A stretch of 43,741 nucleotides of DNA from Sulfurimonas sp. MAG313 (GTDB taxonomy: Bacteria; Campylobacterota; Campylobacteria; Campylobacterales; Sulfurimonadaceae): contig NZ_JAEMVE010000036.1 of assembly GCF_029216045.1 (NCBI RefSeq), forward strand, positions 1 through 43,741. Reading direction: 5' to 3'. Under the pieces are notes generated by a model, which did no database searches, was not told the DNA's origin, and was given only the letters and a program-made list of their open reading frames with translations. The position numbers and the translations under genes were made by a program. Within the stretch, counting starts at the first letter, position 1. Every line of letters begins with the position of its first letter. Below, piece after piece: positions 1 to 43,741 of the stretch.

Positions 1-2
1 AA

Positions 3-803
3 TTTACCCTGTTTTTTAGTTCATTAAGTGAAGAAATAAGGCCCTTGAATATTCAAAGTACTAAGGGAATTTTTGAAACTATTGAAAAGATACTTATGGT
101 TTTAAAACAACCAAACCAAGACTTTATGAAAGAAAAAATACCAAAAGAAATCAAAAATTGGATAGCAAACTTTGATAAAGAACTAGAAAAAGGAGATATC
201 GTTTTTTCTAAATCTTTTCAAACACAGATATCAAAGTTAAAAAACTTTTTTGCACCTTCTCAAATACTTGAGAATAAACTTCTGCAAGAAAATCTTCAAA
301 AAGATTTAAAAGCCTTGCTTATTGGCTTAGAAAAAGAGGTTGGTTCGCTTTCTACAAATAATGCTACTGAGGTATTAAAAAGTGTAGATAAACTTTTATT
401 ACAAGTAGATTATTTTCAATTACTTTCTCATTTATCTAATGCTTCATATCTTTATCTGCCTTACTCTTGGGAAGGTCTGGAAAATGGAAAGTTTTCTTTT
501 AAGTCAAAAAAGGATGGTTCGTGTTATTGCGAAATTGATCTTGAATTAAAAAATTATGGTAGTTTAAATATGATGCTACAACTTTTTGAAGATACTCAAC
601 TTAATATTAATATATACACCCAAGATAAAGAACTTCAAAAGCTGTTTAAGACCCATATCAAAGATTTAAAAGAGGCCTTAATAAAAGTAAATATTATGCC
701 TAGAAATATCCAAATTTTCTCCTTAAAAGAGCATCCAAGAAAGCACCTTAATTATAAAAATGATAGTAGTTTAGATGAATTAGGTTTTGAAGTTAAAGGA
801 TAA
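3..803 (+). CDS. FliK-like flagellar hook-length control protein, C-terminal part (5' end outside window)
   Basis: The reading frame is open to the left edge (from base 3), so this is the C-terminal part of a longer protein; the TTG at 45 need not be its start. The last ~110 residues look like the FliK C-terminal domain: an alternating hydrophobic stretch (YGSLNMMLQLFEDTQLNINI) then a helix with KDLKEAL and a final NIQIF strand. FliK proteins measure hook length and trigger the FlhB substrate switch at the flagellar export gate. The upstream part is charged and helical, with no recognisable domain. The next gene encodes an FlhB C-terminal-like protein, the same pairing as Bacillus ylqG/ylqH, which supports the assignment. 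It may be an accessory FliK-like protein rather than the main FliK. Its stop lies 7 nt before the next start. Confidence 0.6.
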   Translation, partial: FTLFFSSLSEEIRPLNIQSTKGIFETIEKILMVLKQPNQDFMKEKIPKEIKNWIANFDKELEKGDIVFSKSFQTQISKLKNFFAPSQILENKLLQENLQKDLKALLIGLEKEVGSLSTNNATEVLKSVDKLLLQVDYFQLLSHLSNASYLYLPYSWEGLENGKFSFKSKKDGSCYCEIDLELKNYGSLNMMLQLFEDTQLNINIYTQDKELQKLFKTHIKDLKEALIKVNIMPRNIQIFSLKEHPRKHLNYKNDSSLDELGFEVKG

Positions 804-810
804 ACAAAAG

Positions 811-1116
811 ATGTCAAAAAACACAAAGATACTAAAAGCCGCTGCTTTAAAATATAATAAGGAAGTAGGCACTGCCCCCAAACTAGTGGCTAAAGGAAAA
901 GGCAGTAGTGCTCAAAAAATCATTGAGCTAGCAAAACAAAATAATCTTCCCATTAAAAAAGATGAAGACTTAGTTGAGCTTTTATCTAAGGTTGAACTTG
1001 ACAAAGAGGTACCAGAAAACCTTTATAAGGCAGTAGCAGAAGTGTTTGCTTTTGTGTATAAGGTAACTAATGAAAGTAGAGAAGTCCAAACCCAGATTGA
1101 GTCTACTAAAGATTAA
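811..1116 (+). CDS. flhX: FlhX: stand-alone FlhB C-terminal-domain protein
   Basis: 101 residues from ATG 811, preceded by AAAGGA at 795-800; an upstream in-frame TTG at 787 overlaps the previous gene and is less likely. The protein matches the cytoplasmic FlhB C-terminal domain downstream of the autocleavage site: ALKYN, then APKLVAKGKGSSAQKIIELA, LPI and EVPENLYKAVAEVFAFVY. The NPTH cleavage motif of true FlhB is absent, so the protein resembles the already cleaved FlhB fragment. In Campylobacter and Helicobacter such FlhX proteins can partly replace the FlhB C-terminal domain in the flagellar export gate (family knowledge). It is soluble, with no membrane segments. It probably forms a two-gene unit with the FliK-like gene and converges on the siroheme synthase gene. 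Confidence 0.8.
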   Translation: MSKNTKILKAAALKYNKEVGTAPKLVAKGKGSSAQKIIELAKQNNLPIKKDEDLVELLSKVELDKEVPENLYKAVAEVFAFVYKVTNESREVQTQIESTKD

Positions 1117-1154
1117 TATCAGTAGAGTGTGCCTGCAAAAGAACCTTTTTAGCT

Positions 1155-1718
1155 CTAAGTAAAGGTCTTCATATATTCTTGTGTTTTTTCATCTAGCACC
1201 TTCATTCTCTCTTCACCCTTAGGAAGTGTTTCTCTTAAGCCCTGCATCTCGTCTAAAAAATTTGCTACATTTTTAGGAACAAGGTTTTTAATATATTTCT
1301 TAAAATACTTAGCAAAAGAAGGAGAAGCACCTGAGGTTGAAATCGCAATAGTTAAATGACCTTCTTTAATATAGGAAGGAAAAATAAAATCACAATACGA
1401 AACTGAATCCACCGCGTTGCACAAGCACTTGTAGGCCTTAGACTCTTCAAATATATCTTTTTGTAAAGAAATATCATCCACCGCAACAACGACGATACAA
1501 TAGTCTTTAATATCGCCTTTAACGTAAGCTTTTTGCTCATATTTAATATTATGTTCTTGCATTAAGCTATGCATTTTTTCACTTAAGTCCAAGGCAATGA
1601 CGTATATATCATGCGTAAAATCTAAAAGCCGTTCTAATTTTTCATAAGCAATATTTCCCCCACCCACAAGTAAAACTTTCTTATCTTGTAATTGTATAAA
1701 AGCAGGAAAATAACTCAT
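1155..1718 (-). CDS. Siroheme synthase N-terminal type: precorrin-2 dehydrogenase / sirohydrochlorin ferrochelatase
   Basis: 187 residues, close to the usual length of single-module Met8p/CysG-N proteins. The N-terminus has the NAD-binding Rossmann motif VLLVGGGNIAYEKLERLL (residues ~15-32). A second conserved block holds the family-typical CNAVD...CDFIFPSYIKEGHLTIAISTSGASPSFAKYFKK. The enzyme oxidises precorrin-2 to sirohydrochlorin with NAD+ and may insert iron, giving siroheme for sulfite or nitrite reductase. There is no fused uroporphyrinogen methyltransferase, so that step must be encoded elsewhere; hemE at 23 kb is the heme branch from the same precursor. A good AAAGGA precedes the start, 12 nt after the exonuclease stop, suggesting cotranscription. 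Confidence 0.9.
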   Translation of the reverse strand: MSYFPAFIQLQDKKVLLVGGGNIAYEKLERLLDFTHDIYVIALDLSEKMHSLMQEHNIKYEQKAYVKGDIKDYCIVVVAVDDISLQKDIFEESKAYKCLCNAVDSVSYCDFIFPSYIKEGHLTIAISTSGASPSFAKYFKKYIKNLVPKNVANFLDEMQGLRETLPKGEERMKVLDEKTQEYMKTFT

Positions 1719-1730
1719 CTATATCCTTTA

Positions 1731-2480
1731 CTAAACTTCACCAAGTGCGCGTTTAATGGTGTACTGCATATCCTCATCTAAGTCCATATTTTTACGCATC
1801 CAGTCTATATACCCTCTATCTGAAATCACAAGGTCTTCGATTGTTTTTCCTTTGTTCTTCCCAAAACGAAGAGGTTTTATCATATACACAGGCTGTGAAC
1901 TAAGCTCTACAAGTTTGTCCATAGGATTACTATCAGGATACACTTCTTTAACCTTCTTAGTAAGTGCCGACATAAATAACTTTAAAATAAGGACATCCCC
2001 AATTGCGTCATGCGCTTTTATAACCACACCAAGCTTAGCCGCTTCTGCTTCTTCTTGTTTGTATAATTCTAAAGAATAACGAAAGTACTGAAGTCTATGA
2101 AAGTCTGAGTCTGGAAAAATATGTTTGGCACATCTAAGGGTGTCAATAAGTTTCATTTGATTTTTAAAGCCTTCTTTTTCAAGCATACCCAAATCAAAAG
2201 GCGCATTGTGAATAATCATATAGTTATCACTAGAGTTTAATTCAACAAGACGTTTATATGCTTGCATATCAATACATAAAGGCTTTCCTTCAATCATGTC
2301 AGGAGTAATATGATGCGTTTCCATAGCTCCAAGGCCAATAGAAGTGTCGCATGAACAAAATTCATTATGGACTTCAATAGCTTCATTTGGTCTACCTAAA
2401 ACTATGTAGCCTAATTGTATGATTTTATCTGTTTCACTCACACCAGTTGTTTCCGTGTCTAAAATAATATATTTTGCCAT
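1731..2480 (-). CDS. DEDDh 3'-5' exonuclease (DnaQ/RNase T-like) with C-terminal DUF3820-like segment
   Basis: 249 residues from ATG 2480; a GTG three codons upstream (2489) is possible but adds only MKK. The three exonuclease motifs are visible: ILDTETTG (Exo I), NAPFDLGML (Exo II) and HDAIGDV (Exo III, His and Asp), i.e. the DEDDh class that removes nucleotides from 3' ends with two metal ions. After the nuclease fold there is a short domain with RFGKNKGKTIEDL and GYIDWMRKN, the pattern of the DUF3820 family often attached to such nucleases. The substrate (DNA proofreading, repair or RNA) cannot be read from the sequence; it is not fused to polymerase III alpha. Middle gene of a three-gene minus-strand run. 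Confidence 0.85.
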   Translation of the reverse strand: MAKYIILDTETTGVSETDKIIQLGYIVLGRPNEAIEVHNEFCSCDTSIGLGAMETHHITPDMIEGKPLCIDMQAYKRLVELNSSDNYMIIHNAPFDLGMLEKEGFKNQMKLIDTLRCAKHIFPDSDFHRLQYFRYSLELYKQEEAEAAKLGVVIKAHDAIGDVLILKLFMSALTKKVKEVYPDSNPMDKLVELSSQPVYMIKPLRFGKNKGKTIEDLVISDRGYIDWMRKNMDLDEDMQYTIKRALGEV

Positions 2481-2500
2481 TTTCTTCACTTTTTTGGGAA

Positions 2501-2917
2501 TTAAAATTCGAGGTAAGGATTCACTACAAATTCTTTTGTAATTCTAAGATAATCAAGATTAATATTAAGTTTGATAAAACCTGAGCTCATATGAATTGGC
2601 ATCAATAATGTGAAAAAGTCATAGGTTTTCCAAATAATAACCTTTCTGTCTAAGACCTTATTCATAACGGCCACGGGTTCTGCCAAAATTTCATCCACCA
2701 AGGCACTAATACGAGCGGCTGATTCAGGGGTACAAGGTTCATTGAAAAACTTACAAATCGTTTCTATAGGAATCTCAAACTCTGTACCTTCATATTCACT
2801 CATTTGATAGGTATGTAAGATGGCATTAGCTAAACGTATAGCTTCGTTACTAGGCCATGAAATTTCTATATCTTTGACTACCTTAATACCACACTCCTTA
2901 ATTTCTACACATACCAA
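2501..2917 (-). CDS. Conserved-looking hypothetical protein, start uncertain
   Basis: 138 residues if it begins at the TTG at 2917; not recognised. It is soluble, mixed alpha/beta, with an acidic middle and an NLDYLRITKEFVVNPYLEF end. No signal peptide or membrane segment is visible. The frame stays open a few codons upstream to a TAG but has no ATG or GTG near the start. A strong ribosome site (AAGGAG, about 2899-2894) sits 6 nt before an in-frame ATT at 2887, so a rare ATT start is conceivable. It ends 20 nt before the exonuclease start and probably shares its transcript. Confidence 0.55.
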   Translation of the reverse strand: MVCVEIKECGIKVVKDIEISWPSNEAIRLANAILHTYQMSEYEGTEFEIPIETICKFFNEPCTPESAARISALVDEILAEPVAVMNKVLDRKVIIWKTYDFFTLLMPIHMSSGFIKLNINLDYLRITKEFVVNPYLEF

Positions 2918-3094
2918 ACAGGGTATAGTGACTTGCTTAAACCTCTATAAACCGTCTCAAGAACAAGCTCTTTAAAATTCAATAAATTATATCATAAATA
3001 AACATCTACTTGGCACCAAACATCTCATAAAACGAGGCTAACGAACTTTGCAAAGAGAGGCAAATCTTCCTCTTTGTGTTTTAGTGTTTACTTT

Positions 3095-3100
3095 TATAAT
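3095..3100 (+). promoter_or_regulatory. Candidate -10 element for the HDOD/CheX operon
   Basis: A perfect TATAAT lies 61 nt before the TTG start of the HDOD gene, in an AT-rich stretch after the divergent hypothetical gene. A second weaker hexamer (TAGAAT) follows about 10 nt later. No clear -35 is seen, which is usual for Campylobacterota sigma-70 promoters. Unproven. Confidence 0.4.
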
Positions 3101-3160
3101 TTAACATGATAGAATGGTTAAACAAAAGATTTATAACTTAAATTTATACCGGAGACTGAT

Positions 3161-3961
3161 TTGGTTAAACAAGAAGAAATTCGTGATTATATAAATTCTA
3201 TTCCTCCCGCACCTATCACACTTAAGAATGTTCTAGTTCAGTTATCCTTAGGGGAGTTATCAAAAGCCGCTTCTATTGCAGCAGATGACCATGCCTTAAA
3301 ATTATATTTACAAAATATTGTAAACAAGCCTATCTTTGGTTTTAAAAATGACATTAAAGATATAGGACAAATATTTGGGGTTCTAGGTTTAGTTCAAGCC
3401 GAACAAATTGTTTATAATTATATGGTTTCTCTCTTAGCTCCTAAAAAATGGGAACTCTTTGATTTAAATGAAAAAAGTTTCTGCGATATCCAAGATTCAC
3501 TTAGTATTCATTGGAAAAAGATACTTGAATCCAAGGATATATCTGATAAAGAAATTTTTTCTGCTATCTCTTTACTTCCTGCTTCCATCATTGTTTGTGA
3601 GGCCCTCTTTAAAGCAAAACAAGAAGAGGTACTATTACTTCGTTCTGTCAAAGAAATTGACTATAGCACTATATTATTGCGTTTAAGTGATATGGACTTG
3701 TTTGATTTATGTAAAGAAATTGCAAAGGCATGGGAAATGCCTGAAACTATTTCACGTTTAGTAGTGGCTTCAAGTGGATACAGCATAGAAGATGATGCCC
3801 ATATCCTTGATCTATCCAAATGGATGCACTTATTATTTTTCTATCAATTATCCCAACCTATTTGTGGTGAAGCTGGCTTAAATGACTTCCTTGACTTTAA
3901 TATAGATTATGTTGAAGATATATATGAAGATTTTCAAAGCTTAATAATGGAAGATTCATGA
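3161..3961 (+). CDS. HDOD-domain signalling protein
   Basis: 266 residues from a TTG start with CGGAG about 9 nt upstream. The N-terminal two thirds fit the HDOD fold: IPPAPITLKNVLVQLS, then a helical stretch with KLYLQNIVNKPIFGF and IGQIFGVLGLVQAEQIV, matching the family pattern of a short helix pair followed by hxhhG. HDOD proteins are non-catalytic relatives of HD phosphohydrolases that usually act as regulatory or docking modules in two-component, chemotaxis and c-di-GMP circuits. Its stop overlaps the next start (ATGA), so it is translationally coupled to the STAS/CheX protein and probably works with it. The partner phosphatase is inferred, not demonstrated. Confidence 0.75.
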   Translation: MVKQEEIRDYINSIPPAPITLKNVLVQLSLGELSKAASIAADDHALKLYLQNIVNKPIFGFKNDIKDIGQIFGVLGLVQAEQIVYNYMVSLLAPKKWELFDLNEKSFCDIQDSLSIHWKKILESKDISDKEIFSAISLLPASIIVCEALFKAKQEEVLLLRSVKEIDYSTILLRLSDMDLFDLCKEIAKAWEMPETISRLVVASSGYSIEDDAHILDLSKWMHLLFFYQLSQPICGEAGLNDFLDFNIDYVEDIYEDFQSLIMEDS

Positions 3962-5358
3962 GAGCTGTTGTAAGAAATAGAATGGGAGTTTTTTCTCCCC
4001 AAGGCTTCCTTGATGGCACCACCGCACCTTCTATGATGAACCTTGAAGATATTCACGCAGCTGAAGCTCTGAAGGTAGATATATTACTTGTTTCTTTAAA
4101 AAAGGTAGTTTTTTTCAATAAAAATGGTTTAAATGTTTTTATATCTGTCTTAGAAAAAATTCATAAGAAGTCGGGAACCGTAGTGGGTTTATGCGATTAT
4201 GATGAAAAAAAATATGCAGCTGTCCTTAAATTTTATGACCCTAATTTAAATTTTTCTCTTTTTAGAACCCAAAAAATTGCAACACTATTTATCTCAAATA
4301 CCAAAGAAGTTAAAGAAAAGAAGAGTATCTTAGTCTGGCATGAAGACCCGTCTCAACGTTCCGCACTTGCCATTGAGCTTTTTGATAGAGGGCATAACCC
4401 TATAGTCTGTCAAAGTGATAAAGAATTTGAAGAAAAAAAAGACCATGAAGACTTATATGAGGCTGTTATCTACAATTCTTATCTTGGACTACTTGGTTCA
4501 AAGATTGCCACTAGAGTAACGGGCAATGCAATTATCTATTCTGTTTCAGGGTTTTTAGATGCTGAAATGGCAGGAAGCTTTGATTATACGTATCATACAA
4601 ATTCCTTAAGCGTTGGTTTCACATTATTTATTTTCGATGCCTACAAGGTAGTTTCTATGAATATTCACGCGGTCAACTACTTTTCAAAACTCGCAAGTTC
4701 TGGCGCAGAATATGGAGCCAATATTTGTATAGTAGGTATGACCTTTGAAAAAACACCTATCGCCTTTAAGGAAGAACTAGAAGATGGAGGTCTCATATTT
4801 TTTGAAAATATGGATGATATTTTAAAAGACAAAGAGCTTTTAAAAGAATTAGGCGGTAGTGGGGGGGCTTCAAGCACCAATAACCGTAGCTTAAACAAGG
4901 TCTTAGTTAATGAACTTCCACGCTTTATCAATGCCACAGTAAATACGATGGAGATGATGACCAATGCTAAGGCTCAAAAGACAGATGCTAAGGTTAATGT
5001 TTTAGAGATAAAAGAAATAGAAGGGAAAATCGCTAGTTCTATTGGTTTTTATGGAAAGATTGATGGTCTCGTTATTTTAGTCTTTCCCATTACCATTGCT
5101 AAGAAAGCTTGTGAACTTTTATTAGGCGAAAAAACAGATAATATGGAAGATATACTCGACACCTTAGCCGAGTTTGTAAATATTATTGCCGGTAGAGTAA
5201 AATCCTTACTCGCAGAACAAGGAATAAGTGTAGATATTACCCTTCCAAGAACCTATGAGGATGTAACAGAACTTTTAGAGACGGTCAATACTAAAAAGGG
5301 TGTTCAAGTGAACCTTGACTTTGAAGGAGATAACTTCACCTTCTTTTTAACAAGATAG
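3958..5358 (+). CDS. Multidomain STAS / degenerate receiver / STAS / CheX-like phosphatase protein
   Basis: 466 residues. Residues ~1-115 look like a STAS fold (GVFSPQGFLDG, then a strand with DILLVSLKKVVFFNKNGLNV). Residues ~120-190 resemble a receiver domain (SILVWHEDPSQRSALAIELF), but the phosphorylation Asp appears replaced (VIYNSYL). Residues ~195-305 look like a second STAS unit (IIYSVSGFLDAEMAGSF ... IHAVNYFSKLASSGAEYG). Residues ~330-466 match CheX/CheC-type chemotaxis phosphatases, with the signature Glu405-x-x-Asn408 inside LAEFVNIIAGRVKS. CheX-family enzymes dephosphorylate CheY-P, so the C-terminal part is likely catalytic and the rest sensory or docking. It is soluble. It overlaps the HDOD gene by 4 nt. 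The whole architecture is unusual; the domain calls before CheX are by eye and less sure. Confidence 0.7.
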   Translation: MRAVVRNRMGVFSPQGFLDGTTAPSMMNLEDIHAAEALKVDILLVSLKKVVFFNKNGLNVFISVLEKIHKKSGTVVGLCDYDEKKYAAVLKFYDPNLNFSLFRTQKIATLFISNTKEVKEKKSILVWHEDPSQRSALAIELFDRGHNPIVCQSDKEFEEKKDHEDLYEAVIYNSYLGLLGSKIATRVTGNAIIYSVSGFLDAEMAGSFDYTYHTNSLSVGFTLFIFDAYKVVSMNIHAVNYFSKLASSGAEYGANICIVGMTFEKTPIAFKEELEDGGLIFFENMDDILKDKELLKELGGSGGASSTNNRSLNKVLVNELPRFINATVNTMEMMTNAKAQKTDAKVNVLEIKEIEGKIASSIGFYGKIDGLVILVFPITIAKKACELLLGEKTDNMEDILDTLAEFVNIIAGRVKSLLAEQGISVDITLPRTYEDVTELLETVNTKKGVQVNLDFEGDNFTFFLTR

Positions 5359-5396
5359 TGATAGAATTATAAACATATTCTACCTATAGGCATTCC

Positions 5397-5624
5397 ATGA
5401 ATACACTTACACCCCAGTCTCTTAAACAACTTCTTTATGCTCTAGCTCTTAGTCTTTTAATTATTATGGTCTTTCTTATTTTTAAATTTTTCTTTCAAGA
5501 ACAAAAAATCCTTCAGACCCATTCATTTAGCACCGCTTCAAAGACACAAAAAAAAGAAACAATGAACAAAGAAAAAGTCCAAAAAAAGTTTCTACTTCTT
5601 CCTTCTAAGGAAGATTTGAAATAG
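5397..5624 (+). CDS. Small single-pass membrane protein, unknown
   Basis: 75 residues. A strong membrane segment at ~12-34 (LLYALALSLLIIMVFLIFKFFF) is followed by a basic, Lys/Gln-rich tail with no recognised domain. It starts 38 nt after the CheX-like gene, with only a weak ribosome site, and may be the last gene of that unit. Its last 20 nt overlap the end of the convergent GGDEF/EAL gene. Function unknown; a membrane anchor or partner of the preceding signalling proteins is one possibility. Confidence 0.5.
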   Translation: MNTLTPQSLKQLLYALALSLLIIMVFLIFKFFFQEQKILQTHSFSTASKTQKKETMNKEKVQKKFLLLPSKEDLK

Positions 5625-8301
5625 GCTTATGTAGATAATACCCTTGTAAAAAGTCTACTCCCATTTCAACCATAATATCGTGCACTTCTTTAATATGTAC
5701 ATGCTCGGCCACTGTTTGCATACCTAAGGCCTGAGCAATATCAATAATAGAGCGCACAATTAAACGCGAATTTTCATTCGTATGGACTTCTTTAATTAAT
5801 GAAGCATCTATTTTTAAAATATCTACTCCTAATTTAATAAGATACGCGTAATTACTATATCCACTACCAAAATCATCAATTGCAATCTTGGCACCAAGTT
5901 TTTTAACTGAGCTTGTAAATTCTATAACTCTTTCATTAAATTCTATTTCTTCTGTTTCTAACAGTTCAAAGATAACTCGCTTAGCGCAAGGACAATGTCT
6001 CAATGCATCTAAGATAAAGCTGTAAGTATTGTCATCCATTAAATCATCAATGGACAAATTAATGCTCACACTTTCCGTTCTTTTTATAAAGGTGGATAAT
6101 GCTTTATATACAAGTTTTTGCGTTAACATTGGATATAACCTAGCTTTTTTTGCAATACTAACAAAGTCCTGCGGAGATATCTTCTTTCCCTGGCTATCTT
6201 CTAAACGCATTAAAGTTTCATACTTTTCAATGCGCCCTGTTTTCGAATTGATAAGACCTTGATAGGAACATCCCACCTTATCTTCTTTAATAGCATTTTC
6301 TATAATTTGAATCATCTTATAATTTTTTTCAAGATCTTCATCAATATTATCTATATCATTATAGAACACATAAGGTTTCATCTTATGTTTCGCTTCTTTT
6401 AGCGCCATATCCGCCATAGAGATAAGGGGTCGTGTTAAATGGTGAAGCTCAGAAATAGCCGCACCAAGACTGAGTCTAACGCTAATCTCATGTCCCTCAC
6501 ATCTCAGTTTTATATCACTAAGGTAATGAGCAAGCATGGCTACATCTTCTTTAAAGTGTTCAATACTAATATTATTTCCTGCTAAAATAGCAAACTCATC
6601 AGCTGAAAGTTTATACAGTTGCAAATGCCTCGTTTTTAAAGAACCTTTGATTTCTTGAGCCATTTTTTGAAGGGTCAAGTCTCCTAAATGTTCACCATAT
6701 ATAGTATTAATTTCTTTAAATCTATCTATGTTTATCACCACTAACTTAGCATCTTTAGAGTGTTTTATATCTTCAAGAAGCTTTAACCTATTTGGTAAAG
6801 AGGTTAGTTCATCTTTATAGAGTTGCGCTTGTAATCTTTCTTTTTGTTTGTGTAAGGGAGTAATATCAAACATAACAGCGATAAATTCACTTATTTCTGA
6901 GGATCTGTTTAATATTGGAACAATAGTGCTTTCAACAAAAAAGCTTTTTCCATTTTTGGCTATATTTTCAAAAACAGTCTTATAGATTTTTTTATCTTGT
7001 AAATATTTCCATAATTCAGATATTTGTTCTGTACTTGTATGTTTTGACTTAATGAGGCGGTGCGTAGACCCAATAAGTTCAGACTTTGTGTACCCACTAA
7101 TCTTTTCATATTCTCTATTGACATAAGTAATAAGACCTTGTTTATCTGTTTTAACCACGATAGCACTGCTGTCCATCGCTTTTTTATATTCACTTAGTAA
7201 AGAGTAATGATAATCCAAACTTTCAATCATTTTATTAAACTCTAATGCAAGCTTATCTAGTTCTACGTTATTACCACGTTCAACCCTAGAATCAAACTCG
7301 CCATTAGATATCTTCGCTGTTGTCATAAAAAACTGTCTCAAGGATAAGGTAAGACTTAAATACCCCGCTAAAAATAAGTATAAAGAAATAAAAGCGCACC
7401 AAGTTAAAAATAAAACATAAAATATTTTTTTATTCTGAAGGTCATTGCTTGTCTCTTCTAAGGCTTCTAACAAAAAGTCTTGCATAAGATTAAACAAAGA
7501 AAGCTGTAAACTTAAGACCTCATCTAACGCCTTGTTTGAATCTTCTGTTTCCCCACTAAGGCTATATTCTTCATATTCTTTTATACTCTCTTCATACCTT
7601 AAATGTAAACTTTGCAACTGATCTGGATAAAGAGACAATTGTTTCATTAAGATATTGTTTTTCTCACTTAAACCCATAAACTTTCCTAGGGCCAATAAAA
7701 AATCATTTCTATTATCTCCATTTATCACATTAGATAAAACATAATTTGAATACGGAATTTCTTCACTTATCAAGTCAGCTAAAACAGCTAAGTTTTCTTC
7801 GTTTTGATTACCAGATATAAGATGAACAGGTACAAAGCCTGTATATATAAAGCTTTTATATCCCTGTGTATATTCCTTGAGTTTGTTAAAATTATTATTT
7901 AAAAGAGCGAGGTTGATCTGTTTTATGAATGACTCACACGTATATTCATCCTCTAAAAAGCCCGTTCCATCTTGAGCAACTTGTATTAATCGAGATTGAC
8001 TAAGTTCAAACTCTTTTTTCAGGTTTAAGTTTTGGGTGTCTTTATAATACTGCTTTACCTTTAATTCATAATCTTGCGTAAACAATAACACTTGATAAAG
8101 GACATGATTATTTTCTAGATGACTTATGTTATTGTGAAGTTTTTGAAGTTCATCATCTATGTTCATATATGTATAGGTAAACACAATTCCAAAAGGAAAC
8201 AATAAAAAAAATGATATAAGAACATTCTTTTGCCAAAAAGATATTGTTCCCATCAAGGGCATGATAGGCTTAAAAAGAGAAAGAAGAAAAGACTTAATCA
8301 T
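5605..8301 (-). CDS. Membrane HAMP-PAS-GGDEF-EAL protein, probable c-di-GMP phosphodiesterase
   Basis: 898 residues. A first membrane helix (~27-47), a ~240-residue helical periplasmic region, and a second helix (~293-317) lead to HAMP (FDSRVERGNNVELDKLALEFNKM), a PAS domain (~375-490, VNREYEKISGYTKSELIG), GGDEF (~500-650) and EAL (~660-898). The cyclase motif is degenerate (LSADEF for GGDEF), so cyclase activity is unlikely. The EAL domain keeps its key groups: ETLMRL, INLSI, ELLETE, IDDFGSGYSNY, ILKID, AEHV and LQGYY. The likely activity is hydrolysis of c-di-GMP to pGpG, tuned by periplasmic and PAS input. It is the last gene of the minus-strand run, 8 nt after exbD. Confidence 0.9.
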   Translation of the reverse strand: MIKSFLLSLFKPIMPLMGTISFWQKNVLISFFLLFPFGIVFTYTYMNIDDELQKLHNNISHLENNHVLYQVLLFTQDYELKVKQYYKDTQNLNLKKEFELSQSRLIQVAQDGTGFLEDEYTCESFIKQINLALLNNNFNKLKEYTQGYKSFIYTGFVPVHLISGNQNEENLAVLADLISEEIPYSNYVLSNVINGDNRNDFLLALGKFMGLSEKNNILMKQLSLYPDQLQSLHLRYEESIKEYEEYSLSGETEDSNKALDEVLSLQLSLFNLMQDFLLEALEETSNDLQNKKIFYVLFLTWCAFISLYLFLAGYLSLTLSLRQFFMTTAKISNGEFDSRVERGNNVELDKLALEFNKMIESLDYHYSLLSEYKKAMDSSAIVVKTDKQGLITYVNREYEKISGYTKSELIGSTHRLIKSKHTSTEQISELWKYLQDKKIYKTVFENIAKNGKSFFVESTIVPILNRSSEISEFIAVMFDITPLHKQKERLQAQLYKDELTSLPNRLKLLEDIKHSKDAKLVVINIDRFKEINTIYGEHLGDLTLQKMAQEIKGSLKTRHLQLYKLSADEFAILAGNNISIEHFKEDVAMLAHYLSDIKLRCEGHEISVRLSLGAAISELHHLTRPLISMADMALKEAKHKMKPYVFYNDIDNIDEDLEKNYKMIQIIENAIKEDKVGCSYQGLINSKTGRIEKYETLMRLEDSQGKKISPQDFVSIAKKARLYPMLTQKLVYKALSTFIKRTESVSINLSIDDLMDDNTYSFILDALRHCPCAKRVIFELLETEEIEFNERVIEFTSSVKKLGAKIAIDDFGSGYSNYAYLIKLGVDILKIDASLIKEVHTNENSRLIVRSIIDIAQALGMQTVAEHVHIKEVHDIMVEMGVDFLQGYYLHKPISNLP

Positions 8302-8309
8302 AGTTATTT

Positions 8310-8693
8310 TTACTCTTTTGTTACTATATATAAAGACTCATGATTAAGTTTTTTTAAGATATCCATAACATGTACAAAGTCTTGAAACTTAGATTCCTTA
8401 TCTGAGCGAAGCACTACCGTATCTTTTTTTGATATTTTTGATAAACGTGTTCTAAGAGTACCTAGATCAACTTTTTGTTTATCTAAAAAAAGTTCACCAT
8501 TTTTAGTCACATAAATAGTCACTTCTTTGTCATTAGATTTTTTATCCGAAGATTTCGCTTCAGGAAGGTCAACGGGTATGATGCCTTGACGTATGAAGGT
8601 CGCGGTTGTAAGTACCATAACAAGAAGAACAAGCATAATATCAATGAAAGGAATAACATTCATTGAGGACAGTGGTTTTCGCTTTAATGCCAT
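8310..8693 (-). CDS. exbD: ExbD/TolR-type biopolymer transport protein
   Basis: 127 residues, typical ExbD length. An N-terminal cytoplasmic stretch precedes one membrane helix (NVIPFIDIMLVLLVMVLTTATFI), containing the conserved proton-path Asp in FIDIMLVLL. The periplasmic part has the ExbD fold (EVTIYVTKNGELFLDKQKVDL ... TVVLRSDKESKFQDFVHVMDIL). ExbD and ExbB form the inner-membrane proton channel that drives TonB. It starts 3 nt after the exbB stop. TolR is the alternative, but no tolA, tolB or pal gene is present and a TonB-like gene lies 5 kb away, so ExbD is preferred. Confidence 0.88.
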   Translation of the reverse strand: MALKRKPLSSMNVIPFIDIMLVLLVMVLTTATFIRQGIIPVDLPEAKSSDKKSNDKEVTIYVTKNGELFLDKQKVDLGTLRTRLSKISKKDTVVLRSDKESKFQDFVHVMDILKKLNHESLYIVTKE

Positions 8694-8696
8694 GAC

Positions 8697-9152
8697 TTAG
8701 TCCTTAGCACCTACATTATGCTCTATATCCCAATAGGCTAAAATTCTTTCCATTTTTCGTAAAAGAACATTATAAAAAATACCTGATGGAATTGCTACAA
8801 GAAGTCCCATAGCCGTTGCCTTAAGTGCTAAGGCTAAACCTCCCATTATTTGCTTAGTATCCACCGCACCTGTCTCGCCTAAGGTATAAAATGTAATCAT
8901 AATACCAAGTACTGTGCCTAGTAAGCCCACATAAGGGGCATTAACTGTAATAGTCGCTACAGTAGAGACATTATCACTTAAGTCTAATTCTAATTTTTCT
9001 CTATTATTATGCTCAGCTACATTGATGGTTTTATAAAACATAATACGTTCAACATAAACCCATAAGGCTAAAATACTCATAAAAATCAATAGTCCAATAA
9101 TTCCATAATCAATACCTTGTTCTGCTATACGTGTCCAACTACTTGCTTGCAT
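8697..9152 (-). CDS. exbB: ExbB/TolQ/MotA-family proton channel protein
   Basis: 151 residues, the length of the short ExbB proteins of Campylobacterota. Membrane segments: ~12-33 (GIDYGIIGLLIFMSILALWVY), ~67-90 in the conserved APYVGLLGTVLGIMITF block, and ~104-128 (GLALALKATAMGLLVAIPSGIFYNVLL). The GLLGTVxGI and AlxaTaxGLxvAIP motifs are diagnostic for this family. It forms the channel complex with ExbD and passes proton-motive force to TonB. Its start overlaps the histidine kinase gene by 14 nt, placing an energy-transduction module inside a regulatory operon. Confidence 0.88.
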   Translation of the reverse strand: MQASSWTRIAEQGIDYGIIGLLIFMSILALWVYVERIMFYKTINVAEHNNREKLELDLSDNVSTVATITVNAPYVGLLGTVLGIMITFYTLGETGAVDTKQIMGGLALALKATAMGLLVAIPSGIFYNVLLRKMERILAYWDIEHNVGAKD

Positions 9153-9975
9153 ATGCTCTTTCCTTGAAATCTAGGCTTATTTTTGTTCCTAAATCTTTTT
9201 TTGAATTTAAATAAATTTTTATCTTATAACGGTCACAATATTCTTTTACGAGACCAAGACCTAATCCCTGCCCTGAATTCTCATTTTTTTCTTGATAATA
9301 ATGTTCAAAGGCTTCTAAAAAAAAGTCTTCCTCTATTCCAATGCCTTCATCTTCTATGCTCAGTTGCAAATTGTCCAAAGAAACTTTAATATGCGAATTG
9401 TTTTGTGAATATTTCACTGCATTATGCACTAAATTATCTAAGACTTTTAAAAAACCAATTGTATCTATTTTTACACTAGAGCTTTCTAAATTGACTACAA
9501 AATTTATCTGTGAAAAGATTTCTTTGTAGGATTCAAGCTTAATCGTAACAAGTTCTTTTAAATCACAGACTTCTAAGTCTATTTTATGGATTTGTTTTTT
9601 AATGGTGTAGTCAAGTTCTGTATACATTTGTTGAAGAGTATTCGCTGCTAAGGTAATACGTTCTAGACGTTTAATATTTTTTGCTTCATTTTCTTTTTTA
9701 AGAAGCATTTGTGTGTTTGCTAAGATGGTGGCTACAGGAAGGTTAAGCTCATGAAGGGTTTGTCTGGATAAAAGTTCAAGTTCAAAAGAACGTTTTTCAA
9801 GAGGTTCTATTAAATTTCTAACATATCCAGTTCCAATAATAAATCCCGATAAGGCGGTCATGCTCATTATAAGCCACAAATCAAACCTACCATTGGCATG
9901 ATAAGCAAAAAAAGCAGCTAAACTAAGTGCCGCCATAAAAATAAAGACTAAGATATATTTATCAAGACGATTCAT
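9139..9975 (-). CDS. Membrane sensor histidine kinase
   Basis: 278 residues. Two membrane helices (~7-25 and ~33-50) separated by a very short periplasmic loop; no distinct sensor domain. The H-box is LHELNLP with His75 as phosphorylation site, followed by N (LVHNAVKYSQ), G1 (DEGIGI) and G2 (GQGLGLGLVKEY) motifs of the ATPase domain. It overlaps the upstream response-regulator gene by 14 nt, so the two form a cognate pair. The tiny periplasmic part suggests sensing within the membrane or through a partner; the adjoining ExbB/ExbD channel is a possible partner but that is only context. Confidence 0.88.
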   Translation of the reverse strand: MNRLDKYILVFIFMAALSLAAFFAYHANGRFDLWLIMSMTALSGFIIGTGYVRNLIEPLEKRSFELELLSRQTLHELNLPVATILANTQMLLKKENEAKNIKRLERITLAANTLQQMYTELDYTIKKQIHKIDLEVCDLKELVTIKLESYKEIFSQINFVVNLESSSVKIDTIGFLKVLDNLVHNAVKYSQNNSHIKVSLDNLQLSIEDEGIGIEEDFFLEAFEHYYQEKNENSGQGLGLGLVKEYCDRYKIKIYLNSKKDLGTKISLDFKERAYASK

Positions 9976-10621
9976 AAATATAGCCTAGTCCACGAACATT
10001 TTTTAAGGCCTCTACTTCTAAAACCTTTTTAAGTCTATTAATATAAACACGAATAGCACCATCACTTCCTTCTTCATCATTACTCCATAAGGTATTCATA
10101 ATCATCTCCTTAGAAACCACCTTATCTTTGTTTCTAAATAACAAAGAAATAAGCTCAAATTCCCTCAGAGTCACCTCTAAAACTCGCCCATTTTTATATA
10201 CTCTTTTTTGTTCAATATCTATGCAAATATCATTTATACATTGCTTACGTTCACCCTTATAACGTTTCATTACTGAGCCTATACGAAGATGTAATTCTTC
10301 TAAGTCTACCGGTTTTTTAAGGTAATCATCACAACCTTTTAAAAAGCCTTCTTTCATAACATCTTTGTCTTGATAAGAGGTTAGGAAAATGGCCGGGGTG
10401 AGGTCGCCACTTTGACGTAAAGCATCTAAAAACTCTATGCCGTTCATGATGGGAAGATTAATATCTAAAAGATATAAATCAAATTTTTGAGTATACGTAA
10501 GGTCAAGTGCAGTATTGGGATTATGTACCGTCTTGACTTCGTAGCCTTCCTCATCAAGGAAGTCTTCAAGACTTTGGGCAAAAAGCAGATCGTCTTCTAA
10601 AAGAAGAATCTTAATCGACAT
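9962..10621 (-). CDS. OmpR/PhoB-family response regulator
   Basis: 219 residues. The receiver domain (1-~120) has the acidic pair ED(D), Asp53 in LLDINLP, the Thr/Ser switch residue in FLTSY and the LKKP lysine. The C-terminal winged helix (~128-217) has the usual [17 protein letters not shown] and [13 protein letters not shown] segments and ends with the RGLGYIY wing. It likely binds DNA as a dimer when phosphorylated by the kinase encoded just downstream. It overlaps pyrC by 11 nt. Targets are unknown; its own operon is a candidate. Confidence 0.92.
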
Positions 10622-11657
10622 CCTCTATAGACCATCCAATACTTTCACCCGCGTACATAGGAACCACACCCTTATAGGTTTCAGGCACTTTAAATGGCTC
10701 TTGGACTAGAATAATTTCTTTAAATTCAGGGCATATCCCATAAATACTTTGAGCATTATCAGATACAAAAGATTGAAGGTTATCAAGCTTACCTGCCTTT
10801 TCAAAAATCTCACATAAAAGCTGAAGAGCGATAGGCGCAGTAAACACACCAGCCGCGCATCCACAGGCTTCTTTTTTATGTTGAGGATGAGGCGCTGAAT
10901 CTGAGCCAAACATCACTTTTGGATGCGCGTCTAGCGCTACTTTTAAAAGAGCATCTCTGTCTTCAGGGCGTTTAGCGATAGGCTTACAAAACAAATGAGG
11001 CTTCATCATTCCACCAATAACATCATCTAAAGAGATCAGTAAATGATGCACCGTTATTGTTGCATATAAGTTGGCATGTTTATCTAACATATCCACCGCT
11101 TCTTTCGTTGTGATATGCTCCATTATAATTTTTAAATCAGGAAAGTTTGTCGCAAGGCTTTCATATATATTCATAAATTCAGCCTCTCTGTCCATCACAA
11201 AACCATCTGTTTCACCATGAACACAAAGAGGGATATCTAATCTTGCCATAGCTTCAAGAGTAGGTCTCATCTCTTCTATATCAAAGTTTTTAACCCCACC
11301 CTCAGAGTTTGTTGTAATTCCAGCTGGATAAAGTTTAATAGCAGTGAGTTCATCTGCTACTTCTGCTAAAAAATCTTCATCATAGTTTTGATAAAAAAGT
11401 GTCATATAGGGCTCAAATCCACCATTATCTGAAAATTCTTCCATCTCATCATCTGCAGCTTCTATCCCCACAGCATGTAAGATACGTTCTTTATACGCGA
11501 TTAGTTCTTCTTTTGTACTCACAGGAGGAACAAGGTTAGGCATGATAATTGCGCCTGAAAAACTGTAGGCAGAAAGAGAAGCGATATTTTCTAACATAAT
11601 CCCATCTCTAAGGTGTAAGTGCATATCTAGTGGCATTAATAATGTGTGTTGTTTCAT
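10611..11657 (-). CDS. pyrC: Dihydroorotase (class II)
   Basis: 348 residues, the same length as Escherichia coli PyrC. It converts N-carbamoyl-aspartate to dihydroorotate in pyrimidine synthesis. Metal and catalytic residues are all present: His13 and His15 (DMHLHLRDG), the carbamylated Lys108 (AIKLYPAG), His147 (CVHGE), His181 (MEHIT) and Asp252 (FGSDSAPH). A good AAGGA precedes the start, 10 nt after the phosphohexomutase stop. Its location at the head of a regulatory and exbBD run looks like a transcriptional hitch-hike rather than a functional link. Confidence 0.96.
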
Positions 11658-11667
11658 AAAGGTATCC

Positions 11668-13044
11668 TTATTTTAGGGCTTGGCGAGATGACTCAATTAA
11701 AGCATTTAAATGTTTCTCATAAAGTTGCGCATCTTTTAAGTCTTGTGATTCAAAACGTGTCACCAAAACCGGTGTTGTATTACTCGCACGAACCAGTCCC
11801 CAACCATTTTCAAAAATCACCCTAACCCCATCAACATCAATAATCTCTTTGATATCTGGAAAGTCAAGAGGGGGAGCTTGAAGTTTTGTTTTAAGAATAT
11901 CAATAATTTTAAACTTTTCTTCTTCGGTTGTTTTTATTTTTATCTCTTGTGTTGAAAAAACGACAGGAAGTGCCTCTACTTCAGCGTCTAAATCCATCCC
12001 TCTATTAACGAGTTCTAAGACTCTAAACGTCGTATAAATTGCATCATCGTATCCGAAGTATCTATCATTAAAAAAGATATGCCCACTTACTTCAGCCGCT
12101 AAATCTGCATTTGTCTCGCGAATTTTTACTTTTAGGTTTGAGTGACCTGTTTTATACATAATAGCTGTACCGCCACGTTCACGAATCGTGTCATACATCA
12201 CTTGTGAACATTTAACTTCCCCAATAACCGTAGGGTTTGTCATTTGCTTTGAGAGTAAAAGGGCCATAATATCACCTTTTATATTATGTTTTTTAGTCAA
12301 AACTGCGATTCGGTCTGCATCTCCATCATACGCAAAGGCAATATCGCCTTCACGGTGAAGTAAGAGTTTAATATCTTCAAGGTTCTCTTCTTCTGATGGA
12401 TCTGGGTGGTGATTTGGAAAGGTTCCATCAGGCTCGATGAAAATACCCTTAGCCTTAAGATTTAATCGTTCAATAATAGCAGGGAGAACGGAACCTGCCA
12501 CACCATTTCCACAATCATAAACAATGTTCAAGTCCATACCACGAAGGTGTTCAAATTCATTAACTATATAGTCAATATACATAGAACTTGCATCAAACTC
12601 AACATAGGTGTCACTATCAGGAATAATTTCTACTAAAGAGCTTATTTCACGACCTAAGGCATAAATATCTTCTCCAAAAAATGGAGCCTTGGCTAGAGTT
12701 ATTTTAAAGCCATTGTATTCTGGTGGATTATGCGAACCTGTTATCATGACTGATGCTGATGGAGTAACGGTTTTTGCATTATCAAGACGAAGTTCTTGAT
12801 AGTTTGTAAAATAATTAACAGGGGTTGGAACGAGTTGAATGTTTATAACTTTCTTCCCAGCATGTACAAAACCAGAGCATAACCATTCAAAAAGTTTAGG
12901 CGAATGGGTTCTTGCATCATAGCCTATGCTGACGTATTCACCCTCTACCTTTAGTCCTAATGTATAACCAATTTTTTTGACTGTATCTTCGTTTAATTCT
13001 TTTTCAAAAATTCCACGTATATCGTATTCTCTATAAATTGACAT
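11668..13044 (-). CDS. Phosphomannomutase/phosphoglucomutase (AlgC/ManB-like)
   Basis: 458 residues, typical of bacterial alpha-D-phosphohexomutases. The phosphoserine loop is TGSHNP with Ser104, and the metal loop is DGDADR (240-245). The N-terminal REYDIRG and C-terminal [19 protein letters not shown] (phosphate-binding) motifs are the family signature. It interconverts hexose 1- and 6-phosphates for lipopolysaccharide or exopolysaccharide synthesis. Substrate preference (mannose or glucose) cannot be told from the motifs. It is the first gene of the minus-strand run ending with the GGDEF/EAL gene; the 100 nt upstream is AT-rich and contains a plausible TATAAT-like region. Confidence 0.93.
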
Positions 13045-13146
13045 CTGTACCCCATATATTTTTAATGGTCTTCTTGTTTAACGCCGTATATAAAGCACGC
13101 ATATTATCCAAGAAGTTTAATGATAGAATTATATTAAATATAACTA

Positions 13147-13872
13147 CTAATGAAGCTTATAAACAATAGGAATTCGTAAAGCTAATATTTGTGAAGGATG
13201 AGGGAAACTTGCAGAAGCCCTTTTTACTGTTTTAATAGCAGACTTTTTCAAAATAGAAGACACGTTCCCTTGTACTTGGACACCGAACACTTTGCCCTCA
13301 AGTCCTAAAGTAAAGGAGACTATTACCTTTCCTTCAAGTCCCCGTTTTTTTGCTAACCTTGGGTAATTAAGATTTTTTTTGATTAAGGTGTTAATTAAGG
13401 CTAAATTTTCTTCTAAATATCGAGCTTCATAACTAAGTTTCACTGCATTAAGAGTAGAGACAGGTGTGATTTTTTTAACTATTTCAAGCTCTTTCTTTGA
13501 AGTCTTGATTTCGGATTTTTTTTCTCTTATCTTATTGTTTTCTACAATTTTTTCGTTTGCTAAAACAACTTTTTTTATAGGGACAATTTTCTTTACTTTT
13601 TTTGGTTTCTCAAAGGACTTTTCCTTTTTCACAAGAGGTTTAGACAGCTTTTTATTTACTTTAGGCTTAGTTTCTATTTTTTTAAGGTCTTGAATTTCAA
13701 CTTTCTTTTGGACAGAAGGCATAGATATTTTCATACGTTTAAGATCAACAAGACAATAGGTCTCATCGGTATCTTTCTTATAATAATAAATACTAAGGAG
13801 AACTAGCACTAACGCTAAATGTATAGCAAAGGAATAAATAAAAGATTTATATTTTAGACTCAAGATATTCAT
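13147..13872 (-). CDS. tonB: TonB-like energy transducer
   Basis: About 241 residues from ATG 13872; a TTG five codons upstream is in frame but overlaps a TATAAT sequence. A membrane anchor (~11-31, FIYSFAIHLALVLVLLSIYYY) is followed by a long Lys-rich linker instead of the classical Pro-rich one, and a C-terminal TonB domain with NYPRLAKKRGLEGKVIVSF and SFPHPSQ. It would span the periplasm and couple ExbB/ExbD to outer-membrane receptors such as the two encoded at 33-41 kb. It is transcribed toward the phosphohexomutase run but separated from it by ~100 nt. TATAAT lies only 7 nt before the ATG and no ribosome site is visible, so the mRNA may be leaderless. Confidence 0.85.
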   Translation of the reverse strand: MNILSLKYKSFIYSFAIHLALVLVLLSIYYYKKDTDETYCLVDLKRMKISMPSVQKKVEIQDLKKIETKPKVNKKLSKPLVKKEKSFEKPKKVKKIVPIKKVVLANEKIVENNKIREKKSEIKTSKKELEIVKKITPVSTLNAVKLSYEARYLEENLALINTLIKKNLNYPRLAKKRGLEGKVIVSFTLGLEGKVFGVQVQGNVSSILKKSAIKTVKRASASFPHPSQILALRIPIVYKLH

Positions 13873-13885
13873 ATGCAAATTATAC

Positions 13886-13898
13886 AACAGAGTCTGTT
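13886..13898. promoter_or_regulatory. Palindrome overlapping the TonB-gene promoter region
   Basis: AACAGAGTCTGTT is an interrupted palindrome (6-bp arms, 1-nt centre) 14-26 nt upstream of the TonB ATG, adjoining the presumed -10 hexamer. Position and symmetry fit an operator; the regulator is not known and the sequence does not resemble the Fur box I would expect for a tonB gene. Confidence 0.35.
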
Positions 13899-13939
13899 AC
13901 ATCCGTGTTAACTAAAATATAAGGGCATATGCAAGAAGT

Positions 13940-14137
13940 CTAATGTATAAAGGAAAAAAGTTTTCCTAATAAGGATTGATGTTTATCTTGCGCAAGATAA
14001 GGATGAGTTCTTTCATCTTTAAAGTCAGGGTCTGGTTCTAGAAGTTTTTTATTAAAAGGGGTACTAGCTTTAGGTGTAAGATGCCTTTGTCTTTTTTCTG
14101 CTGTAAAATTTTGCTTAGGAGCATGAGGTATACACAT
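13940..14137 (-). CDS. Small hypothetical protein
   Basis: 65 residues, not recognised. It is preceded by a strong ribosome site (AAGAAGGA, about 6 nt before the ATG), which is the best evidence that it is real. The protein is basic and hydrophilic, rich in Pro, Lys and His, with no membrane segment. It lies alone between the TonB gene and glnK; the preceding glnK transcript ends at a strong hairpin, so it probably has its own promoter. Confidence 0.5.
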   Translation of the reverse strand: MCIPHAPKQNFTAEKRQRHLTPKASTPFNKKLLEPDPDFKDERTHPYLAQDKHQSLLGKLFSFIH

Positions 14138-14253
14138 AATATGTCCTTCTTAAAAGCAGTATGCCATAAAAGAAAGTAAAAACATGTAAATATTAAGACT
14201 TAGTTGTTTTTTATAAACTTAATTCTCAAGCAATATTCCTAAGCGTATTGAAG

Positions 14254-14279
14254 ATGAAAAGAGAAGCTTCTCTTTTCAT
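14254..14279 (-). terminator. 26-bp perfect palindrome downstream of glnK
   Basis: The 26 bases form a perfect palindrome centred on AAGCTT, 14 nt after the glnK stop on the minus strand. It would fold into a 12-13 bp hairpin ending in UUUUC. This is a likely terminator for the amtB-glnK unit, though without a separate U tract. Confidence 0.65.
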
Positions 14280-14292
14280 AAAAGTCTATCCT

Positions 14293-14646
<354 letters not shown>

Positions 14647-14662
14647 TTAAGTTGTTTTACTC

Positions 14663-14692
14663 AGACAAAGATGAAACTAAACATCTTTGTCT
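14663..14692 (-). terminator. Hairpin between amtB and glnK (possible attenuator)
   Basis: An 11-bp perfect inverted repeat (AGACAAAGATG / CATCTTTGTCT) with an 8-nt loop. No U run follows on the minus strand, so it is more likely a partial terminator, RNA-processing site or stabiliser for amtB than a full stop. Confidence 0.5.
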
Positions 14693-14763
14693 AAGCTATT
14701 TTTGGTTTAATTATATACTTTTATTTAAACCATGAAGTATTCATGTTTTAAATAGCTTTGCGA

Positions 14764-16059
14764 TTAAAGGTTAAAACCTTTTTCTCCATGAGTAGATTCA
14801 TCAAGACCCATTACTTCTTTATCATCACTTACACGTTTTGCACCTGTTATAGCTACTGCGATGTAATACACTACAATCGTACCAACTAAAGTAAAGGTAC
14901 CAACGATAGCTACTGATTCAAGTTGAACTAGGAATTGACCCATTCTATCACCTGATTCTTTCAATGGACCATCCCATAATAGGGCTTGATCGTTTATAGC
15001 AAAGATTGCCGTTGCTAATGCACCCCATAGACCTGCTAAGAAATGAACACCAAAGGCATCTAAAGAATCGTCATAACCCATTTTTTTCTTAAACATAGTC
15101 ACACCAAAGAATGCAAATACCGCACCAACAGTACCAATAATAAAGGCACCACTTACATCAACAAAACCAGCTGCTGGAGTAATCGCAACGAGACCTGCAA
15201 TCGCACCTGTAGCCGCTCCAAGAAGTGTTGGTTTTTTATACACAATCCATTCAAGAACGATCCAAGCGATCGTAGCGATAGAAGCAGCAATTGTTGTTGT
15301 TAAGAAGGCTAAACCAGCGATAGCATTTGCACCAAAAGCAGATCCACCGTTAAATCCATACCAACCAAACCATAATAAGGCAGCACCTAAGGCCGTTAAA
15401 ATTACCGAAGCAGGCTTCATAGCAGTCTTAGGGTAACCCTTACGCTTGCCAACTAAAACAGCAAGTACTAAACCAGCAAGACCACCATTCATATGAACAA
15501 CAGTACCACCCGCAAAATCTAAAGCACCCATATCCATTAGATAACCTCCACCCCACACCATGTGTGTAATTGGAGCATAAACTACAAGAACCCAGATAGC
15601 TACAAATACTATCCAAGTAGAAAATTTAATTCTCTCAATAACAGAACCTGACGCGATAGCAACTGTAATTGCTGCAAAAGTTCCTTGGAACACTACAAAC
15701 ACAAATGTTGGATACGTTCCACTCAAGTCATTATATGAAATTCCATTTAAAAATAAATTATTGAATCCACCAATTACAGAATTCATACTACCATCAGCAG
15801 TACCAAATGCGATTGAATAACCCGCAGCTATCCATACAACAAAACCAACAACAAAGGCAGCAAATACCATTGCATAGGTGTTAAGAATGTTTTTTGAACG
15901 TGTCATTCCCCCATAAAACAAAGCAAGACCTGCTGGTGTCATAAGCATAACAAAGGCCGTTGAAACCATCATCCATGCTGTATCTCCTGAATCGATAGTT
16001 GGAGTATCTTCTGCCAAGGCAAAAAGAGGAAGCAGCAAAGCTGCAAACAATTTCTTCAT
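14764..16059 (-). CDS. amtB: Ammonium transporter AmtB
   Basis: 431 residues. A signal-like N-terminus (MKKLFAALLLPLFALA, cleavage after ~16) precedes about 11 membrane helices. Family signatures include AWMMVSTAFVMLMTPAGLALFYGG, the MGALDFAGGTVVHMNGG block, and twin pore histidines in YAPITHMVWGGG and DAFGVHFLAGLWG. The tail ends in MGLDESTHGEKGF, the normal AmtB C-terminus that contacts GlnK. It conducts ammonium into the cell. A TATACT -10 (on + strand 16088-16093 as AGTATA) and AAGGAA ribosome site precede it; I found no clear sigma-54 -24/-12 element. Confidence 0.96.
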   Translation of the reverse strand: MKKLFAALLLPLFALAEDTPTIDSGDTAWMMVSTAFVMLMTPAGLALFYGGMTRSKNILNTYAMVFAAFVVGFVVWIAAGYSIAFGTADGSMNSVIGGFNNLFLNGISYNDLSGTYPTFVFVVFQGTFAAITVAIASGSVIERIKFSTWIVFVAIWVLVVYAPITHMVWGGGYLMDMGALDFAGGTVVHMNGGLAGLVLAVLVGKRKGYPKTAMKPASVILTALGAALLWFGWYGFNGGSAFGANAIAGLAFLTTTIAASIATIAWIVLEWIVYKKPTLLGAATGAIAGLVAITPAAGFVDVSGAFIIGTVGAVFAFFGVTMFKKKMGYDDSLDAFGVHFLAGLWGALATAIFAINDQALLWDGPLKESGDRMGQFLVQLESVAIVGTFTLVGTIVVYYIAVAITGAKRVSDDKEVMGLDESTHGEKGFNL

Positions 16060-16411
16060 TGTATTTCCTTAAAATAAATTTACTCACAGTATAACTACAA
16101 AATTTTAATTTTAATTTAAACTATGTGTAAATTTTCATCATTTTTTTACTTTTGTGAATTTTTCCATTATTATTTGTACTTATATTTTGGCAACTCTAAA
16201 AACCTAGTCCTATTGTTTTTATAAGCACCCACATCTATTTAATTTGTGATTTTTCCGGGGTTGTTACCTTTTAACGCTTATTTAAAATTTTAATTCTTTT
16301 CTTTAAGCTTTATAGGCATACTTTATCTTTAACTTAATCTATCTAGTGTATTATAAAGCTAATTTTTCTGAAAACTTAAAGCTATAGTTTTCATAGATAC
16401 AGAGGATATGC
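16060..16411. promoter_or_regulatory. Divergent promoter region between amtB and gyrA
   Basis: 352 nt without a gene, very AT-rich. On the minus side, AGTATA (16088-16093) reads as a TATACT -10 for amtB. On the plus side, a TATTATAAAG stretch about 60 nt before gyrA is the best -10 candidate, and AGAGGA sits just before the gyrA ATG. Nothing else is recognised. Confidence 0.45.
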
Positions 16412-18898
16412 ATGAGCGATTTACTGGAAAACAACCAGAACATTGAAAATATTAATATAGAAGACACTGTAAAGGCATCATACCTTGATTACTCAATGAG
16501 TGTAATCATTGGTAGAGCTTTACCAGATGTTCGTGATGGTCTTAAACCTGTTCACCGTCGTATTCTTTACGCAATGGATAAGCTGAATCTTTCAGCCGGT
16601 GCAAAATATAAGAAATCTGCTCGTATCGTCGGTGACGTTATTGGTCAGTACCACCCTCACGGTGACAATTCTGTGTATGACGCCTTAGTTCGTATGGCTC
16701 AAGACTTTTCTATGCGTATGACCCTTGTTGATGGTCAAGGAAACTTTGGTTCTGTTGATGGAGATAACGCGGCTGCAATGCGTTATACTGAAGCAAGAAT
16801 GACTAAGTACGCTGGCGAGTTAATGAAAGATCTTGAAAAAGATACCGTAGATATGGTAGAAAACTACGATGGGACTACCGTTGAGCCAACAGTTTTTCCA
16901 ACACGTGTACCTAACTTACTTATTAATGGATCATCAGGTATCGCTGTTGGTATGGCAACTAATATACCTCCTCATAATCCAGGTGAAGTAATATCTGGTG
17001 TTTTGCATTTACTTGAAAATCCTGATGCTACGCTTTCTGATATCATGCAATTCATTAAGGCTCCTGACTTTCCTACAGGCGCAACCATCTACGGTCAAAA
17101 GGGTATCTTAGATGCTTATGAAACAGGCCGTGGACGTATCAAACTTCGTGCTAAGACACACATAGAGAAAAAAGGAAACAAAGACGTTATTGTTGTTGAT
17201 GAACTTCCTTATCAAGTCAACAAGGCCCGTCTTGTTGAAAACATTGCCATTCTTGTTCGTGACAAATCTATAGAGGGTATCTCTGAAATTCGTGATGAGT
17301 CTGATAGAGAAGGTATGCGTATCGTTGTTGAGCTTAAACGTGACGCTATGCAAGAGATTGTTCTTAACAACTTATATAAACAAACAAACATGCAAACTAC
17401 CTTTGGTATTATCATGTTGGCCATTAAGAATCAAGAACCCTTTGTATTTAAACTTCTTGACATAATTAAGACCTTTATTTCTCACCGTAAAACCGTCATT
17501 ATTCGTAGAACTATCTTTGACCTTGAAAAAGCGAAGGCTAGAGCGCATATTTTAGAGGGTTTGAAAAAAGCTATTGATATTATTGATAAGGTTATCAAAA
17601 CTATTCGTGCTTCTGGAAATGAAGAAGAAGCTAGAAATAACTTAGTATCTGAATATGATTTTTCAACGATCCAAGCAGCAAGTATTGTTGCTATGCGTCT
17701 TGGTAGACTAACTGGTCTTGAAATTGAAAAAATTGAAAGTGAATTAGCAGAGCTACACGCCGTTATCGCCTATCTAGAATCTATCCTTAAAAGCGAAACA
17801 GTACTTCAAGGTATCATTAAAGAAGAACTTATAGAAGTTCAAGCAACACTTACTTCACCAAGAAAGACTGATATCGTAGATAATTATGATGATATTGATA
17901 TCGAAGATCTTATTCCTAATGAGCCAATGGTAGTAACTATTACTCACCGTGGTTACATTAAACGTGTTCCATTAGCGCAGTACGAAAAACAACATCGTGG
18001 TGGAAAAGGCAAGACAGCTGTAACCACTTATGATGATGACTTTATTGAAAGCTTCTTTACGTGTAATACTCACGATACCCTTCTTATTGTAACGAACCGT
18101 GGACAACTTCACTGGTTGAAGGTGTATAGAATTCCTGAAGGAAGTAGAACAGCTAAAGGGAAGGCAATTGTTAACCTTATTAACCTCGTTCAAGATGAAG
18201 AGATTCAGTCTATTATCCCTACTACTGATTTTAATGAAGAAAATTCTTTAGTCTTCTTTACTAAAAATGGTATCGTAAAACGTACGAATTTGAGTGAATT
18301 CTCTAATGTAAGAACCAATGGTGTTCGAGCCATTGTTCTGGATGAAGATGACACTCTTGTAACAGCGAAGATTTCTACTATAGATACACAATATCTATTT
18401 ATCTTAACACATCAAGCACAATGTATCAAATTTGAAATTGGTAAGACGAGAGATCAGGGACGTACAACTCGTGGTGTTCGTGGTATCAAGTTTAAGCATG
18501 ACGGCGACTTCGTAATTGACGCAAATATCATCTCTTCAGATGAGCAAGAAATTCTAACGGTAAGTGAAAAAGGTATTGGTAAGCGTACTACTGCTGAAGA
18601 GTACCGTTTAACAAACCGTGCGGGTTCTGGTGTTATTGCTATGAAACTTAACAACAAGACCGGTAACAATGTCGTTGGATGTTTAATGGTTGATGAATCT
18701 ATGGATATGATGGCCCTTACTAAAACAGGTAAGATGATTCGTGTGGACATGCAAACTATTTCTAAGTCTGGGCGTAATACCTCAGGTGTTTATATCATTA
18801 AAGGTGATGACGTTGTGTCTATCTCACGTTGTCCGAAAAAAGAAGAAAATGATGATGATAATCTTGAAGATGAATCTGAAGGTTCAGCAGAAGAATAA
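16412..18898 (+). CDS. gyrA: DNA gyrase subunit A
   Basis: 828 residues, full length. Catalytic Tyr125 lies in [10 protein letters not shown]. The quinolone region reads [17 protein letters not shown], with Asn86 in the position of E. coli Ser83 and Asp90 in that of Asp87; Helicobacter pylori also has Asn there as wild type. The C-terminal beta-pinwheel carries the GyrA box QHRGGKG needed for DNA wrapping and the usual repeats (e.g. [14 protein letters not shown]), ending in an acidic tail. With GyrB it introduces negative supercoils. A clear ribosome site (AGAGGA) precedes it and a hairpin terminator follows. Confidence 0.98.
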
Positions 18899-18906
18899 CT
18901 TTCCTA

Positions 18907-18931
18907 ATAAAAGCTCCTTATGAGCTTTTAT
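18907..18931 (+). terminator. gyrA terminator
   Basis: A 10-bp perfect stem (ATAAAAGCTC / GAGCTTTTAT) with a 5-nt loop begins 9 nt after the gyrA stop, and the 3' arm itself supplies the U-rich end followed by ATCTTT. A good intrinsic terminator. Confidence 0.75.
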
Positions 18932-19033
18932 ATCTTTAATCTCTCCTTTTAAAATCACACTAAAAAATTTCTTAACCTTTTTGGAACAAAGCTTGCTTTA
19001 CAATCTTTGAATATAATCATGTAAGGATTTACC

Positions 19034-19510
19034 ATGACAAAAGCATTTATACTAAGTGCCCTTTTATCGTCTCTTTTAATGGCAGATGAATTTTCTATGG
19101 ATACGCAAGACACTGCTAATTCTAATACAATGAGCTGTCCACACACCATGCAGTGTAACCATACACAAGAGCAACAAAGCTCATATAAAAAGATTCGTAT
19201 TAGCGTAACAGGACAAGGGGTTGCTCCTACTATGACCTCTTCTCCTGCTCAGGCCTATGCTCTTGCTAAACGTGCGGCCATTGCCGATGCGTATCGACTC
19301 TTAGCAGAAAAGCTTAAAGGCGTTAGAATTGAAGGTTCTGATAAGATCAAAAACATGATGGTAATGCGTTCAGAGATTCGAACCTTTGTAGACGCTGTTA
19401 TTGCTGAAGCTGAAATTATTGAAACGGTTTTTAAAGATGGTTTATGTGAAGTAGAGATGGAATTAACCCTTGACCCTAGACAATGGCAATCAATTTTAGC
19501 CTCACGTTAA
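19034..19510 (+). CDS. LPP20-family secreted protein
   Basis: 158 residues. Signal peptide MTKAFILSALLSSLLMA with cleavage at about residue 17; there is no lipobox Cys at the cleavage site, unlike Helicobacter Lpp20, so it is probably soluble periplasmic. A low-complexity stretch with two Cys-His groups (SCPHTMQCNHT, ~36-46) precedes the LPP20/FlgT-N-like domain: ISVTGQGVAP, YALAKRAAIADAYRLLAEKLKGVRI and VDAVIAEAEIIE. Proteins of this family are linked to envelope and flagellar assembly in this phylum (family knowledge). Ribosome site AAGGA. It overlaps the next gene by 28 nt. Confidence 0.75.
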   Translation: MTKAFILSALLSSLLMADEFSMDTQDTANSNTMSCPHTMQCNHTQEQQSSYKKIRISVTGQGVAPTMTSSPAQAYALAKRAAIADAYRLLAEKLKGVRIEGSDKIKNMMVMRSEIRTFVDAVIAEAEIIETVFKDGLCEVEMELTLDPRQWQSILASR

Positions 19511-19875
19511 TCTTATTAAGTGTTTGTTTACAAGCTTCACAAACCTATATTTTAAGTTACCGTGCACAGATTAAAGACTCGGTAATCATTTCTGAATCCT
19601 TTCATCTGAGTGAAGCTATGCAAGATATTCAAGCAACTACTGCCCAAAGCATACGCCTACACTCTGATACAGCTACTACTGTCAAAAATATCATAAAAGA
19701 CAATCAAGCGCAAGTTCTTGAATTTATGATGAAATTTGGCACACATACCCGCTCTCACGAAAAACTTAGGAATAATATATCAAGCTCTCTTATTACTATC
19801 ACTATACCCCCAAGCTATATAACAGTCGATTTTAAAAATGACTACGCTATAATCACGCGATTAATTACATACTAA
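19483..19875 (+). CDS. Exported hypothetical protein paired with the LPP20-like gene
   Basis: 130 residues, not recognised. Signal peptide NFSLTLILLSVCLQASQ (cleavage ~19-21), then a beta-rich small domain with alternating polar/hydrophobic residues and no catalytic motif. The ATG lies inside the last 28 nt of the LPP20-like gene, so translation is likely coupled. It probably acts in the periplasm together with that protein. The next gene, a FlgR-type regulator, begins 43 nt on, so a flagellar connection is possible but unproven. Confidence 0.6.
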   Translation: MAINFSLTLILLSVCLQASQTYILSYRAQIKDSVIISESFHLSEAMQDIQATTAQSIRLHSDTATTVKNIIKDNQAQVLEFMMKFGTHTRSHEKLRNNISSSLITITIPPSYITVDFKNDYAIITRLITY

Positions 19876-19918
19876 GTAAGAGTCCAATTAATCAAATCTC
19901 TTAAATCAAAGGATATTC

Positions 19919-21235
19919 GTGAAAATAGCTATCGTTGAAGATGATATTAATATGCGTAAATCCCTTGAAATAGCTATGGGAGATTATAATGAATTTGAAA
20001 TTGTTACCTTCAAATCAGCTAAGGATGCCCTTCCAAAACTAGATGATTCATTTGAACTCATCGTCACAGATATTAATATGCCCGGCATGGATGGAATTGA
20101 GTTTGTAAAAGTTCTTAATGGTAAATATGAGGTTATTATCATGACGGGTAATGCCACCCTTCAAAAAGCTATTGATTCTATTCAACTTGGAGTAAAAGAC
20201 TTTTTACTTAAACCTTTTGAAATAGAAACCTTAATAGAAGCTATTAAACGTTCGCATAGGGTTCAAGAAGTAGTTAAGAAAGCCTCTCACAAAAAAACTA
20301 AAAAACAATGTTCAAGTTCTTCTTTTATGGCCTCATCTCCAGCTCTTGAAAAAGCAGTCAACATGGCTACTAAGGCAGCTAAAACAGATGCAAGTATCAT
20401 ACTTACAGGTGAGTCTGGCGTAGGTAAAGAAGTATTTGCTAAATACATACATGAGAGTTCTCCTAGAGCAAAAAAACCTTTTATTGCGATTAATATGGCT
20501 GCTATCCCAGAAAATCTTATTGAAAGTGAACTCTTTGGTTTTGAAAAAGGAGCCTTTACTGACGCGATAGCAGCCAAGGAAGGCTTGTTTGAATTAGCCA
20601 ATGAAGGAACACTTTTTCTAGATGAAATTGCTGAAATGCCTTATGGTGTTCAGGCTAAACTTCTTCGTGTTCTTCAAGAAAGAGAAGTGCAAAGACTGGG
20701 TTCTAAAAAACCTCAAAAGATAGATGTTAGAATTGTATCTGCCACAAATGCAAATTTGCATGAGCAAATAGACAACAATAGCTTTAGAGAAGATTTGTAT
20801 TACCGTTTAAACACAATTCCCATTGCAATACCACCCCTAAGAGAGAGAACCGAAGAGATATTAGATATTGCTACTAGTGTTTTAGCACAAAACTGTGAAA
20901 AATATAGCTTTGAAGACAAGACCTTTAGCGAAGAAGCTCAGGCTTCCCTTTTAAGCTATACCTGGCCAGGAAACATTAGAGAACTTGTATCTGTAGTTGA
21001 AAGAGCTACTATTCTTAGTGAAGGCAAAGACATTACGCCTGAAGAACTCTTTTTAGACAGTAGACAAAAACATGAGTCTCGTGCAAAAAAAGAAAAATCC
21101 ATCACCGATATGGAAAAAGAATTGATTAAAGAAGTGCTTACTTCTTATGAGAACATTGATGAAAGTGCCAAAATATTAGGTATGACAACACGTACCTTAG
21201 AAAAAAAAATACAAACATATAATTTGAAAGGATAA
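19919..21235 (+). CDS. Sigma-54-dependent response regulator (FlgR/NtrC type)
   Basis: 438 residues from a GTG start preceded by AAAGGA. Receiver domain with Asp51 (VTDINMPGMDG), MTGN and KPF. AAA+ domain with Walker A GESGVGKE (164-171), the sigma-54 contact loop GAFTDA (211-216; GAFTGA in most relatives), Walker B TLFLDEIAEM and the arginine-finger region REDLYYRLN. A Fis-type helix-turn-helix ends the protein (IDESAKILGMTTRTLEKKI). Campylobacterota use such a protein (FlgR) to activate sigma-54 flagellar genes; identity with FlgR is likely but other NtrC-type roles remain possible. Only 3 nt separate it from asd. Confidence 0.85.
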   Translation: MKIAIVEDDINMRKSLEIAMGDYNEFEIVTFKSAKDALPKLDDSFELIVTDINMPGMDGIEFVKVLNGKYEVIIMTGNATLQKAIDSIQLGVKDFLLKPFEIETLIEAIKRSHRVQEVVKKASHKKTKKQCSSSSFMASSPALEKAVNMATKAAKTDASIILTGESGVGKEVFAKYIHESSPRAKKPFIAINMAAIPENLIESELFGFEKGAFTDAIAAKEGLFELANEGTLFLDEIAEMPYGVQAKLLRVLQEREVQRLGSKKPQKIDVRIVSATNANLHEQIDNNSFREDLYYRLNTIPIAIPPLRERTEEILDIATSVLAQNCEKYSFEDKTFSEEAQASLLSYTWPGNIRELVSVVERATILSEGKDITPEELFLDSRQKHESRAKKEKSITDMEKELIKEVLTSYENIDESAKILGMTTRTLEKKIQTYNLKG

Positions 21236-21238
21236 AGA

Positions 21239-22276
21239 TTGAAAAAATATAATGTAGCCGTAGTTGGCGCAACTGGAGCCGTTGGTGAAGAGATTTTTCG
21301 TATCTTTGAAGAGATAGATTTTCCGTTTAACAAGATAGTTCCGCTAGCAAGTGAGCGCTCAGCCGGAAGTGTCTTAACCTTTAACAATACAGACTTAATC
21401 ATTAAAGAACTTACAGAAACCGTCTTTAAAGAAGAAGAGATAGATATCGCTCTATTTTCAGCAGGAGGTTCAATTTCTGAGAAATTTGCTTCTTTTGCAG
21501 CAGAAGCTGGAGCAGTTGTTATTGATAACACGAGCCATTTTAGAATGAATGAAGATGTTCCCTTGGTTGTTCCAGAAGTTAATCCACAAGAAATTAATGA
21601 CTGGAAGACAACTGGAATTATTGCTAATCCAAACTGTTCAACTATTCAAATGGTTCAAGTACTTAAGCCTCTTGATGATGCCTTTGATTTAGTGCGTGTA
21701 GATGTTTCTACCTATCAAGCGACCTCAGGTGGTGGAAAAGTAGCTATGGAAGAACTTGTCACACAAATGCAAGACTTTTTTGCCTTTAAGTTAGATGACA
21801 GTGAGCATAAAGCCTTTCCTCATCAAATAGCCCTTAATGTCATTCCTCAAATTGATGTGTTTTTGGAAAATGGCTATACTAAAGAAGAAATGAAAATGGT
21901 AAATGAAACCAGAAAAATTCTTGGTAAGAATGTAGAAGTATCTGCGACATGTGTACGTGTTCCAACCTTACGAGGCCACGCAGAATCATTAACCCTTACC
22001 TTTGATTCGGATGTAGATGCTAATGAAGCAAGAGAGATTCTTGTAAAAGCACCTAATATTATCATCATCGATAATCCTGCTGAGTCTGAATACCCAATGC
22101 CAGCAGCCTGTGTTGATAAAAATGAAACTTTTGTAGGTCGAATTAGATCGGATATTTATAGAAAAAATGTATTAAATATGTTTGTAGTTGCCGATAACCT
22201 TAGAGTGGGCGCGGCGACAAATGCAGTAAGAATTGCTCAAAAATGGGTAGAACTTCAAGAGAAAGCCGGCAAATAA
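21239..22276 (+). CDS. asd: Aspartate-semialdehyde dehydrogenase
   Basis: 345 residues from a TTG start with AAAGGA immediately upstream. NADP-binding VVGATGAVGEEIFRIFEE at the N-terminus, catalytic Cys133 in IANPNCSTIQ, GGGKVAMEEL and the catalytic-His motif LRGHAESL are all present. It reduces aspartyl phosphate to the semialdehyde, the branch point to lysine, diaminopimelate, threonine and methionine. It follows the sigma-54 regulator by 3 nt and ends in a hairpin that includes its stop codon. Confidence 0.97.
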   Translation: MKKYNVAVVGATGAVGEEIFRIFEEIDFPFNKIVPLASERSAGSVLTFNNTDLIIKELTETVFKEEEIDIALFSAGGSISEKFASFAAEAGAVVIDNTSHFRMNEDVPLVVPEVNPQEINDWKTTGIIANPNCSTIQMVQVLKPLDDAFDLVRVDVSTYQATSGGGKVAMEELVTQMQDFFAFKLDDSEHKAFPHQIALNVIPQIDVFLENGYTKEEMKMVNETRKILGKNVEVSATCVRVPTLRGHAESLTLTFDSDVDANEAREILVKAPNIIIIDNPAESEYPMPAACVDKNETFVGRIRSDIYRKNVLNMFVVADNLRVGAATNAVRIAQKWVELQEKAGK

Positions 22277-22297
22277 ACGACAACTGCTTGTCGTTTA
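22274..22297 (+). terminator. Hairpin at the asd stop codon
   Basis: A 10-bp perfect stem (TAAACGACAA / TTGTCGTTTA) with loop CTGC begins at the TAA stop itself. There is no U tract after it beyond UUUA in the arm, so termination may be partial. Confidence 0.55.
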
Positions 22298-22370
22298 TAG
22301 ACTTGGAACCAAAATCGATGTACCAAAGGTACCGATGGCGGAGTTCAATAAATTATAAAGGAATTTATTA

Positions 22371-22886
22371 ATGGAAAAGATTTTTGAGAGTGGCCTTTGG
22401 GCATCTCGTTTCATGGTTATATTAGCCGTTGTTTTTGGTCTCGTTGGAGCCGTTATACTTTTTATTGTGGCCAGTGTTGATATATATGACAGTGCGAAGT
22501 TTGTTGTCACCACATACTTAAGTCATGCCCATCCTCATAACTTTCATGAAGATGTTGTGGGTGGTATTATTGGCGCGGTTGACTTATACCTTATTGGTGT
22601 GGTTATGCTTCTTTTTTCTTTTGGTTTATATGAACTCTTTATCTCAGACATTGATGTAGCCAAAGAAGATGATGACGACAAGGGCAGTAAGATATTAACT
22701 ATCAAAACATTAGACCAACTCAAAGATAAGATTTCTAAGGTAATTGTAATGGTATTAGTGGTTGGGTTTTTCCAAAAAGTAGGACATACCGAATATAATG
22801 GCGCACTTGACATGCTTTATTTTGCAATATCAATAACAGCAGTAGCCTTAGGACTTTATTTCTTAGGCAAAGTAGGGAAAAAGTAA
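22371..22886 (+). CDS. YqhA/UPF0114-family membrane protein
   Basis: 171 residues with about four membrane segments: ~14-40 (FMVILAVVFGLVGAVILFIVASVDI), ~67-88 (IIGAVDLYLIGVVMLLFSFGLYELF), ~117-134 and ~146-166. The block DLYLIGVVMLLFSFGLYELFIS is characteristic of the YqhA/UPF0114 family, whose function is not established. A good AAAGGA ribosome site precedes the ATG. It stands alone between the asd hairpin and a palindromic repeat. Confidence 0.8.
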   Translation: MEKIFESGLWASRFMVILAVVFGLVGAVILFIVASVDIYDSAKFVVTTYLSHAHPHNFHEDVVGGIIGAVDLYLIGVVMLLFSFGLYELFISDIDVAKEDDDDKGSKILTIKTLDQLKDKISKVIVMVLVVGFFQKVGHTEYNGALDMLYFAISITAVALGLYFLGKVGKK

Positions 22887-22939
22887 TAAGCTCAAGCAGT
22901 TTTTTTAAGCATCACAACGCATTAACTGCTTAAAGGCAC

Positions 22940-22994
22940 GGGGACATGACATGAATTTTTCCACTTAATGTGGAAAAATCAATGCCGTGTCCCC
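22940..22994. repeat. REP/MITE-like 55-nt imperfect palindrome, copy 1
   Basis: Outer arms GGGGACA / TGTCCCC and a perfect inner 10-bp stem ATTTTTCCAC / GTGGAAAAAT close on a TTAAT loop, with a short mismatched zone (tgaCATga against caATGcc) between. A second 55-nt element with the same outer arms and T5/A5 blocks occurs at 43642-43696. No transposase is next to it. Similar GGGGACA...TGTCCCC palindromes are known as REP-type elements moved by IS200-like transposases; the assignment is an inference. An unrelated smaller inverted repeat (AAGCAGTT ... AACTGCTT, about 22895-22932) lies just before it. Confidence 0.6.
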
Positions 22995-23051
22995 CCTAAA
23001 CATAGTACCAAGTCACTAAACTAAGTAAAATAACATAAGTAGGATTCAAAT

Positions 23052-24086
23052 ATGGCAAACAAAATATTCGTAGACGCATGTCTCGGCAAAGAAACACCTT
23101 ATACCCCCGTATGGATGATGCGTCAAGCAGGTCGTTATCTTCCAGAGTACATGAAAGTAAGAGCACAAGCAGGTAACTTTTTAAACCTTTGTCATGATCC
23201 TAAAAAAGCCTGTGCTGTAACCCTCCAGCCTATGGATATAGTAGGGGTTGATGCCGCTATTTTGTTTTCAGATATTTTAGTTATTCCTGATGAAATGGGA
23301 ATGGACTTATCTTTTATAAAAGGTGAAGGTCCTAAGTTCTCAGATCCTATCACCTGCGATGCAGATATTGACCGTCTTATTGGTGGTGACGAAGCTGCTT
23401 CTAAACTTACGTATGTTTTTGACACTATCAAGCTTATTAAACAAGAGTTAGCTGAAGATAAAGCACTTATAGGTTTTACAGGTGCTCCTTGGACTCTTGC
23501 TACGTATATGATTGAAGGACAAGGTACTAAAACCTATAATATTTGTAAAAAAATGATGTATACCAATCCTGCCTTGCTTCATAAAATCCTCGCTAAGGTA
23601 ACAGAGGTTGTAAAGTTGTACATGGAAAAACAAATTGACGCAGGTATTGATGTGGTTCAAATCTTTGATTCATGGGCAGCGGCAATTGAGCCTTCTAAGT
23701 ATGAAGAATTTTCTTGGAAATACATGGTAGAGATTTGTGATTACTTAAAATCGAAATATCCAAATATCCCGATTATCATGTTTCCTAAGGGTATCCCTAG
23801 CTTTTTAGATAAGGTTTATGGGAACTTTGATGTGTTTGGTGTGGATTGGGCTACTCCAATGGAACTTGCAAAAGAAAAACTTGGCGACAAGTATGTACTT
23901 CAAGGAAATATGGAGCCATGTAGATTATACGATAAAGAGATGACAACGCAAAGTGTTCAAGATATCCAAAATGTGATGGGAACAAGCCGTCATATCTTCA
24001 ATCTAGGGCATGGAATCCTTCCTGATGTTCCTGTTGAAAATGCCATTCATTTTGTAAAAGAATGTCAAAGAGTCTCTAAGAAGTAA
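23052..24086 (+). CDS. hemE: Uroporphyrinogen decarboxylase
   Basis: 344 residues, full length. Signature 1 [15 protein letters not shown] is near the N-terminus and signature 2 [16 protein letters not shown] at ~140-155; the substrate-binding Asp lies in [10 protein letters not shown]. The C-terminal [15 protein letters not shown] loop is also diagnostic. It removes four carboxyl groups from uroporphyrinogen III to give coproporphyrinogen III in heme synthesis. It stands alone: a palindromic repeat lies upstream and a strong hairpin downstream. Confidence 0.98.
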
Positions 24087-24125
24087 TTTTCCCTTGTAAA
24101 GTTTAAATGCTTTACTATCTCATAA

Positions 24126-24160
24126 CGAGATAAGACTCCTTCAGATAAAGTCTTGTCTCG
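24126..24160 (+). terminator. Hairpin downstream of hemE
   Basis: A 12-bp stem with one U-G wobble (CGAGATAAGACT / AGTCTTGTCTCG, 11-nt loop) starts 40 nt after the hemE stop. A shorter GTAAAG...CTTTAC inverted repeat lies just before it. No U tract follows, so full termination is uncertain. Confidence 0.5.
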
Positions 24161-24234
24161 TATACTTGATCCCAAGAGTTAACAAAAAAAACTAAATTTT
24201 ACTTATAATAAGTATCGCGTGCTATAATTTTACC

Positions 24235-25644
24235 ATGAATATTACTATCAAGAAATTTTTTATTTTATCTGCATTATTGCTTCTTAGTATATACGCTATT
24301 TTAATCTTTTATATTATTGAACTTGATAAAATCAATGCTTCCTTACAGAGCCTTCAAAACTCAAGTTTTAAGATGAGTCAAAAGGCCGATGAATTACGTC
24401 AAAGTTCAGACGATTTGACGCGTTTTGCCCGTACCTATGTTATTACAGCAGACCCCCTTTATAAAACACAATATTTCACTATCTTAGATATACGAAATGG
24501 AAAAGCAAAAAGGCCTTTTGAGTATGAAGGTATTTATTGGGATTTACTTGAACCAAAACGAAGTCAACTTCACCCTCAAAACGATCCAATATCTCTTGAG
24601 GTAGAAATGAAACTTTTACCTTATACTGAGTATGAGTTTTCTAGACTTAAAGAAGCTGAAAACCAGTCAAATAAACTTGTCAATCTAGAAGTACAAGCTT
24701 TTAATGCGATGATTGGTCTATATATAGACGATAAAGGCAACTATACCCTACATAAAGAGGCCAATCAAGACCTTGCCATTTCACTTTTACATTCTGAACA
24801 ATACCATCTTGCCAAACAGTCCATTATGTTACCTATTAATTATTTTCTAAGTTCACTCTCTAAACGAATAACACAAGACACCCAAGAACTACAAGAAAAG
24901 ACTAGGCAACTATTTAAAAAAATATTTGCCCTTATTGCCTTAGATTTTTTCCTTTTTCTTTTAACTATGTATGTCATAAGTAAGAAAGTACTTTCCCCTA
25001 TTTCAAAAATAACAACTATGATTACAAAAATTAAACAAAAAAAAGAAATTTATAAATCAAAATTTTATAAGGATGAAATTGGATTTATGGCCGAAGAGTT
25101 TTACACGATGCATGAACGAATTCAAGACGATCACAAAAAACTTCAAGACTTAGCAAACATAGATGAACTAACAGGAATATATAACAGACGATTTTTCTTT
25201 GATGTAAGCAATAAGATATTAAAATCTGCCTATAGAAATGATCAAAAAGTTTCCTTATTAATTTTTGATATAGATAACTTTAAAAGTATCAATGACAGTT
25301 ATGGTCATCAAATAGGAGACAGCGTATTACAGCATCTTGTTGGTACTATCTCTGCACGTCTTAGACAAGGTGATGTATTTGCACGTTATGGGGGGGATGA
25401 ATTTGTTATTTTATTACAAGACACTAACTTAGAAGTAGCCTTTGAAATTTCAAAATCCTTATGTAAAACAGTAAAAGACAAGGTTTTTGCCTATGATAAA
25501 CTTGTACACATACCTATTAGTATTAGTGCCGGAGTAAGTGAATATAGACATCCCTATACAGACCTCAAGAGTCTTATTAAAAGTGCAGATATAGGTCTTC
25601 ATCAGGCAAAAAGAGAAGGACGTAACCGAGTTGTTCAAAATTAA
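24235..25644 (+). CDS. Membrane-bound diguanylate cyclase
   Basis: 469 residues. Membrane helix ~8-29, a ~200-residue helical periplasmic region, helix ~232-256, a HAMP-like linker and a C-terminal GGDEF domain (~305-468). The active site is intact: RYGGDEFVILL with GGDEF at 386-390, and a product-inhibition I-site RxxD (RQGD) exactly five residues before it. It makes c-di-GMP from two GTP in response to a periplasmic signal. Two TATAAT hexamers precede the start (24204-24209 and 24223-24228); the second ends 6 nt before the ATG and no ribosome site is visible, so a leaderless transcript is possible. Stop overlaps the convergent kinase gene. Confidence 0.93.
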   Translation: MNITIKKFFILSALLLLSIYAILIFYIIELDKINASLQSLQNSSFKMSQKADELRQSSDDLTRFARTYVITADPLYKTQYFTILDIRNGKAKRPFEYEGIYWDLLEPKRSQLHPQNDPISLEVEMKLLPYTEYEFSRLKEAENQSNKLVNLEVQAFNAMIGLYIDDKGNYTLHKEANQDLAISLLHSEQYHLAKQSIMLPINYFLSSLSKRITQDTQELQEKTRQLFKKIFALIALDFFLFLLTMYVISKKVLSPISKITTMITKIKQKKEIYKSKFYKDEIGFMAEEFYTMHERIQDDHKKLQDLANIDELTGIYNRRFFFDVSNKILKSAYRNDQKVSLLIFDIDNFKSINDSYGHQIGDSVLQHLVGTISARLRQGDVFARYGGDEFVILLQDTNLEVAFEISKSLCKTVKDKVFAYDKLVHIPISISAGVSEYRHPYTDLKSLIKSADIGLHQAKREGRNRVVQN

Positions 25645-26546
25645 ATTTCAAGCGTAAATATAGCCCCTTGATTTACATTTTCAACACCTAAGTATCCTCC
25701 CATTTTTTGAGCAATCTGATCACTCATATATAAGCCAATACCTGTACCCTTTCCTTCTTCTTTAGTGGTCACATTTGGTTTAAAAATATCATCTATCACA
25801 TGAGAAGGGATTCCTCCTGCATTATCACTTATAGTTATATACTTTTTACCTTCTTTTTTAAACAAGGATATTACTATTTTTCTCTCTGTCGTCTCATTTT
25901 CATTAAAGGCGTCTTTGGCATTATTTATAATATTTAAAATAATATGCTTAAACTCATTTTCTATGCCTTCTAGTTCTAAAGTATCTTGTTCCTCTACTTC
26001 AAACTCGATAGTATATTTTATAAATTCATCTTTTGTTAACAACAACACCGAGTCAATCGCTTTTTTCGCATCAAAAAATACTATATTTTTATTGGGCCTA
26101 AAAAAGGTTCTAAATTCATCTAGGGTAGATATTAAGTGCTCAATCTGAGAAAAAACCTGTTCCTTATACTCTTTCATATACTGAACATCAAGCAACCCCT
26201 CTTCAAAGTCCATCTCAGCTATCTCACTAAGCATAGAAATAGCATTTAGGGGTTGCTTCCACTGATGAGCGATTGCGTCTATCATCTCACCCATAGCCGC
26301 CATTTTTGACTGTTGTGCTAACATCTTGGCCTGAGACTCTATTTCTTGATCTAAGTCTTGGGTAAAACCCTGCAGTTGCTTATCACTTTGAGCCATAATC
26401 TTATCATGGCGCATCTCATTTTTTTCATATGAGTTTAAAATATGTTCGAGAAGTTCTTTTGAACATTCTTTTTCACCCGCTATAGCCAGCTTTACCTCTT
26501 GTAATAATAATTTATCTTCTTTTTTCATACTCCTATTATACTTCAT
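25641..26546 (-). CDS. Soluble sensor histidine kinase
   Basis: 301 residues as listed; an ATG six codons in (26528) is an alternative start preceded by TAGGAG, but with very short spacing. There is no membrane segment. A helical coiled-coil region (~25-85) leads to H-box IAHQWKQPLN with His94, N-box NIINNAKDAF, G1 SDNAGGIP and G2 GKGTGIGLYMSDQIA. The H-box HQWRQPL type is common in Campylobacterota kinases. It has no adjacent response regulator on this strand; it overlaps tail-to-tail with the diguanylate cyclase gene and starts back-to-back with a radical SAM gene. Confidence 0.88.
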   Translation of the reverse strand: MKYNRSMKKEDKLLLQEVKLAIAGEKECSKELLEHILNSYEKNEMRHDKIMAQSDKQLQGFTQDLDQEIESQAKMLAQQSKMAAMGEMIDAIAHQWKQPLNAISMLSEIAEMDFEEGLLDVQYMKEYKEQVFSQIEHLISTLDEFRTFFRPNKNIVFFDAKKAIDSVLLLTKDEFIKYTIEFEVEEQDTLELEGIENEFKHIILNIINNAKDAFNENETTERKIVISLFKKEGKKYITISDNAGGIPSHVIDDIFKPNVTTKEEGKGTGIGLYMSDQIAQKMGGYLGVENVNQGAIFTLEI

Positions 26547-26561
26547 TTGATATCATTTGAC

Positions 26562-27500
26562 ATGAAATTTATATTTGGCCCCGTAGCATCACGCCGTTTT
26601 GGCACCTCATTAGGTATAGACCTCTCTCCAGACACCAAACAATGTAACTTTGATTGTTTATATTGTGAGCTAGCTCCAGCACAAACTATTTCTTCTTACA
26701 CAAAAGTATATACACCCCAAGAGATAGTAGAAGAACTGGAAGTGTCCTTAAAAGAGCACCCTAATACCGAGGTCATTACCCTCACGGCAAATGGTGAACC
26801 AAGTTTGTATCCTCATTTAGATGAACTCATAAAAAAAATTGATCTCATTAAAAATGACAAACAAACGCTCATCCTAACGAACTCTGCCACCTTGAGTAAT
26901 GAAAAAACCTACCAAAGTCTTCTAAATCTTGACCAAGTAAAACTTTCACTAGACGCAGTTTCTACAGAAGTATTTAGAAAAATAGATAGACCCCACGAGG
27001 ATATTGACTTAAGTAGACTTGTACAAAGCGTTATTAGCTTTTCAAAAGAATATACAGGAAGACTTTTTATAGAAGTTCTCTTTGTAAAAGAGCTAAATGA
27101 TACAAAAGAAGAAATTCAAGCTATCAATACTGTTTTAGAAAAGGTAAATTGCGAGCGTATAGACTTAGGAACGATAGACAGACCCCCTGCTTATCAAATT
27201 GAAGGCATATCGTACGAAAGACTTTTTGAAATATCGCATCAATTTAATCCAGCCTTACCCATACACATAGCCTCAAGAAAAAGTGTCACCTCTAAACCAT
27301 CATCATACACACAAGAAGAAATCATTAATACCCTTGATAAACGCCCTTTAACAAGGGTAGATATAGAGCTTTTATTTGATGAAGAAAGCATAAAATTATT
27401 TGATTATTTACTCAAAAAAGACATACTTTCAAGTAAAAATATTTCAAATATGGAGTTCTTCATTCCTTCTTCAAACCAACAAAGAAAAAGAAAAAAGTAA
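26562..27500 (+). CDS. Radical SAM protein (COG0731-like)
   Basis: 312 residues from ATG 26562; an upstream TTG at 26547 is less likely. The N-terminal GPVASRRFGTSLGIDLSP and iron-sulfur motif CNFDCLYC (CxxxCxxC) define the group of small radical SAM proteins related to the Taw1 wyosine enzymes. TANGEPSLYP is the GGE-like SAM-binding strand. The ~70-residue C-terminal part (EEIINTLDKRPLTRVDIELLF) looks like a winged-helix-type tail. Substrate unknown. The start region is shared with the divergent kinase gene; only 15 nt separate the two likely starts, so promoters overlap the coding ends. Confidence 0.8.
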   Translation: MKFIFGPVASRRFGTSLGIDLSPDTKQCNFDCLYCELAPAQTISSYTKVYTPQEIVEELEVSLKEHPNTEVITLTANGEPSLYPHLDELIKKIDLIKNDKQTLILTNSATLSNEKTYQSLLNLDQVKLSLDAVSTEVFRKIDRPHEDIDLSRLVQSVISFSKEYTGRLFIEVLFVKELNDTKEEIQAINTVLEKVNCERIDLGTIDRPPAYQIEGISYERLFEISHQFNPALPIHIASRKSVTSKPSSYTQEEIINTLDKRPLTRVDIELLFDEESIKLFDYLLKKDILSSKNISNMEFFIPSSNQQRKRKK

Positions 27501-27539
27501 TTCTTTATAAAACTTAGAGAATCTTAAGCAAAAGTTCCC

Positions 27540-27545
27540 TATAAT
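27540..27545 (+). promoter_or_regulatory. Candidate -10 element for tRNA-Asn
   Basis: Perfect TATAAT 80 nt upstream of the mature tRNA. A second AT-rich TTTATAAT stretch immediately precedes the tRNA but is too close to be its promoter. Confidence 0.4.
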
Positions 27546-27625
27546 TTCGGCCTCTTAGCAGTAATGTTAGAAGAAACTTTCAAGAAAACTAGCTCACGCG
27601 ATTGCGAAGCAAAGTTTATTTATAA

Positions 27626-27700
<75 letters not shown>

Positions 27701-28052
27701 CTTTTTTAAACCTCCCAAAAACACTTTGCTACAAGCATTAAGATACAAAAATAACGAGTTTTACTACGCTTGCTACACCTTTTTGATTCGGTTCCCAGAA
27801 CTGATGTATATTTATCGCCGTAAAATAAATTATTTTTATCAAATTAAAATACCTAAATTTCTGATTTCTACTTTAAAAAGAAATTTATAAAAACTTAAAA
27901 CAATTAAGTGTACCTTTAATACAAAATACATGAAAAAGTCTAAGATTAACTATCTATAATGGTCTTATCAAAAAAACATATCTTGTTAGTTAAATATTTC
28001 CTTTTATACTTCTAAGTGCAGAGATTAAGCCCTTTACCACGGATGGCTCTAT
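27701..28052. other. Gene-poor AT-rich stretch after the tRNA
   Basis: About 350 nt with no supported gene. It contains a TATAAT at about 27954-27959 in front of the micro-ORF at 28053. Nothing else is recognised; no attachment-site repeat or integrase fragment is visible. Confidence 0.4.
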
Positions 28053-28154
28053 ATGAGAGATTATAAGCCCTTAGACCCTACAGAAAAAGAAGCGGTTAAA
28101 ACGTTTTGCAAAGCTTTTAAAGAGATTGACTTAAAGACGGATAAAAGTCTTTAG
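28053..28154 (+). CDS. Possible 33-residue micro-protein
   Basis: A short ORF (MRDYKPLDPTEKEAVKTFCK...) that is charged and would be helical, ending in a TAG. It begins about 94 nt after a good TATAAT. The ribosome site is weak and no homologue is recognised, so it may be chance or a relic of a longer gene. Confidence 0.25.
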   Translation: MRDYKPLDPTEKEAVKTFCKAFKEIDLKTDKSL

Positions 28155-28188
28155 TTTTAGCCTCTTGAAGAAACCTATCCTAAATCTT

Positions 28189-28590
28189 TTACTTTTTACT
28201 GTTGCTCGTTTTTAATCTTGTTTTCTTTGGAGATTTTTTCAGAATCTTTTTTCTACTACTTTTTACTACTTTTTTGATAGGTTTCAATTTTTTATTTAAA
28301 ACTAATTTCTTTCTTGAATTTTTGTTACTTTCTTTTATTTTATCAACACTTAGTTTAAGCTCTTCTACTTCCTTAGAAAAATCATTCATTAACGTTTTCA
28401 TAGTATGCAAACTCTTATTAATGTCTTCGCAACGATTTAACATAAAGTTATCCACACGAATTTCATAACCTTTATCTTTTTTCTTTGCTGCAACAAGTCC
28501 ATCTTTAATCATCTTATACACCGTTTTATCACTTTTATCAATAAGTTTGGCATATGCTTTTACACTAATATCTTTGTAATGTGTTGTCAT
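28189..28590 (-). CDS. Helix-turn-helix DNA-binding protein with Lys-rich tail
   Basis: 133 residues, AAGGA ribosome site 6 nt before the ATG. The first ~50 residues (VKAYAKLIDKSDKTVYKMIKDGLVAAKKKDKGYEIRVDNFM) fit the excisionase/MerR-like HTH_17 fold. A coiled-coil follows (~55-90, SLHTMKTLMNDFSKEVEELKLSVDKI). The last ~40 residues are almost all Lys, Arg and Ser, like histone H1 or nucleoid-protein tails. It probably binds DNA as a dimer. It is divergent from the DsrE-like gene, with a palindrome between them, and may regulate that gene or itself. Confidence 0.65.
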   Translation of the reverse strand: MTTHYKDISVKAYAKLIDKSDKTVYKMIKDGLVAAKKKDKGYEIRVDNFMLNRCEDINKSLHTMKTLMNDFSKEVEELKLSVDKIKESNKNSRKKLVLNKKLKPIKKVVKSSRKKILKKSPKKTRLKTSNSKK

Positions 28591-28730
28591 TTTTCATCCT
28601 TTTTAACATAATAAATTTTTATGGACACATAAGCATTACAAAATAAACACAATTTCACAACAATTGTTTTTATATTTTAGACTAATTGTTGTTTTTGTTA
28701 TATAATGGACTTATAACACGAAGGAAAAAT
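28591..28730. promoter_or_regulatory. Divergent control region between HTH gene and DsrE-like gene
   Basis: It holds a perfect TATAAT (28701-28706) 24 nt before the DsrE-like ATG, and a perfect 10-bp palindrome AACAATTGTT (28659-28668). The half-motif AATTGTT recurs at 28684-28690, exactly 22 bp (two helical turns) downstream and between the -35 and -10 positions. This fits an operator, perhaps for the adjacent HTH protein. Confidence 0.45.
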
Positions 28731-29192
28731 ATGAAAAAAATACTAATCACGATACTTATCTTAAGTGCATCACTTTTTGCTGTTTCAGATAAAGCAGTTG
28801 TATACGATTTAACTACGGGCGACATTAGCCGTTTCGAACAACGCATTTTAAGTGGAATTGGTCATAATATGACTCATTATGAGGGTAAACTTGAAACACT
28901 AAAGGTTGCCGTCATTATTCATGGTGAGTCTTACAAGTTTTTTATTAAAAATTTTAAAGGCTCTTCTTTTGCTAAGGATAAAGCACTTGCTAAAGTTCAT
29001 AAAGAGTTTGGGGAACGTTTACGTTCATTGGTGAAATTTTACAAGGTAGAATTCATTGTTTGTGGTAGTGGTATTAAACATCGTAAGATTAAAGAAAGTG
29101 ATTTATATAATTTTGTAAGTGTAACACCTAATGCGGCAATCGGACTTATAGATAAGCAAGCTGATGGCTATGCTTATATCCCTACTAGGTAG
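28731..29192 (+). CDS. Exported DsrE-like protein
   Basis: 153 residues from ATG 28731, with AAGGA 6 nt upstream; an earlier in-frame start would place 15 extra residues over the promoter and is rejected. Signal peptide MKKILITILILSASLFA, cleavage near residue 17. The mature part has the DsrE/DsrF-like fold (KAVVYDLTTGDISRFEQRILSGIGH ... LKVAVIIHGES ... VEFIVCGSGIKHRKI), including a single Cys at the position often used in sulfur transfer. DsrE-like proteins act as sulfur-carrier or redox proteins; the periplasmic location is unlike cytoplasmic TusD/DsrE. Context is a sulfur-oxidiser type genome, but no sulfur genes adjoin. Confidence 0.8.
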   Translation: MKKILITILILSASLFAVSDKAVVYDLTTGDISRFEQRILSGIGHNMTHYEGKLETLKVAVIIHGESYKFFIKNFKGSSFAKDKALAKVHKEFGERLRSLVKFYKVEFIVCGSGIKHRKIKESDLYNFVSVTPNAAIGLIDKQADGYAYIPTR

Positions 29193-29197
29193 GACAA

Positions 29198-29227
29198 GGG
29201 AACATCTAAGTGTTCCCAAGGAACACT
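29198..29227. terminator. Overlapping hairpins between convergent genes
   Basis: Two mutually exclusive stems: GGGAACA / TGTTCCC (29198-29217) and AGTGTTCC / GGAACACT (29209-29227), sharing the middle arm. They lie between the DsrE-like and solute-binding gene ends, so could serve transcripts from both sides. No U run. Confidence 0.5.
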
Positions 29228-30185
29228 ATGGAATAGCTTTGACTTTTACATCTTCGCCATTTGCTTTAACAAAACCATAGCTCGCATAAATACTTTGAGC
29301 TTTTGGTGTTGATAAAAATTCCATGTACTTATCTGCGTTGCTTGGATTTTTGGCCGTAGTTAATTTACCAATTGCGTAAGCAACCTTATGCGCCATGTTG
29401 TAAGGAGCTGGAATCTTCACGCCTTCGATAGGACGATTATCACGTTTAGCATGGATAACTTCAGTTGCCCAAACAATACCAACATCAGCTTGACCTTGTT
29501 CTATACGATAAGGTGTTTCTCTGTGGTGACGTGATGTAAACCATGTTTTATCTTTAACAGCCCAACAAGATTTACATTTTTTGCCCCCAGTAACCTTGTC
29601 AAAAAGATCTAAATCTTTAAGCATTTGTGAACCATAAAATTTAAAGATTCCTTCAGTTAAAGGGTTTGGATGAGATTGAACCAAATCATCACGTTTTAAA
29701 TCTTTAGGACCTTTAATGTTTTTAGGATTACCTTTGGCTACCATAAGTTCAAGTTGATTATGCGTATAAATCATATAATCACTCATAGTATTTTTAGCCT
29801 TAAGCTTTTTAAGGTGTCCAAGATTTACACTGGCATACAAGTCAGGATTTTGTGCCGTTTTGTGACCATTTATCTCACCTTGTTTTAAAATCTGTCCTTT
29901 TAAAATCTGTCCAGGAGGGATAGTCTCAACATAAACCGTCTTGATACCAGGGTTTTGTTTTTGAAATTCTTGAATGACTTCTTTCATAGCCATAAACTGG
30001 TTCCCCGCCAAGTACATAACTAAATCACTACTATAAGAGTCTTCAATCTGACCATACTCTATACTACCATCACTATGAAAAGTACGATAGTCATGACCAT
30101 GACCTGCATCTTTAGACGAACACGCTGAAAACAATAGGAGTGAACCTACAGCAATTGAAGAGAAAAAAACATTTTTGAACTTCAT
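29226..30185 (-). CDS. Orphan extracellular solute-binding lipoprotein
   Basis: 319 residues. Lipoprotein signal SIAVGSLLLFSACSS with the modified Cys at ~22. The rest has the type-2 periplasmic binding-protein fold of the molybdate/tungstate/sulfate group: SDLVMYLAGNQFMAMKEVIQEFQKQNPGIKTVYVET, MVAKGNPKNIKGPKDL, QGQADVGIVWATEV and AYAIGKLTTAKNPSNADKYMEFLSTPKAQSIYASYGF. An unusual CKSC pair (GGKKCKSCWAV) lies in the centre. No ABC permease or ATPase gene is nearby, so it is an orphan here, possibly sensing rather than transport. The ligand is not identifiable. The insertion sequence ends 81 nt upstream of its start. Confidence 0.8.
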   Translation of the reverse strand: MKFKNVFFSSIAVGSLLLFSACSSKDAGHGHDYRTFHSDGSIEYGQIEDSYSSDLVMYLAGNQFMAMKEVIQEFQKQNPGIKTVYVETIPPGQILKGQILKQGEINGHKTAQNPDLYASVNLGHLKKLKAKNTMSDYMIYTHNQLELMVAKGNPKNIKGPKDLKRDDLVQSHPNPLTEGIFKFYGSQMLKDLDLFDKVTGGKKCKSCWAVKDKTWFTSRHHRETPYRIEQGQADVGIVWATEVIHAKRDNRPIEGVKIPAPYNMAHKVAYAIGKLTTAKNPSNADKYMEFLSTPKAQSIYASYGFVKANGEDVKVKAIP

Positions 30186-30258
30186 GATAAACCTTTTGGT
30201 ATAATTTTTTGTGATGTATAGTAGTCATTAAATGTAAAAATAGTATAAATTTATTTAA

Positions 30259-30266
30259 TAGGATTA
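30259..30266. repeat. Target-site duplication, left
   Basis: TAGGATTA, repeated at 31752-31759 directly after the other IS end. The duplication may extend or shrink by a base or two because the flanks partly repeat the IS end. Confidence 0.7.
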
Positions 30267-31751
30267 CTCAACTTTCGCACATAAATTCCACTAAATTCAC
30301 AGACTAAAACTAAGTATTAAAGCCCATAAATAGCCACTTTACAGTATAATTTTGTTACCACAACTCAATTAATAAAGGCTATTTTATGGAACTTGAAAAT
30401 TATATCAACTATGCAATGAAGAGTATATTAAAAAATCCTATTCTTGAGGTTTTAACCGATATAAATATTTCTAAAACACTCAAAGACAGTGGTTTTATAA
30501 AGCGTAGTACAGGTTATGCTCCTTTTCAAATAATTTTACATTTTGTATATATGCTTGTAATGCAAAAGCGTCAATCAACTTTTATAAAAAACAGTGATAA
30601 GGCCTTTGGCAAAGATGCCTATTATCGGTTTATCAAAGAAAGCCGTTATAACTGGAGAAAACTGCTGCTATTAAGTTCAGCATCTCTATTAAAAAAGATC
30701 AGACCCTTACATAAGGCAGGCGAACATAAGCTTTTAATCATTGATGATACGGTTGAAGCTAAGCGTGGTAAGTTAATTGAGGGAAGTTGTAAATACATTT
30801 GGAGTAATAAAGAACATCGAAGCATTAATGCTTTAAATATCGTATCTCTCAATTATGCTGATTCACATTCAACCTTTCAGCTTGACTTTGCAATCAAGGC
30901 CAATGACAGTTACCGTAAAAATATATCTGAATTTACAAATAAGGTGCATCATAGAAGCCATGCGTATCAACGTAAAAGTGAAATCACTAAGGGGAAGAAT
31001 CTTCTTGCTATAGAGATGCTTGAAAGGGCTTTAGATAAAGGGATAGAGGCTGATTATCTATTGGTAGACAGTTGGTACGCTAAAGCAAATTTTATTAAAC
31101 AAGCCAATGACCTTGGTATGCATGTTGTTGCAAGACTTCCCAATAACCATAAGATTTGGCACTTTAAAGGTAAATACAAGACCTTAAATGCGATGTATGA
31201 CAATTTAAAAAAGTGTCGTCATAAGTCTAAGGGTACCTACGGAAAGATATCCTATAACTACTTCGATGCGATTGTAGAGCATGGAACACTGGGTAAGGTT
31301 AAGTTGGTGTTTTTACATACCGGTAAAGATTTACTTGTGTTTATCTCTACTGATTTAACACAAGTAGGAAAAGAGATTTTAGCTACTTACAAAAAACGAT
31401 GGAATATAGAACAAGGGTATAAAGATTTACGCAGTTTGTTTAGTCTTGGGAAAGAAGAAAACAGGATTTATGAAGCCCTCATCGCAAAAATAACACTTTC
31501 TATGTTTACCTATAATATTGTGAGTTATATTAACCGCATAAAAAACGAACCACAAACGCTGGGAGAACTTTTCCGAGAACTCGAATGCGAGCTAGAAACA
31601 CTTGCGATATCTATGCAGCTTTTTATAAAAATACTTACAAAAATCTCTGAGATTAAAAATGTTGTCAAGGAAAATAAAGATTTACTCCAGATTATCGCTG
31701 TCATTAGTGCTTACACTCAAAAAGAGTTGGGGTTTATGTGCGAAAGTTGAG
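30267..31751 (+). mobile_element. Complete IS4-type insertion sequence, 1485 bp
   Basis: Perfect 19-bp terminal inverted repeats, CTCAACTTTCGCACATAAA at 30267-30285 and its complement at 31733-31751, enclose one intact transposase gene. An 8-bp direct repeat TAGGATTA flanks it. Intact ends, matching target repeats and an intact gene point to a recent insertion. The 8-bp target size fits some IS4 subgroups. It lies in the gap between the solute-binding lipoprotein gene and the CPBP protease gene, so it may change the expression of either. Confidence 0.92.
30386..31750 (+). CDS. IS4-family DDE transposase
   Basis: 454 residues, intact. DDE residues can be placed: first Asp in LLIIDDTVEAKRG (~118), second in DYLLVDSWYAKANF (~228), and Glu in YKKRWNIEQGYKDLRSL (~332), which is the IS4 Y-x2-R-x3-E signature, although the usual final Lys is Arg. 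It cuts the element out and inserts it elsewhere. The stop codon lies inside the right terminal repeat. There is no frameshift and no passenger gene. Confidence 0.93.
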   Translation: MELENYINYAMKSILKNPILEVLTDINISKTLKDSGFIKRSTGYAPFQIILHFVYMLVMQKRQSTFIKNSDKAFGKDAYYRFIKESRYNWRKLLLLSSASLLKKIRPLHKAGEHKLLIIDDTVEAKRGKLIEGSCKYIWSNKEHRSINALNIVSLNYADSHSTFQLDFAIKANDSYRKNISEFTNKVHHRSHAYQRKSEITKGKNLLAIEMLERALDKGIEADYLLVDSWYAKANFIKQANDLGMHVVARLPNNHKIWHFKGKYKTLNAMYDNLKKCRHKSKGTYGKISYNYFDAIVEHGTLGKVKLVFLHTGKDLLVFISTDLTQVGKEILATYKKRWNIEQGYKDLRSLFSLGKEENRIYEALIAKITLSMFTYNIVSYINRIKNEPQTLGELFRELECELETLAISMQLFIKILTKISEIKNVVKENKDLLQIIAVISAYTQKELGFMCES

Positions 31752-31759
31752 TAGGATTA
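31752..31759. repeat. Target-site duplication, right
   Basis: TAGGATTA immediately after the right IS end; matches 30259-30266. Confidence 0.7.
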
Positions 31760-31815
31760 CTTATCTAAAGTTATGTATGTAATCAAATTATAACAATCTT
31801 TAACTACAATCACAC

Positions 31816-32451
31816 ATGAAAAACTTTTGGCTTCGTGTAGAATTTCTTTTTATTTTTATTGCCCTTCCCCTTTTGGGTTATCTCAATCCTAAATACATTT
31901 CACCTATACCTGTGTTGATATTTATTTTAAGTTATGTGTTTTATTTGAGCCTTCGTCATAAAAAAATACGCAAACGAAATATTTTCACCTTTCACCACCA
32001 TCATCATAAACTTTTAAAAGGCATCTATAATAGAATTTTAGTCTCACTCATTGTTCTTATGGTGGCTATTATATTTTACGATCACCACCTAATTTTTAAG
32101 ATGATTCTACAAGACCCTCTGTTATGGATAATCTTACTTTTTATCTATCCCCTCTTCTCTGTCATTCCTCAAGAAATAATTTTTAGAAGTTTTTTCTTTG
32201 CTCGATATAAGAAGATATTTAAACGTTACCCCTTAGTATTTATGAGTGCGGCTAGTTTTAGTTTTTCTCATATAATTTTTAATAACTGGATTGCCATTAT
32301 TTTCACCTTCATAGGGGGCTTATATTTTGCTATAAGTTATCACCAAACCAAGTCCTTATTAGTAGTGGTGATTGAGCACAGTATTTATGGTTTATTTTTG
32401 TACACCATAGGATTTGGTGAGTTTTTTGATTTTAATGCCATGCAAGATTAA
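31816..32451 (+). CDS. CPBP-family intramembrane metalloprotease-like protein
   Basis: 211 residues, about five or six membrane helices. Three family motifs appear in the second half: PQEIIFRSFF (EExxxR-type, with Gln for the first Glu), FSFSHIIF (FxxxH) and IEHSIYG (final His). CPBP proteins include eukaryotic CAAX-processing enzymes and many bacterial proteins of unknown role or bacteriocin self-immunity. A loop holds a run of five His residues (FTFHHHHHK, ~55-63). No good ribosome site is visible. It begins 57 nt after the IS duplication and is followed 10 nt later by the ceramidase-like gene, so the two probably form a pair. Confidence 0.75.
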   Translation: MKNFWLRVEFLFIFIALPLLGYLNPKYISPIPVLIFILSYVFYLSLRHKKIRKRNIFTFHHHHHKLLKGIYNRILVSLIVLMVAIIFYDHHLIFKMILQDPLLWIILLFIYPLFSVIPQEIIFRSFFFARYKKIFKRYPLVFMSAASFSFSHIIFNNWIAIIFTFIGGLYFAISYHQTKSLLVVVIEHSIYGLFLYTIGFGEFFDFNAMQD

Positions 32452-32461
32452 AGGAATATAA

Positions 32462-33133
32462 ATGCAAGAATTTTATTATTGTGAACGAATGGATGCGAGT
32501 TTTTTTGCGGAACCAATGAATGCTTTTACTAATGTTTTTTTTATTATCGCCGCGTATATGAGTTATAAGTATCTACATAAAAACACACCTAACACTAAGG
32601 CTAAAACAAGTATATATATCTTAAATTTTATTTTGATTGCCATAGGATTGGGAAGTTTTTTATGGCATACCATTGCTCTTCCTTGGTCCATGCTTGCGGA
32701 TGTTATTCCTATAACCTTGTTTATGTATGTCTATCTTTTTTCTTTTGTTTATTATGTATTACAAAAAAAACTTTATGTAGCCGTTTTGGCCTTGTTTGTT
32801 TTTAGTTTTGTTAATTATGGGGTTGAAAGCTACGTGGATAAAGATTTATTTAATGGATCTATTTCTTATGCCCCTGCTCTGATATCTCTTTTTATTTTAG
32901 CCCTATTTTCTAAAAACAAGAAACACCTTTCTCTTTTTCTTTCTGCTATATTTGTTTTTTTACTTTCTTTAGTGTTTAGAAGTATAGACTTTTTTCTTTG
33001 TGAGAGTTTCTCATTTGGGTCACATTTTTTATGGCATATTTGTAATGCAAGCATGTTATATATGTTACTGATTTTCCTTATGCGTTCAAGTGTAAAGACA
33101 CTAAAAAAAACAACATCTTTAACTGTCATCTAA
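32462..33133 (+). CDS. Ceramidase-like (CREST superfamily) membrane protein
   Basis: 223 residues with about seven membrane helices. The conserved zinc and active-site positions of alkaline ceramidase-like proteins can be matched: FYYCERMDASFFAEPMNAFTN near the N-terminus, GLGSFLWHTIALPWSMLADVIPI (Ser, His and Asp) and HFLWHICNA (two His). The family hydrolyses amide-linked lipids; bacteria of this group are not known for sphingolipids, so another amide substrate is likely. It probably shares a transcript with the CPBP gene and ends at a terminator. Confidence 0.8.
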   Translation: MQEFYYCERMDASFFAEPMNAFTNVFFIIAAYMSYKYLHKNTPNTKAKTSIYILNFILIAIGLGSFLWHTIALPWSMLADVIPITLFMYVYLFSFVYYVLQKKLYVAVLALFVFSFVNYGVESYVDKDLFNGSISYAPALISLFILALFSKNKKHLSLFLSAIFVFLLSLVFRSIDFFLCESFSFGSHFLWHICNASMLYMLLIFLMRSSVKTLKKTTSLTVI

Positions 33134-33177
33134 ATGTCATCTCCTTTAAAAAGCTAATTATTGCTACTTAATATTTC

Positions 33178-33206
33178 AAAAAGACACTTTTGAAGTGGCC
33201 TTTTTT
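33178..33206 (+). terminator. Terminator after the CPBP/ceramidase pair
   Basis: AAAAAG-a-CACTT / AAGTG-gc-CTTTTT stem with a 3-nt loop and a run of six T. A small internal bulge interrupts it. It separates the membrane-protein pair from the receptor cassettes. Confidence 0.65.
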
Positions 33207-33314
33207 GGCTGTTTTCTTCGTTTATATAAGAGTATTGAATGAAACATATAATTTAAAACTAAAAACACATTTTAAATTTTTTGTAAGTAAATTGTCGCCT
33301 TAAGCACTCCAAAA

Positions 33315-33386
33315 TGTTATTTAATTGAAATTCAGCAGTAATAAAAGACTGAAATAATTACGCATTCAAAAAAAATGGAGAGTCAA
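33315..33386 (+). promoter_or_regulatory. Conserved leader/promoter of receptor 1
   Basis: This 72-nt stretch up to the receptor ATG matches the leader of receptor 2 (38415-38486). TGTTAT, then TAA.TGAAA, then AGTAATAA (33337-33344) occur at identical spacing in both, and AGTAATAA ends 42 nt before both ATGs. TAATAA could be the -10 element. The shared upstream block may be a promoter or regulator site; it is not a Fur or PhoB box that I recognise. Confidence 0.55.
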
Positions 33387-35537
33387 ATGAATAAGAAAAT
33401 AATTGCTTTATCTTTAGTAACAGTGATGTCACTTCTCGCTGCTGACAACACAGATACAAATTCAAGTGCTGAGAAACTTGAATCTATTTCTATTGTGGGG
33501 GACACAGATTCTCATGCAAACAATATTATTGATACTAATAGAATTGAAACATCAGGAACAGTGGCTAACCCACTTCTTCTTTTAAACAATGTTGCGGGTG
33601 TTCATGTTACTTCAGGGAGTACATTTGGTTTATATGAATATTCTAACCAAGTAAACATGCGTGGATTTAATAAAAGTCAAATTGCATTTTTAGTCGATGG
33701 TGTACCTCTTGGTTCATCTGCAACAGCGGGTGGGGCTCCTGTAAATCGTTTTGTTGAAAATGAAAATATTTCTTCAATTTCTGTTCACCAAGGTTCAGGT
33801 GCCTTATCTACACCTTCTGCAGCTGCTTTAGGTGGGTCTATCAATTATGTTACATCATTACCAGCCCAAGAAGCCTCAGTAAAAGCGTCACAAACAACAG
33901 CTTCATATAATGGTTCTAAAATCTTTGCTCGTATAGACACAGGTGACTTTGCTAAAGACACACGTGCGTATATAAGTTATTCAGAAACAACAACAAATAA
34001 ATGGAAAAATGAGGGTGAACTTAAAAGAGAACACCTTGATACAAAACTTGTTTCTAAGATAGCGGACATAGATCTTCAGTTTAACCTTTCTTGGAACAAC
34101 AGACAAGATCATGATTATTTAGATATTACAAAAGAGCAGTTTGATACATTTGGTGGAGAATTTGGCCTAAATCAAAACTGGGTAAATAATCCAGACGCGG
34201 CGTATCAAACAAGTCAAAATGCTTACAACTGGGATACATGGCAAAATGCTAGAACAGACACTTTAGCAAGTTTTAACCTTAGAGCAGACATTGGTTCTGG
34301 TGAAATTAAAGTTACTCCATACTTCCATGATCAAGCTGGAACAGGTAACTGGGCTCCAAATTATGTACTTCTTAGCGATGGGACAAAAGATTATACAAAA
34401 CAATCTTTCAGACAATCAGAATATGAAACTCAACGTTTAGGTCTTACTGTAAACTACACGGTAGATATTGGAGATCATGAACTTCTTGCAGGTCTTTGGA
34501 TGGAAGATGGAAGTCGTCAAAACAGACGTTATTGGTATAACCTAAACAACCAAGACGCAGGTTGGGTGTATAATCAAACTCCTTATCTTGAGCAATTTAA
34601 CAGAAACTTTGATACAACGTCTTTGATGGCTTACGTTCAAACAAAGTTGCACTTTTTAGATGACAATCTTGTTATTGACTTAGGGGCAAAAGCACAAACT
34701 ACTTCTGTAGAATACACTGACTTACAAAATGCTGCTAATTCTCAGCCGTCTAAGTCTTCAGATGCACCATTTTTACCTCAGCTAGGAGCAACCTACAAAC
34801 TTAATAATCAAAACCAAATCTTTGGAAGTTTTGCTATGAATTATGCACAATTACCAGATTCAGTTTATACAGGCACCTTATACGACCCAGATATTAAAAA
34901 CGAAGAGTCTACTAATATTGACTTAGGTTACCGTTTTAATGGTGATAATACAGCACTTACTGCCGCTGTATATTATGTTGACTACAAAAATAAAATTGAA
35001 TCTATTGCAACAACAGTTGGTGATATTTTTGAAGCGGGCCAATCGTATGCAGCTAATGTCGGTGGTGTTGAATCAAAAGGTTTAGAACTAAGCGGTCTTT
35101 ATAAGTTAAGCTCAGCTTGGAAACTTTCTGGAACATACACATTCACAGATGCAAGCTATACTGAAAATGTAGGCACCTTAGCTATCTCAGGAAACAGTGT
35201 TCCATTTTTACCAAAAAACATGCTAAACCTTGCTCTTGATTATAAGAAGAATGGTTTAACATTTGGTATGAATACAAAGTACAACAAAGACATGTACGGA
35301 ACACGTGATAACCTTGAAAAAATCCCTGACTTTGCTTTAGCAAATGCTTATATGGGTTATTCAAAAACTTTGAACCATTCTGTTCTTAAACAAGCAAGTC
35401 TTATGATGAACATAAACAATATATTTGACAAAAGCTACCTTGCAACGGCTGGAGCATTTGGTGATACTGTAGGAAGCTCAACATACTTTGTTGGCGCGCC
35501 AAGAACAGTTTCATTAACTCTATCAGCAACATTTTAA
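33387..35537 (+). CDS. TonB-dependent outer-membrane receptor 1
   Basis: 716 residues from ATG 33387, with GGAGAG just upstream (an ATG four codons earlier is part of that site). Signal peptide MNKKIIALSLVTVMSLLAA; a TonB-box-like LESISIVGD follows. The plug domain has IETSGTVANPLLLLNNVAGV, VNMRGFNKSQIAFLVDGVPLG and ALGGSINYVTS. The C-terminal barrel ends in a Phe (VSLTLSATF), as outer-membrane beta-barrels do. It imports a large or scarce ligand using TonB energy. It is followed 48 nt later by a secreted propeller/phosphoesterase gene, across a hairpin. Closest in size to receptor 2 at 38487, though the two proteins have diverged. The ligand is unknown. Confidence 0.93.
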   Translation: MNKKIIALSLVTVMSLLAADNTDTNSSAEKLESISIVGDTDSHANNIIDTNRIETSGTVANPLLLLNNVAGVHVTSGSTFGLYEYSNQVNMRGFNKSQIAFLVDGVPLGSSATAGGAPVNRFVENENISSISVHQGSGALSTPSAAALGGSINYVTSLPAQEASVKASQTTASYNGSKIFARIDTGDFAKDTRAYISYSETTTNKWKNEGELKREHLDTKLVSKIADIDLQFNLSWNNRQDHDYLDITKEQFDTFGGEFGLNQNWVNNPDAAYQTSQNAYNWDTWQNARTDTLASFNLRADIGSGEIKVTPYFHDQAGTGNWAPNYVLLSDGTKDYTKQSFRQSEYETQRLGLTVNYTVDIGDHELLAGLWMEDGSRQNRRYWYNLNNQDAGWVYNQTPYLEQFNRNFDTTSLMAYVQTKLHFLDDNLVIDLGAKAQTTSVEYTDLQNAANSQPSKSSDAPFLPQLGATYKLNNQNQIFGSFAMNYAQLPDSVYTGTLYDPDIKNEESTNIDLGYRFNGDNTALTAAVYYVDYKNKIESIATTVGDIFEAGQSYAANVGGVESKGLELSGLYKLSSAWKLSGTYTFTDASYTENVGTLAISGNSVPFLPKNMLNLALDYKKNGLTFGMNTKYNKDMYGTRDNLEKIPDFALANAYMGYSKTLNHSVLKQASLMMNINNIFDKSYLATAGAFGDTVGSSTYFVGAPRTVSLTLSATF

Positions 35538-35551
35538 TCTCAACACACCCT

Positions 35552-35574
35552 TCTCTCCCTAAGGGAGAGATTTT
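35552..35574 (+). terminator. Hairpin between receptor 1 and phosphoesterase 1
   Basis: An 8-bp perfect stem TCTCTCCC / GGGAGAGA with a TAA loop, followed by TTTT. It lies between cotranscribed-looking genes, so it is probably a partial terminator that lowers expression of the second gene relative to the receptor. Confidence 0.6.
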
Positions 35575-35585
35575 AAAGAGCACCC

Positions 35586-38303
35586 ATGAAAACACTTTTC
35601 CTTCTACTTTTTCTTAGTCTTAGTTTATTATCAGAACAAAACCTACCAACGAATTTTGATATTACACCCCATGCCGCTAAAGATGCAGATTTTAGATTTT
35701 TAAATCCTCATTTATCTCATAGACCAAACTATGTAGCAGGTCAAGCCGTAAGTGTAAAACTGTCAAAAGATGAAAACACACTTCTAGTTTTAACGAGTGG
35801 GTATAATCGTATGCATAACGAAGATGGTTCATTAGATATAAATGCATCCAGCGAATATGTCTTTATCTATGATGTATCTAAACACATTCCTGTTCAAAAA
35901 CAGGTTCTACATTTGGCCAATACTTTTTATGGAATTTCATGGCATCCCCTTAAAGATGCTTTTTTTGTTTCAGGGGGAGTAGATGATAAGATTTTATATT
36001 TTACAAAGACAAACGGACTTTATCATAAAGAAAAAGAGCTAAAACTTGGCCACAAGTCAGGCTTAGGTCTGCATGTCAAACCAATGGCGAGTGAACTTGC
36101 TCTTAACAAAAATGGGTCTTTATTGGCCGTATCAAATATGGAAAATGATTCAGTTAGCTTGATTGATGTAAAAAGTTTTACTCTTTTAGATGAAATAGAT
36201 TTACGTCCTGGAAAGAATGATATTAAAGATAAGGCTAAGCCCGGAGGAGAATTTCCTTTTGGACTTGCTTTTGTGCATGATAGTATTTATGTAGCAAGTA
36301 TGCGAGACTATGAGCTTGTGCAACTTAAGATTCAAGACAAAACCTTACACATACAAGAACGTATCAAGGTGGGAAGTCAGCCTACTCGTATACTTTATGA
36401 TAATGCGCATGATGTTTTGTTTGTTGCTAATAGTCGTAGTGATAGTATCAGTGCTATAAACACCAAAAACAATCATGTGATAGGCACATTTTTCACAGTA
36501 GCACCCAAGGATATCTTTAATCAAACCCATTTAAAAGGGGCTAATCCTAATGCCTTAAGACTTAAGGGAAATAGACTGTATGTGAGTAATGGGGGCACAA
36601 ATTCTATTAGTGTACTTGAACTTACTTATCATAAAACCTCACTTGAAGCGCAGGTAGTTGCCTTGTATCCGACAGGATGGTATCCTAATGACTTGGCCAT
36701 AAAAGATGATATGCTTTATGTGGTAAATGGTAAAAGTCTTTCAGGCAGTAATTCAGGAGATTGTAGAAATAATCTTTCAACCGCTGCTGATGCTAAGGCT
36801 GAGTGTACTGGTAGAAATCTTTATACATGGAAGACAAAAAAAGCAGGTTTTTTAAGTATGAAAATTCCTTCTGGTGATGAAGAAAAACGATTAACTCAGC
36901 AAGTAGCAAAAAACAATCATTTCTTTTACAAAGACAAGGTAAATGAGACCATGTCCTTTTTGCAAAAAAAGATTAAACATATTGTATATATAGTCAAAGA
37001 AAACCGAAGTTATGATCAGGTTTTAGGAGACTTAGAAATTGGAAATGGGGATAAAAGCCTAACCCTTTTTCCCCAAAGCAATACCCCTAATCATCATAAA
37101 CTTTCTACAGAGTTTGTCACCATGGATAATTTTTTAGACAGCGGTTCTTCAAGTAATGACGGATGGGTCTGGACAACATCTGGACATACTACAGAATATA
37201 CAGAAAAAAACATTGCCATAAATTACGCAAAACGAGGTCTAAGTTATGATAATGAGGGACAAAATAGAAATATACCCTTAGCCCATGCAAATTTTAAAAC
37301 AAGACAGGCTTATGATCCTAGAGTACCTGATGATGAAGACCTTTTACCAGGAACAAGAGATGTAGCTGCTGTTGATGGAGATGATGAAACTCCCTCACAA
37401 GGATATATTTGGGATAAGGCTATCAAGGCGGGTCTTGAAGTGAGAAATTATGGTTTTTATTGTGATGAAGAACGTTATTTCTTAGATAAAAATGATTCGG
37501 CCTTTGTTCGTCCATCAGAATATCCATTTAAAGAAAAAACAGTGCAAGCCTACGCTAACAAAGCCTCTTTACTTGGACGTACCGATATATATTTTCGTGG
37601 ATACGATCAAAATTATCCTGATTTATGGAGATATAATGAGTTTAAACGTGAGTTTGATGAGTATGTAAAGAAAAAAAGCTTTCCATCTTTAGTTCTTTTG
37701 CGCTTACCTCATGATCATTTTGGCTCTTTTAAAACAGCTCTTGCAGGGGTAGACACACCCTTGAAACAGATGGCAGATAATGATTATGCCTTAGGCTTAG
37801 TGGTAGAAAGTATTTCAAAAAGCCCCTTTGCCGATTCTACTTTAATCTTTGTTATTGAAGATGACGCCCAAGATGGAGCGGATCATGTAAGTTCTCATAG
37901 AAGCATTTCTTTTGTAGCAGGACCGTATATTAAAAAACACGCCCTTGTAAGTAAACGATACACCACTGTAAATGTTTTAAAGACTATAGAAAAAATCTTA
38001 GATATTGAGTCTATGGGCTTAAATGATGCACTGAGTGAAAGTATGATGGACGTCTTTGATATCAATCAAACAGGCTTTGTGTATAAGGCAGAGGTTCCAA
38101 AAATCTTATATAAAACGGACTTACTCTTACCTCAAGAATCAAAACCAAAAAACATGGCCAGCATTGAAGTGGACCATAATAGAAAGTATTGGGTAAACGC
38201 CATGCAAGGTCAAAACTTTGAGAGTGAAGACAACTTAGATACAAAAAAGTTCAATAAAGCCTTATGGAAGGGTATTACTGGAGAAAATTTTCCTCAAGAA
38301 TAA
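35586..38303 (+). CDS. Secreted YncE-like propeller / alkaline-phosphatase-family phosphoesterase, copy 1
   Basis: 905 residues. Signal peptide MKTLFLLLFLSLSLLS. Residues ~35-400 form a seven-bladed-propeller-like region with YncE-style repeats (SNMENDSVSLIDVKSF, VANSRSDSISAINTKN, VSNGGTNSISVLEL). Residues ~455-830 are an AcpA/phospholipase C-like phosphoesterase domain: KENRSYDQVLGDLE with Glu472/Asn473, Ser523 in SGSSSNDGW, LPHDHFGS, and EDDAQDGADHVSSHR with Asp759/Asp760. In AcpA the metal is bound by equivalent Glu, Asn, Ser and two Asp (family knowledge), so all core ligands are present. It probably hydrolyses an organophosphate or phosphodiester outside the inner membrane and passes the product to receptor 1. 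Its exact substrate and whether it is periplasmic or surface-exposed are unknown. Confidence 0.85.
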   Translation: MKTLFLLLFLSLSLLSEQNLPTNFDITPHAAKDADFRFLNPHLSHRPNYVAGQAVSVKLSKDENTLLVLTSGYNRMHNEDGSLDINASSEYVFIYDVSKHIPVQKQVLHLANTFYGISWHPLKDAFFVSGGVDDKILYFTKTNGLYHKEKELKLGHKSGLGLHVKPMASELALNKNGSLLAVSNMENDSVSLIDVKSFTLLDEIDLRPGKNDIKDKAKPGGEFPFGLAFVHDSIYVASMRDYELVQLKIQDKTLHIQERIKVGSQPTRILYDNAHDVLFVANSRSDSISAINTKNNHVIGTFFTVAPKDIFNQTHLKGANPNALRLKGNRLYVSNGGTNSISVLELTYHKTSLEAQVVALYPTGWYPNDLAIKDDMLYVVNGKSLSGSNSGDCRNNLSTAADAKAECTGRNLYTWKTKKAGFLSMKIPSGDEEKRLTQQVAKNNHFFYKDKVNETMSFLQKKIKHIVYIVKENRSYDQVLGDLEIGNGDKSLTLFPQSNTPNHHKLSTEFVTMDNFLDSGSSSNDGWVWTTSGHTTEYTEKNIAINYAKRGLSYDNEGQNRNIPLAHANFKTRQAYDPRVPDDEDLLPGTRDVAAVDGDDETPSQGYIWDKAIKAGLEVRNYGFYCDEERYFLDKNDSAFVRPSEYPFKEKTVQAYANKASLLGRTDIYFRGYDQNYPDLWRYNEFKREFDEYVKKKSFPSLVLLRLPHDHFGSFKTALAGVDTPLKQMADNDYALGLVVESISKSPFADSTLIFVIEDDAQDGADHVSSHRSISFVAGPYIKKHALVSKRYTTVNVLKTIEKILDIESMGLNDALSESMMDVFDINQTGFVYKAEVPKILYKTDLLLPQESKPKNMASIEVDHNRKYWVNAMQGQNFESEDNLDTKKFNKALWKGITGENFPQE

Positions 38304-38414
38304 TAAACTTTACTGAAAAAAAAGTATAAAAAATAAGACATGATTACCTTATAGAAACTTTTTTAAACACTGTAATATTATAGTAGTTTAAAGGTAATTG
38401 ATTCGTGGCTAAAG

Positions 38415-38486
38415 TGTTATCTAACTGAAAGATACTAGTAATAAATTATGATTATTATTCCTTATACAAAAAATAGGGAAGAATAA
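38415..38486 (+). promoter_or_regulatory. Conserved leader/promoter of receptor 2
   Basis: TGTTAT, TAA.TGAAA and AGTAATAA (38437-38444) stand at the same spacing and distance from the ATG as in receptor 1. The remaining sequence is AT-rich and partly conserved, ending in GGGAAG before the start. This gene therefore has its own promoter rather than depending on read-through from cassette 1. Confidence 0.55.
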
Positions 38487-40664
38487 ATGAAAAAAATGAC
38501 GGTACTATCTTTGATAGCTGCGAATGCAATAAACCTACTTGCTGCTTCTGTGGTTGATTCCAATACAACAAAATTGGATAGCCTTTCTATATTGGGAGAT
38601 GATAATACATTTCCTGTGACTGTTGTAAGGGACGCAACAATCACACAAACAATCATTAATGAGGATGCTTTAAAACGTTCTATGGGCGCGGGTGGTTCTA
38701 ACATATTTAAAGCCGTTGAGCTTGCTCCTTCTGTTAATGTGCAAACAGATGATCCTTATGGATTTACAGGTGGAACGATACGTGTACGTGGATTTACAGA
38801 AAGAGAAATAGGTTTTTCTTTAGATGGTGTTCCCTTAAATGACTCTGGAAACTTCGCGGTCTATGCTCATGAATATACGGACGCTGAAAACCTTACTTCT
38901 GTCGCTTTAACACGTGGTTCAACAAAAAGTTCTGCTCCTTTTTACAGTGATATTGGTGGTTCAATTGAGTTAATGACAAAGTATCCAAGTAAAGACTTCC
39001 AAGTAGAAATCTCTGAAAACTTTGGCTCGTTTAACATGCAAAGAGGTTTTTACCGTATCGATTCAGGTGAATTATCTACTGGAACAAAGGTATTTGCATC
39101 GTATTCTCATACGAAAGCCGATAAATGGAAGGGAGAAGGCCAAGCACCTGACTTTCGCAAACACCTTGCCTTAGGAGTAACTCAAAAATTTGGAGACGTT
39201 ATTGCTGAAATATTTTATGATTATAACGATCAGTTAAATTATGCTTATAAATATAATCAAATGAACTGGACTAAGGCTCAAGATTTTGAGACCTATTATA
39301 AAGATGATTATAGTACCAATCCAATAGATGGGGATTACTTTAAGCTAAATACTAATCCATATACCAACCATGTTATCCGTGCACGTCTTTTCATCCCAAT
39401 CTCTGACACCATGTCTATAGATGTTAAACCCTATATGTGGATGGGAAAAGGGGGTGGATATTATTCTTATGGCGCGCCTTCAAACATAACCTATAATAAC
39501 TCTTTAAACTACACAACCCGTCCAGGTGTGGTAGCTAAGCTTAATGTTGAGCTTGAAGAAACAAAGATAGAAGCAGGAATGTGGTACGAATATGCAGACC
39601 TTAGAAACTTTTCTAAGTCCTATGCGGGTACCAACGGTAATGATATTTTAGCCAACTTAAATGGTAGTTTTAATTATTGGCGTTATATTCAAGAAACAGC
39701 AACCACTACAATGGCACCCTTTGTTTCTGTAGAAAAAAAGAATATAGCAAATATCTTAGATGTCACAGCAGGATTAAAATATGCAATGGTAAATCGTGAC
39801 CTTACTTCGTATGATACAGGTGATGTTACAAGTGATTATTCAGATGATGATGTATTTAACAACCTTGGAGCTGTAAATCCAGCTAGAACTTATGATCAAA
39901 GTTACGCTATGTTACTTCCACGTCTTCAAATTGGACTTAACTTAGACAGTCCTTGGTATCCATATTTTTCTTATGCACGTACTTTTAAAGTACCTAACAA
40001 TAGCCAAGGTGGTGATCAAGACGCGAGCGTAATTACGGCTAACCTTGACCCTGAGGTTGCAGATGGATTTAATCTAGCCGCGCGTTATGTAAATGAAGAC
40101 TTTTTTCTTACTCCAGGTATTTTTTATACTATGTTTAAAGACAAAATCATCACCACTGAAATTTCTCAAGGCGTAAGCGTTCCTCAAAATGTCGGAGAAA
40201 CTTCTTCTTATGGTTTTGAGTTAGAAGCAGGTAAACGCCTTATGAAGAACATCATGTTGTATGCTTCATACGGTTATACCAAGGCGACTTATGAAAAAGA
40301 TTATGAGGCCAGAGGTACACTTATAGATGTGACAGGAAATCAGTTAGTGGATACACCTGAACATACTGTAAGTGCTTCAGTAGGATATGATAAAAAAGAT
40401 TTTTCAGCTATCTTAACAGCTAAATATATCTCTTCACGTTTTGGAGATGCAACGAATACTCAAAAAGTTGCTGGATATACACTGTTTAATGTAGATATCA
40501 AAAAAGAAATCACGCTTATGGATATGAAATTTGCTGGTTATTTATCGGTAAACAATATCTTTGATACAAAATATATAGGTAAGATTAACACAGGTGATAC
40601 TAAGGCAAACTATTATGCCGGTGTACCCTTAGCCGCTTCTGTTGGTTTAAATGCAAAGTTCTAG
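38487..40664 (+). CDS. TonB-dependent outer-membrane receptor 2
   Basis: 725 residues. Signal peptide MKKMTVLSLIAANAINLLAA, then TonB-box-like LDSLSILGD, nearly the same as LESISIVGD in receptor 1. Plug domain: GTIRVRGFTEREIGFSLDGVPLNDSGNFAVYAHEYTDAENL and DIGGSIELMTKYP. The barrel ends in VGLNAKF with terminal Phe. The plug loop is longer and different from receptor 1, so the ligand may differ. The ribosome site GGGAAG is good. Its last 14 nt overlap the next gene, unlike cassette 1 where the two are 48 nt apart, so the pair is likely translationally coupled. Confidence 0.93.
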   Translation: MKKMTVLSLIAANAINLLAASVVDSNTTKLDSLSILGDDNTFPVTVVRDATITQTIINEDALKRSMGAGGSNIFKAVELAPSVNVQTDDPYGFTGGTIRVRGFTEREIGFSLDGVPLNDSGNFAVYAHEYTDAENLTSVALTRGSTKSSAPFYSDIGGSIELMTKYPSKDFQVEISENFGSFNMQRGFYRIDSGELSTGTKVFASYSHTKADKWKGEGQAPDFRKHLALGVTQKFGDVIAEIFYDYNDQLNYAYKYNQMNWTKAQDFETYYKDDYSTNPIDGDYFKLNTNPYTNHVIRARLFIPISDTMSIDVKPYMWMGKGGGYYSYGAPSNITYNNSLNYTTRPGVVAKLNVELEETKIEAGMWYEYADLRNFSKSYAGTNGNDILANLNGSFNYWRYIQETATTTMAPFVSVEKKNIANILDVTAGLKYAMVNRDLTSYDTGDVTSDYSDDDVFNNLGAVNPARTYDQSYAMLLPRLQIGLNLDSPWYPYFSYARTFKVPNNSQGGDQDASVITANLDPEVADGFNLAARYVNEDFFLTPGIFYTMFKDKIITTEISQGVSVPQNVGETSSYGFELEAGKRLMKNIMLYASYGYTKATYEKDYEARGTLIDVTGNQLVDTPEHTVSASVGYDKKDFSAILTAKYISSRFGDATNTQKVAGYTLFNVDIKKEITLMDMKFAGYLSVNNIFDTKYIGKINTGDTKANYYAGVPLAASVGLNAKF

Positions 40665-43437
40665 TCAAGCCATCCCTTCTTATGAAGGGCGTGGGTTTAT
40701 AAAAGCACTTAGCCTCGTGCTTCTTATGCTTACAAAGCTTCTTGCCTTTGAAAGTACACCCTTACCCACAGGTTTTGATATCTCAGCTTCATTAACACAA
40801 CATTCCTCTGCCTTACTTAATCCTCACCTTCAAGAATATCCTAACTATACAGCAGGACAAGCCGTTTCAATTGAACTTAACAAAGACAAGTCCAAGGCAG
40901 CCATACTCACAAGTGGGTATAACCTTCTTTATGATAAAAATGGCAATGTTGATAAAGACAATTCTACTGAGTACTTATTTATCTACGATATTCGTGAAGA
41001 TGAGGCAATACAAAAGCAGGTAATAAAAGTACCCAATACCTTTTATGGTTTACGCTGGCATCCAAAAGAAGATGCTCTATTTGTATCGGGCGGCAAAGAT
41101 GATTTTATTTACCGTTATGATGCAGGTGAAAATGGGTATACGCTTACTCAAAAAATTGATCTTCATCATGATAAGGTTCTGAAGAAAGTTGACCCAATGG
41201 TAGCTGAGTTTGAATTTTCTTTAGATGGGAAGTTTTTAGTAGTTGCCAATATGGAAAATGATTCTCTCACCTTAATAGATGTAAAAAGTTCAAGTATCCT
41301 TGATGAAATCGACCTTCATTTAGACAGCACAGACTTAGAAAAATCTGGAGGAAGCTATCCCTTTGGTGTGGCTATAACAAAAGAAAATACGGTGTATGTC
41401 AGCAGTATGCGAGACAATGAGCTTATAAAACTACAAATTAAAGGTAAAAAGCTAAAGATTATAAAACGTATAAAGGTAGGAAGTCAGCCAACACGTTTGC
41501 TCTACCTAAAGCACACCAACGAACTTTTTATATGTGAAAGCCGAAGCGATAGTATACGTGTGATAAACACCAAAAACGACACAACAAAGACCCGTTTTAA
41601 CACACTCGCTCCTAAAAGGTATTATACTAATAAAAAAAATCTTAAGGGCGCTAATCCTAATGCTATGACACTCTCAAAAGACGGCGATAAGCTGTATGTA
41701 AGCAATGGGGGAACAAATAGTATCGCTTCGTTTACCTTAACACGTAAAGAAGAAAGCTTAAAAGTACACTTTGACACTTTAATTCCTACCCAATGGTATC
41801 CTAGTGCCCTCGTAGTCAAAGAAGACATTTTATTTGTGCTTAACAGTAAAAGTCTTTCCGGTGCCAATCTTAAGGGATGTCGTAAAAACGTGGGTACAAA
41901 CTATAAGATTACTAAAGAATGTAAGGCAAATAATGAATATGTTTGGCAAAGTAAAAATTCATCCCTAGAAAGAATTATCCTCCCTAAAGAAAAAGAGTAT
42001 GAAGCTTCTACCCTCGCTGTTTTAAAAAATAATAAGATGCGAAGTAACGCCCTGAAAAAAAACCAAAATGAACTTATGGATTTTTTACGTACTAAGATTA
42101 AACATGTCATTTATGTGGTAAAAGAAAACCGAACCTTTGATCAGGTTCTTGGAGATTTAGAAAAAGCTAATGCCGATTCAAACCTAACTCTTTTTCCTGA
42201 AAGCATTGTCCCCAATCATTATGCCTTAGCACGTAATTTTGTCACCATAGATAACTTTATGGCAAGTGGTTCATGCAGTGGGGATGGATGGGCATGGATA
42301 ACCGCGGCTCGAAGCACCCAATATCTTGAGATGATGATGCCTATCTTATACGCGCACCGTGGAACTAGCTATGATGTTGAAGGGCATAATCGAAATATAC
42401 CCGTAGGATTAGATTCCTTAGCCTTAAGAAATGAAAATAATCCTCAAACTAAAACACTCAACATGAAGTTACACGGAACCGCTGATGTAGCAGCGCCTGA
42501 TGGTCCTGATGAAGAAGCAGCAACGGGATACTTGTGGAATGCAGCCTTAAGAAAAAATCTTCATATACGTAATTATGGATTTTTTTGTAACAACAGCCGG
42601 TATTTTTTAAATGAAAAAGATAAAAATTATTTACTACCACACCAAAATTCTTATGCTCTTTCTTATAAACAGTCCTTCCCTAATAAAAAAGAGCTCTTAG
42701 AGGTTACAGATCCTTATTTTCGAGGTTATGATATGAGATATCCTGACTTATGGCGCGTAAATGAATGGAAAAGAGAATATAAAGGTTTTATAGCCACAAA
42801 AAACATGCCAAACCTTATGATGGTTCGTTTACCCCATGACCATTTTGGAGGGTTTAGCACTGCCTTAGCGAAGGTAAACACTCCTTTAAAACAAATGGCA
42901 GATAATGATTACGCCTTAGGTAAACTCGTTGAAACTGTAGCTAAAGGCCCCTATAAAGATTCCACACTTATTTTTGTAACTGAAGATGACGCTCAAAATG
43001 GAGCAGATCATGTGAGTGCACAAAGAACACTAGCCTATATAGTCGGTCCTTATGTAAAACAAGGCGCGATAATTTCAAAGCATTACACCACCGTGCATTT
43101 AATTAAAACTATGGAATCTATCTTAGGATTAGATGCCTTAAACATTAATGATGCAAGTGTCAATCCTATGTATGAGGTTTTTGATAAAAGCCAAATCAAC
43201 TGGAGCTATAAGGCAAAAATAGCAGATATTTTGTACACAACCGAGTTAGATTTACCCAAAAGAGATAAAAAGCTAAAAGTACCAAAAGATAGAACTAGCC
43301 AGTATTGGGAAGACGCCATGAAAAATCAAAACTTTGACAGTGAAGACCAACTGGATGAAAAAGCCTTTAATAAGGCATTGTGGGAAGGGATAAAAGGAAA
43401 AAACTTAGCCAAAGGAGCTACTAAACAAGACCACTAA
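40651..43437 (+). CDS. Secreted YncE-like propeller / alkaline-phosphatase-family phosphoesterase, copy 2
   Basis: 928 residues from ATG 40651, overlapping receptor 2; the next in-frame starts would destroy the signal peptide, so this start is kept although its n-region is long (~18 residues) and it contains a hairpin. Propeller (~50-430) with VANMENDSLTLIDVKSS, ICESRSDSIRVINTKN and VSNGGTNSIASF. Phosphoesterase domain with Glu492/Asn493 (KENRTFDQ), Ser543 (SGSCSGDGW), LPHDHFGG and Asp779/Asp780 (EDDAQNGADHV). The metal core is intact, but the His of the DHVSSHR motif in copy 1 is Gln791 here (DHVSAQR). It is clearly a paralogue of copy 1. The change could alter specificity or rate; loss of activity is not shown. 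Confidence 0.85.
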   Translation: MQSSSQAIPSYEGRGFIKALSLVLLMLTKLLAFESTPLPTGFDISASLTQHSSALLNPHLQEYPNYTAGQAVSIELNKDKSKAAILTSGYNLLYDKNGNVDKDNSTEYLFIYDIREDEAIQKQVIKVPNTFYGLRWHPKEDALFVSGGKDDFIYRYDAGENGYTLTQKIDLHHDKVLKKVDPMVAEFEFSLDGKFLVVANMENDSLTLIDVKSSSILDEIDLHLDSTDLEKSGGSYPFGVAITKENTVYVSSMRDNELIKLQIKGKKLKIIKRIKVGSQPTRLLYLKHTNELFICESRSDSIRVINTKNDTTKTRFNTLAPKRYYTNKKNLKGANPNAMTLSKDGDKLYVSNGGTNSIASFTLTRKEESLKVHFDTLIPTQWYPSALVVKEDILFVLNSKSLSGANLKGCRKNVGTNYKITKECKANNEYVWQSKNSSLERIILPKEKEYEASTLAVLKNNKMRSNALKKNQNELMDFLRTKIKHVIYVVKENRTFDQVLGDLEKANADSNLTLFPESIVPNHYALARNFVTIDNFMASGSCSGDGWAWITAARSTQYLEMMMPILYAHRGTSYDVEGHNRNIPVGLDSLALRNENNPQTKTLNMKLHGTADVAAPDGPDEEAATGYLWNAALRKNLHIRNYGFFCNNSRYFLNEKDKNYLLPHQNSYALSYKQSFPNKKELLEVTDPYFRGYDMRYPDLWRVNEWKREYKGFIATKNMPNLMMVRLPHDHFGGFSTALAKVNTPLKQMADNDYALGKLVETVAKGPYKDSTLIFVTEDDAQNGADHVSAQRTLAYIVGPYVKQGAIISKHYTTVHLIKTMESILGLDALNINDASVNPMYEVFDKSQINWSYKAKIADILYTTELDLPKRDKKLKVPKDRTSQYWEDAMKNQNFDSEDQLDEKAFNKALWEGIKGKNLAKGATKQDH
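40674..40689 (+). other. Hairpin in the 5' end of phosphoesterase 2
   Basis: CCCTTC / GAAGGG with a TTAT loop, 10 nt after the receptor 2 stop, but within the coding start of the next gene. It occupies the position corresponding to the hairpin of cassette 1 and may reflect a shared control element later absorbed into the reading frame. Confidence 0.4.
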
Positions 43438-43569
43438 ACAGTAGAAAAACTTCTAGAAGAAATTTCTGAATATCTAAGTCAATGGTTAGACTGGCCACGT
43501 AATTTTCATTTAGATAATTTTTCAAGAACTAATATTGGAGGTCAAATACTGACCCGAATTATTTTATGA
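43438..43569 (+). other. In-frame open stretch after phosphoesterase 2
   Basis: After the TAA stop the same frame stays open for 43 codons (TVEKLLEEISEYLSQWLDWP...) to a TGA at 43567. It has a protein-like composition but no start codon and no link to the preceding family. It could be a gene relic or chance; not recognised. Confidence 0.2.
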
Positions 43570-43641
43570 CCCCTATTATTTCTAAAAGAAACTAGTGTCT
43601 AAAAAGAAGAACTCAACCAATAAGGTAATGAGCTTGGCTAC

Positions 43642-43696
43642 GGGGACATTGCTTGAGTTTTTAATGCGGGGCATTAAAAAGTAATGCTGTGTCCTC
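43642..43696. repeat. REP/MITE-like 55-nt imperfect palindrome, copy 2
   Basis: Outer arms GGGGACA / TGTCCTC, inner stem TTTTTAATGC / GCATTAAAAA closing on a GGG loop. It matches copy 1 (22940-22994) in length and in outer arms, the T5/A5 blocks and AATGC.GTGTCC, but has a different tip. The change on both sides of the tip keeps it paired, suggesting selection for the folded form. The rest of this 300-nt gene-free end (43570-43741) shows only a small GGTCA...TGACC inverted repeat just before. Confidence 0.55.
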
Positions 43697-43741
43697 ATTT
43701 AGCTAAATAACCCAGTTGGCAAACAAAGAAAAGTAATATTG

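Follow-up and report, generated by a model that had tools for sequence, protein, structure and literature searches.

Two TonB-dependent receptor genes near the end of a Sulfurimonas contig are each followed by a gene for an exported protein that joins a beta-propeller to a phosphoesterase domain, raising the question of what such receptor and enzyme pairs do, and on what substrate. The analyses described here suggest that the gene pairs most likely permit life on organic phosphorus under phosphate scarcity.

Organization of the locus

The window analysed is the whole of contig NZ_JAEMVE010000036.1 (43,741 b), from a draft genome (G000) of 2.54 Mb in 246 contigs, with a completeness of 95% and a contamination of 5.9%. 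It carries four intact ORFs on the forward strand, in the order receptor, enzyme, receptor, enzyme, with nothing encoded between them: TBDR1 (33375-35537, 720 aa), PPE1 (35586-38303, 905 aa), TBDR2 (38487-40664, 725 aa) and PPE2 (40651-43437, 928 aa). The domain content of all four was confirmed by profile searches, as the first-pass annotation had described for two receptor genes each followed by a 905-928 residue propeller/phosphoesterase protein. Upstream lie ordinary chromosome genes (gyrA, semialdehyde dehydrogenase, uroporphyrinogen decarboxylase), and the contig ends about 300 b past PPE2.

A hairpin is predicted between the TBDR1 and PPE1 genes (35552-35570, forward strand; RNA fold -12.9 kcal/mol, z=-2.2), where it is a possible attenuator, and another between TBDR2 and PPE2 (40667-40697, forward strand; -15.6 kcal/mol, z=-1.7). 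Hairpins 3' of the receptor gene were also found in four other loci (L007, L009, L010 and L058), the z-scores being individually modest (-0.8 to -3.6), and may make enzyme expression lower than receptor expression. The annotated start of PPE2 (40651) overlaps TBDR2 by 14 nt and lies upstream of the hairpin. Translation probably begins about 50-85 nt further 3', just before the signal peptide.

Domain analysis of the receptors and enzymes

Both receptors contain Plug (PF07715; 45.5 bits for TBDR1 and 37.2 bits for TBDR2) and barrel (PF00593; 144.6 and 108.3 bits) domains that exceed the Pfam cut-offs. Their best receptor profile matches are siderophore receptors, at scores below cut-off. TonB-dependent transducers are defined by an N-terminal signalling extension of 70-80 residues (PMC2729926). 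The Plug begins at residue 47-49 in TBDR1 and TBDR2, which therefore lack the extension, and a surface-signalling role was rejected. PqqU-like uptake of PQQ was also rejected, TBDR2 scoring 75 bits against an NCBIfam equivalog cut-off of 1200 bits.

The two enzymes, termed PPEs, consist of a signal peptide-like leader, a YncE/YVTN-type propeller (residues ~35-382 of PPE1) and a PF04185 phosphoesterase domain (~455-905), the latter scoring 32.7 and 34.2 bits in the two PPEs against a gathering cut-off of 23. The top PDB fold match of the propeller is E. coli YncE (7seu, E=7.8e-14), while scores against the NCBIfam YncE equivalog (37-38 bits) fall below its 400-bit cut-off. A profile of 13 PPE members matches AcpA (2d1g, E=2e-7). 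In this alignment, PPE1 residues E472, N473, D759 and D760 correspond to AcpA E43, N44, D386 and D387, the metal ligands of that enzyme; they are invariant in 13 of 13 homologues and conserved in PPE2. This conservation suggests that the PPEs are metal enzymes and belong, within the alkaline-phosphatase superfamily, to the AcpA/PLC branch.

The region of the AcpA nucleophile (Ser175) does not align with PPE, and the conserved S523 is a candidate only, the model being of low confidence. The full-length AlphaFold model of the PPE was good for the propeller and poor for the phosphoesterase; a model of the latter domain on its own was weak (pLDDT 58), and the structures that headed its fold matches were RePLC and AcpA. 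The PPE N-termini are plain signal-peptide-like leaders, without a lipobox or surface anchor. For the propeller, a role in holding the substrate or in docking the enzyme is probable.

Apparent separate origins of the two units

The first-pass annotation had interpreted the two units as a tandem duplication of one cassette. PPE1 and PPE2 are 49% identical over 892 alignment columns, and PPE1 shares 68-70% identity with PPEs of two other genera. TBDR1 and TBDR2 are 25% identical and are placed apart in the receptor tree; receptors from another genus share 68-71% identity with TBDR1, and TBDR1 orthologues in seven other genomes of the family range from 36 to 71%. Constraining the paired proteins to be sisters was rejected for both the PPEs (AU p=0.0002) and the receptors (3e-37), and the duplication was discarded. 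Because of this result and the higher identities to proteins of other genera, the two units look separately assembled or separately acquired.

The likeness of the leaders noted in the same annotation was borne out. A common leader, TGTTATyTAAyTGAAAN6AGTAATAAA, occurs at 33315-33345 and 38415-38445, with 24 of 31 positions identical. A search of the 2.54 Mb genome with TGTTATYTAAYTGAAAN6AGTAATA, allowing up to three mismatches, retrieved these two sites only, with none for reversed-pattern controls. The likeness of the leaders may reflect shared regulation.

Linkage of the receptor to phosphoesterases

The occurrence of both genes is patchy. PPE is present in 5 of 228 genomes of the family and TBDR1 in 8 of 228, the window's genome included in each count; the remaining five genomes of the genus to which the window belongs had neither. 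Across a phylum sample PPE was detected in 2 of 397 genomes, one being the window's and the other distant. Such a pattern would be expected from horizontal transfer or repeated loss. A DDE-type transposase gene (30386-31750), followed by genes for a CPBP protease and a ceramidase-like membrane protein, lies just upstream of cassette 1, so that the patchy locus may stand in mobile or rearranged surroundings.

Excluding the window's genome, TBDR1 (seven genomes) and PPE (four genomes) share three of 227 genomes (p=7e-5), and in G022, the fourth genome with PPE, a cut receptor gene lies upstream. Several relatives are MAGs or fragmented drafts. Receptor and PPE genes are adjacent in four further Campylobacterota loci.

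Exported phosphoesterases adjoin TBDR1 in 8 of 8 genomes, and the enzymes vary: PPE alone (G000), PPE with PhoD (G021), PPE with PhoD and PhoX (G074), PPE with PhoA (G112), PC-PLC (TIGR03396) with PhoX (G113, and G152, where the PC-PLC gene is cut), PC-PLC (TIGR03396; G212), and GDPD with PhoA and an NPP-like enzyme (G154). None was found beside control receptors, which are TBDR2-like and lie outside the TBDR1 group (0 of 5 loci). Most TBDR1 loci also encode energizers, in the arrangement DUF3450-TtpC/ExbB-ExbB-ExbD-TonB-TPR or ExbB-ExbD-TonB. The closest relatives of TBDR2 within the family are about 30% identical, and their loci lack phosphatases; these distant relatives are clustered with several receptor genes and with genes of transport type.

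A receptor about 70% identical pairs with PPE in certain genomes, elsewhere with PC-PLC or with GDPD and PhoA. PPEs are partnered by outgroup receptors (G021, G074) as well as by TBDR1 and the G112 receptor; PC-PLC and GDPD partners are restricted to one derived receptor clade. This comparison suggests that the receptor retains its job while the enzyme is swapped. The first-pass annotation had proposed an enzyme dedicated to its own receptor. A functional unit of receptor and enzyme is supported by the co-occurrence in the family and by neighbouring genes in further loci and phyla; a strictly dedicated pair is disfavoured, since like receptors occur with differing enzymes.

Further proteins were observed in these loci. 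Homologous proteins of 565-568 aa that match no Pfam family are encoded in two PPE loci (L010, 5335-7032; L009, 7407-9113); one of them has a weak TonB-copper receptor match, and they are possibly a new outer-membrane part of PPE loci. Beside a PhoX gene, a protein of 563 aa that weakly matches cytochrome P460 is encoded (L059, 7753-9444), and L060 and L061 encode a protein of like size at the equivalent position.

Receptor-PPE pairs in other phyla

The PPE gene lies 82 nt 3' of a TonB receptor gene in Emticicia. In Hymenobacter tibetensis it lies 37 nt 3' of a gene annotated as a "carboxypeptidase regulatory-like domain-containing protein", whose size is typical of proteins resembling TonB receptors; a gene annotated as a TonB-dependent receptor lies one gene beyond. 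In Anaeromyxobacter the PPE and receptor genes are divergent, and in a Terriglobia MAG PPE is upstream of a TonB-type barrel gene. Hymenobacter canadensis carries PPE 3' of a Na/Pi symporter, and no receptor was seen near PPE in the loci examined from Paraburkholderia, Nostoc and G434. The pairing is thus recurrent, not universal, in Campylobacterota, Bacteroidota, Myxococcota and Acidobacteriota. An absence of co-occurrence in other genomes was the finding that the first-pass annotation had said would speak against its reading; the search it suggested instead found co-occurrence in the family and in the other three phyla.

Pho-box-like repeats in the promoters

PhoB boxes are 11-nt direct repeats (PMC4415409). 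A Pho-box matrix was derived by unsupervised motif search from 12 pst promoters of other genomes of the family, yielding (GTAAY N6)x3. Twenty receptor, enzyme and energizer promoters outscored 81 control upstream regions with this matrix (p=1.3e-8), the loci being related and the promoters not fully independent. The PPE promoter of G074 reached 22 bits, compared with a control maximum of 9.4.

In the window, the promoter and leader of cassette 2 (38365-38486, forward strand) contain seven in-phase 11-bp units, six of which start with GT. This TBDR2 leader scored 7.5 bits with the pst-trained matrix (p=0.04; 2 of 81 controls were as high), and none of 5000 shuffles equalled it in an 11-bp phase test. 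The promoter and leader of cassette 1 (33290-33374, forward strand) contain possible PhoB-type 11-bp repeats (GTTAT..GAAAT..GTAAT). With the pst-trained matrix the TBDR1 leader fell short of significance (p=0.23), and this blind matrix weakened the Pho claim for the window's TBDR1 promoter. A looser test with (GTWAY N6)x3, a motif chosen by eye, gave 14/15 (0 of 300 shuffles). The tie of the TBDR1 leader to Pho regulation is therefore drawn from this loose test and from the leader shared with cassette 2.

Genes for PhoU, a PhoB-like regulator and a histidine kinase lie together elsewhere in G000, with a strong Pho box (17.9 bits). On the 9 kb of contig C37 read around them (L077), no Pst genes were seen. 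PstC was not found in the G000 genome, whose assembly is incomplete, so that a gap is possible; gaps could likewise hide further cassettes.

Proposed function

We consider it reasonably probable that the locus is a phosphorus-scavenging one, in which two receptor and enzyme units are switched on at starvation by a PhoB-type regulator, import phosphate esters and cleave them in the periplasm. The substrate, which the first-pass annotation had left open, can be narrowed as to class: it is probably organic phosphate, because all TBDR1 orthologues adjoin exported phosphoesterases, many with Pho-box promoters. In this pathway, phosphate starvation would activate the units through a PhoB-type regulator, as the Pho-box-like repeats suggest. 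The TonB-dependent receptor would draw into the periplasm an organic phosphate ester whose size or scarcity rules out uptake by porins; there the exported PPE would cleave it, releasing phosphate for inner-membrane uptake. The second unit combines a related enzyme with a different receptor, and on account of that receptor probably serves a second ligand. Several observations count against scavenging: the TBDR1 promoter score, the only modest TBDR2 score and the missing PstC, together with the sub-cut-off siderophore matches, the phosphatase-free loci of the TBDR2 relatives and the PPEs without receptors.

Alternatively, in the order that the first-pass annotation had pictured, a released or surface-exposed PPE would split the ester outside the cell and the receptor would take up the product. 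GspD-like secretins are encoded in G000 and its relatives, leaving room for extracellular action of the PPEs, and the alternative partner PC-PLC plausibly attacks outside lipids. In Pseudomonas an alkaline phosphatase leaves the cell through the Hxc type II system, from a region that carries exbB2/exbD2 (PMC2729926). Set against these points, the PPE leaders are plain and signal-peptide-like, and the partner enzymes differ in product although the receptor is about 70% identical. Phosphate and small alcohols, the products of cleavage, cross porins and require no TonB receptor. For the reasons of leader type and porin passage, import before cleavage is favoured, and the reverse order appears unlikely.

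We regard as still less likely the import of a metal complex (iron, calcium or zinc), as enzyme cofactor or metal supply, with the phosphoesterase stripping metal-holding phosphate. The siderophore-type profile matches and the transport-type clusters of the distant TBDR2 relatives point in this direction, and alkaline phosphatases require metals; but TBDR1 orthologues are constantly found with phosphoesterases in the loci examined, the promoters carry Pho-box repeats, and PF04185 enzymes, PhoA, PhoX and PhoD use different metals. That the genes are chance neighbours of separate function, as the receptorless PPEs of several phyla could suggest, is highly improbable given the family co-occurrence, the phosphoesterase linkage of 8/8 against 0/5, adjacency repeated in four phyla and two adjoining units with a common leader.

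Returning to phosphorus scavenging, a broader and more speculative proposal is that Campylobacterota might possess a modular outer-membrane organophosphate uptake system, with a conserved receptor, exchangeable hydrolases (PPE, PC-PLC, GDPD/PhoA) and its own DUF3450-TtpC-ExbBD-TonB motor, which would supplement or replace Pst. The YncE propeller would then capture the ligand or serve for docking, passing the ester on from the receptor to the enzyme. We advance this version tentatively. If scavenging is correct, TonB-driven organic phosphorus import, for which the case has so far been made mainly with expression data from Flavobacterium, would extend to Campylobacterota. A receptor conserved beside differing hydrolases would also open a way to the ligand of a non-siderophore TonB receptor, through the substrates common to those enzymes, and a first role would be assigned to widespread, apparently uncharacterised propeller/phosphatase fusion proteins.

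Comparison with known systems

The first-pass annotation knew of no characterised system with this pairing. Closest among known systems are the Pus/TBDT loci of Flavobacterium, which are Pi-repressed and combine a receptor and phosphoesterases; the present locus is a version without SusD and with exchangeable enzymes. As described for Flavobacterium (PMC8115612), Pus comprises TBDT/SusCD and phosphatase loci with transporters induced only by Pi depletion; organic phosphate transport was apparently inferred from expression and co-location, and import followed by periplasmic cleavage was proposed. The two systems share TonB-dependent outer-membrane transporter genes set with exported phosphomono- or diesterases, phosphate scarcity is the trigger in Flavobacterium and the likely one here, and some Pus loci (the 3-phytase locus) have a TBDT without a named SusD. 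Plant-associated Bacteroidetes are also said there to lack PstSABC, as the draft assembly of G000 apparently lacks Pst. The present locus differs from Pus as there described in its Campylobacterota host, its propeller-AcpA/PLC fusion enzyme and receptors without a CarboxypepD domain. No SusD-type gene was found between the four window genes or in the Campylobacterota loci read, and the window locus is therefore not PusCD. Such loci are known from Bacteroidetes; the present version and its Campylobacterota host appear new. Searches for literature on receptor/phytase clusters returned little.

Other systems resemble parts of the locus. In the Caulobacter ElpS-Cc0171 locus, an exported protein made under phosphate starvation is encoded next to a TonB-dependent receptor, and the authors propose a role in phosphate uptake (PMC2996285). 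Unlike PPE, ElpS is a lipoprotein in which no domain is known, and it seems to have no phosphatase function of its own; the locus adjoins T2SS genes, and the receptor gene was expressed in rich and poor media (PMC2996285). The proteins that PGAP names "bifunctional YncE family protein/alkaline phosphatase family protein" have the two-domain architecture and near full-length homology to PPE (34% identity to a Paraburkholderia member); they are apparently uncharacterised in the literature found, and several lack an adjoining receptor. In E. coli, the TonB receptor gene pqqU adjoins the propeller gene yncE, but YncE has no phosphoesterase domain and PqqU imports PQQ. The sphingomonad organophosphate hydrolase-TonB complex likewise ties an organophosphate enzyme to TonB-dependent transport and phosphate supply, but with an unrelated PTE/OPH enzyme family and in a membrane complex with ExbB/ExbD/TonB (PMC7142613).

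In G000, a lipoprotein-like protein of 709 aa that weakly matches a beta-helix is encoded divergently from a PhoB-like regulator gene (L076, 6485-8614). It recalls the Flavobacterium low-Pi lipoproteins with polygalacturonase homology (PMC8115612).
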